Origin: Phycisphaerae bacterium
GTDB lineage: Bacteria; Planctomycetota; Phycisphaerae; Phycisphaerales; SM1A02
Length of the DNA stretch: 64,000 bases
Reading direction: 5' to 3'
Assembly (NCBI GenBank): GCA_002709295.1
Contig: PAQL01000029.1
Coordinates: 17,687-81,686 of the forward strand
Shown: positions 1 to 64,000 of the stretch, piece after piece
Layout: each line of letters begins with the position of its first letter
Numbering within the stretch: the first letter of the stretch is position 1
Notes under the pieces: model-generated
Database searches by the model: none
Seen by the model: only the letters and a program-made list of their open reading frames with translations
Told to the model about the DNA's origin: nothing
Translations under genes and position numbers: made by a program

Positions 1-29
1 CGCTCCCCCGAACGAATCGGAAGACCGTC

Positions 30-1040
30 ATGATCATCGAACGAAGCACCCGTCTCCTCATCGCCGCCCTCTGCTGCGTCCCGGTCTCGAGCACGGTCGC
101 CGGGGACACCCTGCTCTGGAGCGAGGAGTTCGACGGGACCGGGGCCCCGGACCCCGTCGTCTGGACGAATGATCTCGGAGACCTCGGCGTCAACAACGAG
201 CTTCAGATCTACACCGACGATCCTCTGAACGTCCGGGTCGCCGGGGGCAACCTCGTGATCCAGGCCCGGCGGGAGGCCGACGGCCGATTCACGTCCGGTC
301 GGATCAAGACCAAGGACAAGGTCATGTTCCAGTACGGGACGGTCGAGGCGAGGATCCGGATCCCCGATCTGGCGAACGGGCTGTGGCCGGCCTTCTGGAC
401 CCTCGGCAACGACATCTCGAGCGTCGGATGGCCGAGGTGCGGGGAGATCGACATCCTCGAGATGGGCGCGGGAGACGCGATCGCGGACGGGGTGGTGAAT
501 CGAAGGGTCTATTCGACCGCACACTGGGACTTCAACGGAGACCACGCCAGCTACGGACAGAACCTGACCGACGCCGCGGAGCTCGACGAGGACTTCCATG
601 TCTACCGGCTCGAGTGGACCCCCACCGCCATCCGGACGTTCCTGGACGGACAGCAGATCTGGGTGATGGACATCTCCAATCAGGATGCGATGAGCGGGCA
701 CGAGTTCCATGCCCCCCACTTCCTGATCATCAACCTCGCGGTGGGGGGATGGTTTCCCGGCATCACGAACCCCTCCGGCATCACCGCATCGCTTCCCGCG
801 GCGTACCTCGTGGACTACGTGCGCATCTACGACAACGGGCACACCATCCTGAGCGGTCCCGGCGTCGATCCCGGATGCCCCGGCGACTTCGACCTCAACG
901 GCCGAGTCGACTCCGCCGACCTCGGCCTCCTGATCGCGGCCTGGAACACCAGGGCCCCCCGATACGATCTGAACGAGGACGGTGCGGTCGATGCCGCCGA
1001 TCTCGGCCTCCTGATCGGCGCCTGGGGCGACTGCCCCTGA
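30..1040 (+). CDS. Secreted GH16 beta-glucanase with dockerin-like tail
   Basis: Glycoside hydrolase of family 16, laminarinase type, predicted to cut beta-1,3(4)-glucans outside the cytoplasm. A Sec signal peptide covers about residues 1-25. The catalytic domain spans about 28-268 and holds the family signature ExDxxE as EIDILE: E139 nucleophile, D141, E144 acid/base. The cleft segment GLWPAFWTLG precedes it. Residues 283-336 contain two calcium-loop repeats (DLNGRVDSADLGLL and DLNEDGAVDAADLGLL) bounded by cysteines, the dockerin-like tail of exported Phycisphaerae proteins that recurs at 37146-37859. ATG at 30 has GGAAG about 7 bases upstream. No lipobox is present. The glucan substrate is inferred from the family; the role of the tail (anchoring or sorting) is unknown. 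Confidence 0.9.
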   Translation: MIIERSTRLLIAALCCVPVSSTVAGDTLLWSEEFDGTGAPDPVVWTNDLGDLGVNNELQIYTDDPLNVRVAGGNLVIQARREADGRFTSGRIKTKDKVMFQYGTVEARIRIPDLANGLWPAFWTLGNDISSVGWPRCGEIDILEMGAGDAIADGVVNRRVYSTAHWDFNGDHASYGQNLTDAAELDEDFHVYRLEWTPTAIRTFLDGQQIWVMDISNQDAMSGHEFHAPHFLIINLAVGGWFPGITNPSGITASLPAAYLVDYVRIYDNGHTILSGPGVDPGCPGDFDLNGRVDSADLGLLIAAWNTRAPRYDLNEDGAVDAADLGLLIGAWGDCP

Positions 1041-1258
1041 GCATCCATCGGTTGCACGTGAACGGTCCCGCTCGGCTGCTTGCCCGACCGGGCCCACGAC
1101 CTGCGACCCCATCCCTCCTCCTTCGAGCCCCCCCGCTCGCGACCAGGGAGATCCCGGTGGTCGCGGAACGCCAGGGACCTCCGTCGCTCCTGCTCCGGTG
1201 GTAGATTCAGGTCGGGCACGTCCCGACCCGGAGCGGAAGCGAATACCGGAGAAGCCTC

Positions 1259-2596
1259 TTGAGCGATCGCCGAACCGTCTCCAGCGCCGATCCCGTCACC
1301 CAGGCGACCGAGCGCATGCTCGGCCTCAGCGACGCCCTGTTCGGAATCGCGATCACCTTTCTGGCTCTGGACTTCGGTTCGGAGGTCCCGACCTCCGTCG
1401 ACAAGGTCGATGGCTACCTGCTGGACAACATCACCGGATACCTGGCCTACGTCTTCGCCTTCCTCGTGGTCGGATTCCAGTGGTGGAGGCACCACTGGGT
1501 GTTCCGCTTCATCAAGCAACGGAACAACACGCTTCTTCTCCTGAACACCACCCTGCTCGCCTTCGTGGCCCTCACCCCGTTCGGCACCGAGGTCCTCGGT
1601 CATGGAATCGGATCGCCCGTCAACCTGACCTTCTTCGCCGGACTCATGTTCTGCATCGGCACGATGCTCTGGGGCATCTGGGAGTACGCGGTGCGTCATG
1701 GCCTCACCATTCCGGATCTCGATCGGGACCTCGTCCTGAACATGAGAGTCCGGCTCATGGTCATGCCCGGCTCCTTCCTGCTGATCATGATCTCGGCCAT
1801 GGTTGCCGGAATGATCGGATGGGAACACGATCTGATCGGCCTGGTCCTGCTCATGGTGCTTCTCTGCTGGGCGGCGTCGAGACGGTTCCGCCCGCCCTCG
1901 GTCGGGATCATCGAACGCGAGATCGAGACCGCCATGGCTTCGGATCGCGATGGAATCGCCCGCGGAATGGTCTCACGCCTGATGGACGGGGCACGCAGCG
2001 AACGACTCACCGTCTTCACCGACGGGGTCTTCGCGGTGGCGTTCACCATCCTCGCCCTGCGGCTCGCGCCTCCGCAGGACGCCCTGCGGTCGGAGTCCGA
2101 CCTGATGTCGATGCTGTCGGCGAACTCGGGGGCGTTGATCGCGTACTTCATCACCTTCTACGTGCTTTCCGAACAGTGGATGCGTCATGTCCGACTGTTC
2201 GATCGAGAGGTGTTCGCGGACACCCGCATGATGTGGCTCAATCTCGTGTTCCTGATGTTCGTCGCGTTCATGCCCTTCGCCACCGAACTCACCACCCAGC
2301 CCGGGGGACGCACGGCGATCCTGCTCTACCTGTCCGTCCTGTCGGCAGCGACGCTCACCCAGATGGTGATGGAGATCCAGGGCCGCCGACAGACGTCCCG
2401 GGACTCGCTTCCGGAAGACCCCGCCTCGATGCGGAACACCCGAGCCAGACGCATCGGCGTGATCCTGATCCTGATCGTGGCGAGCACGCTGGGTCTCACC
2501 ATGCCGGTGCCGGAGACCGGTCTCTACGCACTCGTCCTGTTCACGGTGCTCGGGCCGGTCTGCAGCCTGCTGGTCCCGTCTGCGAAGACCGCCTGA
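1259..2596 (+). CDS. TMEM175-family-like channel, two fused 6-TM repeats
   Basis: Integral inner-membrane protein of the TMEM175 (DUF1211) potassium-channel family. Two homologous halves are visible. Half 1 begins ERMLGLSDALFGIAITFLAL (residues 18-37), half 2 begins ERLTVFTDGVFAVAFTILAL (248-267); both keep the Arg...(F/L)(S/T)D start of pore helix 1. Later pairs also match: WWRHHWVFR / WMRHVRLFD and LAFVALTPFGTE / LMFVAFMPFATE. Bacterial family members are usually single repeats of about 200 residues that assemble as tetramers, so this 445-residue fusion resembles the eukaryotic two-repeat form. TTG start at 1259 is chosen because GGAG lies 7 bases upstream; the first ATG (1316) would cut into half 1. 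Ion selectivity is inferred, not shown. Confidence 0.82.
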   Translation: MSDRRTVSSADPVTQATERMLGLSDALFGIAITFLALDFGSEVPTSVDKVDGYLLDNITGYLAYVFAFLVVGFQWWRHHWVFRFIKQRNNTLLLLNTTLLAFVALTPFGTEVLGHGIGSPVNLTFFAGLMFCIGTMLWGIWEYAVRHGLTIPDLDRDLVLNMRVRLMVMPGSFLLIMISAMVAGMIGWEHDLIGLVLLMVLLCWAASRRFRPPSVGIIEREIETAMASDRDGIARGMVSRLMDGARSERLTVFTDGVFAVAFTILALRLAPPQDALRSESDLMSMLSANSGALIAYFITFYVLSEQWMRHVRLFDREVFADTRMMWLNLVFLMFVAFMPFATELTTQPGGRTAILLYLSVLSAATLTQMVMEIQGRRQTSRDSLPEDPASMRNTRARRIGVILILIVASTLGLTMPVPETGLYALVLFTVLGPVCSLLVPSAKTA

Positions 2597-2711
2597 ACCG
2601 GCGACCCGATCCGGCCGCCGACGGGAACGGGTCGATCGGGGACTGGTACCCTGACCCTCGTGACACCATGGTCGCTCCGGAACGTGCCCGGACGCTCTCC
2701 ACCGGACGACC

Positions 2712-3374
2712 GTGACGTCCGGATCCGTCGCCGACACCGCCGAAACCCGGATGACATCGAACCAGACCGAAATCGACGAGACCCCGAGATCAGATCAGAG
2801 CGGGAATGCTCTCGTCAGGAACCTCTCTCGCGCCCTCGGGGCCCTGCTCATCCTGCTGACCGCCGTCGGCTGGATCCAGAACATCCCGAACGGAGGAATG
2901 TGGCTCCCGTCGTTCTTCATCGGTGCCTTCGGCATCTGGCTGGTCGTCACCGCGAAAGGACCGCACGGGCCGAGGACGATCCCTCTCCTGGTGTTCGCCA
3001 CGGGCCTCGCCGGCGTGCTGACCTTCATGGCATGGGCGAGGATGAGGGATTCGATTCTCCCGGACGACGTCATGATCGTCCAGCAAGGCGACTATGAGGA
3101 CATCTGTCCGGGACGCACGATCCCCGAACTCCTCGGCCACGGGCACGAGGAGATCCAGTGGACCTCCTATCTGAACAAGTACGGCTACCGCTCCGTCCGG
3201 GCGAACTGCCTCGACGCCTCCGGGTCGCCGAGGGTCGTCATGATCTGGACCATCGACGAGAACGACCGGTACTGGATCCAGTACGCGGCCCTGGACAACG
3301 TCGCTCAAGAACCCTACGTGCTGCTGGCCCAGCTCTGCCGGCGGATGTCGGATGATGCCGATCCTCCGGGCTGA
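2712..3374 (+). CDS. Small membrane protein of unknown function
   Basis: Not recognised. The 220-residue product has a hydrophilic N-terminus of about 40 residues, three likely membrane helices (around LGALLILLTAVGWIQNI, SFFIGAFGIWLVVTA and IPLLVFATGLAGVLTFMAWA) and a soluble C-terminal domain of about 100 residues with two cysteines (DICPG and ANCLD) that may lie outside the membrane. GTG at 2712 is the longest start; an in-frame ATG at 2751 (MTSNQTEID) is equally possible because neither has a strong ribosome site. A TACCCT at 2647-2652 could be its -10 element. It converges with the PhzF-like gene 30 bases downstream. Confidence 0.6.
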   Translation: MTSGSVADTAETRMTSNQTEIDETPRSDQSGNALVRNLSRALGALLILLTAVGWIQNIPNGGMWLPSFFIGAFGIWLVVTAKGPHGPRTIPLLVFATGLAGVLTFMAWARMRDSILPDDVMIVQQGDYEDICPGRTIPELLGHGHEEIQWTSYLNKYGYRSVRANCLDASGSPRVVMIWTIDENDRYWIQYAALDNVAQEPYVLLAQLCRRMSDDADPPG

Positions 3375-3404
3375 GATCCCGGATCGCCGCTTCATCCCGA
3401 CCGG

Positions 3405-4250
3405 TCAACCCAGGAACGCCCCCACCAGCACCATGCGGGCCTTACCCGCGATCGACACCACCCCTTCGTCGCCCCGCGCGGCATCGACCCGCACCAGTCC
3501 GCCGCGGGCGGACGCCTGCCGGGCGAGGAACGTCGAGCCGATCTCCTCACGCCAGAGCAGGCCGAGACTGGCATGCAGCGATCCGGTCACCGGATCCTCG
3601 TCGACCGAGACCCCGGGCGCGAAGTAACGGCTGATCACCGAGGCTCCGTCGGGATCACCGTCCATCAGGGAGGTCACCGCGATGCCCCTGGCCTCGATCC
3701 CGCCGAGCACCCGCATGTCGGGATGCATCGTCTCGATCCGCTTCGGATCATCGAGCACCAGCACGAGATCATCCTCCATGGTCCGGACCACGCGGGCGTC
3801 CTCGATGCCGAGCCCCTCGAACAATCGACGATCCGGAGCCGACACCTCCTCGAGCGGCGTCGCGGGCAGCCCGACCTCCTCGAGACCGTCGATACGGTTC
3901 TGGATGATCCGACCCCGGTGACGGGTGTGGAAGGCGATCGGATCATCCGATGGAGCGAGCCCTCGCTCACGCAGCGCGTGGGCGGCGGCGATCGTGGCGT
4001 GACCGCAGAGCTCGACCTCGTCCCCGGGAGTGAACCAGCGAAGCGACCACGCCGAGGGCCGTTCACCATCCTCGAGCGGAGAGACGAAGGCGGTCTCCGA
4101 GAGGTTCATCTCCGCGGCGATGCCCTGCAGGCGAGGTTCGATGCCGGCGGACTCGGATTCCCCCGCCGGCATCACGCAGACCGCGGCCGGATTGCCGGTG
4201 AAGGGAGCGTCGGTGACGAAGGCGTCGACGACGAAGATCGGAAGCGACAT
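3405..4250 (-). CDS. PhzF-family epimerase/isomerase
   Basis: Cytoplasmic PhzF/DAP-epimerase-fold protein of 281 residues, the usual family length. The N-terminus PIFVVDAFVTDAPFTGNPAA is the diagnostic PhzF motif; the catalytic glutamate is E52 in MNLSETAFV. GHATIAAAHAL and DPVTGSLHASL are the conserved glycine-rich segments that shape the active site between the two pseudo-symmetric halves. Members outside phenazine clusters act on small unknown metabolites, and no phenazine genes are present here, so phenazine synthesis is unlikely. ATG at 4250 fits the conserved N-terminus exactly; the frame stays open upstream only by GC bias. It lies 29 bases after the metallophosphoesterase and may be co-transcribed. 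Confidence 0.88.
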   Translation of the reverse strand: MSLPIFVVDAFVTDAPFTGNPAAVCVMPAGESESAGIEPRLQGIAAEMNLSETAFVSPLEDGERPSAWSLRWFTPGDEVELCGHATIAAAHALRERGLAPSDDPIAFHTRHRGRIIQNRIDGLEEVGLPATPLEEVSAPDRRLFEGLGIEDARVVRTMEDDLVLVLDDPKRIETMHPDMRVLGGIEARGIAVTSLMDGDPDGASVISRYFAPGVSVDEDPVTGSLHASLGLLWREEIGSTFLARQASARGGLVRVDAARGDEGVVSIAGKARMVLVGAFLG

Positions 4251-4279
4251 GGCGGATCCCGGGAGAAGGAGAAGAGGTG

Positions 4280-5236
4280 TCAGCCGCCCGCGGGCTTCCA
4301 GCCGTAGTTGTGAAAGGAGATGTCGTTGGTGCCGTCGGCATGCAGATCGACCATCAGGTAACCGGGGTCGAACTCGTGATAAGGACCATCCCACCAGCCG
4401 CCGCAGACCGCCCCTCCGCAGGCGTAGCGGACTCCGAGATAGTCGACGACCTCCGCCAGATGCAGGTGACCCGAGAGGCAGAGCTTCACGTTGCGGTGCT
4501 TGTGAAGGAGATCCTTGATACGGCGGGCGTCCAGGTGCATCCATGCCCCGGGGACCGTCCAGTCTCCGGTCTTCTCGTTCTCCCCGTCGAAGAAGACGCA
4601 GGCCGAGAGGATCGGGATGTGGCTCAGGATGCAGACCGGAGTCTCCTTCGGAGTGTCCCTCAGCGTCCGTTCGAGCCAGTCGAACTGGGCCTCGTCGAGC
4701 AGTCCCTTGTAACCGCCACCGCCACCTCGAAGCACGTTCGGGCTCGTGGAGTCGAGCACCACGAACCGCCAGCCGGCCTGGTCCCAGGCGTGGTGGGTCC
4801 GCTCGAGACCGAAGGCGTCGCAGGCCCACCGGCGACCATCGACCGGATCCAGAGCGAGGATGTCGTGATTGCCCACCACCGTGCGATGCGGCGTGGAGAG
4901 ATCCTTCGAGGTCACCCGATTCCAGCAGGCGAGCTGTTCGGCGGCCCGCGTGCGGCCCTCCTCGCCGTCGACGTTCATCACGTTGTCGCCCCCGAAGACG
5001 ATGAGGTCCGGGGGATCGGGCCGGCCCTGGACGTGGGCCAGACAGGCGGCGAATCCCTCCTCGCCGCGTCGTTCGGGCTGCACGTGGGTGTCGGTCAGAA
5101 AGGCCATCCGCAGGACTCTCGGTGAATCGTCGACGGAGATCCCCGACGAGGCGAGGGCCGGCGTGGCGGCGAGACCCGCGATCCCGGTGCCCAGCACCTG
5201 GCGACGGGAGATCTCGATGGATGGTTTCGACGTCAT
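4280..5236 (-). CDS. Tat-exported metallophosphoesterase
   Basis: Calcineurin-like metallophosphoesterase of 318 residues exported by the Tat route. The N-terminus carries the twin-arginine motif SRRQVLG (residues 10-16) followed by a hydrophobic stretch to about residue 30. The dinuclear metal site is complete: TDTHVQ, GGDN, GNHD, SHIP and SGHLHLAEV. These match the D-x-H / G-D / G-N-H-(D/E) / H / G-H-x-H series of the family. A GGAG eight bases before ATG 5236 decides the start over the in-frame ATG at 5254. The substrate cannot be read from sequence; Tat-exported members are often phosphodiesterases or phosphatases of nucleotides or phospholipids. It sits upstream of the PhzF-like gene on the same strand. 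Confidence 0.88.
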   Translation of the reverse strand: MTSKPSIEISRRQVLGTGIAGLAATPALASSGISVDDSPRVLRMAFLTDTHVQPERRGEEGFAACLAHVQGRPDPPDLIVFGGDNVMNVDGEEGRTRAAEQLACWNRVTSKDLSTPHRTVVGNHDILALDPVDGRRWACDAFGLERTHHAWDQAGWRFVVLDSTSPNVLRGGGGGYKGLLDEAQFDWLERTLRDTPKETPVCILSHIPILSACVFFDGENEKTGDWTVPGAWMHLDARRIKDLLHKHRNVKLCLSGHLHLAEVVDYLGVRYACGGAVCGGWWDGPYHEFDPGYLMVDLHADGTNDISFHNYGWKPAGG

Positions 5237-5340
5237 GGCGAAGGCTCCGGACATGAAAGAGACGACCCCAATCCTATCTCCAACCCGGGCCGCCACCCCT
5301 CGAGAAGGTGGACACCGGATCGGAATCGAACCCTCCGGCC

Positions 5341-6072
5341 TCAGGCGTGGGAACGGATCGCCGCGAGGATCGCGGTGGTGGCGGTCTCGACCCGGAGCAC
5401 GCCCCGACCGATGGCGATCCGGTGAACCCGCCCGGTGTCCGTCGCCTCGCTCAGCATCCCCTCCTCGGCGGGACTGAAGCCTCCTTCCGGACCGACCAGG
5501 ACCACGACCTGCTCGACCCCGGAGAGGACCTTCGAAGGCGATTCCCCACCGGCATCCCCCACCACGATCGTCGCGTTGCGGTCCGCCGCCCGCTCGATCA
5601 CCTCCGCGGGCGTCGCCTGCTCCCGGATCTCGGGCAGACCCGCCCGGCGGCTCTGCTTGCACGCCTCGAGCATGATGCGCTTCCATCGGTCGGTCGGATC
5701 CTGACGCTTGCGCTCCAGGGTCACCACGCTGAAGTCGCACTTGAGCGGCGTGAACGAGGTGATGCCGAGCTGGGTCGCCATGTCGAGCATCGTCGAGAGC
5801 CGATCACCCTTGGGAAGGCTTGCCGCCAGCTCGATGCAGGGGGCGTCCACGGGATCGAGCTCCGCCCCCCCGACCTCCACTTCGAGATCCCCGCGGTCGT
5901 CGCGGCCGGCGATCCGACCGGCCGCCCGACGGCCATGACCGTCGAAGACGATCACCTCGTCCCCGGGACCGAGACGGCGGGGTCCGGAGGCATGCTTCGC
6001 CTCCTGACGGTCAAGGGACACGGCTTCACCGGGTTCAGGCAGGGTCTCGACATGGAACCATGGGATCGGCAT
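5341..6072 (-). CDS. rsmE: 16S rRNA m3U1498 methyltransferase RsmE
   Basis: SPOUT-class methyltransferase that methylates N3 of U1498 (E. coli numbering) in 16S rRNA using S-adenosylmethionine. The 243-residue length is normal. The N-terminal PUA-like half begins PIPWFHVETLP; the C-terminal knot shows KGDRLSTMLDMATQLGITSF, KRIMLEACKQSRRAGLPEI, the SAM-pocket segment LVGPEGGFSPAEEGMLSEA, and the C-terminal RIAIGRGVLRVETATTAILA. These are the classical RsmE knot motifs. ATG 6072 (MPIPWFHV) matches the family N-terminus; the upstream in-frame extension to 6123 does not. A second rRNA methyltransferase gene, rsmJ, lies 58 bases upstream in the same direction, so the two may form one transcript. 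Confidence 0.93.
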   Translation of the reverse strand: MPIPWFHVETLPEPGEAVSLDRQEAKHASGPRRLGPGDEVIVFDGHGRRAAGRIAGRDDRGDLEVEVGGAELDPVDAPCIELAASLPKGDRLSTMLDMATQLGITSFTPLKCDFSVVTLERKRQDPTDRWKRIMLEACKQSRRAGLPEIREQATPAEVIERAADRNATIVVGDAGGESPSKVLSGVEQVVVLVGPEGGFSPAEEGMLSEATDTGRVHRIAIGRGVLRVETATTAILAAIRSHA

Positions 6073-6130
6073 GCCTGCACGGTAGTCGATCGCCCCTCGG
6101 CTTCGGGACCTGCCGGCATCCAACTGCCGA

Positions 6131-6868
6131 TCAGCGATCGCGCTGCCAGACGGACCACCGGAGGAGCTTCGTCGAGATCTCGAAGGTCGGCGCTCCCAGC
6201 GGCGATGCCGGAGTGTCCGCGTCCGGCGGCCGCTTGAGCACGATGCGCGAGGCGCCGGCCCGATCCGCGGCCGTCAGCAGCGACACCACCTCGGAGACCA
6301 CATCGACGTCCTCGTTCTCCAGAAGCGCCCGAAGACGCTGCATGGGTTTGGGAGGCAGCGCCGACGATCTCCGACGCGGCGGGAACATCGGATCGATCAT
6401 GACCATCGCGGGAGCCACGGCCGCCCCCTCGAGGATATCGATCGCGTCCCCTCGGTGGAGGTCGATCCGCGTCGCCGGTTCGTGCCCCGCGTCGACCGCC
6501 CGCCGCCTCGAGTCCTCCAGCAGCCCGGCCACCACCGGATGGCGTTCGCAGGCGATCACCCGTCGGTTCGTGGACGCCGCCGCGACGGCCGCGTCCCCCC
6601 CGAGGCCCGCCGTGGCATCCACGAGCGGGCCGGAGGACCCGCCCAATCCCGAGATGATCCTCCGAAGCGGGTGGCCGGAGTCCACACGGCGATCCAGTGC
6701 GGTCTCGATCTCACCCCGGACGCCACCGCCGGGACGCTCCTGGGGCACCCGGAGTTCGAGCCCGGAGGGCCCCGACTCCAGGACCATGCCGGCGGCCTCC
6801 GCAAGTCGGCCCGGGGGAGCTGCTTCAGTACGTTCGGGTTCCGGATCTGCCAAGCGTCGAATCCCCAT
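6131..6868 (-). CDS. rsmJ: RsmJ-like 16S rRNA m2G1516 methyltransferase
   Basis: Rossmann-fold SAM-dependent methyltransferase resembling RsmJ, which methylates N2 of G1516 of 16S rRNA. Seen: the SAM motif LVDATAGLGGDAAVAAA, the acidic motif ACERHPVVAGLLEDSRRRA, RGDAIDILEG, the catalytic motif MIDPMFPPRRRSSALPPK (RsmJ proteins have DPMFP in place of the usual NPPY) and the terminal VLKRPPDADTP. Length 245 matches the family. ATG 6868 is the first Met compatible with that length; no strong ribosome site is visible. Outside gammaproteobacteria RsmJ assignments are less certain, so the target base is inferred. Its start region faces the divergent CBS gene across about 120 bases. Confidence 0.82.
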   Translation of the reverse strand: MGIRRLADPEPERTEAAPPGRLAEAAGMVLESGPSGLELRVPQERPGGGVRGEIETALDRRVDSGHPLRRIISGLGGSSGPLVDATAGLGGDAAVAAASTNRRVIACERHPVVAGLLEDSRRRAVDAGHEPATRIDLHRGDAIDILEGAAVAPAMVMIDPMFPPRRRSSALPPKPMQRLRALLENEDVDVVSEVVSLLTAADRAGASRIVLKRPPDADTPASPLGAPTFEISTKLLRWSVWQRDR

Positions 6869-6990
6869 CCTGACGGGCTCGATCGGCCGATGAAGGGACG
6901 GACCAGCCCGCCTTCCCCGGTACCATATGCCTTCCACGCCTTCGCCAATCGCCCGTCCGGTCCCCCGAGGCCGGAAGTACGGAGCCAATC

Positions 6991-8385
6991 GTGTCCGACG
7001 CCACCTCACCCGCCCTCGCCCCCGTCTTCGGCAACATCCTCGAGATGGTCGGAAACACACCGATGCTCGAACTGCAGCGGATGGACACGGGTCCCTGCCG
7101 ACTGTTCGTGAAGATGGAGTCCGCCAACCCCGGAAGCTCGATCAAGGACCGCATCGCGATCCGGATGGTCGAGGCGGCGGAGCGGGAGGGAACCCTCAAG
7201 CCGGGTGGCCGGATCATCGAGGCGACCGCGGGCAACACCGGCCTCGCCCTCGCCCTGATCGCCGCCCAGAAGGGATACAAGTGCACCCTGGTGATCCCCG
7301 ACAAGGTCAGTGACGAGAAGATCTCCCATGTCCGGGCGATGGGCGCCGAGGTCGTGCTGACTCGAAGCGACGTCGAGAAGGGTGATCCCGAGTACTACCA
7401 GGACATCGCCGCCCGTCTTGCCGCCGAGGACCCCGAGGCGCTGTACATCGACCAGTTCAACAACGAGGCCAACGTCGCCGCCCATCACGACACGACCGGA
7501 CCGGAGATCTGGGCCCAGATGGAGCACCGGATCGACGCCTTCGTCGCCGGAGTCGGTTCGGGCGGCACGGTCAGCGGCATCGGTTCCTATCTGAAGTCCC
7601 GTGACGATTCGATCGAGATCGTCCTCGCGGACCCCGACGGTTCGATCCTCGCTCCCAAGGTGAACGAGGGACGCGACATCAAGGCGGGCTCCTGGCTGGT
7701 GGAGGGCGTCGGCGAGGACTTCGTGCCCTCCATCCTGGATCTCGATCTGGTGGACAGTGCGATCACCGTTCCGGACAGCGAGGCGTTCGAGACCGCCCGC
7801 GAGCTCCTCATGAAGGAGGGCGTGCTCGCCGGCTCCAGCGTCGGCACCCTGCTGGGAGCCGCCATCAAGTACTGCCGGGCCCAGACCGAGCCCAGGAGGG
7901 TTGTCACCGTGATCTGCGATCACGGCGCGAAGTACCTGTCCAAGATGTTCAACGACCACTGGATGATGGACCACGGCTTCATCGAGCGGACGAGCTACGG
8001 AAACCTCCGGGACCTCATCGGACGGCGGCATCTCGACCGGGAGGACTACGTGCTCGAGCCGGGGATCCCGCTGAGTCAGGCGATCAAGCGCATGGCGATG
8101 TATGCGGTCAGCCAGATGGTGGTCATGAACGGAAACCGGGTCGAGGGCATCATCGACGAGAGCGACATCCTGATGGCCATGGTCCACGACCGGGAGAACG
8201 CGAACCGGCCGGTGAGCGACTTCATGACCCGACGTCTCGAGACCGTGTCTCCGGATGCGAGCGTGAACGATCTGATCCCCGTCTTCAAGTCGGACCGGGT
8301 CGCCATCGTGATGGACGACGACCAGTACTACGGCCTGATCACCAAGATCGACCTCATCAACTTCCTGCGAAAGCAGCTTCCCTGA
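6991..8385 (+). CDS. cbs: Cystathionine beta-synthase with C-terminal CBS domains
   Basis: PLP-dependent enzyme condensing serine (or O-acetylserine) with homocysteine to cystathionine. The fold-type II catalytic domain covers about residues 12-330: pyridoxal lysine K52 in PGSSIKDRI, substrate loop EATAGNTGLALA, and phosphate-binding GVGSGGTVSGIG. Residues about 345-464 form a Bateman pair of CBS domains (ISQAIKRMAMYAVSQMVV and VSDFMTRRLETVSPDASV), the regulatory module of cystathionine beta-synthases rather than plain cysteine synthases. No N-terminal haem region is present. GTG at 6991 is preceded by GGAG at a 6-base spacing. TACCAT at 6921-6926 may be a -10. The next gene encodes the matching gamma-lyase/synthase 28 bases away, so together they make a reverse transsulfuration pair. 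Confidence 0.92.
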   Translation: MSDATSPALAPVFGNILEMVGNTPMLELQRMDTGPCRLFVKMESANPGSSIKDRIAIRMVEAAEREGTLKPGGRIIEATAGNTGLALALIAAQKGYKCTLVIPDKVSDEKISHVRAMGAEVVLTRSDVEKGDPEYYQDIAARLAAEDPEALYIDQFNNEANVAAHHDTTGPEIWAQMEHRIDAFVAGVGSGGTVSGIGSYLKSRDDSIEIVLADPDGSILAPKVNEGRDIKAGSWLVEGVGEDFVPSILDLDLVDSAITVPDSEAFETARELLMKEGVLAGSSVGTLLGAAIKYCRAQTEPRRVVTVICDHGAKYLSKMFNDHWMMDHGFIERTSYGNLRDLIGRRHLDREDYVLEPGIPLSQAIKRMAMYAVSQMVVMNGNRVEGIIDESDILMAMVHDRENANRPVSDFMTRRLETVSPDASVNDLIPVFKSDRVAIVMDDDQYYGLITKIDLINFLRKQLP

Positions 8386-8413
8386 CTCGGGCCGAGCCCC
8401 GACGGACAACGAC

Positions 8414-9625
8414 GTGAACGACCACGACCTCCACTTCGACTCGAAGTGCATCCACGGCGGCCAGCAGCAGTGCGCCGTCACCGGTGCAGTCATGCCCGCC
8501 ATCTACACCTCGTCGACCTACGGGCAGGAGTCGCCCGGGGTCCATCGAGGCTTCGAGTACTCGCGCAGTCACAACCTGACCCGCTACTCCTTCGAACGGG
8601 CCCTCGCCTCCCTCGAGGGCTCCGGCCTCGACGAGTCGGACGACGCCTCCCACGGCGGGTTCGCCTTCGGTTCCGGACTCGCCGCCATCGGCACCGCCCT
8701 GGAGCTGCTCGACAAGGGCGCCCTCCTCGTGGCGGGAGACGATCTCTACGGCGGCACCAACCGCCTCTTCTCCCGGGTTCGTGAACGGACGCAGGGTCTT
8801 CGGGTCCGCTACGTGGACACCACCGACCCGACCAACGTCGCGGAAGCCCTCGCGGAGCGCGGGGATGCGACCCCGATGGTCTGGATCGAGACCCCGACCA
8901 ATCCGACGCTCAAGGTGACCGACATCGCGGCTGTGGCCGCGATCGCCCACGAGCACGGGGCCATCGTCGTGGTCGACAACACCTTCGCCACCCCCGCCCT
9001 GCAGCGACCGCTGGAACACGGCGCCGACATCGTGATGCACTCGATCACCAAGTACCTCGGCGGCCATTCCGACGTGGTCGGCGGCGCCCTGGTCGCGAAG
9101 GATCCCGCACTCGCGGAGCGGATCCGGTTCCTGCAGAACTCGGTGGGATCGATCCTCGGTCCCTTCGACGCCTATCTGGGACTCCGCGGGGTCAAGACCC
9201 TCGCGATCCGCATGCAGCGTCACTGCGAGAGCTCGCTGAAGATCGCCACCTGGCTCGAGTCCCACCCCCGGGTGGAGCGCGTGGTCTATCCGGGCCTCCC
9301 CTCCCATCCCCAGCACGAGGTCGCTGCAAGACAGATGCGACTCGACGGCGAACACGCCGGCGGCGGGATGATCACCATGTATCTGAAGGGCGGCCTCGAC
9401 GAAAGCCGGCGCATGCTCGAGAACGTGAACATGTTCACGCTGGCTGAAAGCCTCGGCGGAGTCGAGAGTCTGATCGAGCATCCCGCGATCATGACCCACG
9501 CCTCGGTGCCGGCCGAACAGCGCGCCGCCCTGGGCATCTCCGACGGACTGATCCGTCTCTCCGTCGGCATCGAACATTCCGACGATCTGATCGCGGACCT
9601 TGAACGCGGCCTCGACGCCGTCTGA
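8414..9625 (+). CDS. Cystathionine gamma-lyase/synthase (Cys/Met PLP enzyme)
   Basis: Fold-type I PLP enzyme of the Cys/Met metabolism family, 403 residues. PLP binds K213 in HSITKYLGGHSDVVGG; the Asp that holds the pyridine nitrogen is in VVVDNTFATPALQRPLEHG; YGGTNRLF and FEYSRSHNLTRYSFERALA are the family tetramer/active-site segments. Sequence alone cannot cleanly separate cystathionine gamma-lyase from gamma-synthase. Because it follows a cystathionine beta-synthase by 28 bases, lyase activity (cystathionine to cysteine, 2-oxobutyrate and ammonia) is the better inference. GTG at 8414 is the start that matches the family N-terminus. The stop at 9625 is followed within 8 bases by the likely start of the sulfotransferase gene, suggesting one transcript. 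Confidence 0.9.
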   Translation: MNDHDLHFDSKCIHGGQQQCAVTGAVMPAIYTSSTYGQESPGVHRGFEYSRSHNLTRYSFERALASLEGSGLDESDDASHGGFAFGSGLAAIGTALELLDKGALLVAGDDLYGGTNRLFSRVRERTQGLRVRYVDTTDPTNVAEALAERGDATPMVWIETPTNPTLKVTDIAAVAAIAHEHGAIVVVDNTFATPALQRPLEHGADIVMHSITKYLGGHSDVVGGALVAKDPALAERIRFLQNSVGSILGPFDAYLGLRGVKTLAIRMQRHCESSLKIATWLESHPRVERVVYPGLPSHPQHEVAARQMRLDGEHAGGGMITMYLKGGLDESRRMLENVNMFTLAESLGGVESLIEHPAIMTHASVPAEQRAALGISDGLIRLSVGIEHSDDLIADLERGLDAV

Positions 9626-9632
9626 CCCTCAC

Positions 9633-11093
9633 GTGTCATCCGATCGATCCTCCATATTCTCACAGGCCCTCGAACTAGCGGCCTCGCGGCGCTACGAGGA
9701 GGCCGACGCCCTCGTGCGCAGAAGCGTCTCGAAGCCGGCGAAGGATGTCGAGGGGCTCGCCTTCCGAGGGCGGCTCGCGATCGTCGCCGGACGGGTGGGC
9801 GAGGCCAGGAGCCTGCTGGAGAAGTCGATCCGGATCCGGCCCACGCACGACGCCTACCGCCTTCTGGCCCACTACCACCTGCTCATGGTCGAGGACGAGG
9901 CCGCGATCGCGGCCTCCCGGGCCTCCATGGAACTCGACCCCGACGATCCGGAGCCTCGGGTCGAGCATGCGGCGATCATGATCGAGACCGGTCACATCGA
10001 CGAGGCGGCTGAAGCCATCGCTCCGGCGGTCGATTCCCCGCGCCTCGACGCGAGGATGTCCCGGCGACTCCAGATCACTCTCGCATCGATCGAGATCCAG
10101 CAGAAGGATCCGGACGCCGCCATCGCCCGCCTCGATGCGGTGATGGCCGAGGATCCCCCGAAGATGGAGAGACACGGGGCCCTCGACCTGCTCGCCAAGG
10201 CGTGCGATCGAAGCGGACGGTACGACCGCGCCTTCGAGTCGGCCGCCATCCGCAACCGCGAGGCGGACACGCGGGTCGATCCCGGGAGCCTCGTCCGTCA
10301 GACCGACGCCATCATCTCGGGCACCGATCGCGACTCCCTGGCGAGGTGGCCGAAGGGACTCGAGGATCCACGCCCGGTGTTCGTCGCAGGCATGCCTCGA
10401 TCCGGGACGACCCTCGTCGATCGACTCATCGATGCTCATCCCCGTGCCGCCGGAGTGGGTGAACTTCCGGTGCTCGAGCGTTTCGCGGACCGACTGCACA
10501 AGGCTCGTCGCCCCGGACCGCCGCCGGGATGCTTCGGCGAGATGCAGGAGCCCGCCTGGCGGGAGGGCGCCGCGACCGCGTTGCGTCAGCTCGAGGAACA
10601 GGGCGGAGACGCGGATCGGATCGTCGACAAGTCGCTGGCCAACGACCGCATGCTGGGGATCGCCTCGAGGCTGCTGCCGGGCTGCCGGGTGCTCCACGTG
10701 ATCCGGGATCCCCGCGATGTCGCGGTCTCCTGCTTCCTCGGCCGCTTCCAGGACCACCGTCTCCCCTGGACCACCACCCTCGAAGGGATCGCGACCGCAT
10801 GGCGGGAATCAAGGCGACTCATGGAGCACTGGAAGTCGGTGCTGGACATTCCGATCCTCGAGGTCCGCTACGAACGCCTTGTGAAGGATCCCGACCACGA
10901 GTTCCCGAGGATCATCGAGTTCCTCGGACTCGAGTGGGACGACGACTGCCGCCGCTTCCATGAGAAGTCGTCCCCGATCCGGACCCTCAGCTTCGACCAG
11001 GTCAACCAGCCGCTCTACACCTCGAGCGTCTCGAGACACCGCCACTACGAACGGCACCTCGAGGGGATCGACTGGCCTTCCTACGAATCCTGA
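9633..11093 (+). CDS. TPR-containing sulfotransferase
   Basis: Two-part protein of about 486 residues. The first 240 residues are helical TPR-like repeats (for example ALELAASRRYEEADALVRRS and LLAHYHLLMVEDEAAIAASR). The second part is a PAPS-dependent sulfotransferase of the Sulfotransfer_3/tyrosylprotein type: 5'-phosphosulfate loop FVAGMPRSGTTLVDRLIDAH, the 3'-phosphate segment VLHVIRDPRDVAVSCF, and the terminal EVRYERLVKDPDHEFPRIIEF. It may sulfate a protein or glycan; the acceptor is unknown. No signal peptide is seen. Start is uncertain: GTG 9633 is preferred, but TTG 9600 inside the previous gene is also open and neither has a clear ribosome site. Placement after CBS and the gamma-lyase groups three sulfur genes. 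It converges with 11100. Confidence 0.84.
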   Translation: MSSDRSSIFSQALELAASRRYEEADALVRRSVSKPAKDVEGLAFRGRLAIVAGRVGEARSLLEKSIRIRPTHDAYRLLAHYHLLMVEDEAAIAASRASMELDPDDPEPRVEHAAIMIETGHIDEAAEAIAPAVDSPRLDARMSRRLQITLASIEIQQKDPDAAIARLDAVMAEDPPKMERHGALDLLAKACDRSGRYDRAFESAAIRNREADTRVDPGSLVRQTDAIISGTDRDSLARWPKGLEDPRPVFVAGMPRSGTTLVDRLIDAHPRAAGVGELPVLERFADRLHKARRPGPPPGCFGEMQEPAWREGAATALRQLEEQGGDADRIVDKSLANDRMLGIASRLLPGCRVLHVIRDPRDVAVSCFLGRFQDHRLPWTTTLEGIATAWRESRRLMEHWKSVLDIPILEVRYERLVKDPDHEFPRIIEFLGLEWDDDCRRFHEKSSPIRTLSFDQVNQPLYTSSVSRHRHYERHLEGIDWPSYES

Positions 11094-11099
11094 TCGAGT

Positions 11100-11867
11100 T
11101 CACCGGGCGACCCAGCGTCCGTCGCGTCGCAGCGGACGGATCGTCTCCTCGTCCAGCAGCAGACGATCCAGCCCCTCGGCGTCCACCTCCAGAAGCGGCG
11201 GATCCCGTTCGACCGCGAGGAGCGTCGACCAGCTCGGTCGACCGCTCTCCAGCAGCATCAGTTCGAACCGGAGCAGGGCGAGTTGATCGGTCCGGGACAG
11301 TTCGGGAATCCGGCGCCCGCCCTCCGAAGCCTCCTCCAGCCAGTTCACCCCACCCGGGAGGACGTCGTCCGAGGTCTCGAAGAGCCTGCGCACCACCGGA
11401 TCCTCGAACAGCCGACAAAGCTTCACCATCCGACCGGTTCGAAACTCTCCGAACGCCTCGGAGACCTGGAAGGCGGTCTGGGGATCGGCCTGCCGCCGCC
11501 ACGAGGCGATCAGCATCGGCGATCCGCCGGGCAGCATGGTCGCGGCCGCCCGCAGTCGTTTCCTGGTCCGGGCATCGGAGGCGAGCTCCGCGATGCCCAG
11601 CGCCGCGGAAGCGGAGTACTTCTCCCGATCGAGCCGCCCCGCCAGCCCGAAGAGTCTCCGAGCCACGCGACGCTCCTCCTCGGAGTCGCCGTCGGCGAGG
11701 TCCTCGGCAAGCTCGAAGTACGCCCGGGGGTCGGTCGGATCCAGCGCCTCGAGTCGTTGCTCGAGGGTGGTCGAGGCGCCGCCTGCCGACCCCGGGTGCG
11801 AGGCGGAGGCGGAGCCCAGCGCCATCGCGGACAGTACGAGGGTGATCACTCGCCAGCGGTCGATCAT
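11100..11867 (-). CDS. Small secreted protein, last gene of the VWA/Exb operon
   Basis: Not recognised. The 255-residue product begins with a Sec signal peptide (MIDRWRVITLVLSAMALGSA, cleavage near SASA-S) and continues as an alpha-helical protein. An early segment LEQRLEALDPTDPRAYFELA resembles one TPR-like hairpin, and RVARRLFGLAGRLDREKYSA may be a second. ATG 11867 overlaps the stop of the 1006-residue protein by 4 bases (ATGA) and has GGGAGG just upstream, so translation is coupled. Position at the end of the operon suggests an extracytoplasmic accessory factor of the machine encoded by 11864-21293. It converges with the sulfotransferase gene with only 6 bases between. Confidence 0.72.
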   Translation of the reverse strand: MIDRWRVITLVLSAMALGSASASHPGSAGGASTTLEQRLEALDPTDPRAYFELAEDLADGDSEEERRVARRLFGLAGRLDREKYSASAALGIAELASDARTRKRLRAAATMLPGGSPMLIASWRRQADPQTAFQVSEAFGEFRTGRMVKLCRLFEDPVVRRLFETSDDVLPGGVNWLEEASEGGRRIPELSRTDQLALLRFELMLLESGRPSWSTLLAVERDPPLLEVDAEGLDRLLLDEETIRPLRRDGRWVAR

Positions 11868-14800
11868 CCGAAACCTCCCAGCGGGTCGACGTCCCGGGGG
11901 ACCATCCTGACCCGTTCGAGTTCCGCGAGGGACAGTGCCGACAGTCCGATCTGCTGCAGGCCGCTGGAAGCCTCGGCCCGGGCGGCACCGGCGCGTTCGA
12001 TCACTTCCGCGATCGCACGACGCTGACCCGGCACCCGTGCCTCGAGGGCGAAGGCGAGGTAGTCGACCTCGGCGGCATGAGCGGCGACCAGAAGAAGCAC
12101 GTCGTCGCCGGCGAGTCGGCGTCGGGCGGCGCGACGACGATCGATGCTCTCGATGGTCGATTCGCTTCCGATCGCGAGGAAGAGTCCCGATGCCTCGCGA
12201 CGCATCGCATCCGCCGCGATGGCGGCCGCGTTCTCGGGACGACCGTCCCACCGTCCCGGCTCCCCACCGATGGTCCGGATCCGGGCTCGGGCGCGGGCGT
12301 GGATCGACTCGCCCAGTTCGCGCACGAACCGGTCGACGATTCCGGCCTCGGGGTCCAGAAGCGAGGCCGCATGCGATGCAAGGGCCAGACGGACCATCGA
12401 GTCGAGCTCCTCGCTGGACCGCTCCGGCAGCGGGGTGCCGGTGTACTGCTCGATGAACTCGAGAGTGTCCGCATTCATCGGAGCCTGACCGACGGTGTCG
12501 AGCAGCTGCATGGCCACCGTCGAACCGCGCTGGAACTGCTGCAAAGCGATGCTCCGAGCAGCCTCCCTCACCCCGCTGCGTCCCCGCCAGACCTCGGTGA
12601 CCAGGGCGGCCGCGTCGAGCGGGCCGAGATCACCGGCGGACAGGTCGTTCCGAAGCTGATCGAGGGTCGTCATCCGCTGGGTTCCGTCCCGTCCCGCCCT
12701 CTTCCACTGGTCCGCCCAGGCCCCGTCGTTGGAGCGCCGGATCGGACTGGTCAGAACCTCGCGATCGATGCCGGCATCACCACTGTTCACCTGGAGCTCG
12801 ACGCGGCCGAACTCGGCTTCCGCCTCCCGCCACCGCTCGTCGGCCAGCAGCGTCGAGGCCATGGCGAGCCGTTCGGCGGCAAGGGCGGCGGCCAGTCGAT
12901 CGATCGGGGTCCGAGCCGTCTCGATCAGCAGTCCGACTTCCGGAAGCAGACGATCGAACTGTTCCAGCAGCTCCGGATCGACCGGCACCACCTCCCCGCT
13001 GGCGACGGTGAGACGCGACTCGGGCCATCCGGCCACCGCCCGTCCCAGCGCCGCGGCGCGACCATCGAGTCCGAGGGCAGGATCCGGCACGAACTCCGGT
13101 CGATACCACCCGATGCCCCTCGGTCCCTCCAGCAGACTGGCGAGCACCCACGTCGACTCGGATCCGATCGCCGGATCCTCGAACCAGTTCCGGTAGGCCT
13201 CGCGGACCGATCGGGGATCGGGTCCGGTCGAGGCCCAGTCGATCTCACCCACCAGCCGGCCGAGCACGTCCGCGGACATGCTCGAGACGGCGAGACCGCG
13301 CCCGTCCGTGAGCATCCGTCCGACCGCAAGCAGCAGGGCCTGCTGAAGACCGGCGTCCGAACGAACCGCCTGCTGGGCCTCGAACCACCGCTCCCAGGCG
13401 TTCGCGACCGAGGCTGCATCCTCGACGTCGGTGATCGCGATCAACGGCGGCACCGCGGCATCGAGGGCCCGGCCCGCCAGCGCCGCGAAGGGACCCCCTC
13501 GGGCATGACGCCCGTTGGAACCCGCGAGCCCCCTCTGGACGATCCGACGCGCCTGGGCGCGGACCGTGTCGGGAAGCGACTCGTCCAGCACGACGACCCC
13601 GAGCACCCCCGCCCGGAAGCTCCGACGCCAGGTGTCCGCGGGATCGGCGATCGCACCCTCCGGCTCGATGTTCAGATCGGCCACCAGACGTTCCGCGGTC
13701 TCCGGCGGTTCGGCCCAGCGGAGCACGTCGAGCAGACCGCGCACCAGGTTCGCACGACGCCCCGGGTCGAGCAGCGGCCAGACCGCGGACATCGTCTCGA
13801 TCGCATGGCCCCACTGCGCGAGGCGGGCCGCGGAGGGGCGTCCGGGATCGAGCTCGAGGTCCCGGGCGAGTCGGACCAGATCCTCCTCGACGACGGGCAG
13901 ACGCTCGACCTCCATCACCATGGTGCCCGGCACCGCCTCGCCCCGGAACATCGGAGGTCGTTCCCACTGGGCGGGCCGGACCAGTCCGGCCCGCACGCTC
14001 GGGGTGACCACATGATCGGGATCGATCGGGCCCTGGGCGGCCAGAGCCGCCTCCCGAGCCTCCTCCCGGGCGAGTCGTTCCGTCTCGATCCGTCGGACCT
14101 GGGGGGAAGGCGCAGTGAGGGCGATGACCAGGATCGCCCCGAAGGAGACCGCGATGATCGCGAAGATCGCGACCAGGCGATTTCTCGAAGCCGTGGTGTC
14201 GCCGCGGAACTCGCGACCCACCCCGTCACTGACCCTGCCGATCATCGCCTCGACGCGTCCCGGCTCGGGCAGCGGCGTGGGAGCGGCGGGCATCGGCTGG
14301 GCCATCGACATCTGGTCCAGCGTGCCGCTGACCCCCTGCTCGCGCATGAACCCGGCGAGACCGACCACGATGTGCCGCAGCTTCGCGGAATCAAGACCGG
14401 CCTGTTCGGCCAGACCGGCGACGAGCACCCGGGTCCTCGCGTTCCAACCACCACCGGCCACGAGAATCGACAGCACGAGGCGATCGAACGGCGTGAGATG
14501 CTCCACGGTGATCCGAGGAGTCGGTCGGACCGGCTTCGGCTTTCCGGCGATCGGTCCCTCCGGAGGCGGCGCCGAAGCGGTCGGATGGTTCGGGCGGCGA
14601 GGCGGCACCCGCATCGTGGAGGGACGCTGGGGTCGCTTCGGGACGGCCCGGACATCCGAGGCGCGAAGCGCCGCGGCGGCGGCGCGGAGTCGGCCCGCGG
14701 CAGCGTCCTTCACCGTGGGAGGGACCCCCGGACCGTCGATCAATCGCAGTCGGGTGGTCAGCGCCGCCTCGAGCGTCGCGGCGTCGATCGGCCCCTCGCC

Positions 14801-14884
14801 AAGACCGAGAACGGCCCGCGGTCCGGCCGCTCGACTGCATCCGAGCAGGGCATCCACCTTCGACTGGATCGAGGCATCGGTCAT
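11864..14884 (-). CDS. Large single-span membrane protein of VWA/Exb operon
   Basis: Unrecognised 1006-residue protein. Residues 1-235 form a cytoplasmic region: a helical head, a Pro/Arg-rich linker (about 80-125) and a helical domain around TPFDRLVLSILVAGGGWNA. One clear membrane helix lies at about 236-257 (LVAIFAIIAVSFGAILVIAL). The remaining 740 residues are helical and repeat-like, probably periplasmic, with many Leu/Ala/Arg heptad-like segments but no enzyme motif. ATG 14884 overlaps the upstream TPR gene stop by 4 bases, and the stop overlaps the next gene start by 4 bases. The topology (cytoplasmic head, one helix, large outside part) fits a scaffold joining the ExbB/ExbD motor in this operon to periplasmic or outer-membrane partners; that is inference. 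Confidence 0.75.
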   Translation of the reverse strand: MTDASIQSKVDALLGCSRAAGPRAVLGLGEGPIDAATLEAALTTRLRLIDGPGVPPTVKDAAAGRLRAAAAALRASDVRAVPKRPQRPSTMRVPPRRPNHPTASAPPPEGPIAGKPKPVRPTPRITVEHLTPFDRLVLSILVAGGGWNARTRVLVAGLAEQAGLDSAKLRHIVVGLAGFMREQGVSGTLDQMSMAQPMPAAPTPLPEPGRVEAMIGRVSDGVGREFRGDTTASRNRLVAIFAIIAVSFGAILVIALTAPSPQVRRIETERLAREEAREAALAAQGPIDPDHVVTPSVRAGLVRPAQWERPPMFRGEAVPGTMVMEVERLPVVEEDLVRLARDLELDPGRPSAARLAQWGHAIETMSAVWPLLDPGRRANLVRGLLDVLRWAEPPETAERLVADLNIEPEGAIADPADTWRRSFRAGVLGVVVLDESLPDTVRAQARRIVQRGLAGSNGRHARGGPFAALAGRALDAAVPPLIAITDVEDAASVANAWERWFEAQQAVRSDAGLQQALLLAVGRMLTDGRGLAVSSMSADVLGRLVGEIDWASTGPDPRSVREAYRNWFEDPAIGSESTWVLASLLEGPRGIGWYRPEFVPDPALGLDGRAAALGRAVAGWPESRLTVASGEVVPVDPELLEQFDRLLPEVGLLIETARTPIDRLAAALAAERLAMASTLLADERWREAEAEFGRVELQVNSGDAGIDREVLTSPIRRSNDGAWADQWKRAGRDGTQRMTTLDQLRNDLSAGDLGPLDAAALVTEVWRGRSGVREAARSIALQQFQRGSTVAMQLLDTVGQAPMNADTLEFIEQYTGTPLPERSSEELDSMVRLALASHAASLLDPEAGIVDRFVRELGESIHARARARIRTIGGEPGRWDGRPENAAAIAADAMRREASGLFLAIGSESTIESIDRRRAARRRLAGDDVLLLVAAHAAEVDYLAFALEARVPGQRRAIAEVIERAGAARAEASSGLQQIGLSALSLAELERVRMVPRDVDPLGGFG

Positions 14885-17559
14885 GATCCACCTCCCTCGT
14901 CGGGGGCGGTGGTCTCCAACTCGCGGAGAGCGATCTCGATCTCGACATCGAGGGATCGAAGCTGTTCCGCCCAGGGATCGGGGCCCAGATCCGGATAGAG
15001 GACCTCGAGCTGCTGGAACACCTCGGAGGCCTTCAGGGGATCCTCCAGCAGCAACGCCTGGATCTGCCGGGTCCGGGCCTTCCACCAGAGCTCGCTTCCG
15101 TCGGGAGCGCCTCGAAGCAGGCGTCGCCAGCAGTCGAGCGCGAACTCCCGGTCCTCGAGCAGAGTCGCCAGATCCCCGGCGGCCTCCAGCACCGAACCGT
15201 CGTTGGGGCGACGTTCCAGGATCTGCCGGTACCAGACGATCGCCTCCTCGGCATCCTGCCGGTCCCCGGTCGCCCGGTGGAGGGCGTCGAGGGACGAGGC
15301 GACGCTGGCCGCGATCGGAAGCATCCGCTGACGATCGAGCACGTCGAAGACCTCGGCCCCTTCGTCGGCCGCGAGCAGTTCGAGATAGCCGCGTCCCGCC
15401 CGGACCGCCGCCCTGGCGGTCGAGACCTCCACGCTGCCGTCACGCATCCGCTGCACCGCCGCACGGTGCACTCGCTGGGCGGAGAGCCGGGTCCAGCGGG
15501 CCGCCTCGGGCGAGTCCTCCACCACCGGCATCGCCTCCATGCGGTTGCTCGCGTCCTCGAAGTCGCCGGCCCCGAGCGACAACCCGATCCGCCGATACTC
15601 GACCTCGTTGAGCATGTCGGGCAGATCGTCGAATCCTCCCCGTTCGACCGCGAGTTCGATCTGAGCCAGGTAGCGAGCCGCCCGTGCGGCATCGTGCACG
15701 TCGATGTCGGTGGCGACCTCGGCCGCCTGACGCAGAAGCATGCCGTCGAGACCCCGGAGATCCGTGAAGATCCCCTCGGTCCGATCCGGTCGATCGAAGA
15801 GTTCGTCGGCGACCTCCAGCATTCGTCGCCCGGGCTCACCGCGCTCCCCGGTGCGGGCGGCTCGGAACTGGCGATAGAGCGCCTGCGACGCCCGTCGCCT
15901 GGCGAGCTCCCAGGTCGGATGCGAAGGAGGCACCCCGAGAAGCACCGCGAGATCCTCCTCGCCGGGATTCTCCGACACCGCGATCCTCCGGACCAGCAGG
16001 GACGGGGCCCGATCGTCGGCGGGGAAGGCGTCGACGAACCGGGTCGAGAGTCCGTCGCGTCGAGCCGCGGCCTCCGCGGCCTCCTCCCCCCCAGCCTGCA
16101 CGATGCGGTCGAGGGCTACGATCGCCCCCCACAGGGCATCCGCTCGACGGTCGCCGCTGGTTCGCTCGGCCGCGAACTCGAACGCATCCGCGGCTTCCGC
16201 TGGTCGATCAAGCTCCAGCAGACTCCAGCCGACCAGCGCCAGGCACCCGGCCCGGGCGGTGCCGAAGACGTCGGCATCGGGTTCCTCGATCGCGGCCCGG
16301 AGATCATCGATGGCCTGCGAGAAGAACGCCCTTGCCGCGGTCTCGTCCCCCGCCTCCCGCGCCTCGAGCGCCATGCGGTACTGCTCGATCCCGCGAACGT
16401 AGCGGAACACGAAGCCCTCCCCCCCGAAGGCATCGGTCCCGAAACGCCCGGCCAGATCCTGGACCTGGGCGAGTTCGCCCCGACCCGCGAGGGCCGCAAG
16501 CGCGGTGGCCGCCACCCGGCGGGCGGCGGGGTCACCGGAGCTCACACCCCGCAGTCCGTTCACCGCCGCAAGACGCAGCCACGCGACCGGAAGCGACTGG
16601 TCGCCCTCGCGAGCGGCACGGTCGTCGAGCCGATCGAGCTCCTCGAGCATCGCCTCGAAGTCCCCGGAGTCCCCGAGGGCGGCGATCCACCAGCCGGGAA
16701 TCGCCTGACGGGTGGCGGCATGGGTCTCCGGATACATCAGACGATCGAACCAGGCATCTGCCGCCTTCGCCGAGATGAGCGAGGCGGTGGTCATCCCCAT
16801 GCCGAGCAACGCCCGGGCGAATCCCTCCACCGCCTGAAGATCGACCGAGACGTCCGAAGGGGATGGAATCGGTTCGTCACCCTGGAGCACCACGCCGAAG
16901 GCGAGCTGCGCCTTCTGCATCTCCGCCTCGTCCCCCCGGGCACGCCCGACGTAGTACCGACTCCAGCCTTCGAGCAGGGCCGCCATCGCCTGCCACTGCA
17001 GGGCGTCGTCGAGCCGTCGTTCCACCCGCCGCGAACTCGAGCGGGAGAGATTCTCGATCCGCCGGGTCATGGTGCGACGAATCGTCTCGAGCTCCTCGGA
17101 GAGCACCTCCAGTTCGGCGACCGCCGGGTTCACATCCCCGGGATCGGCCAGCTCGATCCGGTCGTCCTCCATGATGCGGGAGGCATTCAGGTACCGGTTC
17201 CGCGCCAGTGCCACTCGAAGACTCAGGCTCTCCTCGTCGGGCACGATCTCCAGAAGCCGGCGACTGCGCTCGACCAGTTCCTCCCGACGCTCCGGATCGT
17301 CCTCGGATCGAAGAAGGAGCGCGTAGACCTCGGCGAGTCGACCGGCGGCACGACGCCGGGCCTCGAGGTCGCCGGCCGCCTCCTCGAGACGCTCCTCGAG
17401 ATGGATCGCCAGAAGATCGGAGAATCCCCGGGCCTCCAGCCAGCGGGCGGTGCGATCCTGGGCGGAGGCCGTCGGGGAGAGACCCTGCAGCAGCACCATC
17501 AGAAGCCCCGCGAGAACGAGGCGGACGGGATGTCCCGACTCATTCCACCACGGGGACAT
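14881..17559 (-). CDS. Secreted TPR-rich protein of VWA/Exb operon
   Basis: 892-residue protein with a signal peptide (about residues 1-34, ending SPTASAQ) followed by almost continuous helical repeats. TPR-like units can be seen at FFSQAIDDLRAAIEEPDADV, LVGWSLLELDRPAEAADAFE, and near the C-terminus AIVWYRQILERRPNDGSVLE and LEAAGDLATLLEDREFALDC. TPR solenoids mediate protein contacts; no catalytic motif is present. ATG 17559 lies 20 bases inside the second exbD gene, and its own stop overlaps the next gene by 4 bases. Planctomycete and bacteroidete ExbB-ExbD clusters commonly carry a TPR gene of this kind, so it is probably the periplasmic partner of the motor. The exact role is unknown. Confidence 0.78.
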   Translation of the reverse strand: MSPWWNESGHPVRLVLAGLLMVLLQGLSPTASAQDRTARWLEARGFSDLLAIHLEERLEEAAGDLEARRRAAGRLAEVYALLLRSEDDPERREELVERSRRLLEIVPDEESLSLRVALARNRYLNASRIMEDDRIELADPGDVNPAVAELEVLSEELETIRRTMTRRIENLSRSSSRRVERRLDDALQWQAMAALLEGWSRYYVGRARGDEAEMQKAQLAFGVVLQGDEPIPSPSDVSVDLQAVEGFARALLGMGMTTASLISAKAADAWFDRLMYPETHAATRQAIPGWWIAALGDSGDFEAMLEELDRLDDRAAREGDQSLPVAWLRLAAVNGLRGVSSGDPAARRVAATALAALAGRGELAQVQDLAGRFGTDAFGGEGFVFRYVRGIEQYRMALEAREAGDETAARAFFSQAIDDLRAAIEEPDADVFGTARAGCLALVGWSLLELDRPAEAADAFEFAAERTSGDRRADALWGAIVALDRIVQAGGEEAAEAAARRDGLSTRFVDAFPADDRAPSLLVRRIAVSENPGEEDLAVLLGVPPSHPTWELARRRASQALYRQFRAARTGERGEPGRRMLEVADELFDRPDRTEGIFTDLRGLDGMLLRQAAEVATDIDVHDAARAARYLAQIELAVERGGFDDLPDMLNEVEYRRIGLSLGAGDFEDASNRMEAMPVVEDSPEAARWTRLSAQRVHRAAVQRMRDGSVEVSTARAAVRAGRGYLELLAADEGAEVFDVLDRQRMLPIAASVASSLDALHRATGDRQDAEEAIVWYRQILERRPNDGSVLEAAGDLATLLEDREFALDCWRRLLRGAPDGSELWWKARTRQIQALLLEDPLKASEVFQQLEVLYPDLGPDPWAEQLRSLDVEIEIALRELETTAPDEGGGS

Positions 17560-17962
17560 AGGTCACCTCCTTGAAACCGGCATCCCGTCCGCACTGGATC
17601 GCGGCGGCGGCGGCGGAGACCGTCGGCCCGTCATGGACCCGGACGAACAGACCCGGGCCCTGCGGAAGCTTCGACAACGCCTCGACCAGGGGACCTCGAT
17701 CCGCGAATCGCCGATCGCCGATCGAGTACTCGACGCTTCCATCAACGAGCTTGACCTCGAGCACCTGCGGTTCGAAGTCCTGCTGAGCGGTTCCCCCCGC
17801 CTGATCCTCGATCGAGAGATTCGGACTCAACCGGTCCTCGCGCTGGGTGATCACGGTGGTGACGATGAAGTAGGCGAGCAGCAGGAACACGACATCGATC
17901 ATCGACGAGAGCGAGAGCGTCACTCGTCGTGCCGATTGTCGATGTCGGGGTGCCAGTCGCAT
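17540..17962 (-). CDS. exbD: ExbD/TolR-family proton-channel protein (second copy)
   Basis: Biopolymer-transport protein of 140 residues with the classical ExbD architecture: short cytoplasmic N-terminus, one helix (SMIDVVFLLLAYFIVTTV, residues 20-37) and a periplasmic domain. The essential protonatable aspartate is D23 in SLSSMIDVVFLLL. The periplasmic end (GLFVRVHDGPTVSAAAAAIQ ... EVTYVPVVE) matches the TolR/ExbD periplasmic fold. With ExbB it forms a proton-driven motor in the inner membrane. It lies 7 bases after the first exbD and overlaps the TPR gene by 20 bases. Two different ExbD paralogues beside one ExbB is a frequent planctomycete arrangement. Confidence 0.9.
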   Translation of the reverse strand: MRLAPRHRQSARRVTLSLSSMIDVVFLLLAYFIVTTVITQREDRLSPNLSIEDQAGGTAQQDFEPQVLEVKLVDGSVEYSIGDRRFADRGPLVEALSKLPQGPGLFVRVHDGPTVSAAAAAIQCGRDAGFKEVTYVPVVE

Positions 17963-17969
17963 CGTTCAG

Positions 17970-18395
17970 TCAGTTCCCGGGGGCGGTGGCGATCCGGACG
18001 GCGGGAATCCCTGCCTTCTGGAGCGTGGAGAGGATCAGGTTCAAGGCTGACGTGGGGGCGTTTCGATCCGCCCGCACCAGCGGTCGAGCGGTCTCGCCCC
18101 GGGCTTCGGACTCCCGCGCCAGATCGGAGGCGAGACTCCGGATCTCGTCGATTCCGACCGCTCCGGAGGCGATCTCGTAGGTCCCGTCGGCGAGCACGTT
18201 GATGATCAGTCCCGCCTCGGTCGCGGCATCGGTCTTCTCCCCCGCCTCCTCGGGCAGATCCAGATCGGCCCTGGAGTACTGCGAGAGCTGTGCGGTCACG
18301 AGGAAGAAGATCAGCAACTGGAACACGATGTCGATCATCGGCGTCATGTCCAGCGGCAGCTGTCTCTCGCGTGGCCTGCGGGCGTTGAATCTCAT
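17970..18395 (-). CDS. exbD: ExbD/TolR-family proton-channel protein (first copy)
   Basis: 141-residue ExbD-type subunit. The membrane helix is MIDIVFQLLIFFLVTAQL (residues 20-37) with the proton-relaying aspartate D22, preceded by the typical LPLDMTP. The periplasmic domain ends VRADRNAPTSALNLILSTLQ, the segment that in ExbD/TolR pairs with a neighbouring subunit. It differs clearly from the second copy downstream (QLPLDMTPMID versus VTLSLSSMID), so the pair probably makes a hetero-dimer in the channel. ATG 18395 overlaps the ExbB stop by 4 bases, implying translational coupling and near-fixed stoichiometry. Confidence 0.91.
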   Translation of the reverse strand: MRFNARRPRERQLPLDMTPMIDIVFQLLIFFLVTAQLSQYSRADLDLPEEAGEKTDAATEAGLIINVLADGTYEIASGAVGIDEIRSLASDLARESEARGETARPLVRADRNAPTSALNLILSTLQKAGIPAVRIATAPGN

Positions 18396-19186
18396 GAACC
18401 GGCTCCACCGGGCTGCGGCGCGGCGGGCGAGGTCGGTCCTCCGCCCGGACGGGCGAATCCGGCGGGACCGCCGGAACTGGCTCCACTGGCCTCCAGCATG
18501 AGCACCATCCGGTCGAGTTCCTGCCCCGCCTCGGCCGCGATCCCGTCGATGCGGTTCCGGAAGACGGTGAAGAGCGTGACGCAGGGAATCGCCACGATGA
18601 GACCGAGCATCGTGGTCACCAGTGCGAGCTTGATGTTCCCCGCCAGCGCGGCGTAGTAGTTGGCATCGTTGACCGCACTGAGTTCCACGGTGTCGAAGGC
18701 GCCGATCATGCCCTGCACGGTGCCGAGCAGACCCAGCAGCGGAGCGACGGTCCCGATGATGCCCAGCCCGTCGGTGGTTCGGTAGAGCCTCGCCGCCTGC
18801 TCCTGACCGGCCTCCTCGAGCACCTGCTTGATCTCGAACGCCCCGAACGGCGAACGGATGAAGCGGGTCAGACCTGGAGCGAGGATCCGGGTCAGGAAGG
18901 TGTCGTTGGATCCGTTGCTGCAGTAGTCGAGGGCCTCCTGCACCCGTCCGTCACCGAGGAAGTCGCGGATCGCGAGCACCTGGGTCGGAGGAAGCAGGGC
19001 GGTGCGTCGGATCTGCACCGCGTGGACCACGACCAGCCCCACCGCGACCATGCTCAGGGCGATGATGATCCATCCGATCACCCCTCCCGCGGTGATGTAG
19101 ACCATCAGGGATCCGGCGGATTCGACGGACTCCGCGGAGTCCGCCGCCTCCTGGGCGAACAGGAGGGCTGAGCTGAATGAATTCAC
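18392..19186 (-). CDS. exbB: MotA/TolQ/ExbB proton-channel family protein
   Basis: 264-residue inner-membrane stator subunit. Helix 1 is ITAGGVIGWIIIALSMVAVG; the conserved C-terminal channel region reads TVAPLLGLLGTVQGMIGAF and LALVTTMLGLIVAIPCVTLF, the two helices that line the ExbB/TolQ pentamer. The tail is Gly/Pro-rich (FARPGGGPTSPAAPQPGG). The first 27 residues before helix 1 (SSALLFAQEAADSAES) look like an exported leader segment, common in planctomycete members. GTG 19186 overlaps the upstream gene by 4 bases (GTGA), and the stop overlaps exbD by 4. It should use the proton motive force to drive the VWA protein and TPR partners of the operon. Confidence 0.92.
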   Translation of the reverse strand: MNSFSSALLFAQEAADSAESVESAGSLMVYITAGGVIGWIIIALSMVAVGLVVVHAVQIRRTALLPPTQVLAIRDFLGDGRVQEALDYCSNGSNDTFLTRILAPGLTRFIRSPFGAFEIKQVLEEAGQEQAARLYRTTDGLGIIGTVAPLLGLLGTVQGMIGAFDTVELSAVNDANYYAALAGNIKLALVTTMLGLIVAIPCVTLFTVFRNRIDGIAAEAGQELDRMVLMLEASGASSGGPAGFARPGGGPTSPAAPQPGGAGS

Positions 19187-20289
19187 GGCGCGTTCTCCGT
19201 CGGTTGCTGGTCTGGAAACTCGATCATGATCATGGTCCGCATGGCTCCGGCCTCCTCGTCCCGCCCGATCGCCTCGAGACCCTCGACGAGGTGGCGTCCC
19301 GCATCGAGTCTCAGAGCCGGGGGCACAGCCTCCTCCAGGGCCATGACCTGGACGAGATCGAGGACGCCCCGCAGGCGTTCCTCGTCGTTCTCGGCGTGAC
19401 GCAGGGAGGCGCGACCGATCCGGTGCCGGGTCCATCCCACCTGCCAGTTCGGGGCGGTGCGGACCTGCTCGAGCAGTCGGCGTCTGGCCTGCTCCCGGAT
19501 CCGGCGATCCGGGGAATCGGCGCTGGCGAGATCGAAGAGATAGATGGTCCCCGGGTCGAGTCCCCGCGGGGAGACCTCGGGAGGTCCCGACCCGTCGAGC
19601 AGTCGATTCCAGAGATCCCTGCGAAGAGCGGACGACTCGTGAATCCCGGGTTGACTGCGAAGACGCTCGCGCACCTCGAGTCCCGCTCCTTCGCCACTGA
19701 CCGGAGGCACCATCGGCACCAGCCGGGTCCTCTCATCGACCACGTCGCCGAAGTAGGCGGCTCCGGTGAATCGATCGGTCCGGGCCTCGGACAGTGCGAG
19801 CTCACCGAGGATCACCGCCTGGGCCTGCACGTCATCGACGCGTCCCTCGAGAATCGCGGAGGAAACCAGACCCTCCAGAGCGAGAGCGAACATCGCCCCC
19901 TCCCGGTCGGCGTTCATGTCCATCGCCTCGAGGAACGCCTCCCTCGCCAGTCGAGCGTCCCCTCTTCGCAGGCGGATGCGACCGCGCCAGAGGCGGTCGC
20001 CGAGAGCCAGTCCCCGGTCGATCCCGACCTCCAGGTTGCCGTCGGAGGGACGTGGATCGACGGCCGCCAGGCGGTCCCAGGGCACCAGCTCCTCACGATC
20101 CAGGCCTCGATCGGTGCGAACCACCCGGAGACCGTCCCGGGTCGCGGCCGCCCGCTCGATGGGGAACGAGCCAAGTCCTCCGCGACGATGCACCAGCCGC
20201 TCGGCGAGCGGGGCGTCGGACGATCCCGGCATCGCCACGAGCAGACTCGTGAGGACCGGCAGGAGAAGTCGGAGGCGAGGACGGCTCAT
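19183..20289 (-). CDS. Secreted protein of unknown function in VWA/Exb operon
   Basis: Not recognised. The 368-residue product has a signal peptide (RLRLLLPVLTSLLVAMPGSS) and then a mature region with helical TPR-like character (for example LWRGRIRLRRGDARLAREAF and FALALEGLVSSAILEGRVDD). A PWDRLAAVDP segment near residue 70 is reminiscent of short beta-rich modules in planctomycete secreted proteins that contain PWS/R-type motifs. No enzyme signature is visible. ATG 20289 overlaps the VWA gene stop by 4 bases and its stop overlaps the ExbB GTG by 4, so it is an integral member of the operon and likely sits in the periplasm. Confidence 0.7.
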   Translation of the reverse strand: MSRPRLRLLLPVLTSLLVAMPGSSDAPLAERLVHRRGGLGSFPIERAAATRDGLRVVRTDRGLDREELVPWDRLAAVDPRPSDGNLEVGIDRGLALGDRLWRGRIRLRRGDARLAREAFLEAMDMNADREGAMFALALEGLVSSAILEGRVDDVQAQAVILGELALSEARTDRFTGAAYFGDVVDERTRLVPMVPPVSGEGAGLEVRERLRSQPGIHESSALRRDLWNRLLDGSGPPEVSPRGLDPGTIYLFDLASADSPDRRIREQARRRLLEQVRTAPNWQVGWTRHRIGRASLRHAENDEERLRGVLDLVQVMALEEAVPPALRLDAGRHLVEGLEAIGRDEEAGAMRTMIMIEFPDQQPTENAP

Positions 20290-21293
20290 CGTCTTCCCGC
20301 TCCTTCCGGCACGAAGCGGAACACGCCGTCGGTTCGTGACGCGATGCTTCGCAGGGCCTTCTGACTCGCATCGGCGCTGAAGGCGATCGTGTTGATGATC
20401 GACGGTCGACGGCGGGAGCTGCCGTTGAGAAGGATGACCTCCTCCTCGGTCTCCGGGGGGATGATCCCGTCGGTGAGGAAGAAGATGGTGTCGGGAGGAT
20501 CGTCGCCGGACTTGAACAGGTACTGAAAGGCGGGCATCGGTTCGGTGCCGCCTCCGGCCCGGATGACGTTGTCGATCCAGACCTTGACGGAATTGACCGT
20601 GCCTCCGGTGGCTCGCAGCCAGGACTTCTGGAAGTCGGGCACCTGGACCCCGCTCGAATACAGCGCGATCTTGAACTCGGCGAAGTCGGGCAGCGCCGCC
20701 AGGGAGCGGATGAGCTCGCCGAGGGCCAGCTCGATCCGGCCGTTCTGTCCCATCGAGCCGCTGATGTCCACGACGTAGGCGAAACGCTGACCGCGGGCCC
20801 GGATCCCGAAGAATTCCGCACCGGCACCCGATCCGGTGCCCAGACCGGTTCCCAGGCCCTCTCCCTCGGTCCCCATGTCGGTGTCCAGACCGGTGGTCGC
20901 GGCATCGAGCTCGAGCTTCGGAAGCTCCATCGAGTCGCTGGCCTCCAGGGCGAGCGAATCGTCGCCGCTGTCGGTGTTGAGCTCCGGCGTGAGGACGTCC
21001 TCGGTCTCCAGCGGTTCGAGCATCTCGGTCAGGATCTCGTCGGGAAGGACCGAGAGATCCAGCACCACCGGAGTCGGTGCCGGCGGCCCGGGAGGAGCCT
21101 CGAGCTCCGTGAAATGAAGCCAGATCATGATCGCGATGTGGATCGGAAGACTGACCGCGACCGCCAGCAGAGCGAGGTGGATCCGTCGCTGTCGGAGCAG
21201 CCGCCGGCGTTCCTCCTCCAGGGACTCGATCCGGGCGGCAAGGGTCGACCTGCCGTCCGGATCGGAGCTGGATGGTGGTGCGGACATGCTCAT
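20286..21293 (-). CDS. TonB-like membrane-anchored VWA-domain protein
   Basis: First gene of the eight-gene operon. Residues 15-38 are an Arg/Glu-rich cytoplasmic helix, 39-59 a membrane helix (HLALLAVAVSLPIHIAIMIW), then a Pro-rich stretch (APPGPPAPTPVVLDLSVLPD) very like the TonB/TolA start. An acidic/Gly linker (to about 160) leads to a von Willebrand A domain with the MIDAS set DISGS (D176, S178, S180), a Thr in AGGGTEPMPAF and Asp in FFLTDGIIP. Anchoring, Pro-rich linker and neighbouring ExbB/ExbD suggest a TonB-type force transducer whose C-terminal domain is a VWA fold that binds a metal-dependent ligand. ATG 21293 is used; ATG 21287 is an alternative. Confidence 0.85.
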   Translation of the reverse strand: MSMSAPPSSSDPDGRSTLAARIESLEEERRRLLRQRRIHLALLAVAVSLPIHIAIMIWLHFTELEAPPGPPAPTPVVLDLSVLPDEILTEMLEPLETEDVLTPELNTDSGDDSLALEASDSMELPKLELDAATTGLDTDMGTEGEGLGTGLGTGSGAGAEFFGIRARGQRFAYVVDISGSMGQNGRIELALGELIRSLAALPDFAEFKIALYSSGVQVPDFQKSWLRATGGTVNSVKVWIDNVIRAGGGTEPMPAFQYLFKSGDDPPDTIFFLTDGIIPPETEEEVILLNGSSRRRPSIINTIAFSADASQKALRSIASRTDGVFRFVPEGAGRR

Positions 21294-21379
21294 GCGGAAC
21301 CGACTCCTCGACGATGCGATCCTGGGGTGGCTGGCCCTCGGAAGAGACCTACGCGACCCGGCGATGGATTCAACCGCTC

Positions 21380-21409
21380 ATCCTACGAATACGGGATCCT
21401 CCCTGTTGA
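21380..21409 (-). promoter_or_regulatory. Candidate promoter of VWA/Exb operon
   Basis: On the minus strand TCAACA (21409-21404) and TAGGAT (21385-21380) are separated by 18 bases and lie about 86 bases before ATG 21293. Each hexamer matches 4 of 6 consensus positions. It is the best sigma-70-like pair in the divergent 21294-21514 spacer, but in GC-rich DNA such pairs occur by chance. Confidence 0.35.
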
Positions 21410-21447
21410 GGGGCCTTCCAAGGGGGTCGAGCCCGGGGCCTCGCTGG

Positions 21448-21453
21448 TATCGT
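21448..21453 (+). promoter_or_regulatory. Candidate -10 element of pyrH
   Basis: TATCGT lies 61 bases before the pyrH ATG in a GC-rich spacer and resembles the TA-containing hexamers found upstream of several other plus-strand genes here. No convincing -35 is present. Confidence 0.3.
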
Positions 21454-21514
21454 CCGGGCGAGGCTCCTCCGACCGGGCCATTCCAGCCACTCCCCTCTGG
21501 CGAGCGACACACCG

Positions 21515-22237
21515 ATGAGTCAAGCCCCCAAACGGGTCATCCTCAAGATCAGCGGCGAGAGCTTCTCCGCCCCGAACGCCCTGGGCATCGATTCCGGGCA
21601 GCTCACCCACATCGCCACCGAGGTGGCCGCGGCCTGCCGGCTCGGGGTCCAGGTGGCGGTGGTCTGCGGAGGAGGGAACATCATCCGCGGGGCCACCCTG
21701 GCCGGGGACGGCACCATCGACCAGTCGACCGCCGACTACATGGGCATGCTGGGAACGGTGATCAACGGCGTCGCCCTCAAGGAGGCCCTGGAGCGACAGG
21801 GCATCGAGGCGCGGTGCATGTCCGCGATCAACATCACCGCGGTCGCGGAACCCTTCATCAGGCTTCGAGCCCTTCGCCACCTCGAGCGGGGCCGGGTGGT
21901 CGTTCTCGTCGCGGGCACCGGCAATCCGTTCTTCACCACCGACACCTGCGCGAGCCTTCGAGGGATCGAGATCGGCGCGGATCGTCTCCTGAAGGCCACC
22001 AAGGTCGACGGCATCTACACCGCCGATCCCAAGACCGATCCCGACGCCACCCGATACGACCACCTCACCTTCGCCGAGGCGATCGAGAAGCAGCTCGGCG
22101 TCATGGACATGACCGCGCTGACCATGTGCCGGGAGCACGATCTTCCCGTCCAGGTCTTCGACTTCCAGGTGCCCGGCAACATCGCCAAGGTGGTCGGGGG
22201 CGAGACCATCGGAACCCTGGTCGACAATCGATCCTGA
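21515..22237 (+). CDS. pyrH: UMP kinase PyrH
   Basis: Hexameric bacterial uridylate kinase that phosphorylates UMP to UDP with ATP, first committed step from UMP to UTP/CTP. The amino-acid-kinase fold is plain in 240 residues: KRVILKISGES at the N-terminus, VVCGGGNIIRG for the phosphate site, DYMGMLGTVINGVAL for the UMP site, and AGTGNPFFTTDTCASLRGIE, the PyrH signature. The ADP/GTP region is DRLLKATKVDGIYTADP. ATG 21515 matches the family start. It is followed after 114 bases by frr, a pairing conserved in many bacteria (rpsB-tsf-pyrH-frr), although rpsB and tsf are not immediately upstream here. Confidence 0.97.
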   Translation: MSQAPKRVILKISGESFSAPNALGIDSGQLTHIATEVAAACRLGVQVAVVCGGGNIIRGATLAGDGTIDQSTADYMGMLGTVINGVALKEALERQGIEARCMSAINITAVAEPFIRLRALRHLERGRVVVLVAGTGNPFFTTDTCASLRGIEIGADRLLKATKVDGIYTADPKTDPDATRYDHLTFAEAIEKQLGVMDMTALTMCREHDLPVQVFDFQVPGNIAKVVGGETIGTLVDNRS

Positions 22238-22297
22238 TCCCTCGTCCCCCGCCCGGATCCCGCCCGAAAGGATGGATCGCGGCGGCACCGTATCCCC

Positions 22298-22303
22298 TAC
22301 AAT
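22298..22303 (+). promoter_or_regulatory. Candidate -10 element of frr
   Basis: TACAAT lies 48 bases before the frr ATG. An identical hexamer in the same context (TACAATC) precedes thrS, which raises confidence in both. No clear -35 hexamer is seen at 16-18 bases. Confidence 0.4.
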
Positions 22304-22351
22304 CGCCTCCCCAGCCACCGCGCGGCGACGTCCGCGACGAGGAGAAGACCG

Positions 22352-22912
22352 ATGGACATCGATGAGACCCTGCTCGAGTGCGGCGACACCATGGACAAGT
22401 CGCTGGAGTACCTCCAGAAGGAGCTTCGCGGCATCCGGACCGGTCGCGCCAACACCGCCCTCCTCGAATACGTGAAGGTCGAGTACTACGGCTCGAACAC
22501 CGACCTGAGGGAGCTCGCCGCCATCTCGGTCGCGGAGAGCCAGCAGCTCCTGGTGAAGCCGTTCGACCCCGCCGCCAAGAACGACATCATCAAGGCGATC
22601 GAGGCCGCGGAACTCGGCCTCAACCCGATGGCCGAGGGCAACGCCATCCGCGTGACGGTCCCCGCCCCCTCCGCGGATCGTCGCAAGCAGCTCGTCTCCC
22701 AGGTCAAGAAGATGGGCGAGGACGCCAAGGTCTCCTGCCGCAACGCCCGACGCGACGCGATCAAGAACATCGAGGCGACCGGCAGCGAGCAGAAGCTCTC
22801 CGACGACGACGTCGATCGCGCCAAGAGCGAGGTCGAGGACGCGACCAGGCAGCACGTGTCCAGGATCGACGAGATGGTCACCCGGAAGGTGGCCGAGGTC
22901 GAGGACGTCTGA
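22352..22912 (+). CDS. frr: Ribosome recycling factor
   Basis: Cytoplasmic factor that, with EF-G, splits post-termination ribosomes. The 186-residue length and tRNA-mimic fold are standard. Seen motifs: LQKELRGIRTGRANTALLEY (helix 1 with the conserved RTGRA), VKVEYYGSNTDLRELAAISV, the hinge and beta domain, and the C-terminal helices VSQVKKMGEDAKVSCRNARR and DDDVDRAKSEVEDATRQHVS. The Arg in RTGRA is needed for ribosome binding in the family. ATG 22352 is preceded by GAGGAGAAG at about the right distance. It sits between pyrH and nrdR on the same strand. Confidence 0.97.
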   Translation: MDIDETLLECGDTMDKSLEYLQKELRGIRTGRANTALLEYVKVEYYGSNTDLRELAAISVAESQQLLVKPFDPAAKNDIIKAIEAAELGLNPMAEGNAIRVTVPAPSADRRKQLVSQVKKMGEDAKVSCRNARRDAIKNIEATGSEQKLSDDDVDRAKSEVEDATRQHVSRIDEMVTRKVAEVEDV

Positions 22913-23088
22913 CCCGTCCGCCCGAAGCCGGAGGGGCCTCCCGGACCGACGGCGACGTCGGAATCGGCGGTCACGAGGCTCTCGAGCTCGAAATCGAACC
23001 GATCGCCACCGGGCCCCGGCCTCCGGTTTGACCACGGGGCCGACCTGGGGGACCATGCACCCACCGATATCCTCCGCCGGGAGAAGTC

Positions 23089-23592
23089 GTGCGCTGCCCC
23101 TTCTGTGAATCAGACAAGATCCGCGTGGTCGATTCCCGACCCAGTGACGATGGAGCCTCCATCCGTCGCCGTCGGGAATGCGAGGACGGTGACTGCGGCA
23201 AGCGCTTCACGACCTACGAACGGGTCGAACAGGTCCGGAAGCTCGTGGTGGTCAAGCGCGACGCCACCCGGGTGCCCTTCGACTCAGACAAGATCCTCAA
23301 GGGTCTCCATGCGGCCTGCGGCAAGCGTCCGATCAGCGAGGAGGCCAAGGAGGATCTGGTCCGGATGCTGGAGGACCAGCTTCACCGCGAGTTCGATCGG
23401 GAGGTGTCGACCTCGGAGATCGGCAAGCGGGTCTCGACCGCCCTGCGGGGGATCGATGCGGTGGCCTACATCCGGTTCGCCAGCGAGCAGGAGCAGTTCG
23501 TGGGGGCCGAGGACTTCGCGGCACTCCTGGACGAGCTGAAGCGAAAACCGCCACCGCCCCCGAACCAGGAACCCCTCTTCGAGGAGGGGTGA
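23089..23592 (+). CDS. nrdR: NrdR transcriptional repressor with altered zinc ribbon
   Basis: Repressor of ribonucleotide reductase genes; it senses ATP/dATP through its ATP-cone and binds NrdR boxes with a zinc ribbon. The N-terminus MRCPFCESDKIRVVDSRPSD and SIRRRREC...RFTTYERVE are diagnostic. The ATP-cone follows at about residues 49-139 (VVVKRDATRVPFDSDKILKG, DAVAYIRFASEQEQF). Oddity: the second zinc pair reads C-E-D-G-D-C (C-x4-C), whereas NrdR normally has C-x2-C. The codons are unambiguous in this sequence. GTG 23089 has GGGAG six bases upstream, and TATCCT lies at 23068-23073. The C-terminus is Pro-rich. A 7-bp inverted repeat (23571-23590) overlaps the stop codon. Confidence 0.94.
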   Translation: MRCPFCESDKIRVVDSRPSDDGASIRRRRECEDGDCGKRFTTYERVEQVRKLVVVKRDATRVPFDSDKILKGLHAACGKRPISEEAKEDLVRMLEDQLHREFDREVSTSEIGKRVSTALRGIDAVAYIRFASEQEQFVGAEDFAALLDELKRKPPPPPNQEPLFEEG

Positions 23593-23672
23593 CGCGGCCC
23601 ATCGGGTTTCGAGCCGAATCGGCCGATCGGGCCGCAACGGCCCCGCTGGCCATCGGAGCGTGATCGACCCCG

Positions 23673-23678
23673 TACAAT
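23673..23678 (+). promoter_or_regulatory. Candidate -10 element of thrS
   Basis: TACAAT 43 bases before the thrS ATG, in the context CGTACAATCAGG that closely mirrors the frr upstream site. No T-box or specifier-loop leader fits in the short space between nrdR and thrS. Confidence 0.42.
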
Positions 23679-23721
23679 CAGGCCCACCCTTCGGTACCCA
23701 GCCCCCCCACGAGGCCCAGCC

Positions 23722-25803
23722 ATGCCCCGCATCACGCTTCCCGATGGGAGCGAACGCAGCTACGACGCCCCCACCACCCCCGCCCAGGTCGCGGCCGACA
23801 TCGGTCCGGGACTGGCCAAGAGTGCCCTGGGAGCGACCATCGACGGCGTCCTGTGCGACCTGTCCACCCGGATCGACGCCGACTGCGAACTGTCGCTGGT
23901 GACCCCGAAGACCCGGGAGGGCGATCTCGACGAGAACGCCCTGTTCCTCCTGCGTCACTCCGCGGCCCACGTCATGGCGGAGGCGATCACCAACCTCTTC
24001 CCCGGCGTCCAGCTGGTCTACGGTCCCCCGGTCGAGCAGGGCTTCTACTACGACATGGCGTTCCCCGAAGGTGCCGCGATCTCCAGCGACGACTTCGAAC
24101 GGATCGAGGCGGAGATGAAGCGGATCGTGAAGGAGGACCGCCCCTTCACCCGCTACGGGATGCCGCTCGCCGAAGGCATGGAGAAGCTCCTGGCCGAAGG
24201 CTCCAAGTACAAGATCGACAACGCCGAACGAGCCGCCGAGGCGGGCTCGGACGAGCTCTCCTGGTACGCCACCGGCGAGCCGGGCACCGACTGGGAGGAT
24301 CTCTGCCGGGGACCGCACGTGCCGTCCACCGGCCGCATCGGCGCCTTCAAGGTGATGAACCTTGCCTCCAGCTACTGGCACGGCGACGAGAACAGCGACC
24401 GGCTCACCCGCGTCTACGGGATCGCCTTCGCCGACAAGAAGCAGCTCAAGCATCACCTCCAGCTGCTGGAGGAGGCGAAGAAGCGGGATCACCGCGTGCT
24501 CGGCAGGCAGCTTCGGCTCTTCCACATCGACGACCAGGTCGGACAGGGCCTCGTCCTCTGGACCCCCAACGGGGCCGTGGTCCGCCAGCAGCTCCAGGAC
24601 TTCATCGGCGAGGAACTTCGCAAGCAGGGCTACGACCAGGTCTTCACCCCGCACATCGGCAAGCTCGACCTCTATCGCACCAGCGGCCACTTCCCCTACT
24701 ACCAGGAGAGCCAGTACACGCCGGTCATCGATCGAGCGCAGATCCACGAACTGGCGACCGAGGGCTGCTCGTGCGGCGAACTCGCCAACCGCCTCGACGA
24801 GGGCGAGATCGAGGGCTACCTGCTGAAGCCCATGAACTGCCCCCACCACATCCGGATCTACGCGAGCGAGCAGCGGAGCTATCGCGATCTCCCGGTGCGG
24901 CTCGCGGAGTTCGGCACCGTGTACCGGTGGGAACAGTCCGGAGAGATCGGCGGGCTCACCCGGGTCCGCGGCTTCACCCAGGACGACGCCCACCTCTTCT
25001 GCCGAGAGGATCAGATCGCGGAGGAGGTCCAGGGCTGCCTCTCGATCGTGAAGCTGATCTTCAACACCCTCGGCATGACCGACTACCGGGTGCGGGTCGG
25101 GCTGCGTGATCCCGATTCGACCAAGTACGTCGGGGACCCCGAGAACTGGGACAAGGCCGAGGAGGCGTGCCGCGAGGCCGCCCGAGCCCTCGGAGCCCCC
25201 TTCAGCGAGGAGCCGGGCGAGGCGGCCTTCTACGGCCCCAAGATCGACTTCGTGGTCAAGGACGTGATCGGCCGGGAATGGCAGCTGGGCACGGTGCAGG
25301 TCGACTACAACCTGCCCGAGCGGTTCGGCCTGGAGTACATCGGGGCCGACAACGCCCGGCACCGGCCGGTCATGATCCACCGCGCCCCCTTCGGCTCGAT
25401 GGAACGGTTCGTCGGCGTGCTCATCGAGCACTTCGCCGGCGCCTTCCCCTGCTGGCTCGCGCCCGAGCAGGTCCGCGTGCTTCCGATCAGCGACAAGAGC
25501 GCCGACTACGCTCACGAGGTCCTCGGCAGGCTGAAGGCCCTGGGGATCCGGGCGACGGTCGACGACGGTTCGGAGCGGATCCAGGCCAAGGTGAAGGTCG
25601 CGACCGACATGAAGGTGCCCTATCTGGCGGTCGTCGGACCTCGGGACGCGGAGAACCGCGAGGTCTCGATCCGAGCCTTCGGCATCGAGCGGAACCTCGG
25701 CTCGATGGGCCTCGAGGAGTTCCTGGAGACCGTCGCCACCGAGAGCTCGACTCGTGGGGAGACCCGACTCGTCGATCGCTTCGAGACGGTCGAGACGGGC
25801 TGA
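23722..25803 (+). CDS. thrS: Threonyl-tRNA synthetase
   Basis: Class II synthetase that charges tRNA-Thr and edits mischarged serine. All domains are present in 693 residues: TGS domain (1-65, LPDGSERSYDAPTTPAQVAA), the editing domain with HSAAHVMAEA (HxxxH) and the distal zinc-binding-like CRGPHVPSTG, the catalytic core with KPMNCPHHIRIY (zinc Cys), RVRGFTQDDAHLFC (motif 2, zinc His) and IHRAPFGSMERFVGVLIEHF (motif 3), and the anticodon domain (APEQVRVLPISDKSADYAHE). ATG 23722 agrees with the TGS start. A perfect 13-bp hairpin follows the stop. The TA-rich site at 23673 is its likely promoter. Confidence 0.97.
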   Translation: MPRITLPDGSERSYDAPTTPAQVAADIGPGLAKSALGATIDGVLCDLSTRIDADCELSLVTPKTREGDLDENALFLLRHSAAHVMAEAITNLFPGVQLVYGPPVEQGFYYDMAFPEGAAISSDDFERIEAEMKRIVKEDRPFTRYGMPLAEGMEKLLAEGSKYKIDNAERAAEAGSDELSWYATGEPGTDWEDLCRGPHVPSTGRIGAFKVMNLASSYWHGDENSDRLTRVYGIAFADKKQLKHHLQLLEEAKKRDHRVLGRQLRLFHIDDQVGQGLVLWTPNGAVVRQQLQDFIGEELRKQGYDQVFTPHIGKLDLYRTSGHFPYYQESQYTPVIDRAQIHELATEGCSCGELANRLDEGEIEGYLLKPMNCPHHIRIYASEQRSYRDLPVRLAEFGTVYRWEQSGEIGGLTRVRGFTQDDAHLFCREDQIAEEVQGCLSIVKLIFNTLGMTDYRVRVGLRDPDSTKYVGDPENWDKAEEACREAARALGAPFSEEPGEAAFYGPKIDFVVKDVIGREWQLGTVQVDYNLPERFGLEYIGADNARHRPVMIHRAPFGSMERFVGVLIEHFAGAFPCWLAPEQVRVLPISDKSADYAHEVLGRLKALGIRATVDDGSERIQAKVKVATDMKVPYLAVVGPRDAENREVSIRAFGIERNLGSMGLEEFLETVATESSTRGETRLVDRFETVETG

Positions 25804-25868
25804 GTCGACCGACCGACTCCATTCGAGGAGTCGACGGCACCCCTCGAAACACGGCCGCCATGACGAGA

Positions 25869-25903
25869 ACGCCACCCCCGTTCTGCCCAGACGGGGGTGG
25901 CGT
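25869..25903. terminator. Perfect 13-bp hairpin between convergent thrS and PEP-CTERM gene
   Basis: ACGCCACCCCCGT (25869-25881), a 9-base loop, then ACGGGGGTGGCGT (25891-25903): a fully paired stem. It lies 65 bases after the thrS stop and 45 bases after the stop of the opposing gene. No T-run follows on either strand, so it may act as a bidirectional block or an mRNA 3'-end stabiliser rather than a textbook intrinsic terminator. Confidence 0.7.
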
Positions 25904-25948
25904 CGCTCCACCGGAATCATCCGATCGAACTGGAGGATCGAGTGATTC

Positions 25949-26632
25949 TCAGCGTCGTCGTCTCCGGCCGGCAAGGCCGAACGCCGCGAAGGCGAAGGCG
26001 CCGACGGGGCCCGGGACCACGCTGGGAAGCGTGAAGACCTGCGCGTCGCCGTCGAAATGCACGCCGGGGTACTGGTGGTTGTAGGACAGGTTGCCGGAGA
26101 CGGAGAACGTGGTCTCCGTCGCGAAATCGTTCATGACCACGAAGCGGCCGATCATCACCCGGTCTCCGGCCGCCACGTTGCCCTGGCCGTTGAACGGATC
26201 GTTGTTGTACCAACCGGCATCCGTGGTGACGCTGCCGGCGATCGCGCCGTCGAAGTTGGGGTCGAGCGTGGCGAAGAACGGGTCGGATCCGCTCATCGCA
26301 CCCATCGTGACGAAACTGTCGATCGCCACGTTGCCTCCGAGCGAGGACCATGCCGCCGACCAGTTCCCCGAGGGATCCGCATCGTTGTGGATGAAGCTGC
26401 CCTGGCCGAGGGAGATGTTGATGTCGTAGACGTTCAGCAGCCTGAGGTCGTCACCACTGTCGTTGGCGAGATAGAGGTCGAGCACCGTGTGCGAACCGTG
26501 CCCGGCCGGAAGCTCGCCGCTGGTCGCGGTCCGGCCGTGGACATCGGCGTCGAAGGTGAAGGTCACCCCGGCCATTGCCGGACTGGCGACGATGATGGAT
26601 GACCACATGAGGTGGCGACATCTTCCGAGCAT
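25949..26632 (-). CDS. Exported PEP-CTERM-like protein
   Basis: Secreted protein of 227 residues. The signal peptide is about MWSSIIVASPAMAG after a short basic start; the mature part is rich in Gly/Asn/Asp/Thr and beta-prone (for example GNVAIDSFVTMGAMSGSDPF). The C-terminus is a sorting tail: VVPGP, hydrophobic VGAFAFAAFGLAG, then five Arg. This is the PEP-CTERM layout with a VPGP variant, which in planctomycetes is presumed to be processed by an exosortase and leads to envelope or extracellular display. No enzyme motif is present. ATG 26632 is chosen; ATG 26608 (MWSS) also gives a good signal peptide. Its leader carries five CGGGAAC repeats. Confidence 0.8.
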   Translation of the reverse strand: MLGRCRHLMWSSIIVASPAMAGVTFTFDADVHGRTATSGELPAGHGSHTVLDLYLANDSGDDLRLLNVYDINISLGQGSFIHNDADPSGNWSAAWSSLGGNVAIDSFVTMGAMSGSDPFFATLDPNFDGAIAGSVTTDAGWYNNDPFNGQGNVAAGDRVMIGRFVVMNDFATETTFSVSGNLSYNHQYPGVHFDGDAQVFTLPSVVPGPVGAFAFAAFGLAGRRRRR

Positions 26633-26647
26633 GACATTCTCTTGGTA

Positions 26648-26720
26648 CGGGAACTGGTGCGGGAACGGGAACGAACGGGATCGGAGGCGGGAACCTCCTG
26701 TCGATCCGCGGAGCGGGAAC
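26648..26720. repeat. Five CGGGAAC short repeats
   Basis: CGGGAAC occurs at 26648, 26660, 26666, 26688 and 26714 (spacings 12, 6, 22, 26), that is GTTCCCG in the minus-strand leader of the PEP-CTERM gene just upstream of its start. The units are too short and irregular for CRISPR. They could be a multi-site regulator-binding cluster or simple-sequence expansion. Confidence 0.5.
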
Positions 26721-26858
26721 TCCGGACCTGCGGGTGCGGGCCATCTTCGACCACCGGATCGTACCAGACACCTCCCCGACCGCAGAAACCCAAAAGCCCG
26801 ATCCGGCAAAAAGACCGCTCCGAGCACCACCCGAACGACTCGGCGGCTGGAACTCGGC

Positions 26859-26887
26859 TTGAACCAGGGAGTCGGTCGATATACCGT
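26859..26887 (+). promoter_or_regulatory. Candidate infC promoter
   Basis: TTGAAC (26859-26864) and an overlapping -10 region GATATACCGT (TATACC at 26880 with a 15-base spacer, or TACCGT at 26882 with 17). It is the only TA-rich step in the spacer and would give a leader of about 240 bases for infC. Confidence 0.42.
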
Positions 26888-26897
26888 CATGAACTGT

Positions 26898-26920
26898 CGA
26901 CCGGTGGCGTTCACCGGTCG
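26898..26920 (+). promoter_or_regulatory. Strong hairpin at 5' end of infC leader
   Basis: CGACCGGTG, five-base loop, CACCGGTCG: a perfect 9-bp stem starting about 10 bases after the candidate infC -10. On RNA it would form almost at the 5' end. It could be a stabilising 5' stem, part of a regulatory leader, or a palindromic protein-binding site overlapping the transcription start. Confidence 0.5.
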
Positions 26921-27132
26921 TCGACGAGTCGGGAGCGAAGCCGCTCCCCCGGACCTGCTGCCGCATGCACGTTTCCGCCTGGCCCGCATCATGAGGACGC
27001 CCAGCGTCCACCCCATGCCGGCCCTCGTCGCACCCCCCCCGACCGACTCGACCCCCCTCCGGACCCACGGCGGATCCGGGGGACGTCGCTGTGCATCCTT
27101 CCCCATCACCGCCGCCTGAGAGGAACCTGACC

Positions 27133-27822
27133 ATCGCCATTCGACGCAGAGGATTCGGACGCGACGACATGCGTCCCACCGGCCCCCGCATGAACGAGCG
27201 GATCCGGATCACCCCCATTCGACTCATCGACGAGAACGGCGAGCAGGCCGGGGTCGTCGAGACGCCGGATGCCCTTCGACGAGCCAGGGATCTGGGCATG
27301 GACCTCGTGGAGATGGCGGCCGACAGCCGCCCCCCGGTCTGCCGGATCATGGACTACGGCCGGTACAAGTACGAACAGTCGAAGAAGGAGAAGGCGAACA
27401 AGGCCAAGACCAAGACCTCGGAGCTCAAGGAGGTCCGTCTGGGGCGATCGATGAAGATCGATCCCCACGACATCGCCATCCGAATGCGACAGGCCCGGAA
27501 GTTCCTGCTCGAGGGCCACAAGGTCCAGATCGTCCAGCAGTTCCGGGGCCGGGAGATGGCCCACCGGCACCGCGGTGACGAACGCATGCGGGACATCATC
27601 GCGGAACTCGAGGAGATCGGAAAGCTCGAGACCGATCCCCGCATGGCGGGTCGCCGGATGAGCGTGATCATCGGGCCCGACAAGCGGAAGATCGAGGCCT
27701 ACCGTCGGAAGATGGAGGCCGAGGGCAAGGCGACCGAGGAGAAGGACCCCAAGGTCGCCGAGGAGGCCGAGGAGGTCGCCAAGGCCGAAGCCGCCGAGAA
27801 CAGCGAATCCGCCGAGGATTGA
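27133..27822 (+). CDS. infC: Translation initiation factor IF-3, probable AUC start
   Basis: IF-3 binds the 30S subunit and polices start-codon choice. The N-domain begins RMNERIRITPIRLIDENGEQ and ends before the linker helix SRPPVCRIMDYGRYKYEQSK; the C-domain has KEVRLGRSMKIDPHDIAIRM, RGREMAHRH and RRMSVIIGP. A charged Glu/Lys/Ala tail of about 40 residues follows, longer than in E. coli. Start: no ATG fits. The sequence GAGAGGA (27118-27124), 8-base spacer, then ATC-GCC-ATT-CGA-CGC reads M-A-I-R-R-R, a typical N-terminus. AUU/AUC/AUA starts in infC allow autoregulation in known bacteria. Otherwise GTG 27091 or ATG 27169. No rpmI-rplT follows. Confidence 0.93.
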   Translation: MAIRRRGFGRDDMRPTGPRMNERIRITPIRLIDENGEQAGVVETPDALRRARDLGMDLVEMAADSRPPVCRIMDYGRYKYEQSKKEKANKAKTKTSELKEVRLGRSMKIDPHDIAIRMRQARKFLLEGHKVQIVQQFRGREMAHRHRGDERMRDIIAELEEIGKLETDPRMAGRRMSVIIGPDKRKIEAYRRKMEAEGKATEEKDPKVAEEAEEVAKAEAAENSESAED

Positions 27823-27849
27823 ACCGACGCCCGGCGTCGTCCGAACGAC

Positions 27850-27884
27850 ACCGGCTCCCGCCCGAAGGCGCGGGGGCCGGTTTT
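27850..27884 (+). terminator. Intrinsic terminator after infC
   Basis: ACCGGCTCCCGC (27850-27861), 8-base loop, GCGGGGGCCGGT (27870-27881), 12 paired positions including one G-U, immediately followed by TTTT. It lies 28 bases after the infC stop, a standard Rho-independent layout, and makes infC monocistronic. Confidence 0.88.
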
Positions 27885-27984
27885 CAATGCCCACCCCGTT
27901 CCAATGGCGGAAGACCGCCTGCGGAGGTCCACGCCCGTCCTCGAGCGGATCAGGTACCCGGTGATGCCGCAGGGACGGGACCAT

Positions 27985-28024
27985 CGAAAAGAACCGGACC
28001 CCACCTTTCGGCGGGGTCCGGTTT
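27985..28024. terminator. Second, bidirectional terminator hairpin
   Basis: AACCGGACCCC (27992-28002), 10-base loop, GGGGTCCGGTT (28013-28023): a perfect 11-bp stem. TTT follows on the plus strand, and on the minus strand the stem is followed by CTTTTC. It can back up the infC terminator and end the minus-strand gene at 28096. Confidence 0.75.
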
Positions 28025-28095
28025 CATCTCTGTTCTCAGCCTGTTCATCTCCATCTCGGCCTCATGGGCCTCGAAGGGAGGGAATCGGCTTGATC

Positions 28096-28743
28096 TCAGG
28101 CGCGTCGACGGCGACCGGCGATGCCGGCGAGGCCGAGGAGGGCGAGAGCACCCGGCGCGGGGACGAGGGTGATCACCGCGGTGTCGGAGCTGACCCCGAC
28201 GAACAGGTCGTCGACGTAGAGGCCCGGGTCGCCACCGGAGTTGGCGTACATGCGGATCTGGATCACGAGGCCGTCACGCTCGCCACCGTCGGAGTCGAAG
28301 GTCCAGGTGTGGGAGAGCTGCTGCCACAGTTCGCCGTTGTCCGCATCTCCGGAGTAGGTGCTGTTGCCACCGGCGCTGCCGGAGTACGCGGTGATGTCGC
28401 CACCACTGGTGTAGCTGCCCCAGATGCGAAGCGATGAGCTCGCGCCCAGCGAGTCGTCCCAGGCCCAGAAGCTGCCGTCGATGATGTCGCCATCAGTGAG
28501 GCCGGTGATGTGAGCGACGAAGGTCTGCGGGGTGCCGCCGAGGTCGACTTCCTGCAGGAACAGCGATTGGGTGCCTCCGTAGGCCTCCGAGCTGCTGTTC
28601 TCGTAGAACATGCCGTCGTTGTTGTATCCGCCGAGGATGGTGCCGCCGTCTTCCCAGCCATAGCTGGCCTGGTTGGCGAATCCCGCAAGAGCGGGGGTGG
28701 CGCAGAGCAGTGCTGCAGCCACAGCTGTCGTGGAACGAATCAT
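28096..28743 (-). CDS. Exported PEP-CTERM-like protein
   Basis: 215-residue secreted protein. Signal peptide MIRSTTAVAAALLCATPALA, then a Gly/Ser/Asp/Trp-rich beta domain (SYGWEDGGTILGGYNNDGMF, FWAWDDSLGASSSLRIWGSY) resembling the carbohydrate-binding-like or DUF4465-type folds found on many PEP-CTERM proteins. The tail VPAPGALALLGLAGIAGRRR is a clear planctomycete PEP-CTERM sorting signal. GGAAGAAGAG precedes ATG 28743. Upstream lies an AT-richer stretch with a 15-base palindrome. The biological role is unknown; the domain resemblance is weak, while the sorting signal is strong. Confidence 0.85.
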   Translation of the reverse strand: MIRSTTAVAAALLCATPALAGFANQASYGWEDGGTILGGYNNDGMFYENSSSEAYGGTQSLFLQEVDLGGTPQTFVAHITGLTDGDIIDGSFWAWDDSLGASSSLRIWGSYTSGGDITAYSGSAGGNSTYSGDADNGELWQQLSHTWTFDSDGGERDGLVIQIRMYANSGGDPGLYVDDLFVGVSSDTAVITLVPAPGALALLGLAGIAGRRRRA

Positions 28744-28825
28744 GGTGTCTCTTCTTCCTGTCTATCGAGGGGGGAAAAGGGAGAGGAACAGTCTGGGGAA
28801 AGCCGGACGGGGAGAAGTCCGGTTG

Positions 28826-28840
28826 CTCATAATGTATGAG
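28826..28840. promoter_or_regulatory. Perfect 15-base palindrome in promoter region of 28743 gene
   Basis: CTCATA-ATG-TATGAG, arms of 6 bp, in the AT-rich part of the 28744-29009 spacer. On the minus strand it contains TACATT, a possible -10. A 6-bp hairpin (CCGGAC...GTCCGG, 28803-28822) follows in the leader. It looks like an operator over the promoter of the minus-strand PEP-CTERM gene. The rest of the spacer has no coding region I can support. Confidence 0.45.
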
Positions 28841-29009
28841 TTGAAGTCGCCGATTAGAAGCACGGAATCGACGAATCGAGCAATTCTTGCAGACCCTGAA
28901 CAAATTCCTTCAAACCGCGACCGTCCACGAGCCGGCCCTGTCATAAGTGCGGTTTTGACATGCCCTTGAGATTGAATCCAAGGACTGAATCCCCCGTACC
29001 GGCGATCTT

Positions 29010-29720
29010 CTAGTCCCGAATACAGGCCTTGCCATCCGGGTCGTCCCGGCGACAACAGGCATCGAGCCAGGAGACCCGGTCCCCGACCGATTCGGCCTCG
29101 GCGGGATCATGGGTGACCATGACCGTGGCCACCCTCGCCTCGCGGAGCAGGGTCATGGTCTCGGCCCGAATCTCGGTCCGAGTCTCGGTGTCCAGGCTGC
29201 TGAAGGACTCGTCGAGCAGCATGACCCGGGGCTGCCGGGCCATCGCCCGAGCGATCGCGACCCGCTGCTGCTGACCACCACTGAGCGTATGCGGCATCCG
29301 GGAGGCGAACTCCAGCATGCCGACCCGGTCCAGGTGCTCCTCGGCCCGGGCGGCCCGCTCCCGTCTTGGGATGCCCCGCATGCCGAACATCACATTGCCT
29401 TGCACCGAGCGGTTCGGAAACAACGCGAAATCCTGGAAGACGATGCCCACCGGTCGTCGTTCCGGAGGTTGATGGACTCCCGGCCCTTCGATGACCTCCC
29501 CATCGATCGTGATGGTCCCGCCCCGGGAACGCTCGAGTCCCGCGATCAACCGCAGCAGCGTCGTCTTCCCTCCACCGGAACATCCAAGGACACAGTGGAC
29601 CTCACCACTGGCCACCGAGAGACGGCACGACTCGATGACCGAGGGCTGACGACCGTAACCGAACTCGAGATCCACGATCTCGAGCACCGAGGGCGGGTCG
29701 TACTGGGGAAGACTGGTCAT
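29010..29720 (-). CDS. fbpC: Iron ABC transporter ATPase (FbpC-like, short form)
   Basis: Nucleotide-binding subunit, 236 residues. Walker A is GCSGGGKTTLLR, Q-loop VFQDFALFPN, signature LSGGQQQRVAIARAMARQ, Walker B VMLLDESFSSLD (Ser where Pro usually stands after Glu), and H-loop MVTHDPAEAES. FALFPN and PP-E-R-R-PVGIVFQD are typical of the Fe3+/spermidine/sulfate importer class. The protein stops soon after the H-loop and lacks the C-terminal regulatory domain of about 100 residues found in classic FbpC. Its ATG overlaps the permease gene stop by 4 bases. It powers the importer encoded upstream. The last 15 residues (CCRRDDPDGKACIRD) are unusual. Confidence 0.9.
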   Translation of the reverse strand: MTSLPQYDPPSVLEIVDLEFGYGRQPSVIESCRLSVASGEVHCVLGCSGGGKTTLLRLIAGLERSRGGTITIDGEVIEGPGVHQPPERRPVGIVFQDFALFPNRSVQGNVMFGMRGIPRRERAARAEEHLDRVGMLEFASRMPHTLSGGQQQRVAIARAMARQPRVMLLDESFSSLDTETRTEIRAETMTLLREARVATVMVTHDPAEAESVGDRVSWLDACCRRDDPDGKACIRD

Positions 29721-31387
29721 CGACGCTCGATCTCCGTGTCCGAGCCGAGCCCGGACTCGACCTGTCTGGCGAGCAGGATCACCGGGATCATGCCGACGAG
29801 CACGATCAGCAGGGCTGCGGTGGAGGCCTCTTCGAGCCGTTCATCCGACGCGAGCTCGTAGACCCTCACCGCCAGCGTATCGAAGTTGAATGGCCGGAGC
29901 ATCAGCGTCATCGGAAGCTCCTTCGCCACGTCCACGAAGACCAGGAGCCCCGCCGCGATCAGACTTCGACGCAGCAGGGGGAGATGGACACCCAGAAAAC
30001 TCCGACTCGCTCCGGATCCGAGGGTCCGGGCGGCATCATCGAGATTCCGGTGCACCCGCGAGAACCCTGCCTGGACGAAGGAGAGACTCACCGCCAGGAA
30101 GCGGGTCTGGTACCCGATCAGCATCGCGACCACCGAACCCGTGAGGATCAGTCCCGGCCTCCATCCGTCCCCGAAGACCCCGGTCCAGGCGTCGTTGATC
30201 CGGTGATCCAGCCATCCCAGGGGGATGAGCAGCCCGAGGGCGATGACCGGACCGGGGATCGCGTAGCCCGCCCGGGCGATCCCGGCCGGAATCGCCGTGG
30301 AGGCACCCGGTCGGACCCGGGCGGCGTAGCCGATGACCACGGCGAGGACCACCGCGATCACCGCCGCCAGCAGCGCCAGCCAGGCGGTGTCGAAGGCGAG
30401 TCCGGCAAGCATCCCGCCCCCTCGGGTGTCCCCGCCCTCGATCGCCAGCTGCCCGAGCCGGGCCGCCGGCAGGGCGAACCCCATCAGCACCGGCGTCGCA
30501 CACAGCACGGTGGCCGCGACCGAGGCGACCCGACCCATCACGATCCCCTCCGCCCGGTAGCAACGGGTGCCGGTGCGGTGATACCGACGCCCCCGCCGCA
30601 GCAGCCATTCCAGGCCGATCAGCATGAAGAGCGCCGAGAGGAGCACGGCGGAGAGCTGAGAGGCACCCATCGGGGACTCGAGAGCGAACCGGGTGCGGTA
30701 GATCCCGGTCGCGAAGGTGTCGACCGCCAGGTGGTCCACTGCGCCGAAATCCGCGACGGTCTCCATCAGAACCAGCATCAGTCCGCCCGCGATCGCCGGC
30801 CTGGCCAGAGGCAGTCCGACCAGGGCGAAGGTCGCCAGGGGACCTCGTCCCAGCGTCCGACTCGCCTCCAGGGCCGCCCGGGACTGCTCGAGGAACGCCA
30901 CGCGGGCCGCGAAGTAGACGTAGGGATAGAGCGCGAACGACAGGACGACGATCGCCCCGCCCAGGGAACGGATCCTGGGAAACCAGTACTCGCCGGCGAC
31001 GAGATCGAAGTGGTCCCGGATCCAGGTCTGCACCGGTCCGCTGAACTGCAGCAGATCCGAGAGGGCGTACGCCGAGAGATAGGCGGGGACCGCGAGCGGC
31101 AGCAGCTGCGCCCAGCCAAGGAGCCTCGACCCGGGGAATCGGTAGGTCGCGAGGATCCACGCCGTCGAGACGCCGATCACGCCCGCGAGCAGGCAGACCC
31201 CCACCGCGAGGATCACGGTGTTTCCCGCGTAGACCGACAGACGGGTCTCGACCAGGTGCGCCCAGACTCCGTCGGAGGAACGAAGGATGCTCGAGAAGAT
31301 GACGAGGACCGGCACCACCACCACGAGGGAGGCGAGTGCCCCACCCAGAACCCACGGACGCCCGGTTCGCGCGCCGATGGATGTCAT
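29717..31387 (-). CDS. fbpB: Iron ABC transporter permease (FbpB-like)
   Basis: 556-residue inner-membrane permease built as two fused halves of about six helices each, the FbpB/SfuB pattern. Each half has a BPD_transp loop contacting the ATPase: EASRTLGRGPLATFALVGLP in the first and DDAARTLGSGASRSFLGVHL in the second, both fitting EAA-x3-G. The periplasmic loops are short. ATG 31387 overlaps the imelysin gene stop by 4 bases and its own stop overlaps the ATPase start by 4. With the binding protein and ATPase it forms a complete ferric-iron importer; metal specificity is inferred mainly from the binding protein and the Fur-like site. Confidence 0.92.
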   Translation of the reverse strand: MTSIGARTGRPWVLGGALASLVVVVPVLVIFSSILRSSDGVWAHLVETRLSVYAGNTVILAVGVCLLAGVIGVSTAWILATYRFPGSRLLGWAQLLPLAVPAYLSAYALSDLLQFSGPVQTWIRDHFDLVAGEYWFPRIRSLGGAIVVLSFALYPYVYFAARVAFLEQSRAALEASRTLGRGPLATFALVGLPLARPAIAGGLMLVLMETVADFGAVDHLAVDTFATGIYRTRFALESPMGASQLSAVLLSALFMLIGLEWLLRRGRRYHRTGTRCYRAEGIVMGRVASVAATVLCATPVLMGFALPAARLGQLAIEGGDTRGGGMLAGLAFDTAWLALLAAVIAVVLAVVIGYAARVRPGASTAIPAGIARAGYAIPGPVIALGLLIPLGWLDHRINDAWTGVFGDGWRPGLILTGSVVAMLIGYQTRFLAVSLSFVQAGFSRVHRNLDDAARTLGSGASRSFLGVHLPLLRRSLIAAGLLVFVDVAKELPMTLMLRPFNFDTLAVRVYELASDERLEEASTAALLIVLVGMIPVILLARQVESGLGSDTEIERR

Positions 31388-32253
31388 GAAATGCCCGCGT
31401 CGACTCCAATGACCACACTGGCGTTGCCGAGGGCGTCACGGAAGCGGTTGCTCGCATCCGCCATCCGACGTCGGTCCGCCATGGGCACCTTCGTGTACGG
31501 AGTGGCGGCCACCACACCGGAACGGAAGTACGGCTTCAGGGTCTCCTGAGCCATGGCCTGGGCTTCGTGAACCTTCCGGGCCGCCGCGGGGTTCGCTCGA
31601 ACCACGAGGGCGTCGAAGGGCTGGTACTGGCTGTAGGCCCCGATCCAGTTGTGCTTGAAGATCAGAAGGGTCTGGTCGCTCCAGGCCTCCTCCTCGCTGG
31701 AGATCTTCTTGGCCGCGACCTCGTTGGTGAGGGCGTACATCCCGCCGAACTGGCCGGCGGCGTCGAATCGATCCCGCTCACCCAGCTGGGTCTTGAGCTC
31801 ACCGATGCTCTGGTTCAGCCGGACCGCATACGGCAGGGCCGCCTCGACATCGCCGTATCCGAAGAGCAGGGCCTCGATCTTGTGGAAACCTCGGAAGTTC
31901 TCGTCGGTCTCCCCCGCATCGAAGGCGTAGGGACGGGCATCGATGTCCGCATCGACCTCCTCGAAGGCGTAGGCGAGGGTCTCGATCTCCTCGTAGGGAG
32001 GCCTGGCCACGATGTAGGCCTGTCGAGCCGCGGCGAGGTCACCGGATCGGATCGCGGCCTCCAGCTGCTTGCAGAGCTTCGCCTGGGCATCGCACTGCCT
32101 GCTGAAGTAGGCGACGCCTCCGGCGACCGCGGCCTGTTGTTCGGGGGAGTCGTCGGCCCCCGATCGTCGGGCCCGTGCCGAGGCGGGTCGGACCACGGCG
32201 GCCATCCCGGCACCACCGGCGATGGAAAGAGCGAGCATGTCTCGTCGGTTCAT
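31384..32253 (-). CDS. Tat-exported imelysin/EfeO-like protein
   Basis: 289-residue protein of the imelysin (peptidase M75/EfeM-EfeO) family. The N-terminus MNRRDMLALSIAGGAGMAAV is a twin-arginine-type signal. The diagnostic H-x-x-E is H124/E127 in RGFHKIEALLFGYGD. Other family features are the two helical bundles with ETLAYAFEEVDADIDARPYA and the acidic DAGETDENFRGF. EfeO-type proteins bind iron outside the cell as partners of an EfeU permease; here no EfeU or EfeB is present and the gene is sandwiched in an ABC importer operon. GGAG nine bases before ATG 32253 selects this start. Its stop overlaps the permease by 4 bases. Confidence 0.85.
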   Translation of the reverse strand: MNRRDMLALSIAGGAGMAAVVRPASARARRSGADDSPEQQAAVAGGVAYFSRQCDAQAKLCKQLEAAIRSGDLAAARQAYIVARPPYEEIETLAYAFEEVDADIDARPYAFDAGETDENFRGFHKIEALLFGYGDVEAALPYAVRLNQSIGELKTQLGERDRFDAAGQFGGMYALTNEVAAKKISSEEEAWSDQTLLIFKHNWIGAYSQYQPFDALVVRANPAAARKVHEAQAMAQETLKPYFRSGVVAATPYTKVPMADRRRMADASNRFRDALGNASVVIGVDAGIS

Positions 32254-32285
32254 GGCTTGAAACTCCGTTGTCGATCCGTTCTCAA

Positions 32286-33305
32286 TCAACGCCAGCCGGC
32301 ACGATCCATCGTGCGGACCGCCTTCTTGTTGTTCGCCCCGAGCTTCGACGCGTTCAGCGAATCCGTCTTGTACGGGCCGAATCCCATCAGAACCTTGCTG
32401 GTCGGGATGTCCACGACCGAAGGATACTCGTAGTTGCCTTCGGCGAACTTCGTCTGGGCGGCGTCGCTGGCGAGGAACTCGAGGAACCTGACCGCGTTCT
32501 CGCGGTTGGGGGCGGTCTTGACCACGCCTCCACCGCAGACGTTCACATGCGTGCCACGGCCGTCCTGGTTGGGGAAGATCACGCGGACCTTCGAGGCCAC
32601 GTCATTGTCAGCCTGCTTCTGGCTGCCGATCAGGCGGGCCAGGTAGTAGTGGTTCACGACCGCCACGTCACCCTCGCCGGCCGCGACCGCGCGGATCTGA
32701 TCGGTGTCGCCGCCCTGGGGGGCTCGAGCCATGTTGGAGACGATGGCTCGACACCACTCCTCGGCACCACTCTCGCCGTTGGCCTCGATCAGGGAGGCGA
32801 CCAGCGACTGGTTGTAGATGTTGGAGGAGCTTCGGATGAGCACCCGGCCCTTCCAGCTCGGATCCGCAAGGTCCTCGTAGTCGAGCTGCAGGTCCGCGGG
32901 GACCCGGTCCTTCGAGGCGACGATCACCCTCGCCCGCTTGGTGAGGCCGAACCAGAGTCCCTCGGGATGACGAACCGATTCGGGCAGCCTGGCCTCGAGC
33001 ACCTCGGAACGGGTGGGCTGAAAGATGCCCTGGTCCTCGGCCATCCGCAGTCGCCCGGCATCGACGGTGATGAAGACGTCGGCGGGAGAGAGATCACCCT
33101 CCTGCTTGATGCGGGCGAGGAGGGTGTCGGACTTCCCCTCGATGATGTTGACCTTGATCCCGGTCTCGTCGGTGAACCGCTTGATGAGTGCATCGTCGGT
33201 GTCGTAGTGACGCGCGGAATAGACGTTGACGACTTCCTCGGCCATGCTCGGGGTGGCGTGGAGGAAGCAGGCGACGAGGGCACAGACGAGCAGTCTGAAG
33301 GTCAT
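32286..33305 (-). CDS. futA: Ferric-iron-binding periplasmic protein (FutA/FbpA-like)
   Basis: Extracytoplasmic solute-binding protein, 339 residues, with a Sec signal (FRLLVCALVACFLHATPSMA). The mature start VVNVYSARHYDTDDALIKRF matches FutA/FbpA of iron(III) importers; the metal-binding tyrosines are expected in SSNIYNQSLVASLIE and VAVVNHYYLARLIG. WKGRVLIRSS and VNVCGGGVVKTAPNRENAVR are family segments. ATG 33305 has GGAG about 8 bases upstream; the in-frame extension to 33341 would run through the Fur-like box. It is the first gene of the four-gene iron operon, as usual for importers where the binding protein is made in excess. Confidence 0.93.
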   Translation of the reverse strand: MTFRLLVCALVACFLHATPSMAEEVVNVYSARHYDTDDALIKRFTDETGIKVNIIEGKSDTLLARIKQEGDLSPADVFITVDAGRLRMAEDQGIFQPTRSEVLEARLPESVRHPEGLWFGLTKRARVIVASKDRVPADLQLDYEDLADPSWKGRVLIRSSSNIYNQSLVASLIEANGESGAEEWCRAIVSNMARAPQGGDTDQIRAVAAGEGDVAVVNHYYLARLIGSQKQADNDVASKVRVIFPNQDGRGTHVNVCGGGVVKTAPNRENAVRFLEFLASDAAQTKFAEGNYEYPSVVDIPTSKVLMGFGPYKTDSLNASKLGANNKKAVRTMDRAGWR

Positions 33306-33325
33306 GACGATGGGCTCCGGTTGGA

Positions 33326-33340
33326 TGAGACTGGTTCTCA
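33326..33340. promoter_or_regulatory. Fur-like palindrome
   Basis: TGAGACTGGTTCTCA, with perfect 5-bp arms TGAGA/TCTCA. Read on the minus strand (TGAGAACCAGTCTCA) it matches 10 of 14 defined positions of the 7-1-7 Fur consensus TGATAATNATTATCA. It lies between the candidate promoter and ATG 33305 of the iron-binding protein, where a repressor would block transcription. Confidence 0.6.
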
Positions 33341-33352
33341 ATTGGACGAAGC

Positions 33353-33381
33353 ATCGTAGTCACGAGCCGCAGCACTCGCAA
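33353..33381 (-). promoter_or_regulatory. Promoter of iron-uptake operon
   Basis: On the minus strand TTGCGA (33381-33376), 17-base spacer, TACGAT (33358-33353). Transcription should start near 33346, just before the Fur-like palindrome. This is the best formed -35/-10 pair I found in the window. Confidence 0.6.
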
Positions 33382-33414
33382 GATCCCGCTCCCCTTGGGA
33401 CGCCGTTATCGGGG

Positions 33415-34263
33415 CTAGAACCGCTTGTGAGAGGGTCGGCCGCCGTCACCTCGGATCCCCCCCAGCGCCCTTGCGATCTCCAGATCCTGCTGGGTGGTGA
33501 TCTTCAGATTCCGCTCGTCCCCCTCCACCAGCGTCACCGGTTCGCCGAGTCGCTCGACGAGCATCGCGTCGTCAGTGGCGCCTTCGAGGTCCGACTGGGC
33601 GTAGGCGCGTCGAAGCAATTCGATCTCGAAGAGCTGCGGAGTCTGCACGCGGTACAACGATTCCCGGGAGACGGTCTCCTGCACCTCGCGAGCCGCGACC
33701 TGATGGCCCGGGGGCGGAGCCTGGGACTCTCCGTCATCCTCGCCGCCGAGGATGTCCCCGGCAGCGCCGTCGTCATCGAGACCGAGAATCGCATCCACGG
33801 TCGCATCCCGCTCCGCGGCCTCGAAGAGCTCCGCACCGCACTTCTTCAGGGTGTCCCGAAGCGGCACGCCCGGAATCACGGCGGCACGAGTCCGTCCCGC
33901 CTCGAACACCCGATCCACGAGTTCATCATCGAGCAGCGGACGAGCCCCGTCGTGGATCGCGACGTGGGTGCAGCCCTCGGGCACCGCCTCCAGAGCTCGC
34001 AGCACGGTCTCCCATCGATCCCGCCGTCCGCCTTCGACGACGGTGCCACCGAGGAACCCCAGGGGCGCGCCGTATCGATCGCGGAAGCTCTCCAGATCGT
34101 CGGGAGGTCCGGCGACGATGATCGCGTCGACCTCGTCTCGCTTGGTGAAGGGTTCGACCGAACGAAGCAGGACCGGACGTCCTCCGAAGTCGGACGCGAG
34201 CTTGTCACCCGCCCCGAAGCGATGTCCGGAACCGGCGGCTGGAACGATGACGGCGACTCTCAT
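33415..34263 (-). CDS. ispD: 2-C-methyl-D-erythritol 4-phosphate cytidylyltransferase
   Basis: MEP-pathway enzyme joining CTP and MEP on the way to isoprenoids. Seen: the CTP-binding start VAVIVPAAGSGHRFGAGDK, the MEP-site segments VVEGGRRDRWETVLRAL and VAIHDGARPLLDDELVDRVF, and RVQTPQLFEIELLRRAY, GATDDAMLVERLGEPVTLVE and the final NLKITTQQDLEIA. Oddity: between VPLRDTLK (residue about 140) and SLYRVQTPQ (about 202) there are some 60 residues where typical IspD has about 20; the extra part is acidic (ILGLDDDGAAGDILGGEDD) and Pro-containing. The enzyme is 282 residues instead of about 230. It is convergently clear of neighbours; no ispF is adjacent. Confidence 0.92.
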   Translation of the reverse strand: MRVAVIVPAAGSGHRFGAGDKLASDFGGRPVLLRSVEPFTKRDEVDAIIVAGPPDDLESFRDRYGAPLGFLGGTVVEGGRRDRWETVLRALEAVPEGCTHVAIHDGARPLLDDELVDRVFEAGRTRAAVIPGVPLRDTLKKCGAELFEAAERDATVDAILGLDDDGAAGDILGGEDDGESQAPPPGHQVAAREVQETVSRESLYRVQTPQLFEIELLRRAYAQSDLEGATDDAMLVERLGEPVTLVEGDERNLKITTQQDLEIARALGGIRGDGGRPSHKRF

Positions 34264-34297
34264 GCCAGGATCGTACGGTCATGCCGCCGGAGAGGGG

Positions 34298-35641
34298 TCA
34301 TTCGCCGGAAGCGGCATCGTCGGAGGTCGTGGACCCCGGCTCGTCCCCGGGTTCCGGGGCCTTCTCGACCGGAGGCTCCGTCGGAGGGCCGGGAGTCCCC
34401 CGCTCCCGGGCCGATTCCGCGGGCTGGGTGAGGGCGAGGATCGCGATCGAGGTCCCGTACGCGGTCGAACGGTCGAACACGCGGTCGTTCCACCCGCCGG
34501 CCTCGTCACGCACCGACATGAGGAGCGCCGCAAGGCGTCCACGCTCGGCCTCGCGCTCCTCCTCGGGCAGATGCTCGATCGCCTCCGCCATGCATCCGTG
34601 GGCGTACATGAAGTAGTAGGGAGCCACTCCGTAGGGTGGAACGTGGGTCCCGGACTGCCCCTTGCGCTTGAGCAGTTCGTTCCAGTGTTCGAAGAACGCC
34701 TCGCAGGCGTTCCGGATCTCCTCGGGCTCCGACAGGCCGAGCTCCGAACGCACCGTGACCACCGCCGCCATCCGCCCGATGGCGCCGGGGATCTGGCTCG
34801 GTGGATCGGTGGTCTTTCGTCGAGACGCGTAGGCGACGTAACCGTCCCGACCTCGAGTCAGCTCGAGACCCGCGGCGGCCCGATCCACCATGCCGTCAGG
34901 GACCTCGAAGCCCTGGCGAGCCGCCTCCCTCAAGGCCTGGATGGCCGGCGGGGTCATGAAGGGACTGGTCGCGTCGGGGCGGTCAAGGGGACCGCGTCTG
35001 GCGTAGTTCCAACCACCCACCCCGGGAATCTCGATCCGGTCCAGCGCATCGATGTAGAAACGGATGGCCTGGTCGGTCGCGGCGGCATCGTCCTCGGCGA
35101 CCAGCCCCCGCTCCCGTAGCTCGAGCAGGAATCCGAGGGCGTAGATGTAGCCCCAGCCGCGCACGTCGTAGCCGCCGGCGTAGTCGGGGGTCATCCGGGG
35201 ATGCGACGTCGACTTCACCACGAAACGCCTCGACCGCTCGAGCGCGTCCCGCCGGGCCTCGTCTTCCGCGACCCCCGACGGTCTCATCACCGCCCGCGAG
35301 GCGATCGACGTGCCACCGACCCGGTAGCCGATCGGAATGACGGTTCGACGCCGACCGCGACCTTCGATGAGTGAATCGGGGTCGTCGGCCTCGGCACGGA
35401 CGCGATACACGCCCTGGTAAGGCCACTCGTCCTTGTTCGCTCCCTCCTGCCGAGCCAGCAGGATCCCGAGAGCCTCGCTCACCGCGGCCTCGATGTCCTC
35501 GGCCTCGATCCGGTCCTCTCCGCGGACCTCGGCCTCCGCCTCGACCGCCTCGTCGACGGCGTCGGCGTCCTGGTGGAATCCGTGAACCGCTGCAGGCAGG
35601 GCCGACAGGGCGAGGATCGCGGCTGACAGTGATGTCTTCAT
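34298..35641 (-). CDS. Secreted alpha-toroid (prenyltransferase/squalene-oxidase-repeat-like) protein
   Basis: 447-residue exported protein of uncertain function. Signal peptide MKTSLSAAILALSALPAAVHG. The rest is helical with repeats of the type seen in alpha/alpha-toroid proteins: YDVRGWGYIYALGFLLELRE, IPGVGGWNYARRG and MSVRDEAGGWNDRVFDRSTA followed by YGTSIAILALTQP; GGWN-type turns recur at the ends of helical hairpins as in terpene-cyclase/prenyltransferase repeats. The DxDD or zinc motifs of active cyclases or transferases are not seen, so it is probably a binding protein. The C-terminal 35 residues are Pro/Glu-rich and disordered. ATG 35641 follows GGAGG by only one base; TTG 35680 is possible but would spoil the signal peptide. 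Confidence 0.72.
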   Translation of the reverse strand: MKTSLSAAILALSALPAAVHGFHQDADAVDEAVEAEAEVRGEDRIEAEDIEAAVSEALGILLARQEGANKDEWPYQGVYRVRAEADDPDSLIEGRGRRRTVIPIGYRVGGTSIASRAVMRPSGVAEDEARRDALERSRRFVVKSTSHPRMTPDYAGGYDVRGWGYIYALGFLLELRERGLVAEDDAAATDQAIRFYIDALDRIEIPGVGGWNYARRGPLDRPDATSPFMTPPAIQALREAARQGFEVPDGMVDRAAAGLELTRGRDGYVAYASRRKTTDPPSQIPGAIGRMAAVVTVRSELGLSEPEEIRNACEAFFEHWNELLKRKGQSGTHVPPYGVAPYYFMYAHGCMAEAIEHLPEEEREAERGRLAALLMSVRDEAGGWNDRVFDRSTAYGTSIAILALTQPAESARERGTPGPPTEPPVEKAPEPGDEPGSTTSDDAASGE

Positions 35642-35676
35642 GCCTCCAAGGTACCGCCTGCGATCGCCGACGAGCG

Positions 35677-36294
35677 TCAATCCCCGGAATCGGTCTCTTC
35701 ATCGCCCTTCGCGTCATCGGATGCGGGCATGAAGAGGTGTACGTACATGTCCTCGGCGTAACGATGGGTCTCGGGACCGTCGAAACCGGGCAGGCCCTCG
35801 AAGTCGTCGGCCAGGTTCTCGGGGGTGCGAAGCACGAGGAACGATCGATCCTTCATGACCGAACGACATCGGGCCGCGAGCTCCAGCAGTCGGACCCGCG
35901 TCGCCTCCTCCCTCCACAGGGGGTACGGGGGATCGAGGAAGACGAGGTCGCAGTCCCGGGGCGCCTGAGCGAGGGCCGCCGGACCGAACGCGTCGGCCTG
36001 GACGACGGTGGCCCGCGAACCGCAGCCGAGTTCCTCGACGTTGAATCGAAGAATCGCCGCAGTGCGTCGATCCTGCTCGACCATCACCACGTCGGTGGCC
36101 CCGCGACTCACCGCCTCGAGGCCGATGGTTCCGACGCCGGCGAAGAGATCGAGCACCGACGCCTCCTCGAACCAGCCTCGCAGCAGGTTGAAGACCGACT
36201 CCTTCACCCGTGCGGTGATGGGTCGGGTGACGTCGGAGTCGGGAGGACTTTCGAGAATGCGTGAGCGATACAGGCCGCTGAGGATCTTGAGCAT
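35677..36294 (-). CDS. rsmD: 16S rRNA m2G966 methyltransferase RsmD
   Basis: SAM-dependent methyltransferase for N2 of G966 in 16S rRNA. At 205 residues it has the normal size. The start LKILSGLYRSRILESPPDSD and TRPITARVKESVFNLL are RsmD hallmarks (RP(T)xxRVREALFN); SAM motif VLDLFAGVGTIGLEAVSRGA, acidic motif VMVEQDRRTAAILRFN, and catalytic LDPPY in VFLDPPYPLWREE complete it. The C-terminal 15 residues are acidic. ATG 36294 fits. It is the third rRNA guanine/uridine methyltransferase gene in the window. The toroid protein starts next to its stop, so they may share a transcript. Confidence 0.94.
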   Translation of the reverse strand: MLKILSGLYRSRILESPPDSDVTRPITARVKESVFNLLRGWFEEASVLDLFAGVGTIGLEAVSRGATDVVMVEQDRRTAAILRFNVEELGCGSRATVVQADAFGPAALAQAPRDCDLVFLDPPYPLWREEATRVRLLELAARCRSVMKDRSFLVLRTPENLADDFEGLPGFDGPETHRYAEDMYVHLFMPASDDAKGDEETDSGD

Positions 36295-36341
36295 GCCGAC
36301 AGTATCGCCGCCAGGAGGTCGCTCGGCTATCGTTGCCCTCC

Positions 36342-37130
36342 ATGCCCGATCTCGATGCCACCCTCCCGAGCAGCCTGCGAGCGATCTCGGAGCACGTCCG
36401 GCTGGGTCCGGACGTCCCCTGCCTGGTGGTCCGACCGGACCCCGGAGCCGTCTCCGAGAACGCCGGCGCCCCTCCGTTCCTGCTCTGGATGCATGGTCGG
36501 ACCGCGACCAAGGAGCTCGATCCGGGGCGATACCTCCGCCTGGCCCGGGCCGGGATCGGCAGCTGCGCGATCGACCTCCCCGGCCACGGTGAACGAGGCT
36601 CCGAAGCGGGCATGAGGCCCGAGGCCCTGCTGGACAACGTGGAACAGGCCGCCTCGGAGGTGGACGACGTGGTCACCGCGATGGGCCGGATGGGGTTCGA
36701 CCTCGATCGAATGGCGATCGGCGGCATGTCCATGGGCGGCATGGTCGCTCTGGTGCGACTCCAGCGGGCCCACCGGTTCCGGGCCGCGATCCTCGAGGCC
36801 ACCAGCGGAAACTGGCGGGTCCAGCACCAGCGTCAGTTCTTCGACCATGAATCTGCGGATCGGCTCGATCCGATCCAGCACCTCGATCGCTGGCGGGAGC
36901 TTCCGGTGCTGGCCGTGCACTCCAGGCGGGACGAATGGGTCGAATTCGAGGGCCAGGTCGCCTTCCTCGACGGACTGCGGGCGACGGTGTCCCATCCGGA
37001 ATGGATCGAGGTGATGGCGCTCGAGGAGACCGGAGCCCCTCATGAACATCTGGGGTTCGGACACCGGACCAACGAGGTCAAGATCCGGGAGGTCGAGTTT
37101 CTTCGCACCCACCTGCTCGGCGGACGTTGA
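36342..37130 (+). CDS. Alpha/beta hydrolase
   Basis: 262-residue alpha/beta-hydrolase-fold esterase or peptidase-like enzyme. The nucleophile elbow is GGMSMGGMVAL (G-x-S-x-G with S near residue 130); the oxyanion-hole strand is FLLWMHGRTATKE; CAIDLPGHGERGSE precedes the cap. The catalytic Asp is likely in VLAVHSRRDEWVEF and the His in ETGAPHEHLGFGHRTNE. This layout resembles prolyl-oligopeptidase-type or DUF1100-like single-domain hydrolases. The substrate cannot be predicted. ATG 36342 is taken; TATCGT at 36328-36333 ends only 8 bases before it, which would fit a leaderless mRNA. TTG 36333 is a weaker option. It diverges from rsmD. Confidence 0.82.
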   Translation: MPDLDATLPSSLRAISEHVRLGPDVPCLVVRPDPGAVSENAGAPPFLLWMHGRTATKELDPGRYLRLARAGIGSCAIDLPGHGERGSEAGMRPEALLDNVEQAASEVDDVVTAMGRMGFDLDRMAIGGMSMGGMVALVRLQRAHRFRAAILEATSGNWRVQHQRQFFDHESADRLDPIQHLDRWRELPVLAVHSRRDEWVEFEGQVAFLDGLRATVSHPEWIEVMALEETGAPHEHLGFGHRTNEVKIREVEFLRTHLLGGR

Positions 37131-37145
37131 GGCGTCCGGTCCGGA

Positions 37146-37859
37146 TCAGCACGGTCCCCAGGCGCCGAGAAGCACTCCGAGGTCGCCCCCGTTGCACACG
37201 CCGTCGCCGTTGAGATCGAGATCGCAGGGTGATTCGCCCCATGAACCGAGGAACACGCCGAGGTCGCCACCGTTCACCGATCCGTCGCCGTTGAGATCAC
37301 CGGTGCAGGGTTCGGCGAACCCGCCGAACTCGAACTGGATCTCGTAGACGTTCTCCTGCGACCCGGTCTGCTGCACGTTGAAGGTGTAGGTGCCGGGACC
37401 GAGCGGATAGCTGAAACCGGAACCGCCCTGCGGAGCGCCGGAGAGACGGTCGAGCATGTTCGTCGTGGCGTTGGGGAAGCGGACTCGATTGAGGTGCGAT
37501 CCTCCGAGGAAGTCGCCCGAGGTCGAGTTGGCGGGAATGACCGAGGTCGGTCCATCGTCGATCATCACATAGCTGGTGTTGCCGAAGCCCCCGGTCGAAC
37601 CGTCGTAGTAGTCGATCAGCCGCATGGAATCGAGGGTCACACCCTTGGGAATGGTGAGCGTGAAGTAGTCGCGGGTGTCGATCGGGGTTCGAACCGAGCC
37701 CTTCACCAGGAGGACCGCATCCTCGATCGTGCCAAGCGAGGTCGGGGCCACCGCATTTCCGGAGAGATCACCGGAGACCGTCTCGTCGTAGACGACGTCG
37801 GCGAGCAGGGCTGACTGGGTGGTGAAGGCGACAGCGACGGCGAGGAGGGTGCGACTCAT
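37146..37859 (-). CDS. Secreted protein with dockerin-like tail
   Basis: 237-residue exported protein. Signal peptide [20 protein letters not shown]. The mature domain of about 160 residues is beta-rich, with segments [20 protein letters not shown] and [20 protein letters not shown] like planctomycete carbohydrate- or pre-peptidase-C-type beta sandwiches. The tail (about 185-237) has two calcium-loop units, [20 protein letters not shown] and [20 protein letters not shown], each D-x-N-x-D-G, and Cys at both ends. This matches the tail of the GH16 enzyme at the left end. Function of the main domain is unknown. It converges with the hydrolase gene 15 bases away. Confidence 0.82.
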
Positions 37860-37931
37860 GATCTGAAGGCTCCGAGGAGGGTATGGAACCTATCTTCGCC
37901 GATTCCGGAGCCCGGATTCATGAGTTTTTCG

Positions 37932-39119
37932 TCATTCGGGGCGAATAGGCGACCGACCCTGCCAGATCCGGGTCCCGTTGCCCCTGGCCACCAGCTGCTT
38001 GATGAAGGCCTCGTATCCGGCCTTGAAGCGGGAATAGTCGCGATCGAAGTAGGTCGCGATGATCGCCCGCCCCGCATTGGGGCCCAGCAGTCGCCCTCGA
38101 CGGCCGGCGGATCGATCGGCGTCGTAGAGGCTGGTGGCGATCCGACCCTCGGAGGCATCACGGAGCAGACGTCGAAGGCCGGGCAGATAGCGACCGTCGG
38201 CGCCCTCCACCAGGTAGTGGACGAGCACCCAGACCTGGGCGTAGTAGGTCAGCAGGGAACGCTCGCCCGATGAGACGAACGCCTGGGGCGGTCGGGTGAC
38301 GAGCTCGTCGAGATCGATCAGCCGTCCTCGATAGTTGGCACCCCGAAGCTGACCGTAGCGCTCGAGGTTCCGCCAGGGCATGAAGCGGGGTTCCTCGTCG
38401 CGTCGCCGGAACGAATGACCTTCCGCGTAGGCGGCCAGGCCCTCCTCGAGGAACGTCGGCAGCGGGTGCCGGAACACCGTCTGGGTGTACTGGTGCCAGC
38501 CTTCATGGGCGAGCATGCACAGCGTGTCGTAGCGACCGATGTCCCAGAGGACGCTCTCGGCGTCGATGGTGTAGCCGCCTCGTTCGATCGCGAGATAGGT
38601 GCCGGCGCTCCGACCCAGACGACGCTGGGTCCAGGCCGCCCACTGCGGTCGGTCGTCGAACACGAACGTGCTCATGCGCTCGGTGGGTGCCGGAAGCGGT
38701 CCCACATCGGGCACGAACGTCGTCCCGGCCTCCCCGAGCCGCTCCCCGATCGCCGAATCGGGAGGCAGTGGCTTGTCGGACAGCGGGATCATCGACCGGT
38801 AGTGATCGAGGGCGCGGGCGGTGAAGATCGGCAGCACGTCGCGGGTCGAACCCTCCGGCAGCGTGACATGAAGGAGATGAGTCGGGGTCGTGATCATCTC
38901 GCCTTCGTACCGTCCGAAGGCCCACGGTTCGCTTCGGATCTCCTCGGGATCCAGCGACGCCCCGATGCCGTCGGCTCCGAGGGTGGGGATCGCGGCTCGT
39001 GCCGCAGGCCGAGGTGGCTCCTGCGGCGTGCAGGACACCGTCACCGCGAGGGGAAGCAGTCCGATCGTGAGCCACGAACGAACGAGACGACGCATCGAGG
39101 TGACGGATCCGATCCGCAT
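37932..39119 (-). CDS. Secreted HExxH metallopeptidase-like protein (DUF1570-like)
   Basis: 395-residue exported protein. The N-terminal hydrophobic segment (LVRSWLTIGLLPLAVTVSC) may be a signal peptide; the following Cys could be a lipobox but its -3 residue is Thr, so lipidation is doubtful. The zinc-protease motif is MLAHEGWHQYTQTVFRHPLP (HExxH) followed by FLEEGLAAYAEGHSF, the gluzincin E-x-x-x-A third ligand. This arrangement is that of the planctomycete DUF1570/peptidase-MA-like family. The rest includes YYAQVWVLVHYLVEGADGRY typical of that family. ATG 39119 has AGGA 7 bases upstream; ATG 39095 is an alternative. Substrate unknown. Confidence 0.78.
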   Translation of the reverse strand: MRIGSVTSMRRLVRSWLTIGLLPLAVTVSCTPQEPPRPAARAAIPTLGADGIGASLDPEEIRSEPWAFGRYEGEMITTPTHLLHVTLPEGSTRDVLPIFTARALDHYRSMIPLSDKPLPPDSAIGERLGEAGTTFVPDVGPLPAPTERMSTFVFDDRPQWAAWTQRRLGRSAGTYLAIERGGYTIDAESVLWDIGRYDTLCMLAHEGWHQYTQTVFRHPLPTFLEEGLAAYAEGHSFRRRDEEPRFMPWRNLERYGQLRGANYRGRLIDLDELVTRPPQAFVSSGERSLLTYYAQVWVLVHYLVEGADGRYLPGLRRLLRDASEGRIATSLYDADRSAGRRGRLLGPNAGRAIIATYFDRDYSRFKAGYEAFIKQLVARGNGTRIWQGRSPIRPE

Positions 39120-39176
39120 GAGGTCATCCTAGCGGCCGGATGGTCCAGACCGGGCGATTCGACGCTCGGAGGGGCT

Positions 39177-42100
39177 TCAGAGCGATTCAAGGCCGGCTTC
39201 GGCGGCCGCCAGATCCGCCTCGGCGGCCTCGAGCATGCGACGGGTCTCCTCGACCAGGTGAGGCGGTGCGTTCTGCACGTACCCCGCGTTGCCGAGCTTG
39301 CCCTTGAATCCCGCCACCTGCTTCCGCTTGGCCTCGATCGTCCGGGTCAGTCGTTCCCGTTCGGCGTCCACGTCCACGGCATCGACGAGATTCGAGAGCA
39401 GGACCTGCCCGCCCTCGAAGGGAAGGGCCATCGCTCCAGCCGGAGCACCCTCGTCGGCGTGCACCGCCTCGAGACCGGCGAGGGTCTCGACGGCGCCTCC
39501 GGCCGCCGACACCAGTTCCAGAACCCCGGCGGGCGCATGCAGGGTGATGCGCCGCTTCGGGGGGACCTGTCGTTCCCCGCGAAGATTGCGAATCGCCGAG
39601 ACGAGGGTGCGCACCCGCTCGAACATCGCCTCGGCATCCTCGTCGTGCGTCGTCTCCCCGAGCTCCGGCCACGCCGCGATGATGCAGCGATCCGCGGGCG
39701 GAAGACCGACTCCCTCGATCCCGGTGTCCTCGAGGGACGGCCGGATCGCATCGAGTCCGCGGACGTGCGGCCAGAGGGTCTCGGTGACGAACGGACACAC
39801 CGGATGCAGCATTCGAAGGGTGGCGTCGAGCACGGCATGAAGCCGGCGCTGCTGGTCGAGCCGGTCGCGGACCGTGGGCTTGACGGCCTCGAGGTACCAG
39901 TCGCAGAAGTCACGCCAGATGAAGTCGTACATCGCCTCCGCGTAGCGGTTGAACTGATACACGGCGAGCGAGTCCTCGACCTCCCGGAGCGTGCGACGAA
40001 GCCGGGAGACGATCCAGCGGTCGGCGAGCGACGGGGCCCCGTCCTCCACCGCCGGAGGCTCGAGATTCCCCAGCGCGAACCGGGTGGCGTTCCAGAGCTT
40101 GTTGCAGAAGTTGCGACCCAGGTCGAACCGGCTGGAGGTGTTCCTCGCAAGGGGACGGTCCGCCGAGGGCTCGACCTCGCCCACCGCGACTCCGTACGCG
40201 GTGACCATCTCCCGCGAGGGGTCGCCGGGCGACTTCTGAAGCGGAGCCGCGACCTGATGTCCAGAGGAGTTGCGGATGAAGGCCGGTGTGAAGGTCTCCT
40301 CGGTATGGGGACACACCAGATCGACCGGCATTCGGACATCCTGGCTTCCGGTCGCGAGCTGGGCGAGCGTGAATCGCATCGCGTCGGATCCGTGACTGCG
40401 GATGATGTCGCGCGGGTCCACGCCGTTTCCGAGGCTCTTGGACATCTTCTGGCCGTGCCCGTCCTGGATCATCGCGTGGATGAAGACCTGGTCGAAGGGC
40501 AGCCGTCCGAGGAAGTATCGGTTGAACATCACCATGCGACTCACCCAGAGGGTGATGATCTCGCGCGCGGTGCAGAGGACGTTGCCGGGGTTGAACGCCT
40601 CGAGCAGCCGGTCGCCCTCCGGAATCGCATCCGGATGCGCCGCGGGATCGGGCCATCCCATGGTCGAGAGCGGCCAGAGGGCGCTGGAGAACCAGGTGTC
40701 CAGCACGTCGGGATCCTGTTCGAACCCCGCCGACTCCAGATCGGCCCGGAGCGACGACTCCGCGTCCTCCCCCCCGAGGGCGGCCGCCCGCGGAAGACAG
40801 ATCGATTCCTCGATCGAACCGTCGGAGAGTCGTCGGACGCGATGGGCGGCCCCGCGTGCCGTCCAGTCGCCGGAGACCTCGGTCATCGAATCGTCGGTGG
40901 CCAGGGACGCCACGTCGCCCTCGGCATCCGCGGCCGACACGATCCTCGACCAGACGGGGATCCGGTGTCCCCACCACAGCTGCCGGGAGATGCACCAGTC
41001 GCGGATGTTCTCGTGCCAGTTCTGGAAGGTCTTCGCATAGCGGTCGGGGAAGAAGACGAGATCGCCGTCACCCTCCCGCGCCGGCCCCGCGGGGGCGGCA
41101 TCGCCCCGCTGCCCGTCGTCCATCGCCCGGAGTGCGGAACCGGCGAACCGGTCGTCGGTCACCCGCACGTACCACTGGTCCGAGAGATACGGCTCGACCG
41201 GCACGTGGCTTCGGTAGCTGTGCCCGACCGCATGTTCGTGATCCCGGATGTCCTCGAGCAGGTCGTTTCGCTTGAACCACGCGACGACCGCCTTCCGGGC
41301 ATCCTCCCGGGAGAGGCCGATGAACTCGGCACACGCCTCGGAGGCGTCGTCCCAGCCGTGGACGTCGGAGATGGTCCCGTCCGGCGCCATCACGTTGATC
41401 GCCTCGAGCTCGTGCCGGAGACCGATGTCCCAGTCGTTGGGGTCGTGAGCGGGCGTGACCTTGAGGAACCCGGTGGCAAGAGCCGCCTTGGGATCGTTGA
41501 TGGCCTCGGCCCCCAGACCGAGATCCTCCGCGATCGCGGACGGCAGCACCACGTAGTCGTCCTCCACGATCGGGATCTCGCGACCCACGATCGGCAGCAG
41601 GACGGAACGCCCGCGAAGCGCCGCCGCTCGGGGATCCCGGGGATTCACCGCCACCGCGGTGTCGCCGAGCATCGTCTCGGGCCTGGTCGTCGCGACCGTG
41701 ACGTGACCGTCGCCGTCGGCCAGCGGATAGCGGAGGTACCACATGTGCCCCGGAACCGTCCGCATCTCCACCTCGTCGTCGGCCAGCGCGGTCCGGGTCG
41801 CGGGATCCCAGTTGACCAGCCGCTTGCCCCGGTAGATCAGGTCGTCGCAGAACAGACGATGAAACGCCTCACGGACCGCATCGGCGCAGACCGGATCCAT
41901 GGTGAACCGGGTCCGTTCGAAGTCGCAGGAGCACCCCATCTCCTCGAGCTGACCGAGGATGGTGGCCTCGTATTCGTCCTTCCACCCCTGGACCTGCTCG
42001 ACGAAGGCCTCCCGGGTGAAGTCGGAACGACGTCGTCCATCGCGGAGAAGCCTCTTCTCGACCACGGTCTGGGTCGCGATGCCGGCGTGATCGGTGCCGG

Positions 42101-42371
42101 GCATCCAGAGAGTGCGATCACCCCGCATGCGGTGGAACCGGGTGAGAATGTCCTGGAGCGTGTTGTTGAAGGCATGCCCGAGGTGCAGGGCCGCCGTGAC
42201 GTTGGGCGGAGGGATCAGCATGCCGAAGGCGTCGCCGGACCCGTCCGGATCGGCGTGGAAATCGGCGTGCTTCGCCCACTCGGCTCGAACCAGGGGCTCG
42301 GCCTCGTGGGGCGAGTAGGATCTGGGAAGCGCCTCGTCGGCGACGGAACGATCGGAAGCTGTGGCGGACAT
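39177..42371 (-). CDS. valS: Valyl-tRNA synthetase
   Basis: Class Ia synthetase charging tRNA-Val and editing threonine. At 1064 residues it is slightly long because of loops in the editing and catalytic domains. Seen: the HIGH-type motif PPPNVTAALHLGHAFNNTLQ, the DHAGIATQ signature, editing domain TTRPETMLGDTAVAVNP and YVVLPSAIAEDLGL, KMSKS as GQKMSKSLGNGVDPRDII, WCISRQLWWGHRIPVW, anticodon domain (FCNKLWNATRFALGNL), and a C-terminal coiled coil (DVDAERERLTRTIEAKRKQV) that is diagnostic of ValRS. Its ATG (42371-42369) overlaps the start of the divergent lipoprotein gene. Confidence 0.97.
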   Translation of the reverse strand: MSATASDRSVADEALPRSYSPHEAEPLVRAEWAKHADFHADPDGSGDAFGMLIPPPNVTAALHLGHAFNNTLQDILTRFHRMRGDRTLWMPGTDHAGIATQTVVEKRLLRDGRRRSDFTREAFVEQVQGWKDEYEATILGQLEEMGCSCDFERTRFTMDPVCADAVREAFHRLFCDDLIYRGKRLVNWDPATRTALADDEVEMRTVPGHMWYLRYPLADGDGHVTVATTRPETMLGDTAVAVNPRDPRAAALRGRSVLLPIVGREIPIVEDDYVVLPSAIAEDLGLGAEAINDPKAALATGFLKVTPAHDPNDWDIGLRHELEAINVMAPDGTISDVHGWDDASEACAEFIGLSREDARKAVVAWFKRNDLLEDIRDHEHAVGHSYRSHVPVEPYLSDQWYVRVTDDRFAGSALRAMDDGQRGDAAPAGPAREGDGDLVFFPDRYAKTFQNWHENIRDWCISRQLWWGHRIPVWSRIVSAADAEGDVASLATDDSMTEVSGDWTARGAAHRVRRLSDGSIEESICLPRAAALGGEDAESSLRADLESAGFEQDPDVLDTWFSSALWPLSTMGWPDPAAHPDAIPEGDRLLEAFNPGNVLCTAREIITLWVSRMVMFNRYFLGRLPFDQVFIHAMIQDGHGQKMSKSLGNGVDPRDIIRSHGSDAMRFTLAQLATGSQDVRMPVDLVCPHTEETFTPAFIRNSSGHQVAAPLQKSPGDPSREMVTAYGVAVGEVEPSADRPLARNTSSRFDLGRNFCNKLWNATRFALGNLEPPAVEDGAPSLADRWIVSRLRRTLREVEDSLAVYQFNRYAEAMYDFIWRDFCDWYLEAVKPTVRDRLDQQRRLHAVLDATLRMLHPVCPFVTETLWPHVRGLDAIRPSLEDTGIEGVGLPPADRCIIAAWPELGETTHDEDAEAMFERVRTLVSAIRNLRGERQVPPKRRITLHAPAGVLELVSAAGGAVETLAGLEAVHADEGAPAGAMALPFEGGQVLLSNLVDAVDVDAERERLTRTIEAKRKQVAGFKGKLGNAGYVQNAPPHLVEETRRMLEAAEADLAAAEAGLESL

Positions 42372-43515
42372 GATGCCTACATCCTACGAGACCAGCGATC
42401 ATCACCCCGGACCCGGTGCCGCCTCCCGCCGTCCGGAGACCCTCGCACGGCTGATCGTCCTGGGAACCCTCCTCCTGCTTCCGGGATGCGGGCGGGAGGG
42501 CGCGGATCCCGAACCCGACGCCGGATCGACCTCCACCAGTCGAAACGACCCGGACCTCTCGGCCGCGGATCGCGATACGAGTCTGAACGCGATCGATCGA
42601 CTGCTGACCGCGGGACGGGCCGATGCTGCGACCACCGTGGCTCGAACCCTCGCGCGAAGGCTTCCCGACGACCCGCACGTCGGCCTCGCCCTCGGACGAT
42701 CCCTGATCGCCCTCGGCAGTGAAGCCCGGCGGGATCCGGTCCGTGGTGCCGAGCGGGCGGAGATCCTCTCCTGCGAGGCCGTGGTGGCGATCAGCCCGGT
42801 GTACCAGGCCTGGCGTTCCAGAGGGGCCGAGGCTTCCGAGGCCCGGCTCAGCCTCGGCCTCGCCCTCGAGGGATCGGATCGACTCGAGGACGCGATCGAG
42901 ATCTACCGCGAAGCGGATGTCGAGGTGGACCCCGTGTCCAGACTTCATCTGGGACTGGCCCTGCTGAGGGCCGGTCGTCCGCAGGACGCCCGCACCGTGT
43001 TGATCGAGGTCGAGGCGAGGCGTCCCGACGATCCGTTCGTGGTCTCGGCTCGAGCCGAAGCGGCCTTGATGCTGGAGGAACCGGAGGAGGCTCGCCAGCT
43101 CGCCGGGCAAGCGGTCCGATTGGATGGCGAATCATGGCCGATCCGGGTCCGAAGGGCATCGATCCTCCGACGAACCGGTGACCCCCGAGCGGCCGTCGAA
43201 TCGCTTCTCGCCATGGACGAGTCCTCGCGACTGGAGATCCCCCTGCTGGAGGAGCTCACCGAGGGATGCCTCGCCCTGGATCGCCCCGATGCCGCCGCTG
43301 ATGCATGGGCCGCCCTCTCCAGAGCCCGACGCGAAGACGCATCGGCATCGATCGGGGCCGGCCTCCGGGCCTCGGAGCTCTACGCCCTCGCCGGTCGGGA
43401 CGACGAGTCCTCGACCTGGCTGGAGATCGCACTGGATCTCGACCCGTCGGATCCGCGGATCGACGCAGCGGCACGGCGCATCGACGAGATCCGTGCCGCC
43501 CGGACCTCCCCCTGA
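42370..43515 (+). CDS. TPR-repeat lipoprotein
   Basis: About 381 residues. A long basic N-region (20 residues) precedes a hydrophobic core LIVLGTLLLLPGC, with lipobox L-P-G-C at C40 (counting from ATG 42370), so it is likely an outer- or inner-membrane-anchored lipoprotein. The mature part is a TPR solenoid: ARLSLGLALEGSDRLEDAIE, LHLGLALLRAGRPQDARTVL, AEAALMLEEPEEARQLAGQA and ASELYALAGRDDESSTWLEI. Such proteins scaffold envelope complexes; no partner can be named. GTG 42361, ATG 42370 or ATG 42373 are possible starts, and all overlap the divergent valS start codon. It converges with the SDR gene. Confidence 0.78.
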   Translation: MMPTSYETSDHHPGPGAASRRPETLARLIVLGTLLLLPGCGREGADPEPDAGSTSTSRNDPDLSAADRDTSLNAIDRLLTAGRADAATTVARTLARRLPDDPHVGLALGRSLIALGSEARRDPVRGAERAEILSCEAVVAISPVYQAWRSRGAEASEARLSLGLALEGSDRLEDAIEIYREADVEVDPVSRLHLGLALLRAGRPQDARTVLIEVEARRPDDPFVVSARAEAALMLEEPEEARQLAGQAVRLDGESWPIRVRRASILRRTGDPRAAVESLLAMDESSRLEIPLLEELTEGCLALDRPDAAADAWAALSRARREDASASIGAGLRASELYALAGRDDESSTWLEIALDLDPSDPRIDAAARRIDEIRAARTSP

Positions 43516-43560
43516 TCCGGATGCATCGAAGGCGTCATGTCCTTCGACCGCGGACGGTCT

Positions 43561-44316
43561 TCATCGAAGGTGTCGCCCACCGTCGATGGGGATCACGATC
43601 CCCGTGGTGTAGGTCGCCGCCTCGGCAAGGGCCATGACCAGGTCGGCCGCCTCCTCCACCGTGCCCGCCCGCCCCAGGGGCACGCGTTCCAGGTAGCGAT
43701 CCCGCCTGGACTGCTCGAAGGAGTCCGCCCACGCGATCACCCCCGGGGAGATTCCGAACACCCGGGTCGGGGCGAGATCGATGGCGAGGATGGGGACCAG
43801 CGACTCGAGGGAGGCCTTGCCCAGGAGATACGGAGTCGCGCCCGCACGCGGTCGGAGCCTGGCGTGGACGTCTCCGAAGAGCACCACGGTCGCACCTCCG
43901 GGCCGGGTCGAGCGGGCCAGCTCGTCCTTCAGTCCCGCGGCCAGCAGCGCCGGCCCCGCGGCCTGGGCCGCGGCCTGCTCCTTGAAGTCGTTCATCGTCC
44001 ACGACTCGATCGACTGTTCCTTGAACGGCGCTCCCGCCACCACCAGCAGATCAAGCACCCCCTTCTCCCCACGATTCGACAGGAACGAATCGATCGTCCC
44101 CTCGTCGCACAGATCGACCGCCGCGACCCCGGTCACGGCACCGACCGCATCGGGTTCGGCAAGCAGCGAGTCCGCCACCTCCGAGGCATCCTCGGTACGG
44201 CGGGCGGTCAGTGCGAGATTCCATCCCTCGCGCAGCAGGCGACGTGCGGTCTCCCGTCCGGTGCGGGAGGTGACGCCGATGATCACGGCCTCGCCGGTCC
44301 GGGGGAGCGTCGACAT
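43561..44316 (-). CDS. SDR oxidoreductase, pteridine-reductase-like
   Basis: Short-chain dehydrogenase/reductase of 251 residues. The nucleotide loop is EAVIIGVTSRTGRETARRLL (an altered TGxxxGxG), the NADPH-selecting Arg is in LALTARRTED, and the catalytic pair is Y163-x-x-x-K167 in ATPYLLGKASL. In place of the usual catalytic Ser there is LFGDVHARLRP: Asp149 followed by VHA. That DVHA is the feature of the PTR1/FolM pteridine-reductase branch. GISPGVIAW follows in the normal SDR place. A dihydromonapterin or dihydropteridine substrate is plausible but unproven. ATG 44316 overlaps the stop of the upstream gene by one base (TGATG). It converges with the TPR lipoprotein. Confidence 0.82.
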   Translation of the reverse strand: MSTLPRTGEAVIIGVTSRTGRETARRLLREGWNLALTARRTEDASEVADSLLAEPDAVGAVTGVAAVDLCDEGTIDSFLSNRGEKGVLDLLVVAGAPFKEQSIESWTMNDFKEQAAAQAAGPALLAAGLKDELARSTRPGGATVVLFGDVHARLRPRAGATPYLLGKASLESLVPILAIDLAPTRVFGISPGVIAWADSFEQSRRDRYLERVPLGRAGTVEEAADLVMALAEAATYTTGIVIPIDGGRHLR

Positions 44317-44678
44317 CAACGGACCTCGTCCTCGCCGGGATCGACCTCGACCCGACGGGCCGATTCCTCCCAGGGATCGGAGGCACCGAAGTCGCGGGAC
44401 TCCCGCGACTCGCTGACGATTCTCGACTGAAGGCCGGTGCCTCGACCGAGATCACCGGATCGCCGTGCCATACGGAATCGGAACATCGCCACCGTGAACG
44501 GGATTCCCAGGAGGAGCAGCAGAACGATCCCGAAGAGGACCACGCCCGCATCCATCTCCTTCAGATCCCGTTCCCGGGGCGTCAGGTCCGAAGGGGCCGA
44601 GGTGCTGCCGACGGTCGCGGTCTCCCCGGAGGAGCCCCCGGGTTCCGAAGCGTCCGATTGGGCTGGAAGGCTGGTCAT
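44316..44678 (-). CDS. Small single-helix membrane protein
   Basis: Unrecognised 120-residue protein: a Ser/Thr-rich N-terminus of about 42 residues, one strong membrane helix (GVVLFGIVLLLLLGIPFTVA), then a basic stop (MFRFRMARRSG) and a hydrophilic acidic C-terminus. The positive-inside rule predicts a cytoplasmic C-terminus. It is coupled to the SDR gene by a one-base stop/start overlap, so a link to the same pathway is likely. Start ATG 44678; the gene diverges from the AsmA-like gene across about 120 bases. Confidence 0.65.
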   Translation of the reverse strand: MTSLPAQSDASEPGGSSGETATVGSTSAPSDLTPRERDLKEMDAGVVLFGIVLLLLLGIPFTVAMFRFRMARRSGDLGRGTGLQSRIVSESRESRDFGASDPWEESARRVEVDPGEDEVR

Positions 44679-44797
44679 GGGGGCAGTCTACGGCCCCGAC
44701 GAGAGGGATCGGGCCATAGAATGAGGGACGGTTCCGGGGTTGCGGACGCCTTGCCGGTTCGTGAGCCTCCGGAGTCCGGACAGGGAAGCGAGTTCTC

Positions 44798-47700
44798 GTG
44801 CCGAAGACGTCCAGTTCGAACTCCCGGGCTTCACCACGGCCGCGACGAAGGTCGTGGCGACGTCTCGTCGGCCACGTGCTGGTGGGCACGGGGCTCCTGT
44901 TCTCGATCATCATCCTGCTTCGCAATCCGATCCTCTCCCGGATCCTCGGTTCCGAACTGACCCGCATGACCGGCGGCGAGGTGACGGTGACCGACGCACG
45001 CTTCGAGGGACTGACCCGGGTCCTGATCGAGGGGATCGACATCCGCGCCCCGAAGTGGAAGGGCCCCTCCGGGGATGTGATCCACGTCGAGAAGGTGGTC
45101 GCGGATCTCCTTCCCTCGACCCTGCTGGGCATGGGATTCGGCTTCGACCGGATCAACGTGGAATCGGCGCGGATCCGGGTGGCCGAACGACACGACGACC
45201 CGACGGACATCAACATCGCCTCGCTGGGCCCCGAAGAGGAGGACTCGGAGAGGGACGACGACGAGGATGAGAGGGATGACGAATCGACCGGGCTCGAGGG
45301 TCTGGGTTCGATCGTGATCGATCACCTCGAGATCGAGACCGGCATCGCGAGGGACGACGAGTGGAAGCTCGCGAACATCGCGGTCTTCCGGGCGAGGATC
45401 GATGCCGAGACCTCCGAGACCGGAACCCACACCTTCGTCCTCGCCTCGGTGGACGACGAGGCCAGCTTCGACATCGCGACCGGCACCCTCGACTCGCGCA
45501 CCGGCGGCTTCACCCTGAGAACCGACGACGTCGATCTGAGTCGCGGCACCTCCCTCGCGCTCTCCGCCAGTGCCCGGGCGGTGGTCTCCGCGATGGAGAT
45601 CGGCGGCACGTTGCGCACCGCGAACGTGACGTGGACCCCCGGTGGCCTGCCCAGCGCCGAACTGCAGATCGACGACCTCGCCTTCAATCCCCCGTCCTTC
45701 GACGGACTCGAATCGGAGTGGGTTCGATTCGCAGACGGTCGGATCACCGATGAATCCCCCCCCCTGCCCCGGATCGAGCTGGCCCGCGGCGCCATCAGGC
45801 TGCAGGGGGACATGCTGGAGATCAGTGGACGCGGAGGCCGCCTGGACCGGGCGACGGATCCGGAGTCGCTTCCGGACTTCGACCTCGCGGCGGTCTTCAG
45901 GATCGAGCTCCCCGGACTGGTCGGCGAACTCGAGGACTCGAGCGTCACCGACTGGGGCGACGCCCTGCTGGAGACCGCCCCCTTCTCCCTCGAGGTGGAA
46001 CTCGATCGGTTCGTCCGACAGGGACCGGCGGTCGACGTGCCCGTCGATCTCCCGCGGGTCGTGGCCTCCGCCCTCGAACTGCTCACCGCCCGCAGCTGGG
46101 ATCTCGCCGCGACCGCCTTCATCCGCAGGGAGGGCGGAGGGCCCGACGCCCCGGACGCCCCGGACGGCGCGGCCGCGAGGATCGAGGCCGGTGCGGTCCT
46201 GGATCTCGTCGACGGCGTCGGGATGTACGAGGAATTCCGCTACCCCCTTCACGACGTGAAGGCCAGACTGGTCGTCGAGAACGAACTGATCAGGATCCTC
46301 CGCCTCGAGGGATCGGGGCCGGGTGGAGACCTCATCCGGCTCGAGGGCGAGATCGACGGCACCGGCGACGACGCCGGAGTCGATCTCCGACTCAGCTCCG
46401 ATTCGATCGCCCTCGACGACCCGCTTCTGGCCGCCCTGCCCGAATCGACCGAACGCGGCCTCCGCACCCTCTTCGACAAGGAAGCCGCCCGCCGTCTCGA
46501 GGCGGCGGAACTGCTCCCGAACAAGGCGTGGATCGCGGAACGACAGCGTCTGCTCCCCGAGCTTCGCGAACGGCTCGCGGGTCTCGAACCGGACTCACGG
46601 GAATGGTCCTCGGTCGATTCGCAGATCCGGCGGACCGAGATCCTCGTGAAGCAGGGTCTCTTCGAGCTCGGCGGTCGAGGAGCCATCGATCTCAAGATCC
46701 ACCGCCCGCGGGTCCTCGGACATCCGGTGGCGGTCGAGGGACCCATACGACTGGAGGGGGTGGGCGCCATCTTCTCCCGGTTCCCGTACCCGCTGATCGT
46801 CACCCGGGGCGAGATCATCCTCGAGGATCTTGCGGTGATCATCGCCGGCCGGGGTCTCGAGATCGCCACCACCCGGGGCGGCACCGGATTCGTGAGCGGA
46901 CGAGTCGATCTGCCCCGGGACGGTCGGGGGGGGCGCGACGTCCATCCCACGCTCGAACTGAGGGTGCGGGACGACAACCTCTCGACCTGCCTGCTCGCCG
47001 CGGTGCCTCCGGAACTCGAGGGCCGTCCCTCGGCCGAGGCGATTCCCGGATGGCCCGGAGAGGTGCTGGCCGAAGCGGTGAAACCGGTGCTCGCGATGGG
47101 ACTGGTAGGACGACTGGACTACGTGGTCAGGATCCGGACCGACGAGGAGGGGGACGCGCTCTTCGACGTCGCTGGAGATCTGATCGACGGCCGCACCCTG
47201 CCCCACGAGGACTCCCGGTTCGGCGTGGACGAGGCGGACTTCCTCTGGCCACGTGGATTCAGCCTGTCCGAGGTCGATGCGAATCTCACCATCGACGACG
47301 ATGGAGTCGAACTCGTGAGCTTCACCGGACGACGCGGTGAAGGCGGGATCCGGGCCCGCGGACACTACGACTTCGAACTCGAGCGAGGACGCGGGATCGC
47401 CAGGCTTCGCAACATGGACGTCGGGGAGTACCTGCTGGATCTCATCGCCCCCGGTTCGCAGGCCGAGGCCCGCAGACTCTGGGAACGATGGAATCCCACC
47501 GGACGATTCAACGCCGATCTTGGATGGTCCCGTCGTCGATCCGAGACCGGCCTCGACATCACCGCGGAACCGCTGTGGGCCGAGATCGACACCACCAGTG
47601 GTCGAACCCGGCTCGAACGGGAACGTGGTCGACTTCGTTTTCACGAAGGCTGGCTCGAGATCGACGGACTCGCGGCCGAACTCTCCACCGACGATCGGCT

Positions 47701-49249
47701 GGATGCCGCGGTCCGACTGGACGGTGGGTACGGATACGAGGAGGAGGGAACCCACCGGAGATTGTCCGGGGTGGTCGACACGGCGGTCTTCGAAGCTCCG
47801 GTCATGGAGGAGGTTCTTCGAATGACCGCCGGCGAGGCGGTCGCCGACTGGTGGCTCGATCGAGCTCCTCGCGGTCGATTCGACGGCCGGTTCGGCGTGG
47901 GCACCGGCGGCGGCGAGGCCGTCGACTTCGACGTGGATCTCCTCCCCACCAGCTTCACCCTGCTCTCGAGGGTCGGCGACCCCGCGAGCCGGGGCGGAGG
48001 CAGGGTCGTCGGCGATGGAGCCGTCGCCATCCATGATCGTCGCGTGGAGATCGGCCCCGTCCGGCTCGAGGCCGGGAACGGTGCGGAGGCGCGTTTCGAA
48101 CTGATCGTCGAGGATGTCGAGAAGCCCGAACTCGCGGCCCGATTCGGTCTCACCCTGCCGCACACCGACCTGCCCGAGGCGGGCTTCGCACCGCCCCCGT
48201 TCTCCTCGGTGCTGGAAACCGAGTCGGTGTCGGGGAAGTCGATCGAACTGGAAGGAAGCGCCCTCGCGGTCTACTGGCGGCCGGAGAACGCCCCGGAACC
48301 CGAGGATCCGGACATCCCCCGCCTCTACCGTGCGTCTGGCGTTCTGGACTACGACGAACTCACCTGGGATCTCGGCGGATCACCCGTGGTGATCGAACCA
48401 CCCCGCGACGGTCTGGCCCTCTCCCTCGAGGCTCTGGACGGCGTTCCCACCGACTTCGATCTTCGCGGTGACATCCCGGTCATCGACGTGGTGGGACGAC
48501 CGGTTCTGGGCGTGATCGCCCGGGGGCGTCTCGCCACCGAGACGGAGTCCGCATCGCCGACGTTCCTCATCACCGGAGAGCATGGAACGATCGGACGCGG
48601 CGAGGTGCGGTTCGACATCGAAATCGAACCGACCATCGATCGCTACCGCTTCGATGCCACCATGGCGGACGTCGATCTGGACGCTCTGGAGACCGCCGAT
48701 CAGACCACCATGACGACCGTGAAGAAGGCCGGCCCGACCCCGGGACGACTCTTCGCGAGGATGTCCATGGAAGGCCGCTACGACGAACCCGACAGCCGGG
48801 TGGGACACGGACGCGTCACCGTCCGGGACGCCAGCTTCGCGGAAGGCGGGACCCTCGCCCTGCTCCAGCTCGGACAGCTGCTGCCGCCGATCCGGGATGA
48901 GCTGGCCATCGCCTCCACGGAACTCTGGATCGACGGCGAGGAGGTCCTGCTCGAACCCATCATGCTCGAGTCCGATGCCCTGACCCTGGAAGGCTCGGGT
49001 CGGATGCGACTCGATGACTGGATGTGGTCCCTCCGCCTCCGGCCCCGCGGAAGAGTCCCGGGCTGGAGCGACCTCGTCTCCGCGATCTCCGGCACCATCG
49101 CCGCCATCGACGTGGGTGGAACCCCCGCCGAACCGGTGATGGAGGTGGTGCCGCTTCCCATCCTCGTCCCCGCTGAGGATCTGCCGGCGCCGGCGGAACC
49201 ATCCGATCCCCCTCTCCCCACGACTCCCTCCCCGGAGAACGACTCTTGA
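44798..49249 (+). CDS. AsmA/TamB-like giant envelope protein
   Basis: 1483-residue protein with one N-terminal membrane helix (LVGHVLVGTGLLFSIIILLR, residues about 23-42) and a very long periplasmic part. The start after the helix, LGSELTRMTGGEVTVTDARF, is the AsmA/Mdm31-type N-terminus in which repeated beta layers form a lipid-conducting groove; later repeats such as GVGAIFSRFPYPLIVTRGEI and the C-terminal GRVTVRDASFAEGGTLALLQ / LEGSGRMRLDDWMWSLRLRP are AsmA-C-terminal-like. An acidic insert (EEEDSERDDDEDERDDEST) lies near residue 150. This class is thought to move phospholipids across the periplasm. GTG 44798 is the start. Its stop overlaps the LOG gene by 4 bases. Confidence 0.82.
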   Translation: MPKTSSSNSRASPRPRRRSWRRLVGHVLVGTGLLFSIIILLRNPILSRILGSELTRMTGGEVTVTDARFEGLTRVLIEGIDIRAPKWKGPSGDVIHVEKVVADLLPSTLLGMGFGFDRINVESARIRVAERHDDPTDINIASLGPEEEDSERDDDEDERDDESTGLEGLGSIVIDHLEIETGIARDDEWKLANIAVFRARIDAETSETGTHTFVLASVDDEASFDIATGTLDSRTGGFTLRTDDVDLSRGTSLALSASARAVVSAMEIGGTLRTANVTWTPGGLPSAELQIDDLAFNPPSFDGLESEWVRFADGRITDESPPLPRIELARGAIRLQGDMLEISGRGGRLDRATDPESLPDFDLAAVFRIELPGLVGELEDSSVTDWGDALLETAPFSLEVELDRFVRQGPAVDVPVDLPRVVASALELLTARSWDLAATAFIRREGGGPDAPDAPDGAAARIEAGAVLDLVDGVGMYEEFRYPLHDVKARLVVENELIRILRLEGSGPGGDLIRLEGEIDGTGDDAGVDLRLSSDSIALDDPLLAALPESTERGLRTLFDKEAARRLEAAELLPNKAWIAERQRLLPELRERLAGLEPDSREWSSVDSQIRRTEILVKQGLFELGGRGAIDLKIHRPRVLGHPVAVEGPIRLEGVGAIFSRFPYPLIVTRGEIILEDLAVIIAGRGLEIATTRGGTGFVSGRVDLPRDGRGGRDVHPTLELRVRDDNLSTCLLAAVPPELEGRPSAEAIPGWPGEVLAEAVKPVLAMGLVGRLDYVVRIRTDEEGDALFDVAGDLIDGRTLPHEDSRFGVDEADFLWPRGFSLSEVDANLTIDDDGVELVSFTGRRGEGGIRARGHYDFELERGRGIARLRNMDVGEYLLDLIAPGSQAEARRLWERWNPTGRFNADLGWSRRRSETGLDITAEPLWAEIDTTSGRTRLERERGRLRFHEGWLEIDGLAAELSTDDRLDAAVRLDGGYGYEEEGTHRRLSGVVDTAVFEAPVMEEVLRMTAGEAVADWWLDRAPRGRFDGRFGVGTGGGEAVDFDVDLLPTSFTLLSRVGDPASRGGGRVVGDGAVAIHDRRVEIGPVRLEAGNGAEARFELIVEDVEKPELAARFGLTLPHTDLPEAGFAPPPFSSVLETESVSGKSIELEGSALAVYWRPENAPEPEDPDIPRLYRASGVLDYDELTWDLGGSPVVIEPPRDGLALSLEALDGVPTDFDLRGDIPVIDVVGRPVLGVIARGRLATETESASPTFLITGEHGTIGRGEVRFDIEIEPTIDRYRFDATMADVDLDALETADQTTMTTVKKAGPTPGRLFARMSMEGRYDEPDSRVGHGRVTVRDASFAEGGTLALLQLGQLLPPIRDELAIASTELWIDGEEVLLEPIMLESDALTLEGSGRMRLDDWMWSLRLRPRGRVPGWSDLVSAISGTIAAIDVGGTPAEPVMEVVPLPILVPAEDLPAPAEPSDPPLPTTPSPENDS

Positions 49250-50328
49250 CCGACCAGCCGCCATCCCGGCGTTCGGACGCCCACGATCGCGATGAAGCGA
49301 TCCGGGCGCTCGCCCTCAAGCATGCCGACTGCGACGACCCTCGGGATCTCAGCCTGATCGAGGCCATGATCGCGACCGCCCTTCGACTCGGCCGCGACGA
49401 GGCGGACACCAGCGAACTCAAGCTGATCTCGTCCGCGATCAAGGAGCTTCGCTATTCCTACCGGGTCTTCCGCCCCTGGAAGAACCGCCCGAAGATCTCG
49501 ATCTTCGGTTCGGCGCGGACGCCCGAGGATCACCCCGACTACGAGGCCGCGAGGGAGTTCGGACGCCTGATGGGCGAGGCGGGCTGGATGGCGATCACCG
49601 GCGCCGGGGACGGCATCATGAAGGCCGGCCACGAGGGGCCCGGACAGGAGAGGAGTTTCGGACTGCGGATCCGGCTGCCGTTCGAGACCACCGCGAACGA
49701 GGTGATCGCCAGCGATCCCAAGCTCATCAACTTCCGCTACTTCTTCACCCGCAAGGTCATGTTCGTCTCCCATTCCCGGGCGATCGCCGCCCTGCCCGGC
49801 GGCTTCGGGACGATGGACGAGCTGTTCGAGGCCCTGACCCTCATCCAGACCGGGAAGTCGCATCCGATGCCGGTGATCCTGCTCGAGGGGGATGGTGGGA
49901 CGTACTGGCCCCGCTGGCTGTCCTTCGTGCGGGAGGAGCTCCTGGACAACGGCTGGATCAGCGATAACGACCTGGACCTCGTCGAGATCGCGAAGAGTCC
50001 GGCCGATGCACGCGACCGGGTCCTCGGCTTCTATCGCAACTACCAGTCCAGCCGCTACGTCGGCGACGAATTCGTGATCAGACTTCGACGGGCTCCGGAC
50101 GCGGACTTCGTCCGCCGTCTGGAGGAGGAGTTCGGCGACCTGACCACCGACGGTCGGTTCAAGGTCGGCGGAGCCCTCCCCCGGGAGACCATCGACCTGC
50201 ACCTGCCGAGATTCCACTACCACTCCCGGCGTCGGGACTTCGGCACGGTGCGGAGGCTGATCGACCGTCTGAACGAGGTCCCGGTCCGGGACGACGATCC
50301 GACGGGCACCGTGGAGCCCGAGACGTGA
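49246..50328 (+). CDS. LOG-family nucleotide-binding protein
   Basis: 360-residue Rossmann-fold protein of the LOG (Lonely Guy)/TIGR00730 family. The family signature PGGxGTxxE is PGGFGTMDELFEALTLIQTG; the phosphate-binding segment is ISIFGSARTPEDHPDYEAAR with TGAGDGIMKAGHEG. Characterised members cleave cytokinin or purine nucleotide 5'-monophosphates (phosphoribohydrolase) or act on AMP/UMP. This one is longer than plant-type LOG because of a helical N-terminal domain (about 70 residues) and a C-terminal extension of about 100. Cytoplasmic. TTG 49246 overlaps the AsmA-like stop (TTGA), and its own stop overlaps the next gene by 4 bases. Confidence 0.86.
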   Translation: MTDQPPSRRSDAHDRDEAIRALALKHADCDDPRDLSLIEAMIATALRLGRDEADTSELKLISSAIKELRYSYRVFRPWKNRPKISIFGSARTPEDHPDYEAAREFGRLMGEAGWMAITGAGDGIMKAGHEGPGQERSFGLRIRLPFETTANEVIASDPKLINFRYFFTRKVMFVSHSRAIAALPGGFGTMDELFEALTLIQTGKSHPMPVILLEGDGGTYWPRWLSFVREELLDNGWISDNDLDLVEIAKSPADARDRVLGFYRNYQSSRYVGDEFVIRLRRAPDADFVRRLEEEFGDLTTDGRFKVGGALPRETIDLHLPRFHYHSRRRDFGTVRRLIDRLNEVPVRDDDPTGTVEPET

Positions 50329-51182
50329 TCCACCGCCTGATCCCGCCCGGACTCTGCATGATGCTCCTCGGGTGCGTCGGTGATCCCGACCTCGCGACCG
50401 AAGGTGCGGGCGGTCCGATGCCACCCACCCCCGCGGAGACGAGGTCGGTCAACGATGAACCCGGCCTCATCGTGGAGAGGCTGCGCATCCTTCCCGGTCA
50501 GACCGGGCCGGACCCGATCGTCGCCAGCCTGGAGTCGCTCGATTCCGACATCGACGGCGTCCCCGGCTTCCGGAGCCAGGGCTTCCTCGCGATGGTGATC
50601 TCCGCTGCGGAGCTCGCCCGGCTGGAATCGAACCTCGCCCCGTCCGCCTTCGCGGGCCGCACCTGGCATGGTGAAGCCACCGGCTGGCGGTCCACCGCGA
50701 ATCGCAGGCTCTCCGAGGGGAGCGCAATGCTCATCGAGGGTCGGTCACGCCGGATCTCCGATCAGATCCTGACCCTCGCGATCCGCGGGTGGTCGATACC
50801 GACGATCGACGGCTCGGAGCTCTACGTGGAGATCGTCCCCCACCTCGAAGGCGGCAGACTCAATCTCCTCCAGGCCCCGCGTCAGATCGGCGAGCTGCGG
50901 GGAACCATGCTCTGCGACGTGCTCACCTGCAGCCTCGAGCCCGACGAGTGCCTGCTGCTGATCTCCGCCAGCGATCTGGAGACCGGGAGTTCCGAGGATG
51001 CGGAAGCCACGGAGACGGAGGAGACCGGTCAGGACGACGGCCCCTTCGACGGCCCGGTGGTCGCCCTGCCCCCGACCGCGGCCGGCTGGCTGCTGGACGA
51101 CCCGATCTCCGGGGATCGGGGGGTGCTTCTGATCCACGGTCGACCCCATCCGGCCTTTCAGCCCCCCTCCGATGACCGCTGA
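50325..51182 (+). CDS. Hypothetical lipoprotein
   Basis: 285-residue protein with a short signal ending in the lipobox L-L-G-C (C17 of MIHRLIPPGLCMMLLGCVGD). The mature part is mostly beta (LILEG-type strands RWTLAIRGWSIPTIDGSEL-like region near 130-150) with Cys at CDVLTC and a Glu/Thr-rich spacer (SSEDAEATETEETGQDD) before a C-terminal part ending in DRGVLLIHGRPHP. No enzyme motif seen. GTG 50325 overlaps LOG (GTGA). Being between an AsmA-like lipid-transfer protein and pssA, it may be an envelope accessory, but that is inference from position alone. Confidence 0.68.
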   Translation: MIHRLIPPGLCMMLLGCVGDPDLATEGAGGPMPPTPAETRSVNDEPGLIVERLRILPGQTGPDPIVASLESLDSDIDGVPGFRSQGFLAMVISAAELARLESNLAPSAFAGRTWHGEATGWRSTANRRLSEGSAMLIEGRSRRISDQILTLAIRGWSIPTIDGSELYVEIVPHLEGGRLNLLQAPRQIGELRGTMLCDVLTCSLEPDECLLLISASDLETGSSEDAEATETEETGQDDGPFDGPVVALPPTAAGWLLDDPISGDRGVLLIHGRPHPAFQPPSDDR

Positions 51183-51200
51183 CCGCTGAGGAGTCCGGAA

Positions 51201-52146
51201 GTGGGCTATCCTCAGTCGATGCCCCGCCTTCCACAAGTGGACCGACAAGGACTTCGCGCCCGGCGCCGCGCCATGGGAGACCGTCTTCGACAACGGACCG
51301 TCGGTCCGGTCTCCGTGGTTCCGACCATGCTGACGCTGGCGAACCTCGTCTGCGGATTCGCGGCGATCCACTACGCGACCAGGCCTCTCGCCGAGACCGC
51401 GGTGTTCGGCTGGACCACGATCACCGTCGGCGGCACGCTCGTCTTCCTCGGCATGTTCTTCGATGCGATCGACGGATCGGTCGCACGCCTGACCCGTTCG
51501 ACCTCCGACCTCGGTGCCCAGCTGGACTCGATCGCGGACATCGTGACCTTCGGAGTCGCTCCCGCGTTCCTGATGCTCGGCCTCGTCGACCACTACTACC
51601 GGGCGTCGGGAGGAGCTCCCGCCTTCATCGGCCCCGGCGTGGACAGCGTCTACGGCAAGGCCGTCTGGGCGATCGCCGCGCTCTACGTGTGCGGCGCCGG
51701 CCTCAGACTCGCCCGCTTCAACGCGGAGACGGACTCACCGGACGAGGATTCCCACCAGTTCTTCCGAGGGCTGCCGACCCCCGGCGCCGCCGGTGCGGTC
51801 GCCAGCCTCATCGTGCTCCAGCAGCACCTGCTCCACACCAGCGATGGCGCGGCGGACTCTTCGACCTTCGCGAAGGTGGCGGCACTCTTCATCCCGTTGA
51901 TCGCACTGCTCTGCGCCATCGGCATGGTCTCGAACCTCCGCTACGCCCACGTGGTCAACCGCTACCTGCGACGGGGCCGTGACTTCGGCTCGCTGGTGAG
52001 GATCGCCCTGCCGGTGATGGCGGCGATCTGGTTCCTCCAGGAGACCCTGGCCGCGGCCTGCACGCTGTACGCGATCTCGGGACCGCTCGGACTCCTCCAC
52101 CCCCGGGACCGCCAGCCGGACACGGCAACGGAGACTGGAGATTCCC

Positions 52147-52160
<14 letters not shown>
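51201..52160 (+). CDS. pssA: CDP-diacylglycerol-serine O-phosphatidyltransferase
   Basis: CDP-alcohol phosphatidyltransferase making phosphatidylserine from CDP-diacylglycerol and serine, precursor of phosphatidylethanolamine. The catalytic motif D-G-x2-A-R-x8-G-x3-D-x3-D is complete: [19 protein letters not shown] then [11 protein letters not shown]. Membrane helices flank it ([55 protein letters not shown] and more), and [10 protein letters not shown] is the PssA type-II signature. GTG 51201 has GGAG at a 7-base spacing. However, TATCCT (51207-51212) lies six bases before ATG 51219, which would suit a leaderless transcript from 51219. Its end overlaps trpB by 14 bases. No psd gene is adjacent. 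Confidence 0.92.
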
Positions 52161-53343
<1,183 letters not shown>

Positions 53344-53352
53344 GAGAGCCCC

Positions 53353-54345
53353 GTGCCGCAAAGCGACGCGCATCCATCCGAGGAGCCCCATCGAACCACC
53401 GGTCACCGGTGCGCCTGGTGGGGCTGGAGACGGTTCGACTTCCCCGGTGAATGGCGTCCCGAAGCCAGTGTGTACACGGAACCCGAGTCCGGAATGAAAC
53501 GGGAGGACGTCCCCCAGGCGTTTCGATTCAGAAGCGTGGCTGCGGGCAACTTCGGGGCCGCGGGAATCAACACCGACGGAACGATCATCTGCTGGGGATA
53601 TCAGTTCACCAGCCAGGGACCTCGCAACGCCGAGGAGAGGGCGCGGGAAGGGATCGAGGGATGCGACTGGGTCAGGATCTCGTGCCGACGATGGGGCAAG
53701 TTCACGGGAGTGCTCGCCCTGAAACGGGACGGAACCCTCGGACAGGCGGGGTTCGTGAATCCATGGCCTCCCGCCGCCGAGCGATACATCGACATCGCCA
53801 GCAGCACGGACTGTGATGCCGCCCTTCGAGAGGACGGTCGCGTCCGGACCTGGAGCTGGAATTCGGAGACTTCCCACCTGAGCGACGAGACCTTCACCGA
53901 ACTCGCGAATCAACCGGACCACGTCTCCGCCCGACGCGAGGATGGCAGCTGGGTCTGGTGGACTGCTCCCGGGCCCCCTCGGGAGGTGAAGGGACCGGGG
54001 ACGCCGTTGCGGAGGATCTTCCTCCATCCGGTCTGTTCACTGGGCCTGGACGAGGACGGAATCCTCCACGGATGGGGCGATCTCCCGACCGAGGCTCCCC
54101 TCGGTGAGCGGTTCATCACCCTCGCCCGGGGCATGGGTGGCGTGGCGGGTCTGCGCACGAACGGGCGGGTCGTCATGTGGCCCCACAGCCGGGAGTCCCC
54201 GCAAATGGTGGATTCACTTCGAGGCAGGTGCCCGTGGTTGGATTCGACCCGGTTCGTCGACGTCCAGGCCACCAAGATGAACTTCATCGGCCTGGTCGAG
54301 GATGAGCGGAAGCCCGACGAACTCAGCGGGACCGCGAACGCCTGA
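53353..54345 (+). CDS. RCC1-repeat-like protein
   Basis: 330-residue protein with repeated short motifs of the RCC1 beta-propeller type: VAAGNFGAAGINTDGTIICW, KFTGVLALKRDGTLGQAGF, STDCDAALREDGRVRTWSW, HPVCSLGLDEDGILHGWGDL and MGGVAGLRTNGRVVMWPHSR. Each follows the pattern (hydrophobic)-A-L-(x)-(D/T)-(D/N)-G-(x)-(V/I)-(x)-x-W. No signal peptide or lipobox is visible; the first 25 residues are hydrophilic. Bacterial RCC1-like proteins bind proteins or peptidoglycan-related ligands; the role here is unknown. GTG 53353 is used, 9 bases after trpB. The end overlaps the convergent EEP gene by 23 bases. Confidence 0.7.
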   Translation: MPQSDAHPSEEPHRTTGHRCAWWGWRRFDFPGEWRPEASVYTEPESGMKREDVPQAFRFRSVAAGNFGAAGINTDGTIICWGYQFTSQGPRNAEERAREGIEGCDWVRISCRRWGKFTGVLALKRDGTLGQAGFVNPWPPAAERYIDIASSTDCDAALREDGRVRTWSWNSETSHLSDETFTELANQPDHVSARREDGSWVWWTAPGPPREVKGPGTPLRRIFLHPVCSLGLDEDGILHGWGDLPTEAPLGERFITLARGMGGVAGLRTNGRVVMWPHSRESPQMVDSLRGRCPWLDSTRFVDVQATKMNFIGLVEDERKPDELSGTANA

Positions 54346-55405
54346 CGTCGACCGGACGGATGTCGATCACCAGCGGATAGTGATCGGCGGCGTATCCCGA
54401 GGGCGGGTCGTCCTTCCGCCAGTCGTACTTGTCGCCGGGATGAAGCGTCCCCACCACCTGGAAGGTCTTGTCGATCACTTCCGAGTCGAGGTTGGGGTGC
54501 AGCATGATGTAGTCGATGACCCGGTCTGACTCGTGGGTCCTGAACAGGTCGCGGGTGTCGCCCTCGCGACTCCATCGATGTTCGTAGGCATTGACGTACC
54601 CGGCGTCCTTGTAGACCGCGAGCGACTTGTCGAACGGCCCGGCGTTGAAATCGCCCAGGACGACGAGATTGAGGTCCTTCTGCTTCTTCATTCTGGCGGC
54701 GAGCAGGTCCACGAGCTGGAGTGCCTCGCTCTCCCGCTGCCTCCGGTACCGGCCCGACTTGTGGTGCACGACGACGACGGTCATCTCGTAGACGTCACGG
54801 CCACCCTCGGCCGGAATCTCGACGTCGACCATGAGCGGACTGCGCTGAAAACGGGTCGGCTGGTCCCCGTCGCTCGTCCATCCGTCACCGGTCTTGCGCG
54901 ACTCCATGTCGGAGAGATCCTCCTCCGGCCACACCGTCGCGTTGGAGAGCGGGTGACGGCTGAGGACGCTCTGCTCCACCCCCCGGTAGTAGCCGACGTC
55001 CAGGCTCGCGATGTGGTCGTAGCCCATGTCGGCGAGGAACTCGTCCCGGAACCAGCGCAGCGCGGCCTCGCTCTCGACCTCCTGCAGGCAGAGGATGTCG
55101 GCATCGATCGCCTTGATCGCCCGGGCGATGCTCTCACAGCGATCCCGCGACGTCGCCATCGGAAGATCGTCGTACTCCCCGTCGAGCGTCGGATCGTCCG
55201 CGGGATCGAAGAGATTGAGCACGTTGTACGCGGCGACCCGCACTCCACCGTCCGGCTTCGCCAGCGGGGTCGACCGTCCGTAGCGATGACCGGGGAGATC
55301 GTCCGCCTTCGCGGGCGAAGGATCCTGGGCGTTCGTGACCGGTCCTCCGATCATCAGTCCGGAGAGGATCGCAAGGCACGACATGCTTCTTGAGGTTCGG
55401 TTCAT
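54323..55405 (-). CDS. Exported endonuclease/exonuclease/phosphatase-family protein
   Basis: 360-residue protein of the EEP (DNase I/exonuclease III-like) superfamily with a signal peptide (SMSCLAILSGLMIGGPVTNA). The motifs are VAAYNVLNLFDP (metal/substrate Asn), ILCLQEVESEAAL (catalytic Glu), VVVHHKSG, LNLVVLGDFNAGPFDKSL (Asp/Asn) and SDRVIDYIMLHP with AADHYPLVIDI (final catalytic His). Exported members may be nucleases, phospholipid or inositol-phosphate phosphatases. The mature enzyme is likely periplasmic or secreted. ATG 55405 fits the signal peptide. It overlaps the RCC1-like gene tail-to-tail by 23 bases. Confidence 0.86.
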   Translation of the reverse strand: MNRTSRSMSCLAILSGLMIGGPVTNAQDPSPAKADDLPGHRYGRSTPLAKPDGGVRVAAYNVLNLFDPADDPTLDGEYDDLPMATSRDRCESIARAIKAIDADILCLQEVESEAALRWFRDEFLADMGYDHIASLDVGYYRGVEQSVLSRHPLSNATVWPEEDLSDMESRKTGDGWTSDGDQPTRFQRSPLMVDVEIPAEGGRDVYEMTVVVVHHKSGRYRRQRESEALQLVDLLAARMKKQKDLNLVVLGDFNAGPFDKSLAVYKDAGYVNAYEHRWSREGDTRDLFRTHESDRVIDYIMLHPNLDSEVIDKTFQVVGTLHPGDKYDWRKDDPPSGYAADHYPLVIDIRPVDVRRSRSR

Positions 55406-55503
55406 GCGAATACGATATCAATCCTCGTCGTCACGACTCATGGGTCGTTCCCGCGAGCATCGATCACGAGACGGATCGGAATTCCGACCTCCAGGCCCCC
55501 CCA

Positions 55504-55890
55504 ATGACGCCCCCACGGAAGATCCTCATCCTCGAGCCGAAGTGGACCGGGCACCACCCCATGTTCGCGGCCCTGCGGCGACCTCGCTCGAGGAGACCGG
55601 AGCCTCGGTGACCCTCTCGCTCACCCGGTGCGGTCCCGAGGAGACCGGAGGCATCCCGGAACTGGCCGAGGCGGAGGTGGCGGGCAGGCTCGAGGTCCGG
55701 CGCGATCTCGCGGCGATTCCATCGGGGTTCAGTCCGCTGACCGAAGGTGGCGGTGCCCATGAGCTGTCGGTGATCGGGGGCCGGATACGCAGGACCGACG
55801 CCGACGTCGTCCTCATCCCCTCCGCGGATTCAGTCGCCTGCGCCCGTGAGACCCGTCCGACGATTCGATCGATCGACACTCCGGTCGCCG
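55504..55890 (+). pseudogene. Frameshifted, truncated glycosyltransferase-like remnant
   Basis: Two coding frames join into one protein-like sequence. Frame A from ATG 55504 reads TPPRKILILEPKWTGHHPMF followed by AAL and a stop at 55611. The other frame, from about 55578, continues TSLEETGASVTLSLTRCGPE, then ELAEAEVAGRLEVRRDLAA and DADVVLIPSADSVACA. Together they resemble the N-terminal domain of a GT-B glycosyltransferase (LEP-W-GHH near the start and DVVLIPS at a strand end). A one-base loss, or a two-base gain, near 55573-55578 breaks the frame, and the rest of the gene is missing before the E2 stop at 55911. It looks like decay; the breakpoint cause is not visible. Confidence 0.5.
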
Positions 55891-55910
55891 GGGCGTTATC
55901 GAAGGCCTCG

Positions 55911-57242
55911 TCAGGCCAGAAGCCGCATCGGCTCCTCGATCATCGACTTGAGGGTCGCGAGGTATCGAGCCGCCATCGCCCCGTCGATCACGCGGTGATC
56001 GAGACTGAGGTTCGCCGCCATCTCCCAGCCCACTGCGAGCTGGTGGTCGCGGACCACCGGCTTCTCGATCGCCGCACCGCAGGCGAGGATCGCGCTGTTG
56101 GGGGGATTGATGATCGCGGTGAAGTCGTCGACACCGAACATCCCGAGATTCGAGATGGTGAAGGTGGCGTCGGACATCTCCTCCGTGGCGAGACCGCGAT
56201 CCCGGGCCTTCCCGGCCAGCGACTTGGTCTCCGCGGAGATCATCCGCAGGCTCTTCAGGTTGGCATCGCGGATCGTGGCGACCACGAGTCCGCCGCCCCG
56301 CTCCTCGGAAAGCGACACCGCGACCCCGATGTTCACCCGATTGTGAACGAGGATCCGGTCTCCGGCCCAGCTCGCGTTGAACATCGGATGTTCGGCCATG
56401 GCCAGGGCGGACGCCCTCACGATGAAGTCGTTGACGCTGAGCTTCACGCCTTCGGCGGCCAGCTTCTCGTTCATCGAGGCCCGCAGGTCGAGGATCGCGT
56501 CCATCGCGAAGCACATCTTCACCTGGTAGTGCGGAATCGTCTGCTTGCTCTCGACCAGTCGGCGGGCGATGGTCTGTCGCATGCCGCTGACCTCGACCTC
56601 GGTGCTCTCGAGAGCCGGAACCTCGCGAATCACCGGGACGGCGATCGCGCCGGGCTCGACGCTCGGAAGCGGAACCGGAACCGTTCCTCCGACCGCTCCG
56701 GCGGAGGCCGCTCGCTCCACGTGCTCGAGAATGTCCCGCTTGATGATCCGGCCGCCCGGCCCGCTGCCGGCGATCGCGGCGAGATCGACCCGGTGTTCCT
56801 CCGCCAGTCTCCTGGCGACGGGACTGACCTTGATCCTCCGTCCGTCCCCGGTCGCGGTCGACGCGGGAGGCGCCGCGGGAGCGGCCGGGGTCTCGGGGGC
56901 GGCGGTGACGGGCTCGGCCGACACCGGAGCCTCCGCCGCGGGGGCTTCCGTGGGAGCGGGCTCCGCCGCTGCGGGGGCGTCGTCGACGCTGGATGGGTCC
57001 TCGCCTTCCTCGGCGATCAGAGCGATCGCCGTGCCGACCGGGACCTGGGTCCCCTCGTCCACGAGGATCCTCGCCACGACGCCGTCGTCGTAGACCTGCA
57101 TCTCCATCGTCGCCTTGTCGGTCTCGACATCGGCCACGACCGCGCCGGAGGCGACCTCGTCGCCTTCCTTGATGTTCCACTTGATGATGGTGCCCTGTTC
57201 CATGGTGTCGGACAGGCGAGGCATCGTCAGGGTGATGGACAT
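55911..57242 (-). CDS. pdhC: Dihydrolipoamide acetyltransferase (pyruvate dehydrogenase E2)
   Basis: E2 core of a 2-oxoacid dehydrogenase complex. The lipoyl domain (1-80) carries K43 in VVADVETDKATMEMQVYDDG; a Pro/Ala linker (90-125) follows; the E3/E1-binding domain is KVSPVARRLAEEHRVDLAAI ... GRIIKRDIL; the catalytic domain (about 215-443) ends with SLDHRVIDGAMAARYLATL (His and Asp of the acetyltransferase). With one lipoyl domain and 443 residues it fits an acetyltransferase of a pyruvate complex. ATG 57242 gives the correct lipoyl start (MSITLTMPRLSDTMEQGTII). It follows pdhB after 62 bases in the E1alpha-E1beta-E2 order. Confidence 0.95.
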   Translation of the reverse strand: MSITLTMPRLSDTMEQGTIIKWNIKEGDEVASGAVVADVETDKATMEMQVYDDGVVARILVDEGTQVPVGTAIALIAEEGEDPSSVDDAPAAAEPAPTEAPAAEAPVSAEPVTAAPETPAAPAAPPASTATGDGRRIKVSPVARRLAEEHRVDLAAIAGSGPGGRIIKRDILEHVERAASAGAVGGTVPVPLPSVEPGAIAVPVIREVPALESTEVEVSGMRQTIARRLVESKQTIPHYQVKMCFAMDAILDLRASMNEKLAAEGVKLSVNDFIVRASALAMAEHPMFNASWAGDRILVHNRVNIGVAVSLSEERGGGLVVATIRDANLKSLRMISAETKSLAGKARDRGLATEEMSDATFTISNLGMFGVDDFTAIINPPNSAILACGAAIEKPVVRDHQLAVGWEMAANLSLDHRVIDGAMAARYLATLKSMIEEPMRLLA

Positions 57243-57304
57243 GTCGGGGTCCGTGAAGTCGTCGATTCGGAGGAGAGACTGCGAGAAGCGGAGATCATCG
57301 CCGC

Positions 57305-58291
57305 TCAGGCGACATAGAGGGCGCTGCGGACCGCCTCGGCGATCCGACGTGCGTTGGGCAGATATTCCTGCTCGAGATTCGAGGCGTAGGGCGTCGGAAC
57401 ATCGGCGCTGTGGACCCTCATGACGTGGTTGTCCAGGTCGTCGAAGCACGCGGCGTGCACCTGGGCGGCGACCTCGGATCCCGGCGAGCCGAAGCTCCAG
57501 GACTGGTCGACCACCACGCACGAGTTGGTCTTCTTCACGCTGGCCACGATGGTGTCGAGATCGAGAGGCCGGATCGTCCGGCCGTCGATGACCTCGCAGG
57601 AGATGCCCTCCTTCTCGAGCTCCTCCGCCGCCTCGAGGCAGAAGTGGACCGGTCGGCCGAAGCTGATGATGGTCACGTCGGTTCCGGGCTTCCTCACCAG
57701 TGCCTTGCCGAAGGGGACGTAGTGATCGCCCTCCGGCACGTGGCCCTTCATGGCGAGGAGCCGCTCGCTCTCGAGGAAGAAGACGGGGTCGTCGTCCCGG
57801 ATGGCGCTGGCCAGCAGCCCCTTGGCGTCGTCGGGGAACGCGGGGATGGCCATCTTCAGGCCGGGGACGTTGGAGAACATCCCCTCGACGCACCAGGAGT
57901 GGGTCGAACCCAGCTGTCCGCCGGCGCCGTCGTTGCCTCGAAAGACGATCGGACAGCCGAACTGGCCGCCGGACATGTAGAGCATCTTGGGAGCGTTGTT
58001 GAGGATCGGGTCGGCGGCCACGAGACTGAAGGACCAGCTCATGAACTCGACGATCGGACGCAGTCCCATCATCGCGGCACCGATCGCCATGCCGGCGAAA
58101 CCGCTCTCGCTGATCGGCGTGTCGATGATCCTGCGCGGGCCGAACTCCTCGAGCATGCCGCGGCTGACCTTGTAGGCGCCGTCGTACTGGGCGACCTCCT
58201 CGCCGAGAAGGAAGACCTTCTCGTCCCGCCGCATCTCCTGACTCATCGCCTCGCGAAGAGCCTCACGAAACTCGATGACTCGATCGCTCAT
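57305..58291 (-). CDS. pdhB: Pyruvate dehydrogenase E1 beta subunit
   Basis: Transketolase-pyrimidine/C-terminal half of the thiamine-diphosphate E1 enzyme, 328 residues. Seen: REALREAMSQEMRRDEKVFL, GEEVAQYDGAYKVSRGM, IIDTPISESGFAGMAIGAAM (the conserved Glu activates ThDP), NNAPKMLYMSGGQFGCPIVF, and the C-terminal EVIDGRTIRPLDLDTIVASV. It forms an alpha2beta2 enzyme with the product of the upstream gene. ATG 58291 overlaps the pdhA stop by 4 bases (ATGA), implying coupled synthesis in equal amounts. Substrate pyruvate rather than a branched-chain keto acid is the likelier reading from the GQFGCPIVFRG pocket and from the E2 sequence. Confidence 0.95.
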   Translation of the reverse strand: MSDRVIEFREALREAMSQEMRRDEKVFLLGEEVAQYDGAYKVSRGMLEEFGPRRIIDTPISESGFAGMAIGAAMMGLRPIVEFMSWSFSLVAADPILNNAPKMLYMSGGQFGCPIVFRGNDGAGGQLGSTHSWCVEGMFSNVPGLKMAIPAFPDDAKGLLASAIRDDDPVFFLESERLLAMKGHVPEGDHYVPFGKALVRKPGTDVTIISFGRPVHFCLEAAEELEKEGISCEVIDGRTIRPLDLDTIVASVKKTNSCVVVDQSWSFGSPGSEVAAQVHAACFDDLDNHVMRVHSADVPTPYASNLEQEYLPNARRIAEAVRSALYVA

Positions 58292-59400
58292 CGGTTCTCC
58301 TCCGCATCGGTGACGATCTGGGGCATGCTGGTCCCGAGGTACGGTCCGAACCGCTCCACGTAGACGTCGGTGTAGAGCTCGGAGAGATCGGGCTCGGGGG
58401 AGGCCTCGGCCCACTTGATGGACTCGCGGACCTCGCCCTTGATCTCGCGGTTCAGCGCCTTGAAGCCGTCCTCGTCGATCATTCCGCCCTCGATCATCGC
58501 GTCGCGAAGCCGGGTGATGGGATCGTCGGTCTCCCAGTGCTCCTCCTCCTCGCGGGTGCGGTACTTCCGGGGATCGGACATCGAGTGGCCCTTGAACCGG
58601 TAGGTCCGGATGTCGACCATCGCGGGGCGACTCTCCGCCCGGCAGCCGTCGGCGATCGCCTTCATGCCCTCGTAGACGTCGATCACGTCCATGCCCTCGA
58701 GTTCGTGGCCGGCGATCCCGCATCCCTCGCCCTTGGCGATGATGCGGTTGGCCATCGTCGTGCCGCGGTCGATCGAGGTGCCCATCGAGTAGCCGTTGTT
58801 CTCGACCACGAAGATCACGGGGATGTCGAACAGGCCGGCGAGGTTCATCGCCTCGTAGAACGCACCCTGGTTCAGGGCGCCGTCGCCGAGGAAGCAGAGC
58901 GTGACGTGCCGGTTGGATCCACCCTCGATCACCTCGTCGATGTACTTGGTCGCGAAGCCGAGCCCGGTCCCCAGCGGGGTCTGGGCCCCGACGATGCCGT
59001 GGCCGCCGAAGAGGTTGTTGGGCTTGTCGAACATGTGCATCGACCCGCCCTTGCCCTTCGCACATCCCCCGATGCGACCGAACATCTCCGCCATGCAGTA
59101 CTTCGGGGCCATCCCCCGGGCGAGGGCATGACCGTGGTCGCGGTAGGCCGTGACGATCGGATCCTCGGGCCTGACCGCCGCCGTGCAACCGACCGCGACC
59201 GCCTCCTGTCCGATGTAGATGTGGCAGAAGCCGCCGATCTTCTTGTCCTGGTACGCCTGCATGGTGCGCACCTCGAATTCACGAATCAGCAGCATCTGAC
59301 GAAGCCAGTGCCCCAGTTGATCGGGGGTGGCGGAAGTGCGATCGGCCAGCGGCCGACGGCCACCAGAGGAGGCTCGTGCGGTATCGGTCACAGCAGACAT
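58288..59400 (-). CDS. pdhA: Pyruvate dehydrogenase E1 alpha subunit
   Basis: Thiamine-diphosphate-binding half of E1, 370 residues. The ThDP motif G-D-G-x(n)-N is FLGDGALNQGAFYEAMNLAG and VVENNGYSMGT. Other family segments: LLIREFEVRTMQAYQDKKIG, GFCHIYIGQEAVAVGCTAAV, HGHALARG, KGGSMHMFD and the phosphorylation-loop region YRFKGHSMSDPRKYRTREEE. ATG 59400 has GGAG six bases upstream; the open frame before it is not conserved. It heads the E1alpha-E1beta-E2 operon. The E3 (lpd) gene is not in this window. The 181-base spacer to the S41 protease gene (59401-59581) contains the promoter region but no clear hexamers. Confidence 0.95.
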   Translation of the reverse strand: MSAVTDTARASSGGRRPLADRTSATPDQLGHWLRQMLLIREFEVRTMQAYQDKKIGGFCHIYIGQEAVAVGCTAAVRPEDPIVTAYRDHGHALARGMAPKYCMAEMFGRIGGCAKGKGGSMHMFDKPNNLFGGHGIVGAQTPLGTGLGFATKYIDEVIEGGSNRHVTLCFLGDGALNQGAFYEAMNLAGLFDIPVIFVVENNGYSMGTSIDRGTTMANRIIAKGEGCGIAGHELEGMDVIDVYEGMKAIADGCRAESRPAMVDIRTYRFKGHSMSDPRKYRTREEEEHWETDDPITRLRDAMIEGGMIDEDGFKALNREIKGEVRESIKWAEASPEPDLSELYTDVYVERFGPYLGTSMPQIVTDAEENR

Positions 59401-59581
59401 CCGTAGCTCCGGGACACGAGGGTCGCCCGGACTCCGGTGTCCAAGGCGCCAATCCGGGATTATGGCGGTCCGGGGCTTCAAGGGCAACCACTGGGCATGG
59501 CCACCGCAGACACGGTCTTCCGAAATGCCGGGTTCCAGCCCTGATATCAGGGTCTGCAGGGGGTTATGGCCCCGATCGGGG

Positions 59582-61888
59582 TCAACCCCCCACCATCCGG
59601 GGATCGTCCGCAGCGAGCAGAAGCCTGGCCTTGAGCAGGAGAACCGCGGTCTCGAGCTGGGCATCGATGCCCTCGCCGACCAGGGCATCGGGCCGCGGGC
59701 GGTCGGCCGGGTCCCGGTCCTCGTCCCAGTCGGCGATCAGGTCGCTCTTGCGACGCAGCTCGTAGGCGTCCTGGGTCTGATCGGGGGTCATCTCCACGAC
59801 AAGATCGGGGTTGACTCCCCAGTCCTCGGCTCCGGGCATCTTGTGGACCAGCCTGCCCCGCTCCTCGCCGGGGGCCGGTGGCAGGGCGTAGTACTGGTTG
59901 GTGAGCTTGAATGCCGCGGGACCGCCGCGTCGATCGCTCACATCGTGAACCGTCTGGACGCTGCCCTTCCCGAAGGTGCGTTCGCCGATGACCACCGCCG
60001 CCGAGTGGGCCTGAAGACATCCGCTGACGATCTCGCTGGCACTCGCGGAGCCCTGGTTGACCAGCACCACCAGCGGCAGTCCCTCGAGCGGGGCCTCGCC
60101 GCGGGCCGGTCGCTCCCAGACGGTGCGACCGTCACGGTCCTCGCAGGAGACGATGCCACCCTCGCTCACGAAGTGGTTCGAGAACCGGATCGCGCTGTCA
60201 AGCAGCCCGCCGGGGTTGAACCGCAGATCGAGGATGAGACCCTCGAGCGGACGCACCTCCCGCATCTGGGCCACCGCGGAGAGGAAGTCCTCGTAGCTCT
60301 CGTCGTTGAAGGACGTCAGACGGACGTATCCGATCCCGTCCGATTCATCGATGAACCAGTCCCACTGCGGAGTGCCGTCGTCCTCGAGGGAGGTCTTGTA
60401 CCAGCCGTTGACGGATCGGATCTTGATCCGGTCGCGCACGATCGGAATGTCGATGGGCTCCTCCTCGTCCTCCCTGGAGACGGTGAGGACGACCTCCTCG
60501 CCTCGAGGCCCGGTGATCTCGTCGACGGCCCGGTTCAGACTCCATCCGGTGGTGGGCACGCCGCTGACCGAGATGATCAGGTCCTTCTCCTCCACCCCGG
60601 CCCGGGATGCGGGGGAACCCTCGAGGGGGTTCTGCACCATCAACTCGCGCTTGTCGTTGTGGCGGATCAGAATCCCGACCCCGACGAAGTCCCCCTGGAC
60701 CTGCTGCTGGAAGCGACGAAGCTGCTCGGGCCAGATGATCTGGGTGTACTGGTCCTCGTACTGATCCTCGAGTCGGTAGGTGGCGCCTTCGCCGAACTCG
60801 CGATAGATCACCTCGGGCTGCACGTCGATGGTCTCGCCGTTGGCGACGAACAGCTCTCTCATGATCCGGTTGTAGTCCCGACGCCCGGTCTCGTCGGCGG
60901 GGATCTCCGCCAGTCGGGTCCGTTCGCGACGAACCACGTCCAGCCAGGCCTCGGTCCGCTCGGATTCGGACAGATTCGGGAAGTTCTCCCCGAGCTGCTC
61001 GGTCGACGCGAAGATCTCGAGAGCCTCCAGGCCGCCGTCCAGCAGGGGCTTCCAGCCGCAGGCCGAGATGTGCATCGAAGCGGCCCGTCGCAGGGAGTCG
61101 TTGACCATCTTCTCGGTGATGCCCTGCAGGGGGACCTTCCAGTCCTCGGCGAAGGCCTCGTTGAACTCTGGGAATTCGGTCTCGGGATCGATCCGGTCGA
61201 CCTGCATCCTTCGAAGCTCGTGCAGGGATCGGGGCGCGTACCGCGCCAGCAGTCCGATGCGGCGGTTGACCTCGTCCAGTCGCTGGTCGTATCGCTCGTG
61301 ACCGTCCTTGCGGTCCGTGTCCTCGTGGAGGGTCCGCAGCCGGAAGAGGATCTCCTGGACGAAGAGCCAGTCACGCTGCTCGCGGGCGCCTTCCTCCGCC
61401 TCCTCGGCGGTTCGGACCAGCTCCTGGATCACGGGCTCCTCGAGCACCGCGTTCCAGTCGTCGGACAGGGTCTGCAGTTCGATCGCCGCGGTCAGCGCCT
61501 CGGTGAGGTCCTGCTCGTCGAGCGCCTCCCGGATCTCTTCCGCGGCCTTCCGGCGACCTTCCTCGCGATCCTCGATCGTGGCGGCCTCGTGATCGGTCCT
61601 CGCCTCGAGAGCCATGCGCAGGGACGCGGCCCGGTCGGCATCAGCTCCCGCGGGGATGCTCGCGAAATGGGCGTCGACATCGTCCAGCCGACCCTCGAGA
61701 GCGGCCTGCCAGAGATCGTCGCGCCAGGCGGCGACTTCATCGGCGACCTCCCGGTCGGAGCCGACGACCACGACTTCGTCCTGGGGTGCCGGGGCGGCCG
61801 TGGACACGGGCAGGAGCACGACGGCTCCGATCCCGAGGAGAGCGGGACGCAGGAATCGGAGAAGAGGCTTCTGAAGGTCGATCGGCAT
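59582..61888 (-). CDS. S41-family periplasmic carboxy-terminal protease
   Basis: 768-residue tail-specific protease. Signal or anchor helix at about 13-30 (LRPALLGIGAVVLLPVSTAA). A helical region of about 330 residues precedes a PDZ domain (VGVGILIRHNDKRELMVQNP, GSPASRAGVEEKDLIISVSG). The protease core has GIGYVRLTSFNDESYEDFLS, GLILDLRFNPGGLLDSAIRF, the nucleophile in NQGSASASEIVSGCLQ, and the general base Lys in VVIGERTFGKGSVQTV. This is the Ser-Lys dyad of CtpA/Prc enzymes; it should cut misassembled or regulatory envelope proteins at their C-termini. ATG 61888 is chosen; ATG 61903 is close. The long helical N-region is larger than in CtpA. Confidence 0.9.
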   Translation of the reverse strand: MPIDLQKPLLRFLRPALLGIGAVVLLPVSTAAPAPQDEVVVVGSDREVADEVAAWRDDLWQAALEGRLDDVDAHFASIPAGADADRAASLRMALEARTDHEAATIEDREEGRRKAAEEIREALDEQDLTEALTAAIELQTLSDDWNAVLEEPVIQELVRTAEEAEEGAREQRDWLFVQEILFRLRTLHEDTDRKDGHERYDQRLDEVNRRIGLLARYAPRSLHELRRMQVDRIDPETEFPEFNEAFAEDWKVPLQGITEKMVNDSLRRAASMHISACGWKPLLDGGLEALEIFASTEQLGENFPNLSESERTEAWLDVVRRERTRLAEIPADETGRRDYNRIMRELFVANGETIDVQPEVIYREFGEGATYRLEDQYEDQYTQIIWPEQLRRFQQQVQGDFVGVGILIRHNDKRELMVQNPLEGSPASRAGVEEKDLIISVSGVPTTGWSLNRAVDEITGPRGEEVVLTVSREDEEEPIDIPIVRDRIKIRSVNGWYKTSLEDDGTPQWDWFIDESDGIGYVRLTSFNDESYEDFLSAVAQMREVRPLEGLILDLRFNPGGLLDSAIRFSNHFVSEGGIVSCEDRDGRTVWERPARGEAPLEGLPLVVLVNQGSASASEIVSGCLQAHSAAVVIGERTFGKGSVQTVHDVSDRRGGPAAFKLTNQYYALPPAPGEERGRLVHKMPGAEDWGVNPDLVVEMTPDQTQDAYELRRKSDLIADWDEDRDPADRPRPDALVGEGIDAQLETAVLLLKARLLLAADDPRMVGG

Positions 61889-62124
61889 GTGTCGTGAATC
61901 CATGGATTCGCAGGAATCTTGCAAACCGTTTCCCCCGGTGGGGCTGAAAACGGGGCATGGGGTCCGGACCTCGAGGGAATCGACCCATCTCGATTCCGAG
62001 TCCAGTCCTGACCCGCGGGCCACTCCTCCATACCCTAGCGGCCGTGGAATGTTCGGATCGTCGGGATCCATGGGATTCTTATGAGACCATTGGAATGCCA
62101 CCCACCCCCCGGAAGGCACGGAAG

Positions 62125-63075
62125 ATGAGTCGTGATCGGTCGAACAATGGACCTCGATGTCCTGAATGCGGGTACGACCTGCAGGGGCTGATAGACCCGG
62201 AGCGATGCCCGGAATGCGGCATCCCCATCACCCCATCCATGCTCGTGCCGGTCGTCCCGCGGGAACTCGACGCGGGCGATGCGGTCGAGGGAAGCGGATT
62301 GTGGATCATCGCGGCCTGCACCTGGTGCTCCGCCCTGCCGCTCTCCGGTCTCATGCTCAAGCCGTACATCGGGGCGATGATCATCGTGGCGTTCACCCTC
62401 GGCGCCCTTGCCAGGCTTCAGGGCTGGCTGCGTCTGCACCGGGGTCCGCTTCATCGACACGACTCCACGGGATTCGAACTCTTCGTTCGCGGCGTCACCT
62501 TCCTCGAACTCGCCTTCATGCTGACCCTGGTGGTCCTGTGGTTCGGTCCCTGGTCCGTTCACATCACCGTGTGGTGGCTGGTCGCCGCGGTGGGGATCGT
62601 GATCGGCGCCGTCGACATCGCCGCACCATCGATCGCGGCGAGCATCCTCGGGCGGCAGGTCGAGGATCCGATGCTGGTGAGCGTCGGGATCGTCTCCGCG
62701 ATCGCGGGTCTCGTCTCCTGCGTCACGAGCCTTGCGGGCCTCTTCGTCTCCTTCGGGCTGCAGGCGAGGGCGACGCCGCCCAGCGGCGCGGAGACCATGG
62801 TGTTCAACGGTCTCCTCGCAGGCACGCTCCTCTTCACCGCCATCGCCGCCCATTTCGGGCGCGTAGCGATCCTCGGGATCCAGTCAGTGCTGCTGGAGCG
62901 ATTCATCGACGACCAGTCGGATCACGAGGAGGGGGCGAGGATCGGCGGAGCCTGGATCCCGGCTCGAACCGGCCGTCGCCGCACCCCGCCTCCGGATGCG
63001 GTCGAATCGGATCCGATCCCGCTCTCACCGCGAAAACCGCCGCGACGCCGCCGCGGCCGTTCCGAGGGACGCTGA
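62125..63075 (+). CDS. Zinc-ribbon multi-pass membrane protein
   Basis: 316-residue membrane protein with an N-terminal zinc ribbon: C12-P-E-C15 and C28-P-E-C31 in CPECGYDLQGLIDPERCPEC, a pattern common in planctomycete membrane proteins. Five to six hydrophobic segments follow (LWIIAACTWCSALPLSGLM, IGAMIIVAFTLGALA, FLELAFMLTLVVLWFG, VHITVWWLVAAVGIVIGAVD, GIVSAIAGLVSCVTSLAGLF). The C-terminus is basic (RKPPRRRRGRSEGR). Function is unknown. GGAAGG lies 8 bases before ATG 62125, which is preferred; ATG 62095 and a GTG-free upstream frame are also open. It converges with trpE, whose stop is 15 bases away. Confidence 0.75.
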   Translation: MSRDRSNNGPRCPECGYDLQGLIDPERCPECGIPITPSMLVPVVPRELDAGDAVEGSGLWIIAACTWCSALPLSGLMLKPYIGAMIIVAFTLGALARLQGWLRLHRGPLHRHDSTGFELFVRGVTFLELAFMLTLVVLWFGPWSVHITVWWLVAAVGIVIGAVDIAAPSIAASILGRQVEDPMLVSVGIVSAIAGLVSCVTSLAGLFVSFGLQARATPPSGAETMVFNGLLAGTLLFTAIAAHFGRVAILGIQSVLLERFIDDQSDHEEGARIGGAWIPARTGRRRTPPPDAVESDPIPLSPRKPPRRRRGRSEGR

Positions 63076-63090
63076 TCATCCGATCGCGGA

Positions 63091-64000
63091 TCAGTCCGCC
63101 CGAGATCCGAAGGCACGTTCCGCGAGATCGATCGCGCGACCGAGCGCCGCGGCCTTGTTGACCGTCTCCTGCCACTCCGCACCGGGATCCGAATCCAGGA
63201 CCACGCCCGCTCCGGCCTGCAGGTGGACGGTCCAGGGTCCCTCCCCATCACCGGTGGGCACCACCATCGTCCTGAGGGCGATGGCGATGTCCAGATCGCC
63301 GGCAAGATCGATCGCACCGATCCCGCCCGCGTACGGCCCCCGTCGCACCGGCTCGAGCTCGTCGATGATCTGCATCGCGCGGATCTTCGGAGCGCCACTG
63401 ACCGTGCCGACCGGCAGGGTCGCCCGAAGGGCGTCGAGATCGTCGAGGTCCGGGCGGAGCGTGCCGCTCACCACCGAACCGATGTGCATCACGTGGCTGT
63501 AGCGCTCCACCTGCATCACCTGATCGAGGGTGATCGACCCCGGATCGCAGATTCGGCCGAGATCGTTGCGACCGAGATCGACCAGCATGACGTGCTCGGC
63601 CCGCTCCTTCTCGTCGCCGAGCAGTTCGTGCTCGAGCGAGAGGTCCTCCGCCTCGTCGCGGCCTCGCGGCCGGGTTCCGGCCAGCGGACGATTCACCACC
63701 TCGCGGTCGCGGACCCGGCAGAGGATCTCCGGACTGGCGGCCACCAGCATGCAGCCCCGGGCCTGCAGGTAGATCTGATAGGGCGACGGGTTCACCACCC
63801 GAAGGGCCCGGTAGAGGTCGAAGGGATCGACGTCGGTAGAACGCTCGAATCGCTGACTGAGCACCACCTGGAAGGCGTCGCCCGCCGCGATGTACTCGCG
63901 GGTTCGTTCCACCGCGGATTCGAACTCCTCCCGAGCCATGGTCGATCTCGCGGGCGGATCAGGGGGAAGATCCAGATCCAGGTCGATGGCCCCGGGGGCG
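63091..64000 (-). CDS. trpE: Anthranilate synthase component I, 5' end cut by window edge
   Basis: C-terminal chorismate-binding domain of an anthranilate synthase, first enzyme of tryptophan synthesis. Seen: [80 protein letters not shown], and [20 protein letters not shown]. The frame is open past ATG 63939 up to the window edge (reading [20 protein letters not shown]), so the true start lies outside. LAGTRPRG and [10 protein letters not shown] suit TrpE better than PabB, though the two are close relatives. trpB at 52 kb is the only other trp gene here. The convergent stop of the zinc-ribbon gene is 15 bases away. Confidence 0.92.

Follow-up and report, generated by a model that had tools for sequence, protein, structure and literature searches.

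The transmembrane helices of TonB and TolA have in common a Ser-3X-His-6X-Leu-3X-Ser (SHLS) motif, the Ser and His residues of which touch TM1 of ExbB/TolQ in cryo-EM structures of TonB/TolA systems (PMC12905483). On the motor side, a conserved Ser in TM1 and a conserved Pro in TM3 of ExbB/TolQ belong to the network on which TonB/TolA docks, and two Thr residues of ExbB and an Asp residue of ExbD have been termed essential (PMC12905483). vWA proteins with the topology of TonB/TolA have been proposed as a new class of force transducers (PMC12204202, Williams-Jones et al., 2025). In PVC bacteria, the genes of this class neighbour one tolQ-like and two heterologous tolR-like genes, along with a gene for a TPR protein (PMC12204202, section 8, Fig. 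4a-b), with the vWA gene often located downstream of the TPR and motor genes and with "many" of the transducers bearing the SHLS motif of TonB/TolA (PMC12204202). A similar inventory is known from the Agl-Glt gliding machinery of Myxococcus, which contains one TolQ protein (AglR), two distinct TolR proteins (AglQ and AglS), and the TPR proteins GltC/D/E; its GltG component, composed of a cytosolic domain, one TM segment, and a Pro-rich/TonB-like periplasmic part, binds AglR (PMC3169522).

The DNA analyzed here, a stretch of 64,000 nt referred to as the window, comes from a Phycisphaerales planctomycete (GCA_002709295.1, contig PAQL01000029.1, positions 17,687-81,686). It contains an eight-gene operon that falls in the vWA transducer class of PMC12204202 by every feature examined. 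The core of this operon—vWA transducer, TolQ, two TolR, and TPR—is thus already known (PMC12204202), and what is new is an extension formed by two further genes, M1006 and sec2, that is nearly confined to the order, the secreted protein sec1 as a conserved part, and relocation of the motor genes with the anchor kept. Sec1, M1006, and sec2 are absent from section 8 of PMC12204202. Overall, the operon probably encodes a trans-envelope force transducer driven by the proton motive force, its likeliest job being Tol-like envelope maintenance.

Gene order and distribution of the operon

Translation reproduced all eight of the minus-strand genes listed in an earlier note on this DNA. They encode, in order, the VWA transducer (20286-21293, 335 aa), sec1 (19183-20289, 368 aa), the ExbB/TolQ proton-channel subunit (18392-19186, 264 aa, with a GTG start), ExbD1/TolR (17970-18395, 141 aa), a distinct ExbD2/TolR (17540-17962, 140 aa), the TPR protein TPR892 (14881-17559, 892 aa), M1006 (11864-14884, 1006 aa), and sec2 (11100-11867, 255 aa). 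The seven junctions are, in gene order, overlaps of 4, 4, and 4 bases, a gap of 7 bases, and overlaps of 20, 4, and 4 bases—that is, exactly the six overlaps and the single exbD-exbD gap noted earlier. Unlike in many of the described loci, the VWA gene comes first in the window operon, not downstream.

VWA and sec1 were found together in 49 loci, and the complete eight-gene order is intact in 29 of these, which excludes a chance arrangement. No reordering was observed among the loci examined. In two of the remaining VWA-sec1 loci, M1006 and sec2 form a single protein; the motor genes are missing from five; and contig ends truncate most of the others. The named relatives are mostly Phycisphaerales MAGs. 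In Planctomycetota outside this order, the core is arranged as VWA-X-exbB-exbD-exbD-TPR, and the window's own genome carries a simpler paralogous set, VWA-exbB-exbD-exbD-TPR, on a second contig (C10).

M1006 was detected in 96 of the 98 genomes of four Phycisphaerales families (44/46, 45/45, 1/1, and 6/6), and is retained even in genomes of 1.8-2.0 Mb; none of the 53 genomes of the other two families of the order contains it. Two weak matches (E = 2e-14 and 5e-4) were obtained outside Phycisphaerales, with about 280 genomes of the phylum sampled. The VWA protein, with paralogues counted in, was found in 136 of 151 Phycisphaerales genomes.

Two other identities were considered and rejected. For a defence system (Zorya), PADLOC yielded a weak ZorA match to ExbB (E = 0.01) and no other PADLOC family; for plasmid-borne mobility, ExbB showed no plasmid relative at 1e-20.

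The motor and its VWA transducer

ExbB (E = 2e-24) and the two ExbD proteins (E = 4e-22 and 4e-8) score above the Pfam cut-offs. Residues S45, T156, T192, and P201 of ExbB, Asp22 of ExbD1 (the expected proton carrier), and Asp23 of ExbD2 are each invariant in 39 of 39 eight-gene operons. Furthermore, T156 and T192 align with T148 and T181 of E. coli ExbB; as a point against a canonical motor, the position of E. coli Glu176 is occupied by Leu. Given that the motor residues are invariant and aligned to the essential Thr residues of the E. coli protein, proton conduction is expected. The presence of two different ExbD proteins suggests a heterodimeric axle, and the invariant S45 and P201 are candidate partners for the His by which the helix of vWA transducers is proposed to dock at the motor's edge (PMC12204202).

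The VWA protein is predicted to have a cytosolic N-terminus and a single TM helix at residues 40-58, with the sequence SLPIHIAIMIWL, inside which S48xxxH52......L59 is found; the final Ser of SHLS is replaced by Glu63. The helix is followed by a linker (approximately residues 64-160) that reads as Pro-rich/disordered, and then by a predicted periplasmic VWA domain with the MIDAS residues D176-x-S178-x-S180, T250, and D275. S48 and H52, as well as the D, S, and S of the MIDAS, are invariant across 24 aligned VWA homologues with identities down to 16%. The TonB/TolA-like anchor and the MIDAS-containing VWA domain, both proposed earlier from the window alone, are therefore upheld. Although the window protein itself lies under the Pfam cut-off (E = 2e-4), VWA_3 is matched by 21 of the 24 homologues (best E = 6e-12), and the VWA profile matches solved VWA-containing structures (best E = 4e-15). 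The SHLS-motif helix, the Pro-rich/disordered linker of about 100 residues, and the vWA fold with its MIDAS are all features shared with the described vWA force transducers.

Among 92 TM-like segments from 83 predicted proteins of this genome—a background set covering the window plus four further loci—SxxxH occurs in three, and all three carriers are TonB-like and lie beside exbB or exbD genes: the window VWA protein, a second VWA protein on contig C10 (L061), and, on contig C35 (L064), a Pro-rich protein of 420 aa adjoining an exbD gene. SxxxH was seen in each sec1-type locus whose VWA N-terminus is intact (by eye in L107), and is mostly missing from VWA proteins of loci without such a motor.

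The linkage of TolQ, two TolR, and TPR shared with the described class is broken in the five relatives whose locus has no exbB/exbD (L096, L103, L104, L106, and L111). There the order is VWA-sec1-TPR, and M1006-sec2 follows on those contigs that extend far enough. All five of their VWA proteins retain SxxxH. The genomes of L104 and L111 have an exbB-exbD-exbD trio located elsewhere (L187 and L188), and the ExbB proteins of these trios nest within the eight-gene clade (41 rows, support 94/98; inner forks 97/89 and 100/94) of a 72-row ExbB tree, separate from the second trios of the same two genomes. By sequence, the motor trio in these genomes is unlinked, yet still cognate. A cognate motor was not found in the other three cases, all draft genomes (L096, L103, and L106), two of which (L103 and L106) yielded only trios of another clade. 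The earlier note held that unlinking of the VWA or M1006 gene from exbBD in relatives would refute a joint machine; such unlinking does occur in the five loci, but the distant cognate trios of two genomes favour coupling. With these trios elsewhere and the anchor motif kept, coupling outlasts linkage.

Periplasmic core parts and the M1006-sec2 extension

Sec1 consists of a probable signal peptide, a small beta domain (residues 31-78), and a TPR-like alpha-solenoid (84-357), with R106, R109, D111, and W286 invariant. Its predicted model (mean pLDDT 88.8) has a beta domain followed by a TPR-like region, the same layout as in the X protein of the phylum-wide core. Profile-to-profile comparison aligned sec1 and X over the entire length, beta domain and then TPR, with a Prob of 96.7 that is not database-corrected and is raised by TPR similarity; a profile-to-sequence search gave no match between them. 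A fold search with sec1 returned no PDB match below 1e-3, and mostly TPR or other helical-repeat proteins. TPR892, a tetratricopeptide-repeat protein that is secreted/periplasmic, has its homologue in the TPR gene product of the phylum-wide core; the window protein scores weakly as TPR (E = 0.01), and its homologues reach 6e-19. In our reading, sec1 and TPR892 belong to the core, to which Phycisphaerales have added M1006-sec2.

M1006 is predicted to comprise cytosolic helical domains (residues 3-79 and 132-182), a TM segment (237-255), and a periplasmic HEAT/ARM-type alpha-solenoid (320-992; model mean pLDDT 83.6, pTM 0.46). The one clear TM segment agrees with its earlier description as a one-helix membrane protein, and a second hydrophobic stretch (929-947) sits within a helix of the predicted solenoid. 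The N-terminus has a J-domain-like look. Neither M1006 nor sec2, a probable secreted protein, matched any Pfam, NCBIfam, or PADLOC family; one stray AP2 match (0.009) appeared among 35 M1006 homologues. Comparison of the M1006 model with the PDB (Foldseek, VIA) retrieved generic HEAT/ARM solenoids (best Z 7.9, rmsd 24.7, 212 residues), so function cannot be read from the fold. In two relatives, sec2 is fused onto the C-terminus of M1006 (1449 aa in L038; 878 aa in L041, where the M1006 part is shortened), as confirmed with a sec2 profile free of the fused proteins. These fusions, which join the predicted periplasmic ends, are consistent with a periplasmic C-terminal part of M1006, as is the TM prediction.

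Proposed mechanism and biological role

From the gene content, the conservation of motifs and residues, and the co-inheritance described above, we infer an assembly, its stoichiometry, a path of force transmission, a partner for the VWA domain, and a role. Five ExbB subunits would enclose an ExbD1-ExbD2 heterodimer, and protons passing the ExbD aspartates and ExbB threonines would power the motor. The SxxxH helix of the VWA protein would dock on ExbB, as do TonB and TolA, and force would travel through the disordered linker to the periplasmic VWA domain, which may grip a partner via its MIDAS metal site—most likely an operon TPR protein or an outer-membrane/peptidoglycan component. Sec1 and TPR892 would serve as the periplasmic scaffold or clutch of the phylum-wide core, and M1006 with sec2 would form a second alpha-solenoid anchored in the inner membrane, tying a cytosolic domain to that scaffold. 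For such a second-arm layout, no report was found for Ton, Tol, or the published vWA transducers. The Exb-energised machine envisaged in the earlier note, its TonB/TolA-like arm tipped by a VWA domain, is well supported because the SxxxH anchor and motor residues are invariant and the gene order is conserved; the pushing or pulling of a VWA ligand, and TPR proteins as scaffolds, stay conjectural.

The likeliest job of this machine would be constitutive envelope maintenance, with Tol-like coupling of outer membrane and peptidoglycan. The operon shares with Tol-Pal (TolQRA, TolB, Pal, and CpoB) the motor, an anchored arm, and a periplasmic TPR partner (CpoB being a TPR protein), but lacks the TolA fold. 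TolB_N (PF04052) was matched in none of 101 Phycisphaerales genomes, the window's own included, but was detected in three control genomes; PF04052 can miss diverged TolB, which weakens the argument for replacement of Tol. Near-universal retention together with the lack of TolB matches suggests, as a correlation only, envelope maintenance. A Tol-like role is our best guess, held with confidence well below that in the mechanism. It is a tentative and rather doubtful step further to regard the operon as the main constitutive force-transmission system of the Phycisphaerales envelope, replacing Tol-Pal and using M1006-sec2 as a second arm, anchored in the inner membrane, between a cytosolic partner and the VWA-TPR scaffold.

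The main rival, owing to the similar parts list, is an Agl-Glt-like gliding or adhesion machine, in which the motor would present or move a VWA-mediated adhesion via the trans-envelope complex, an option also proposed in PMC12204202. As in Agl-Glt (PMC3169522), one TolQ, two TolR, TPR proteins, and a Pro-rich one-TM arm are present, and the modelled topology of M1006 is GltG-like; the arm, however, ends in a TonB-like part there and in a VWA domain here. Scans with general Pfam profiles found TPR and VWA only, with nothing Glt-specific and without the FHA/TonB domains of GltG in M1006. Moreover, the operon is retained almost throughout four families, even where genomes measure 1.8-2.0 Mb, which fits a lifestyle trait poorly, and the window's genome also has MotA-like and MotB-like proteins. 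Gliding is thus judged improbable.

Much the same anchor and motor logic operates in TonB-ExbB-ExbD, with which the operon has in common the motor subunits, SxxxH docking helix, and Pro-rich linker, and the VWA domain might accordingly replace the TonB C-terminal domain in an importer energiser that opens outer-membrane receptors of a special kind. Canonical TonB_C (PF03544) was found in just 41 of 101 Phycisphaerales genomes and in neither the window VWA protein nor its genome, as such a replacement would have it. The operon differs, however, in having two different ExbD proteins and a conserved order without a receptor gene. The window's genome encodes one Plug-domain receptor, on a contig whose neighbouring genes look proteobacterial. 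TonB, moreover, acts through beta-augmentation, a property not known for the VWA fold, and this reading is very unlikely. Also very unlikely is a chaperone or assembly/secretion factor, in which the motor would power VWA-assisted assembly of proteins that are secreted or destined for the outer membrane, and the SxxxH helix would be a tether and not a force arm. Assembly complexes, Bat among them, often contain VWA and TPR modules, and one Verrucomicrobia locus has a secretin-like gene followed by TPR-X-VWA, but this secretin link is a single case, and the conserved part of the Phycisphaerales loci showed no secretin on inspection.

The operon suggests that a VWA domain can take the place of the outer-membrane-binding end of TonB/TolA. 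Because the anchor and the proton-pathway residues are invariant and the motor has relocated naturally, mutation of these parts can directly address whether a proton motor is able to drive a fold unlike those of TonB/TolA. The system is kept across whole bacterial families without a recognisable TolB, and thus bears on what replaces Tol-Pal in planctomycetes.

Related loci in the same genome

A paralogous second cluster, with the gene order VWA-exbB-exbD-exbD-TPR, is located on contig C10 (locus L061, 4482–9807), and its TPR protein has a C-terminal region in common with the 892-residue TPR protein of the window operon. On contig C35 (L064, 5173–7323), a gyrA-like gene is followed by a STAS-like gene, exbD, and a gene encoding a 420-residue Pro-rich TonB-like protein, which contains the SxxxH anchor, the transmembrane Ser/His motif by which TonB and TolA dock on ExbB/TolQ, and shows no match to the TonB C-terminal domain. 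The sole Plug-domain receptor of the genome is encoded on contig C31 (L065, 5403–7499), neighbored by LysR-, TetR-, and DUF1206-like genes; this receptor may be a contaminant, and contamination of the assembly is 4%.

Variant loci elsewhere

At two loci of family f5 (L047, 451–6187; L048, 10175–16000), two VWA transducer genes lie in tandem rather than one, with a run of three exbD genes rather than two. The Verrucomicrobia locus L144 (3249–10546) contains a secretin-like gene, a TPR gene, a gene resembling that of the sec1-like core protein X, and a VWA gene with SxxxH, and no exbB or exbD was found within the 20.5 kb of sequence covered. At L194 (2625–7792), exbB-exbD precedes a gene whose 1189-residue product resembles a propeller of the PD40/TolB type. 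L089, L095, L097, L099, and L110 carry a C-terminal VWA domain in large open frames (770–1237 residues) with exbB nearby on the opposite strand, and their ExbBs form a separate clade.
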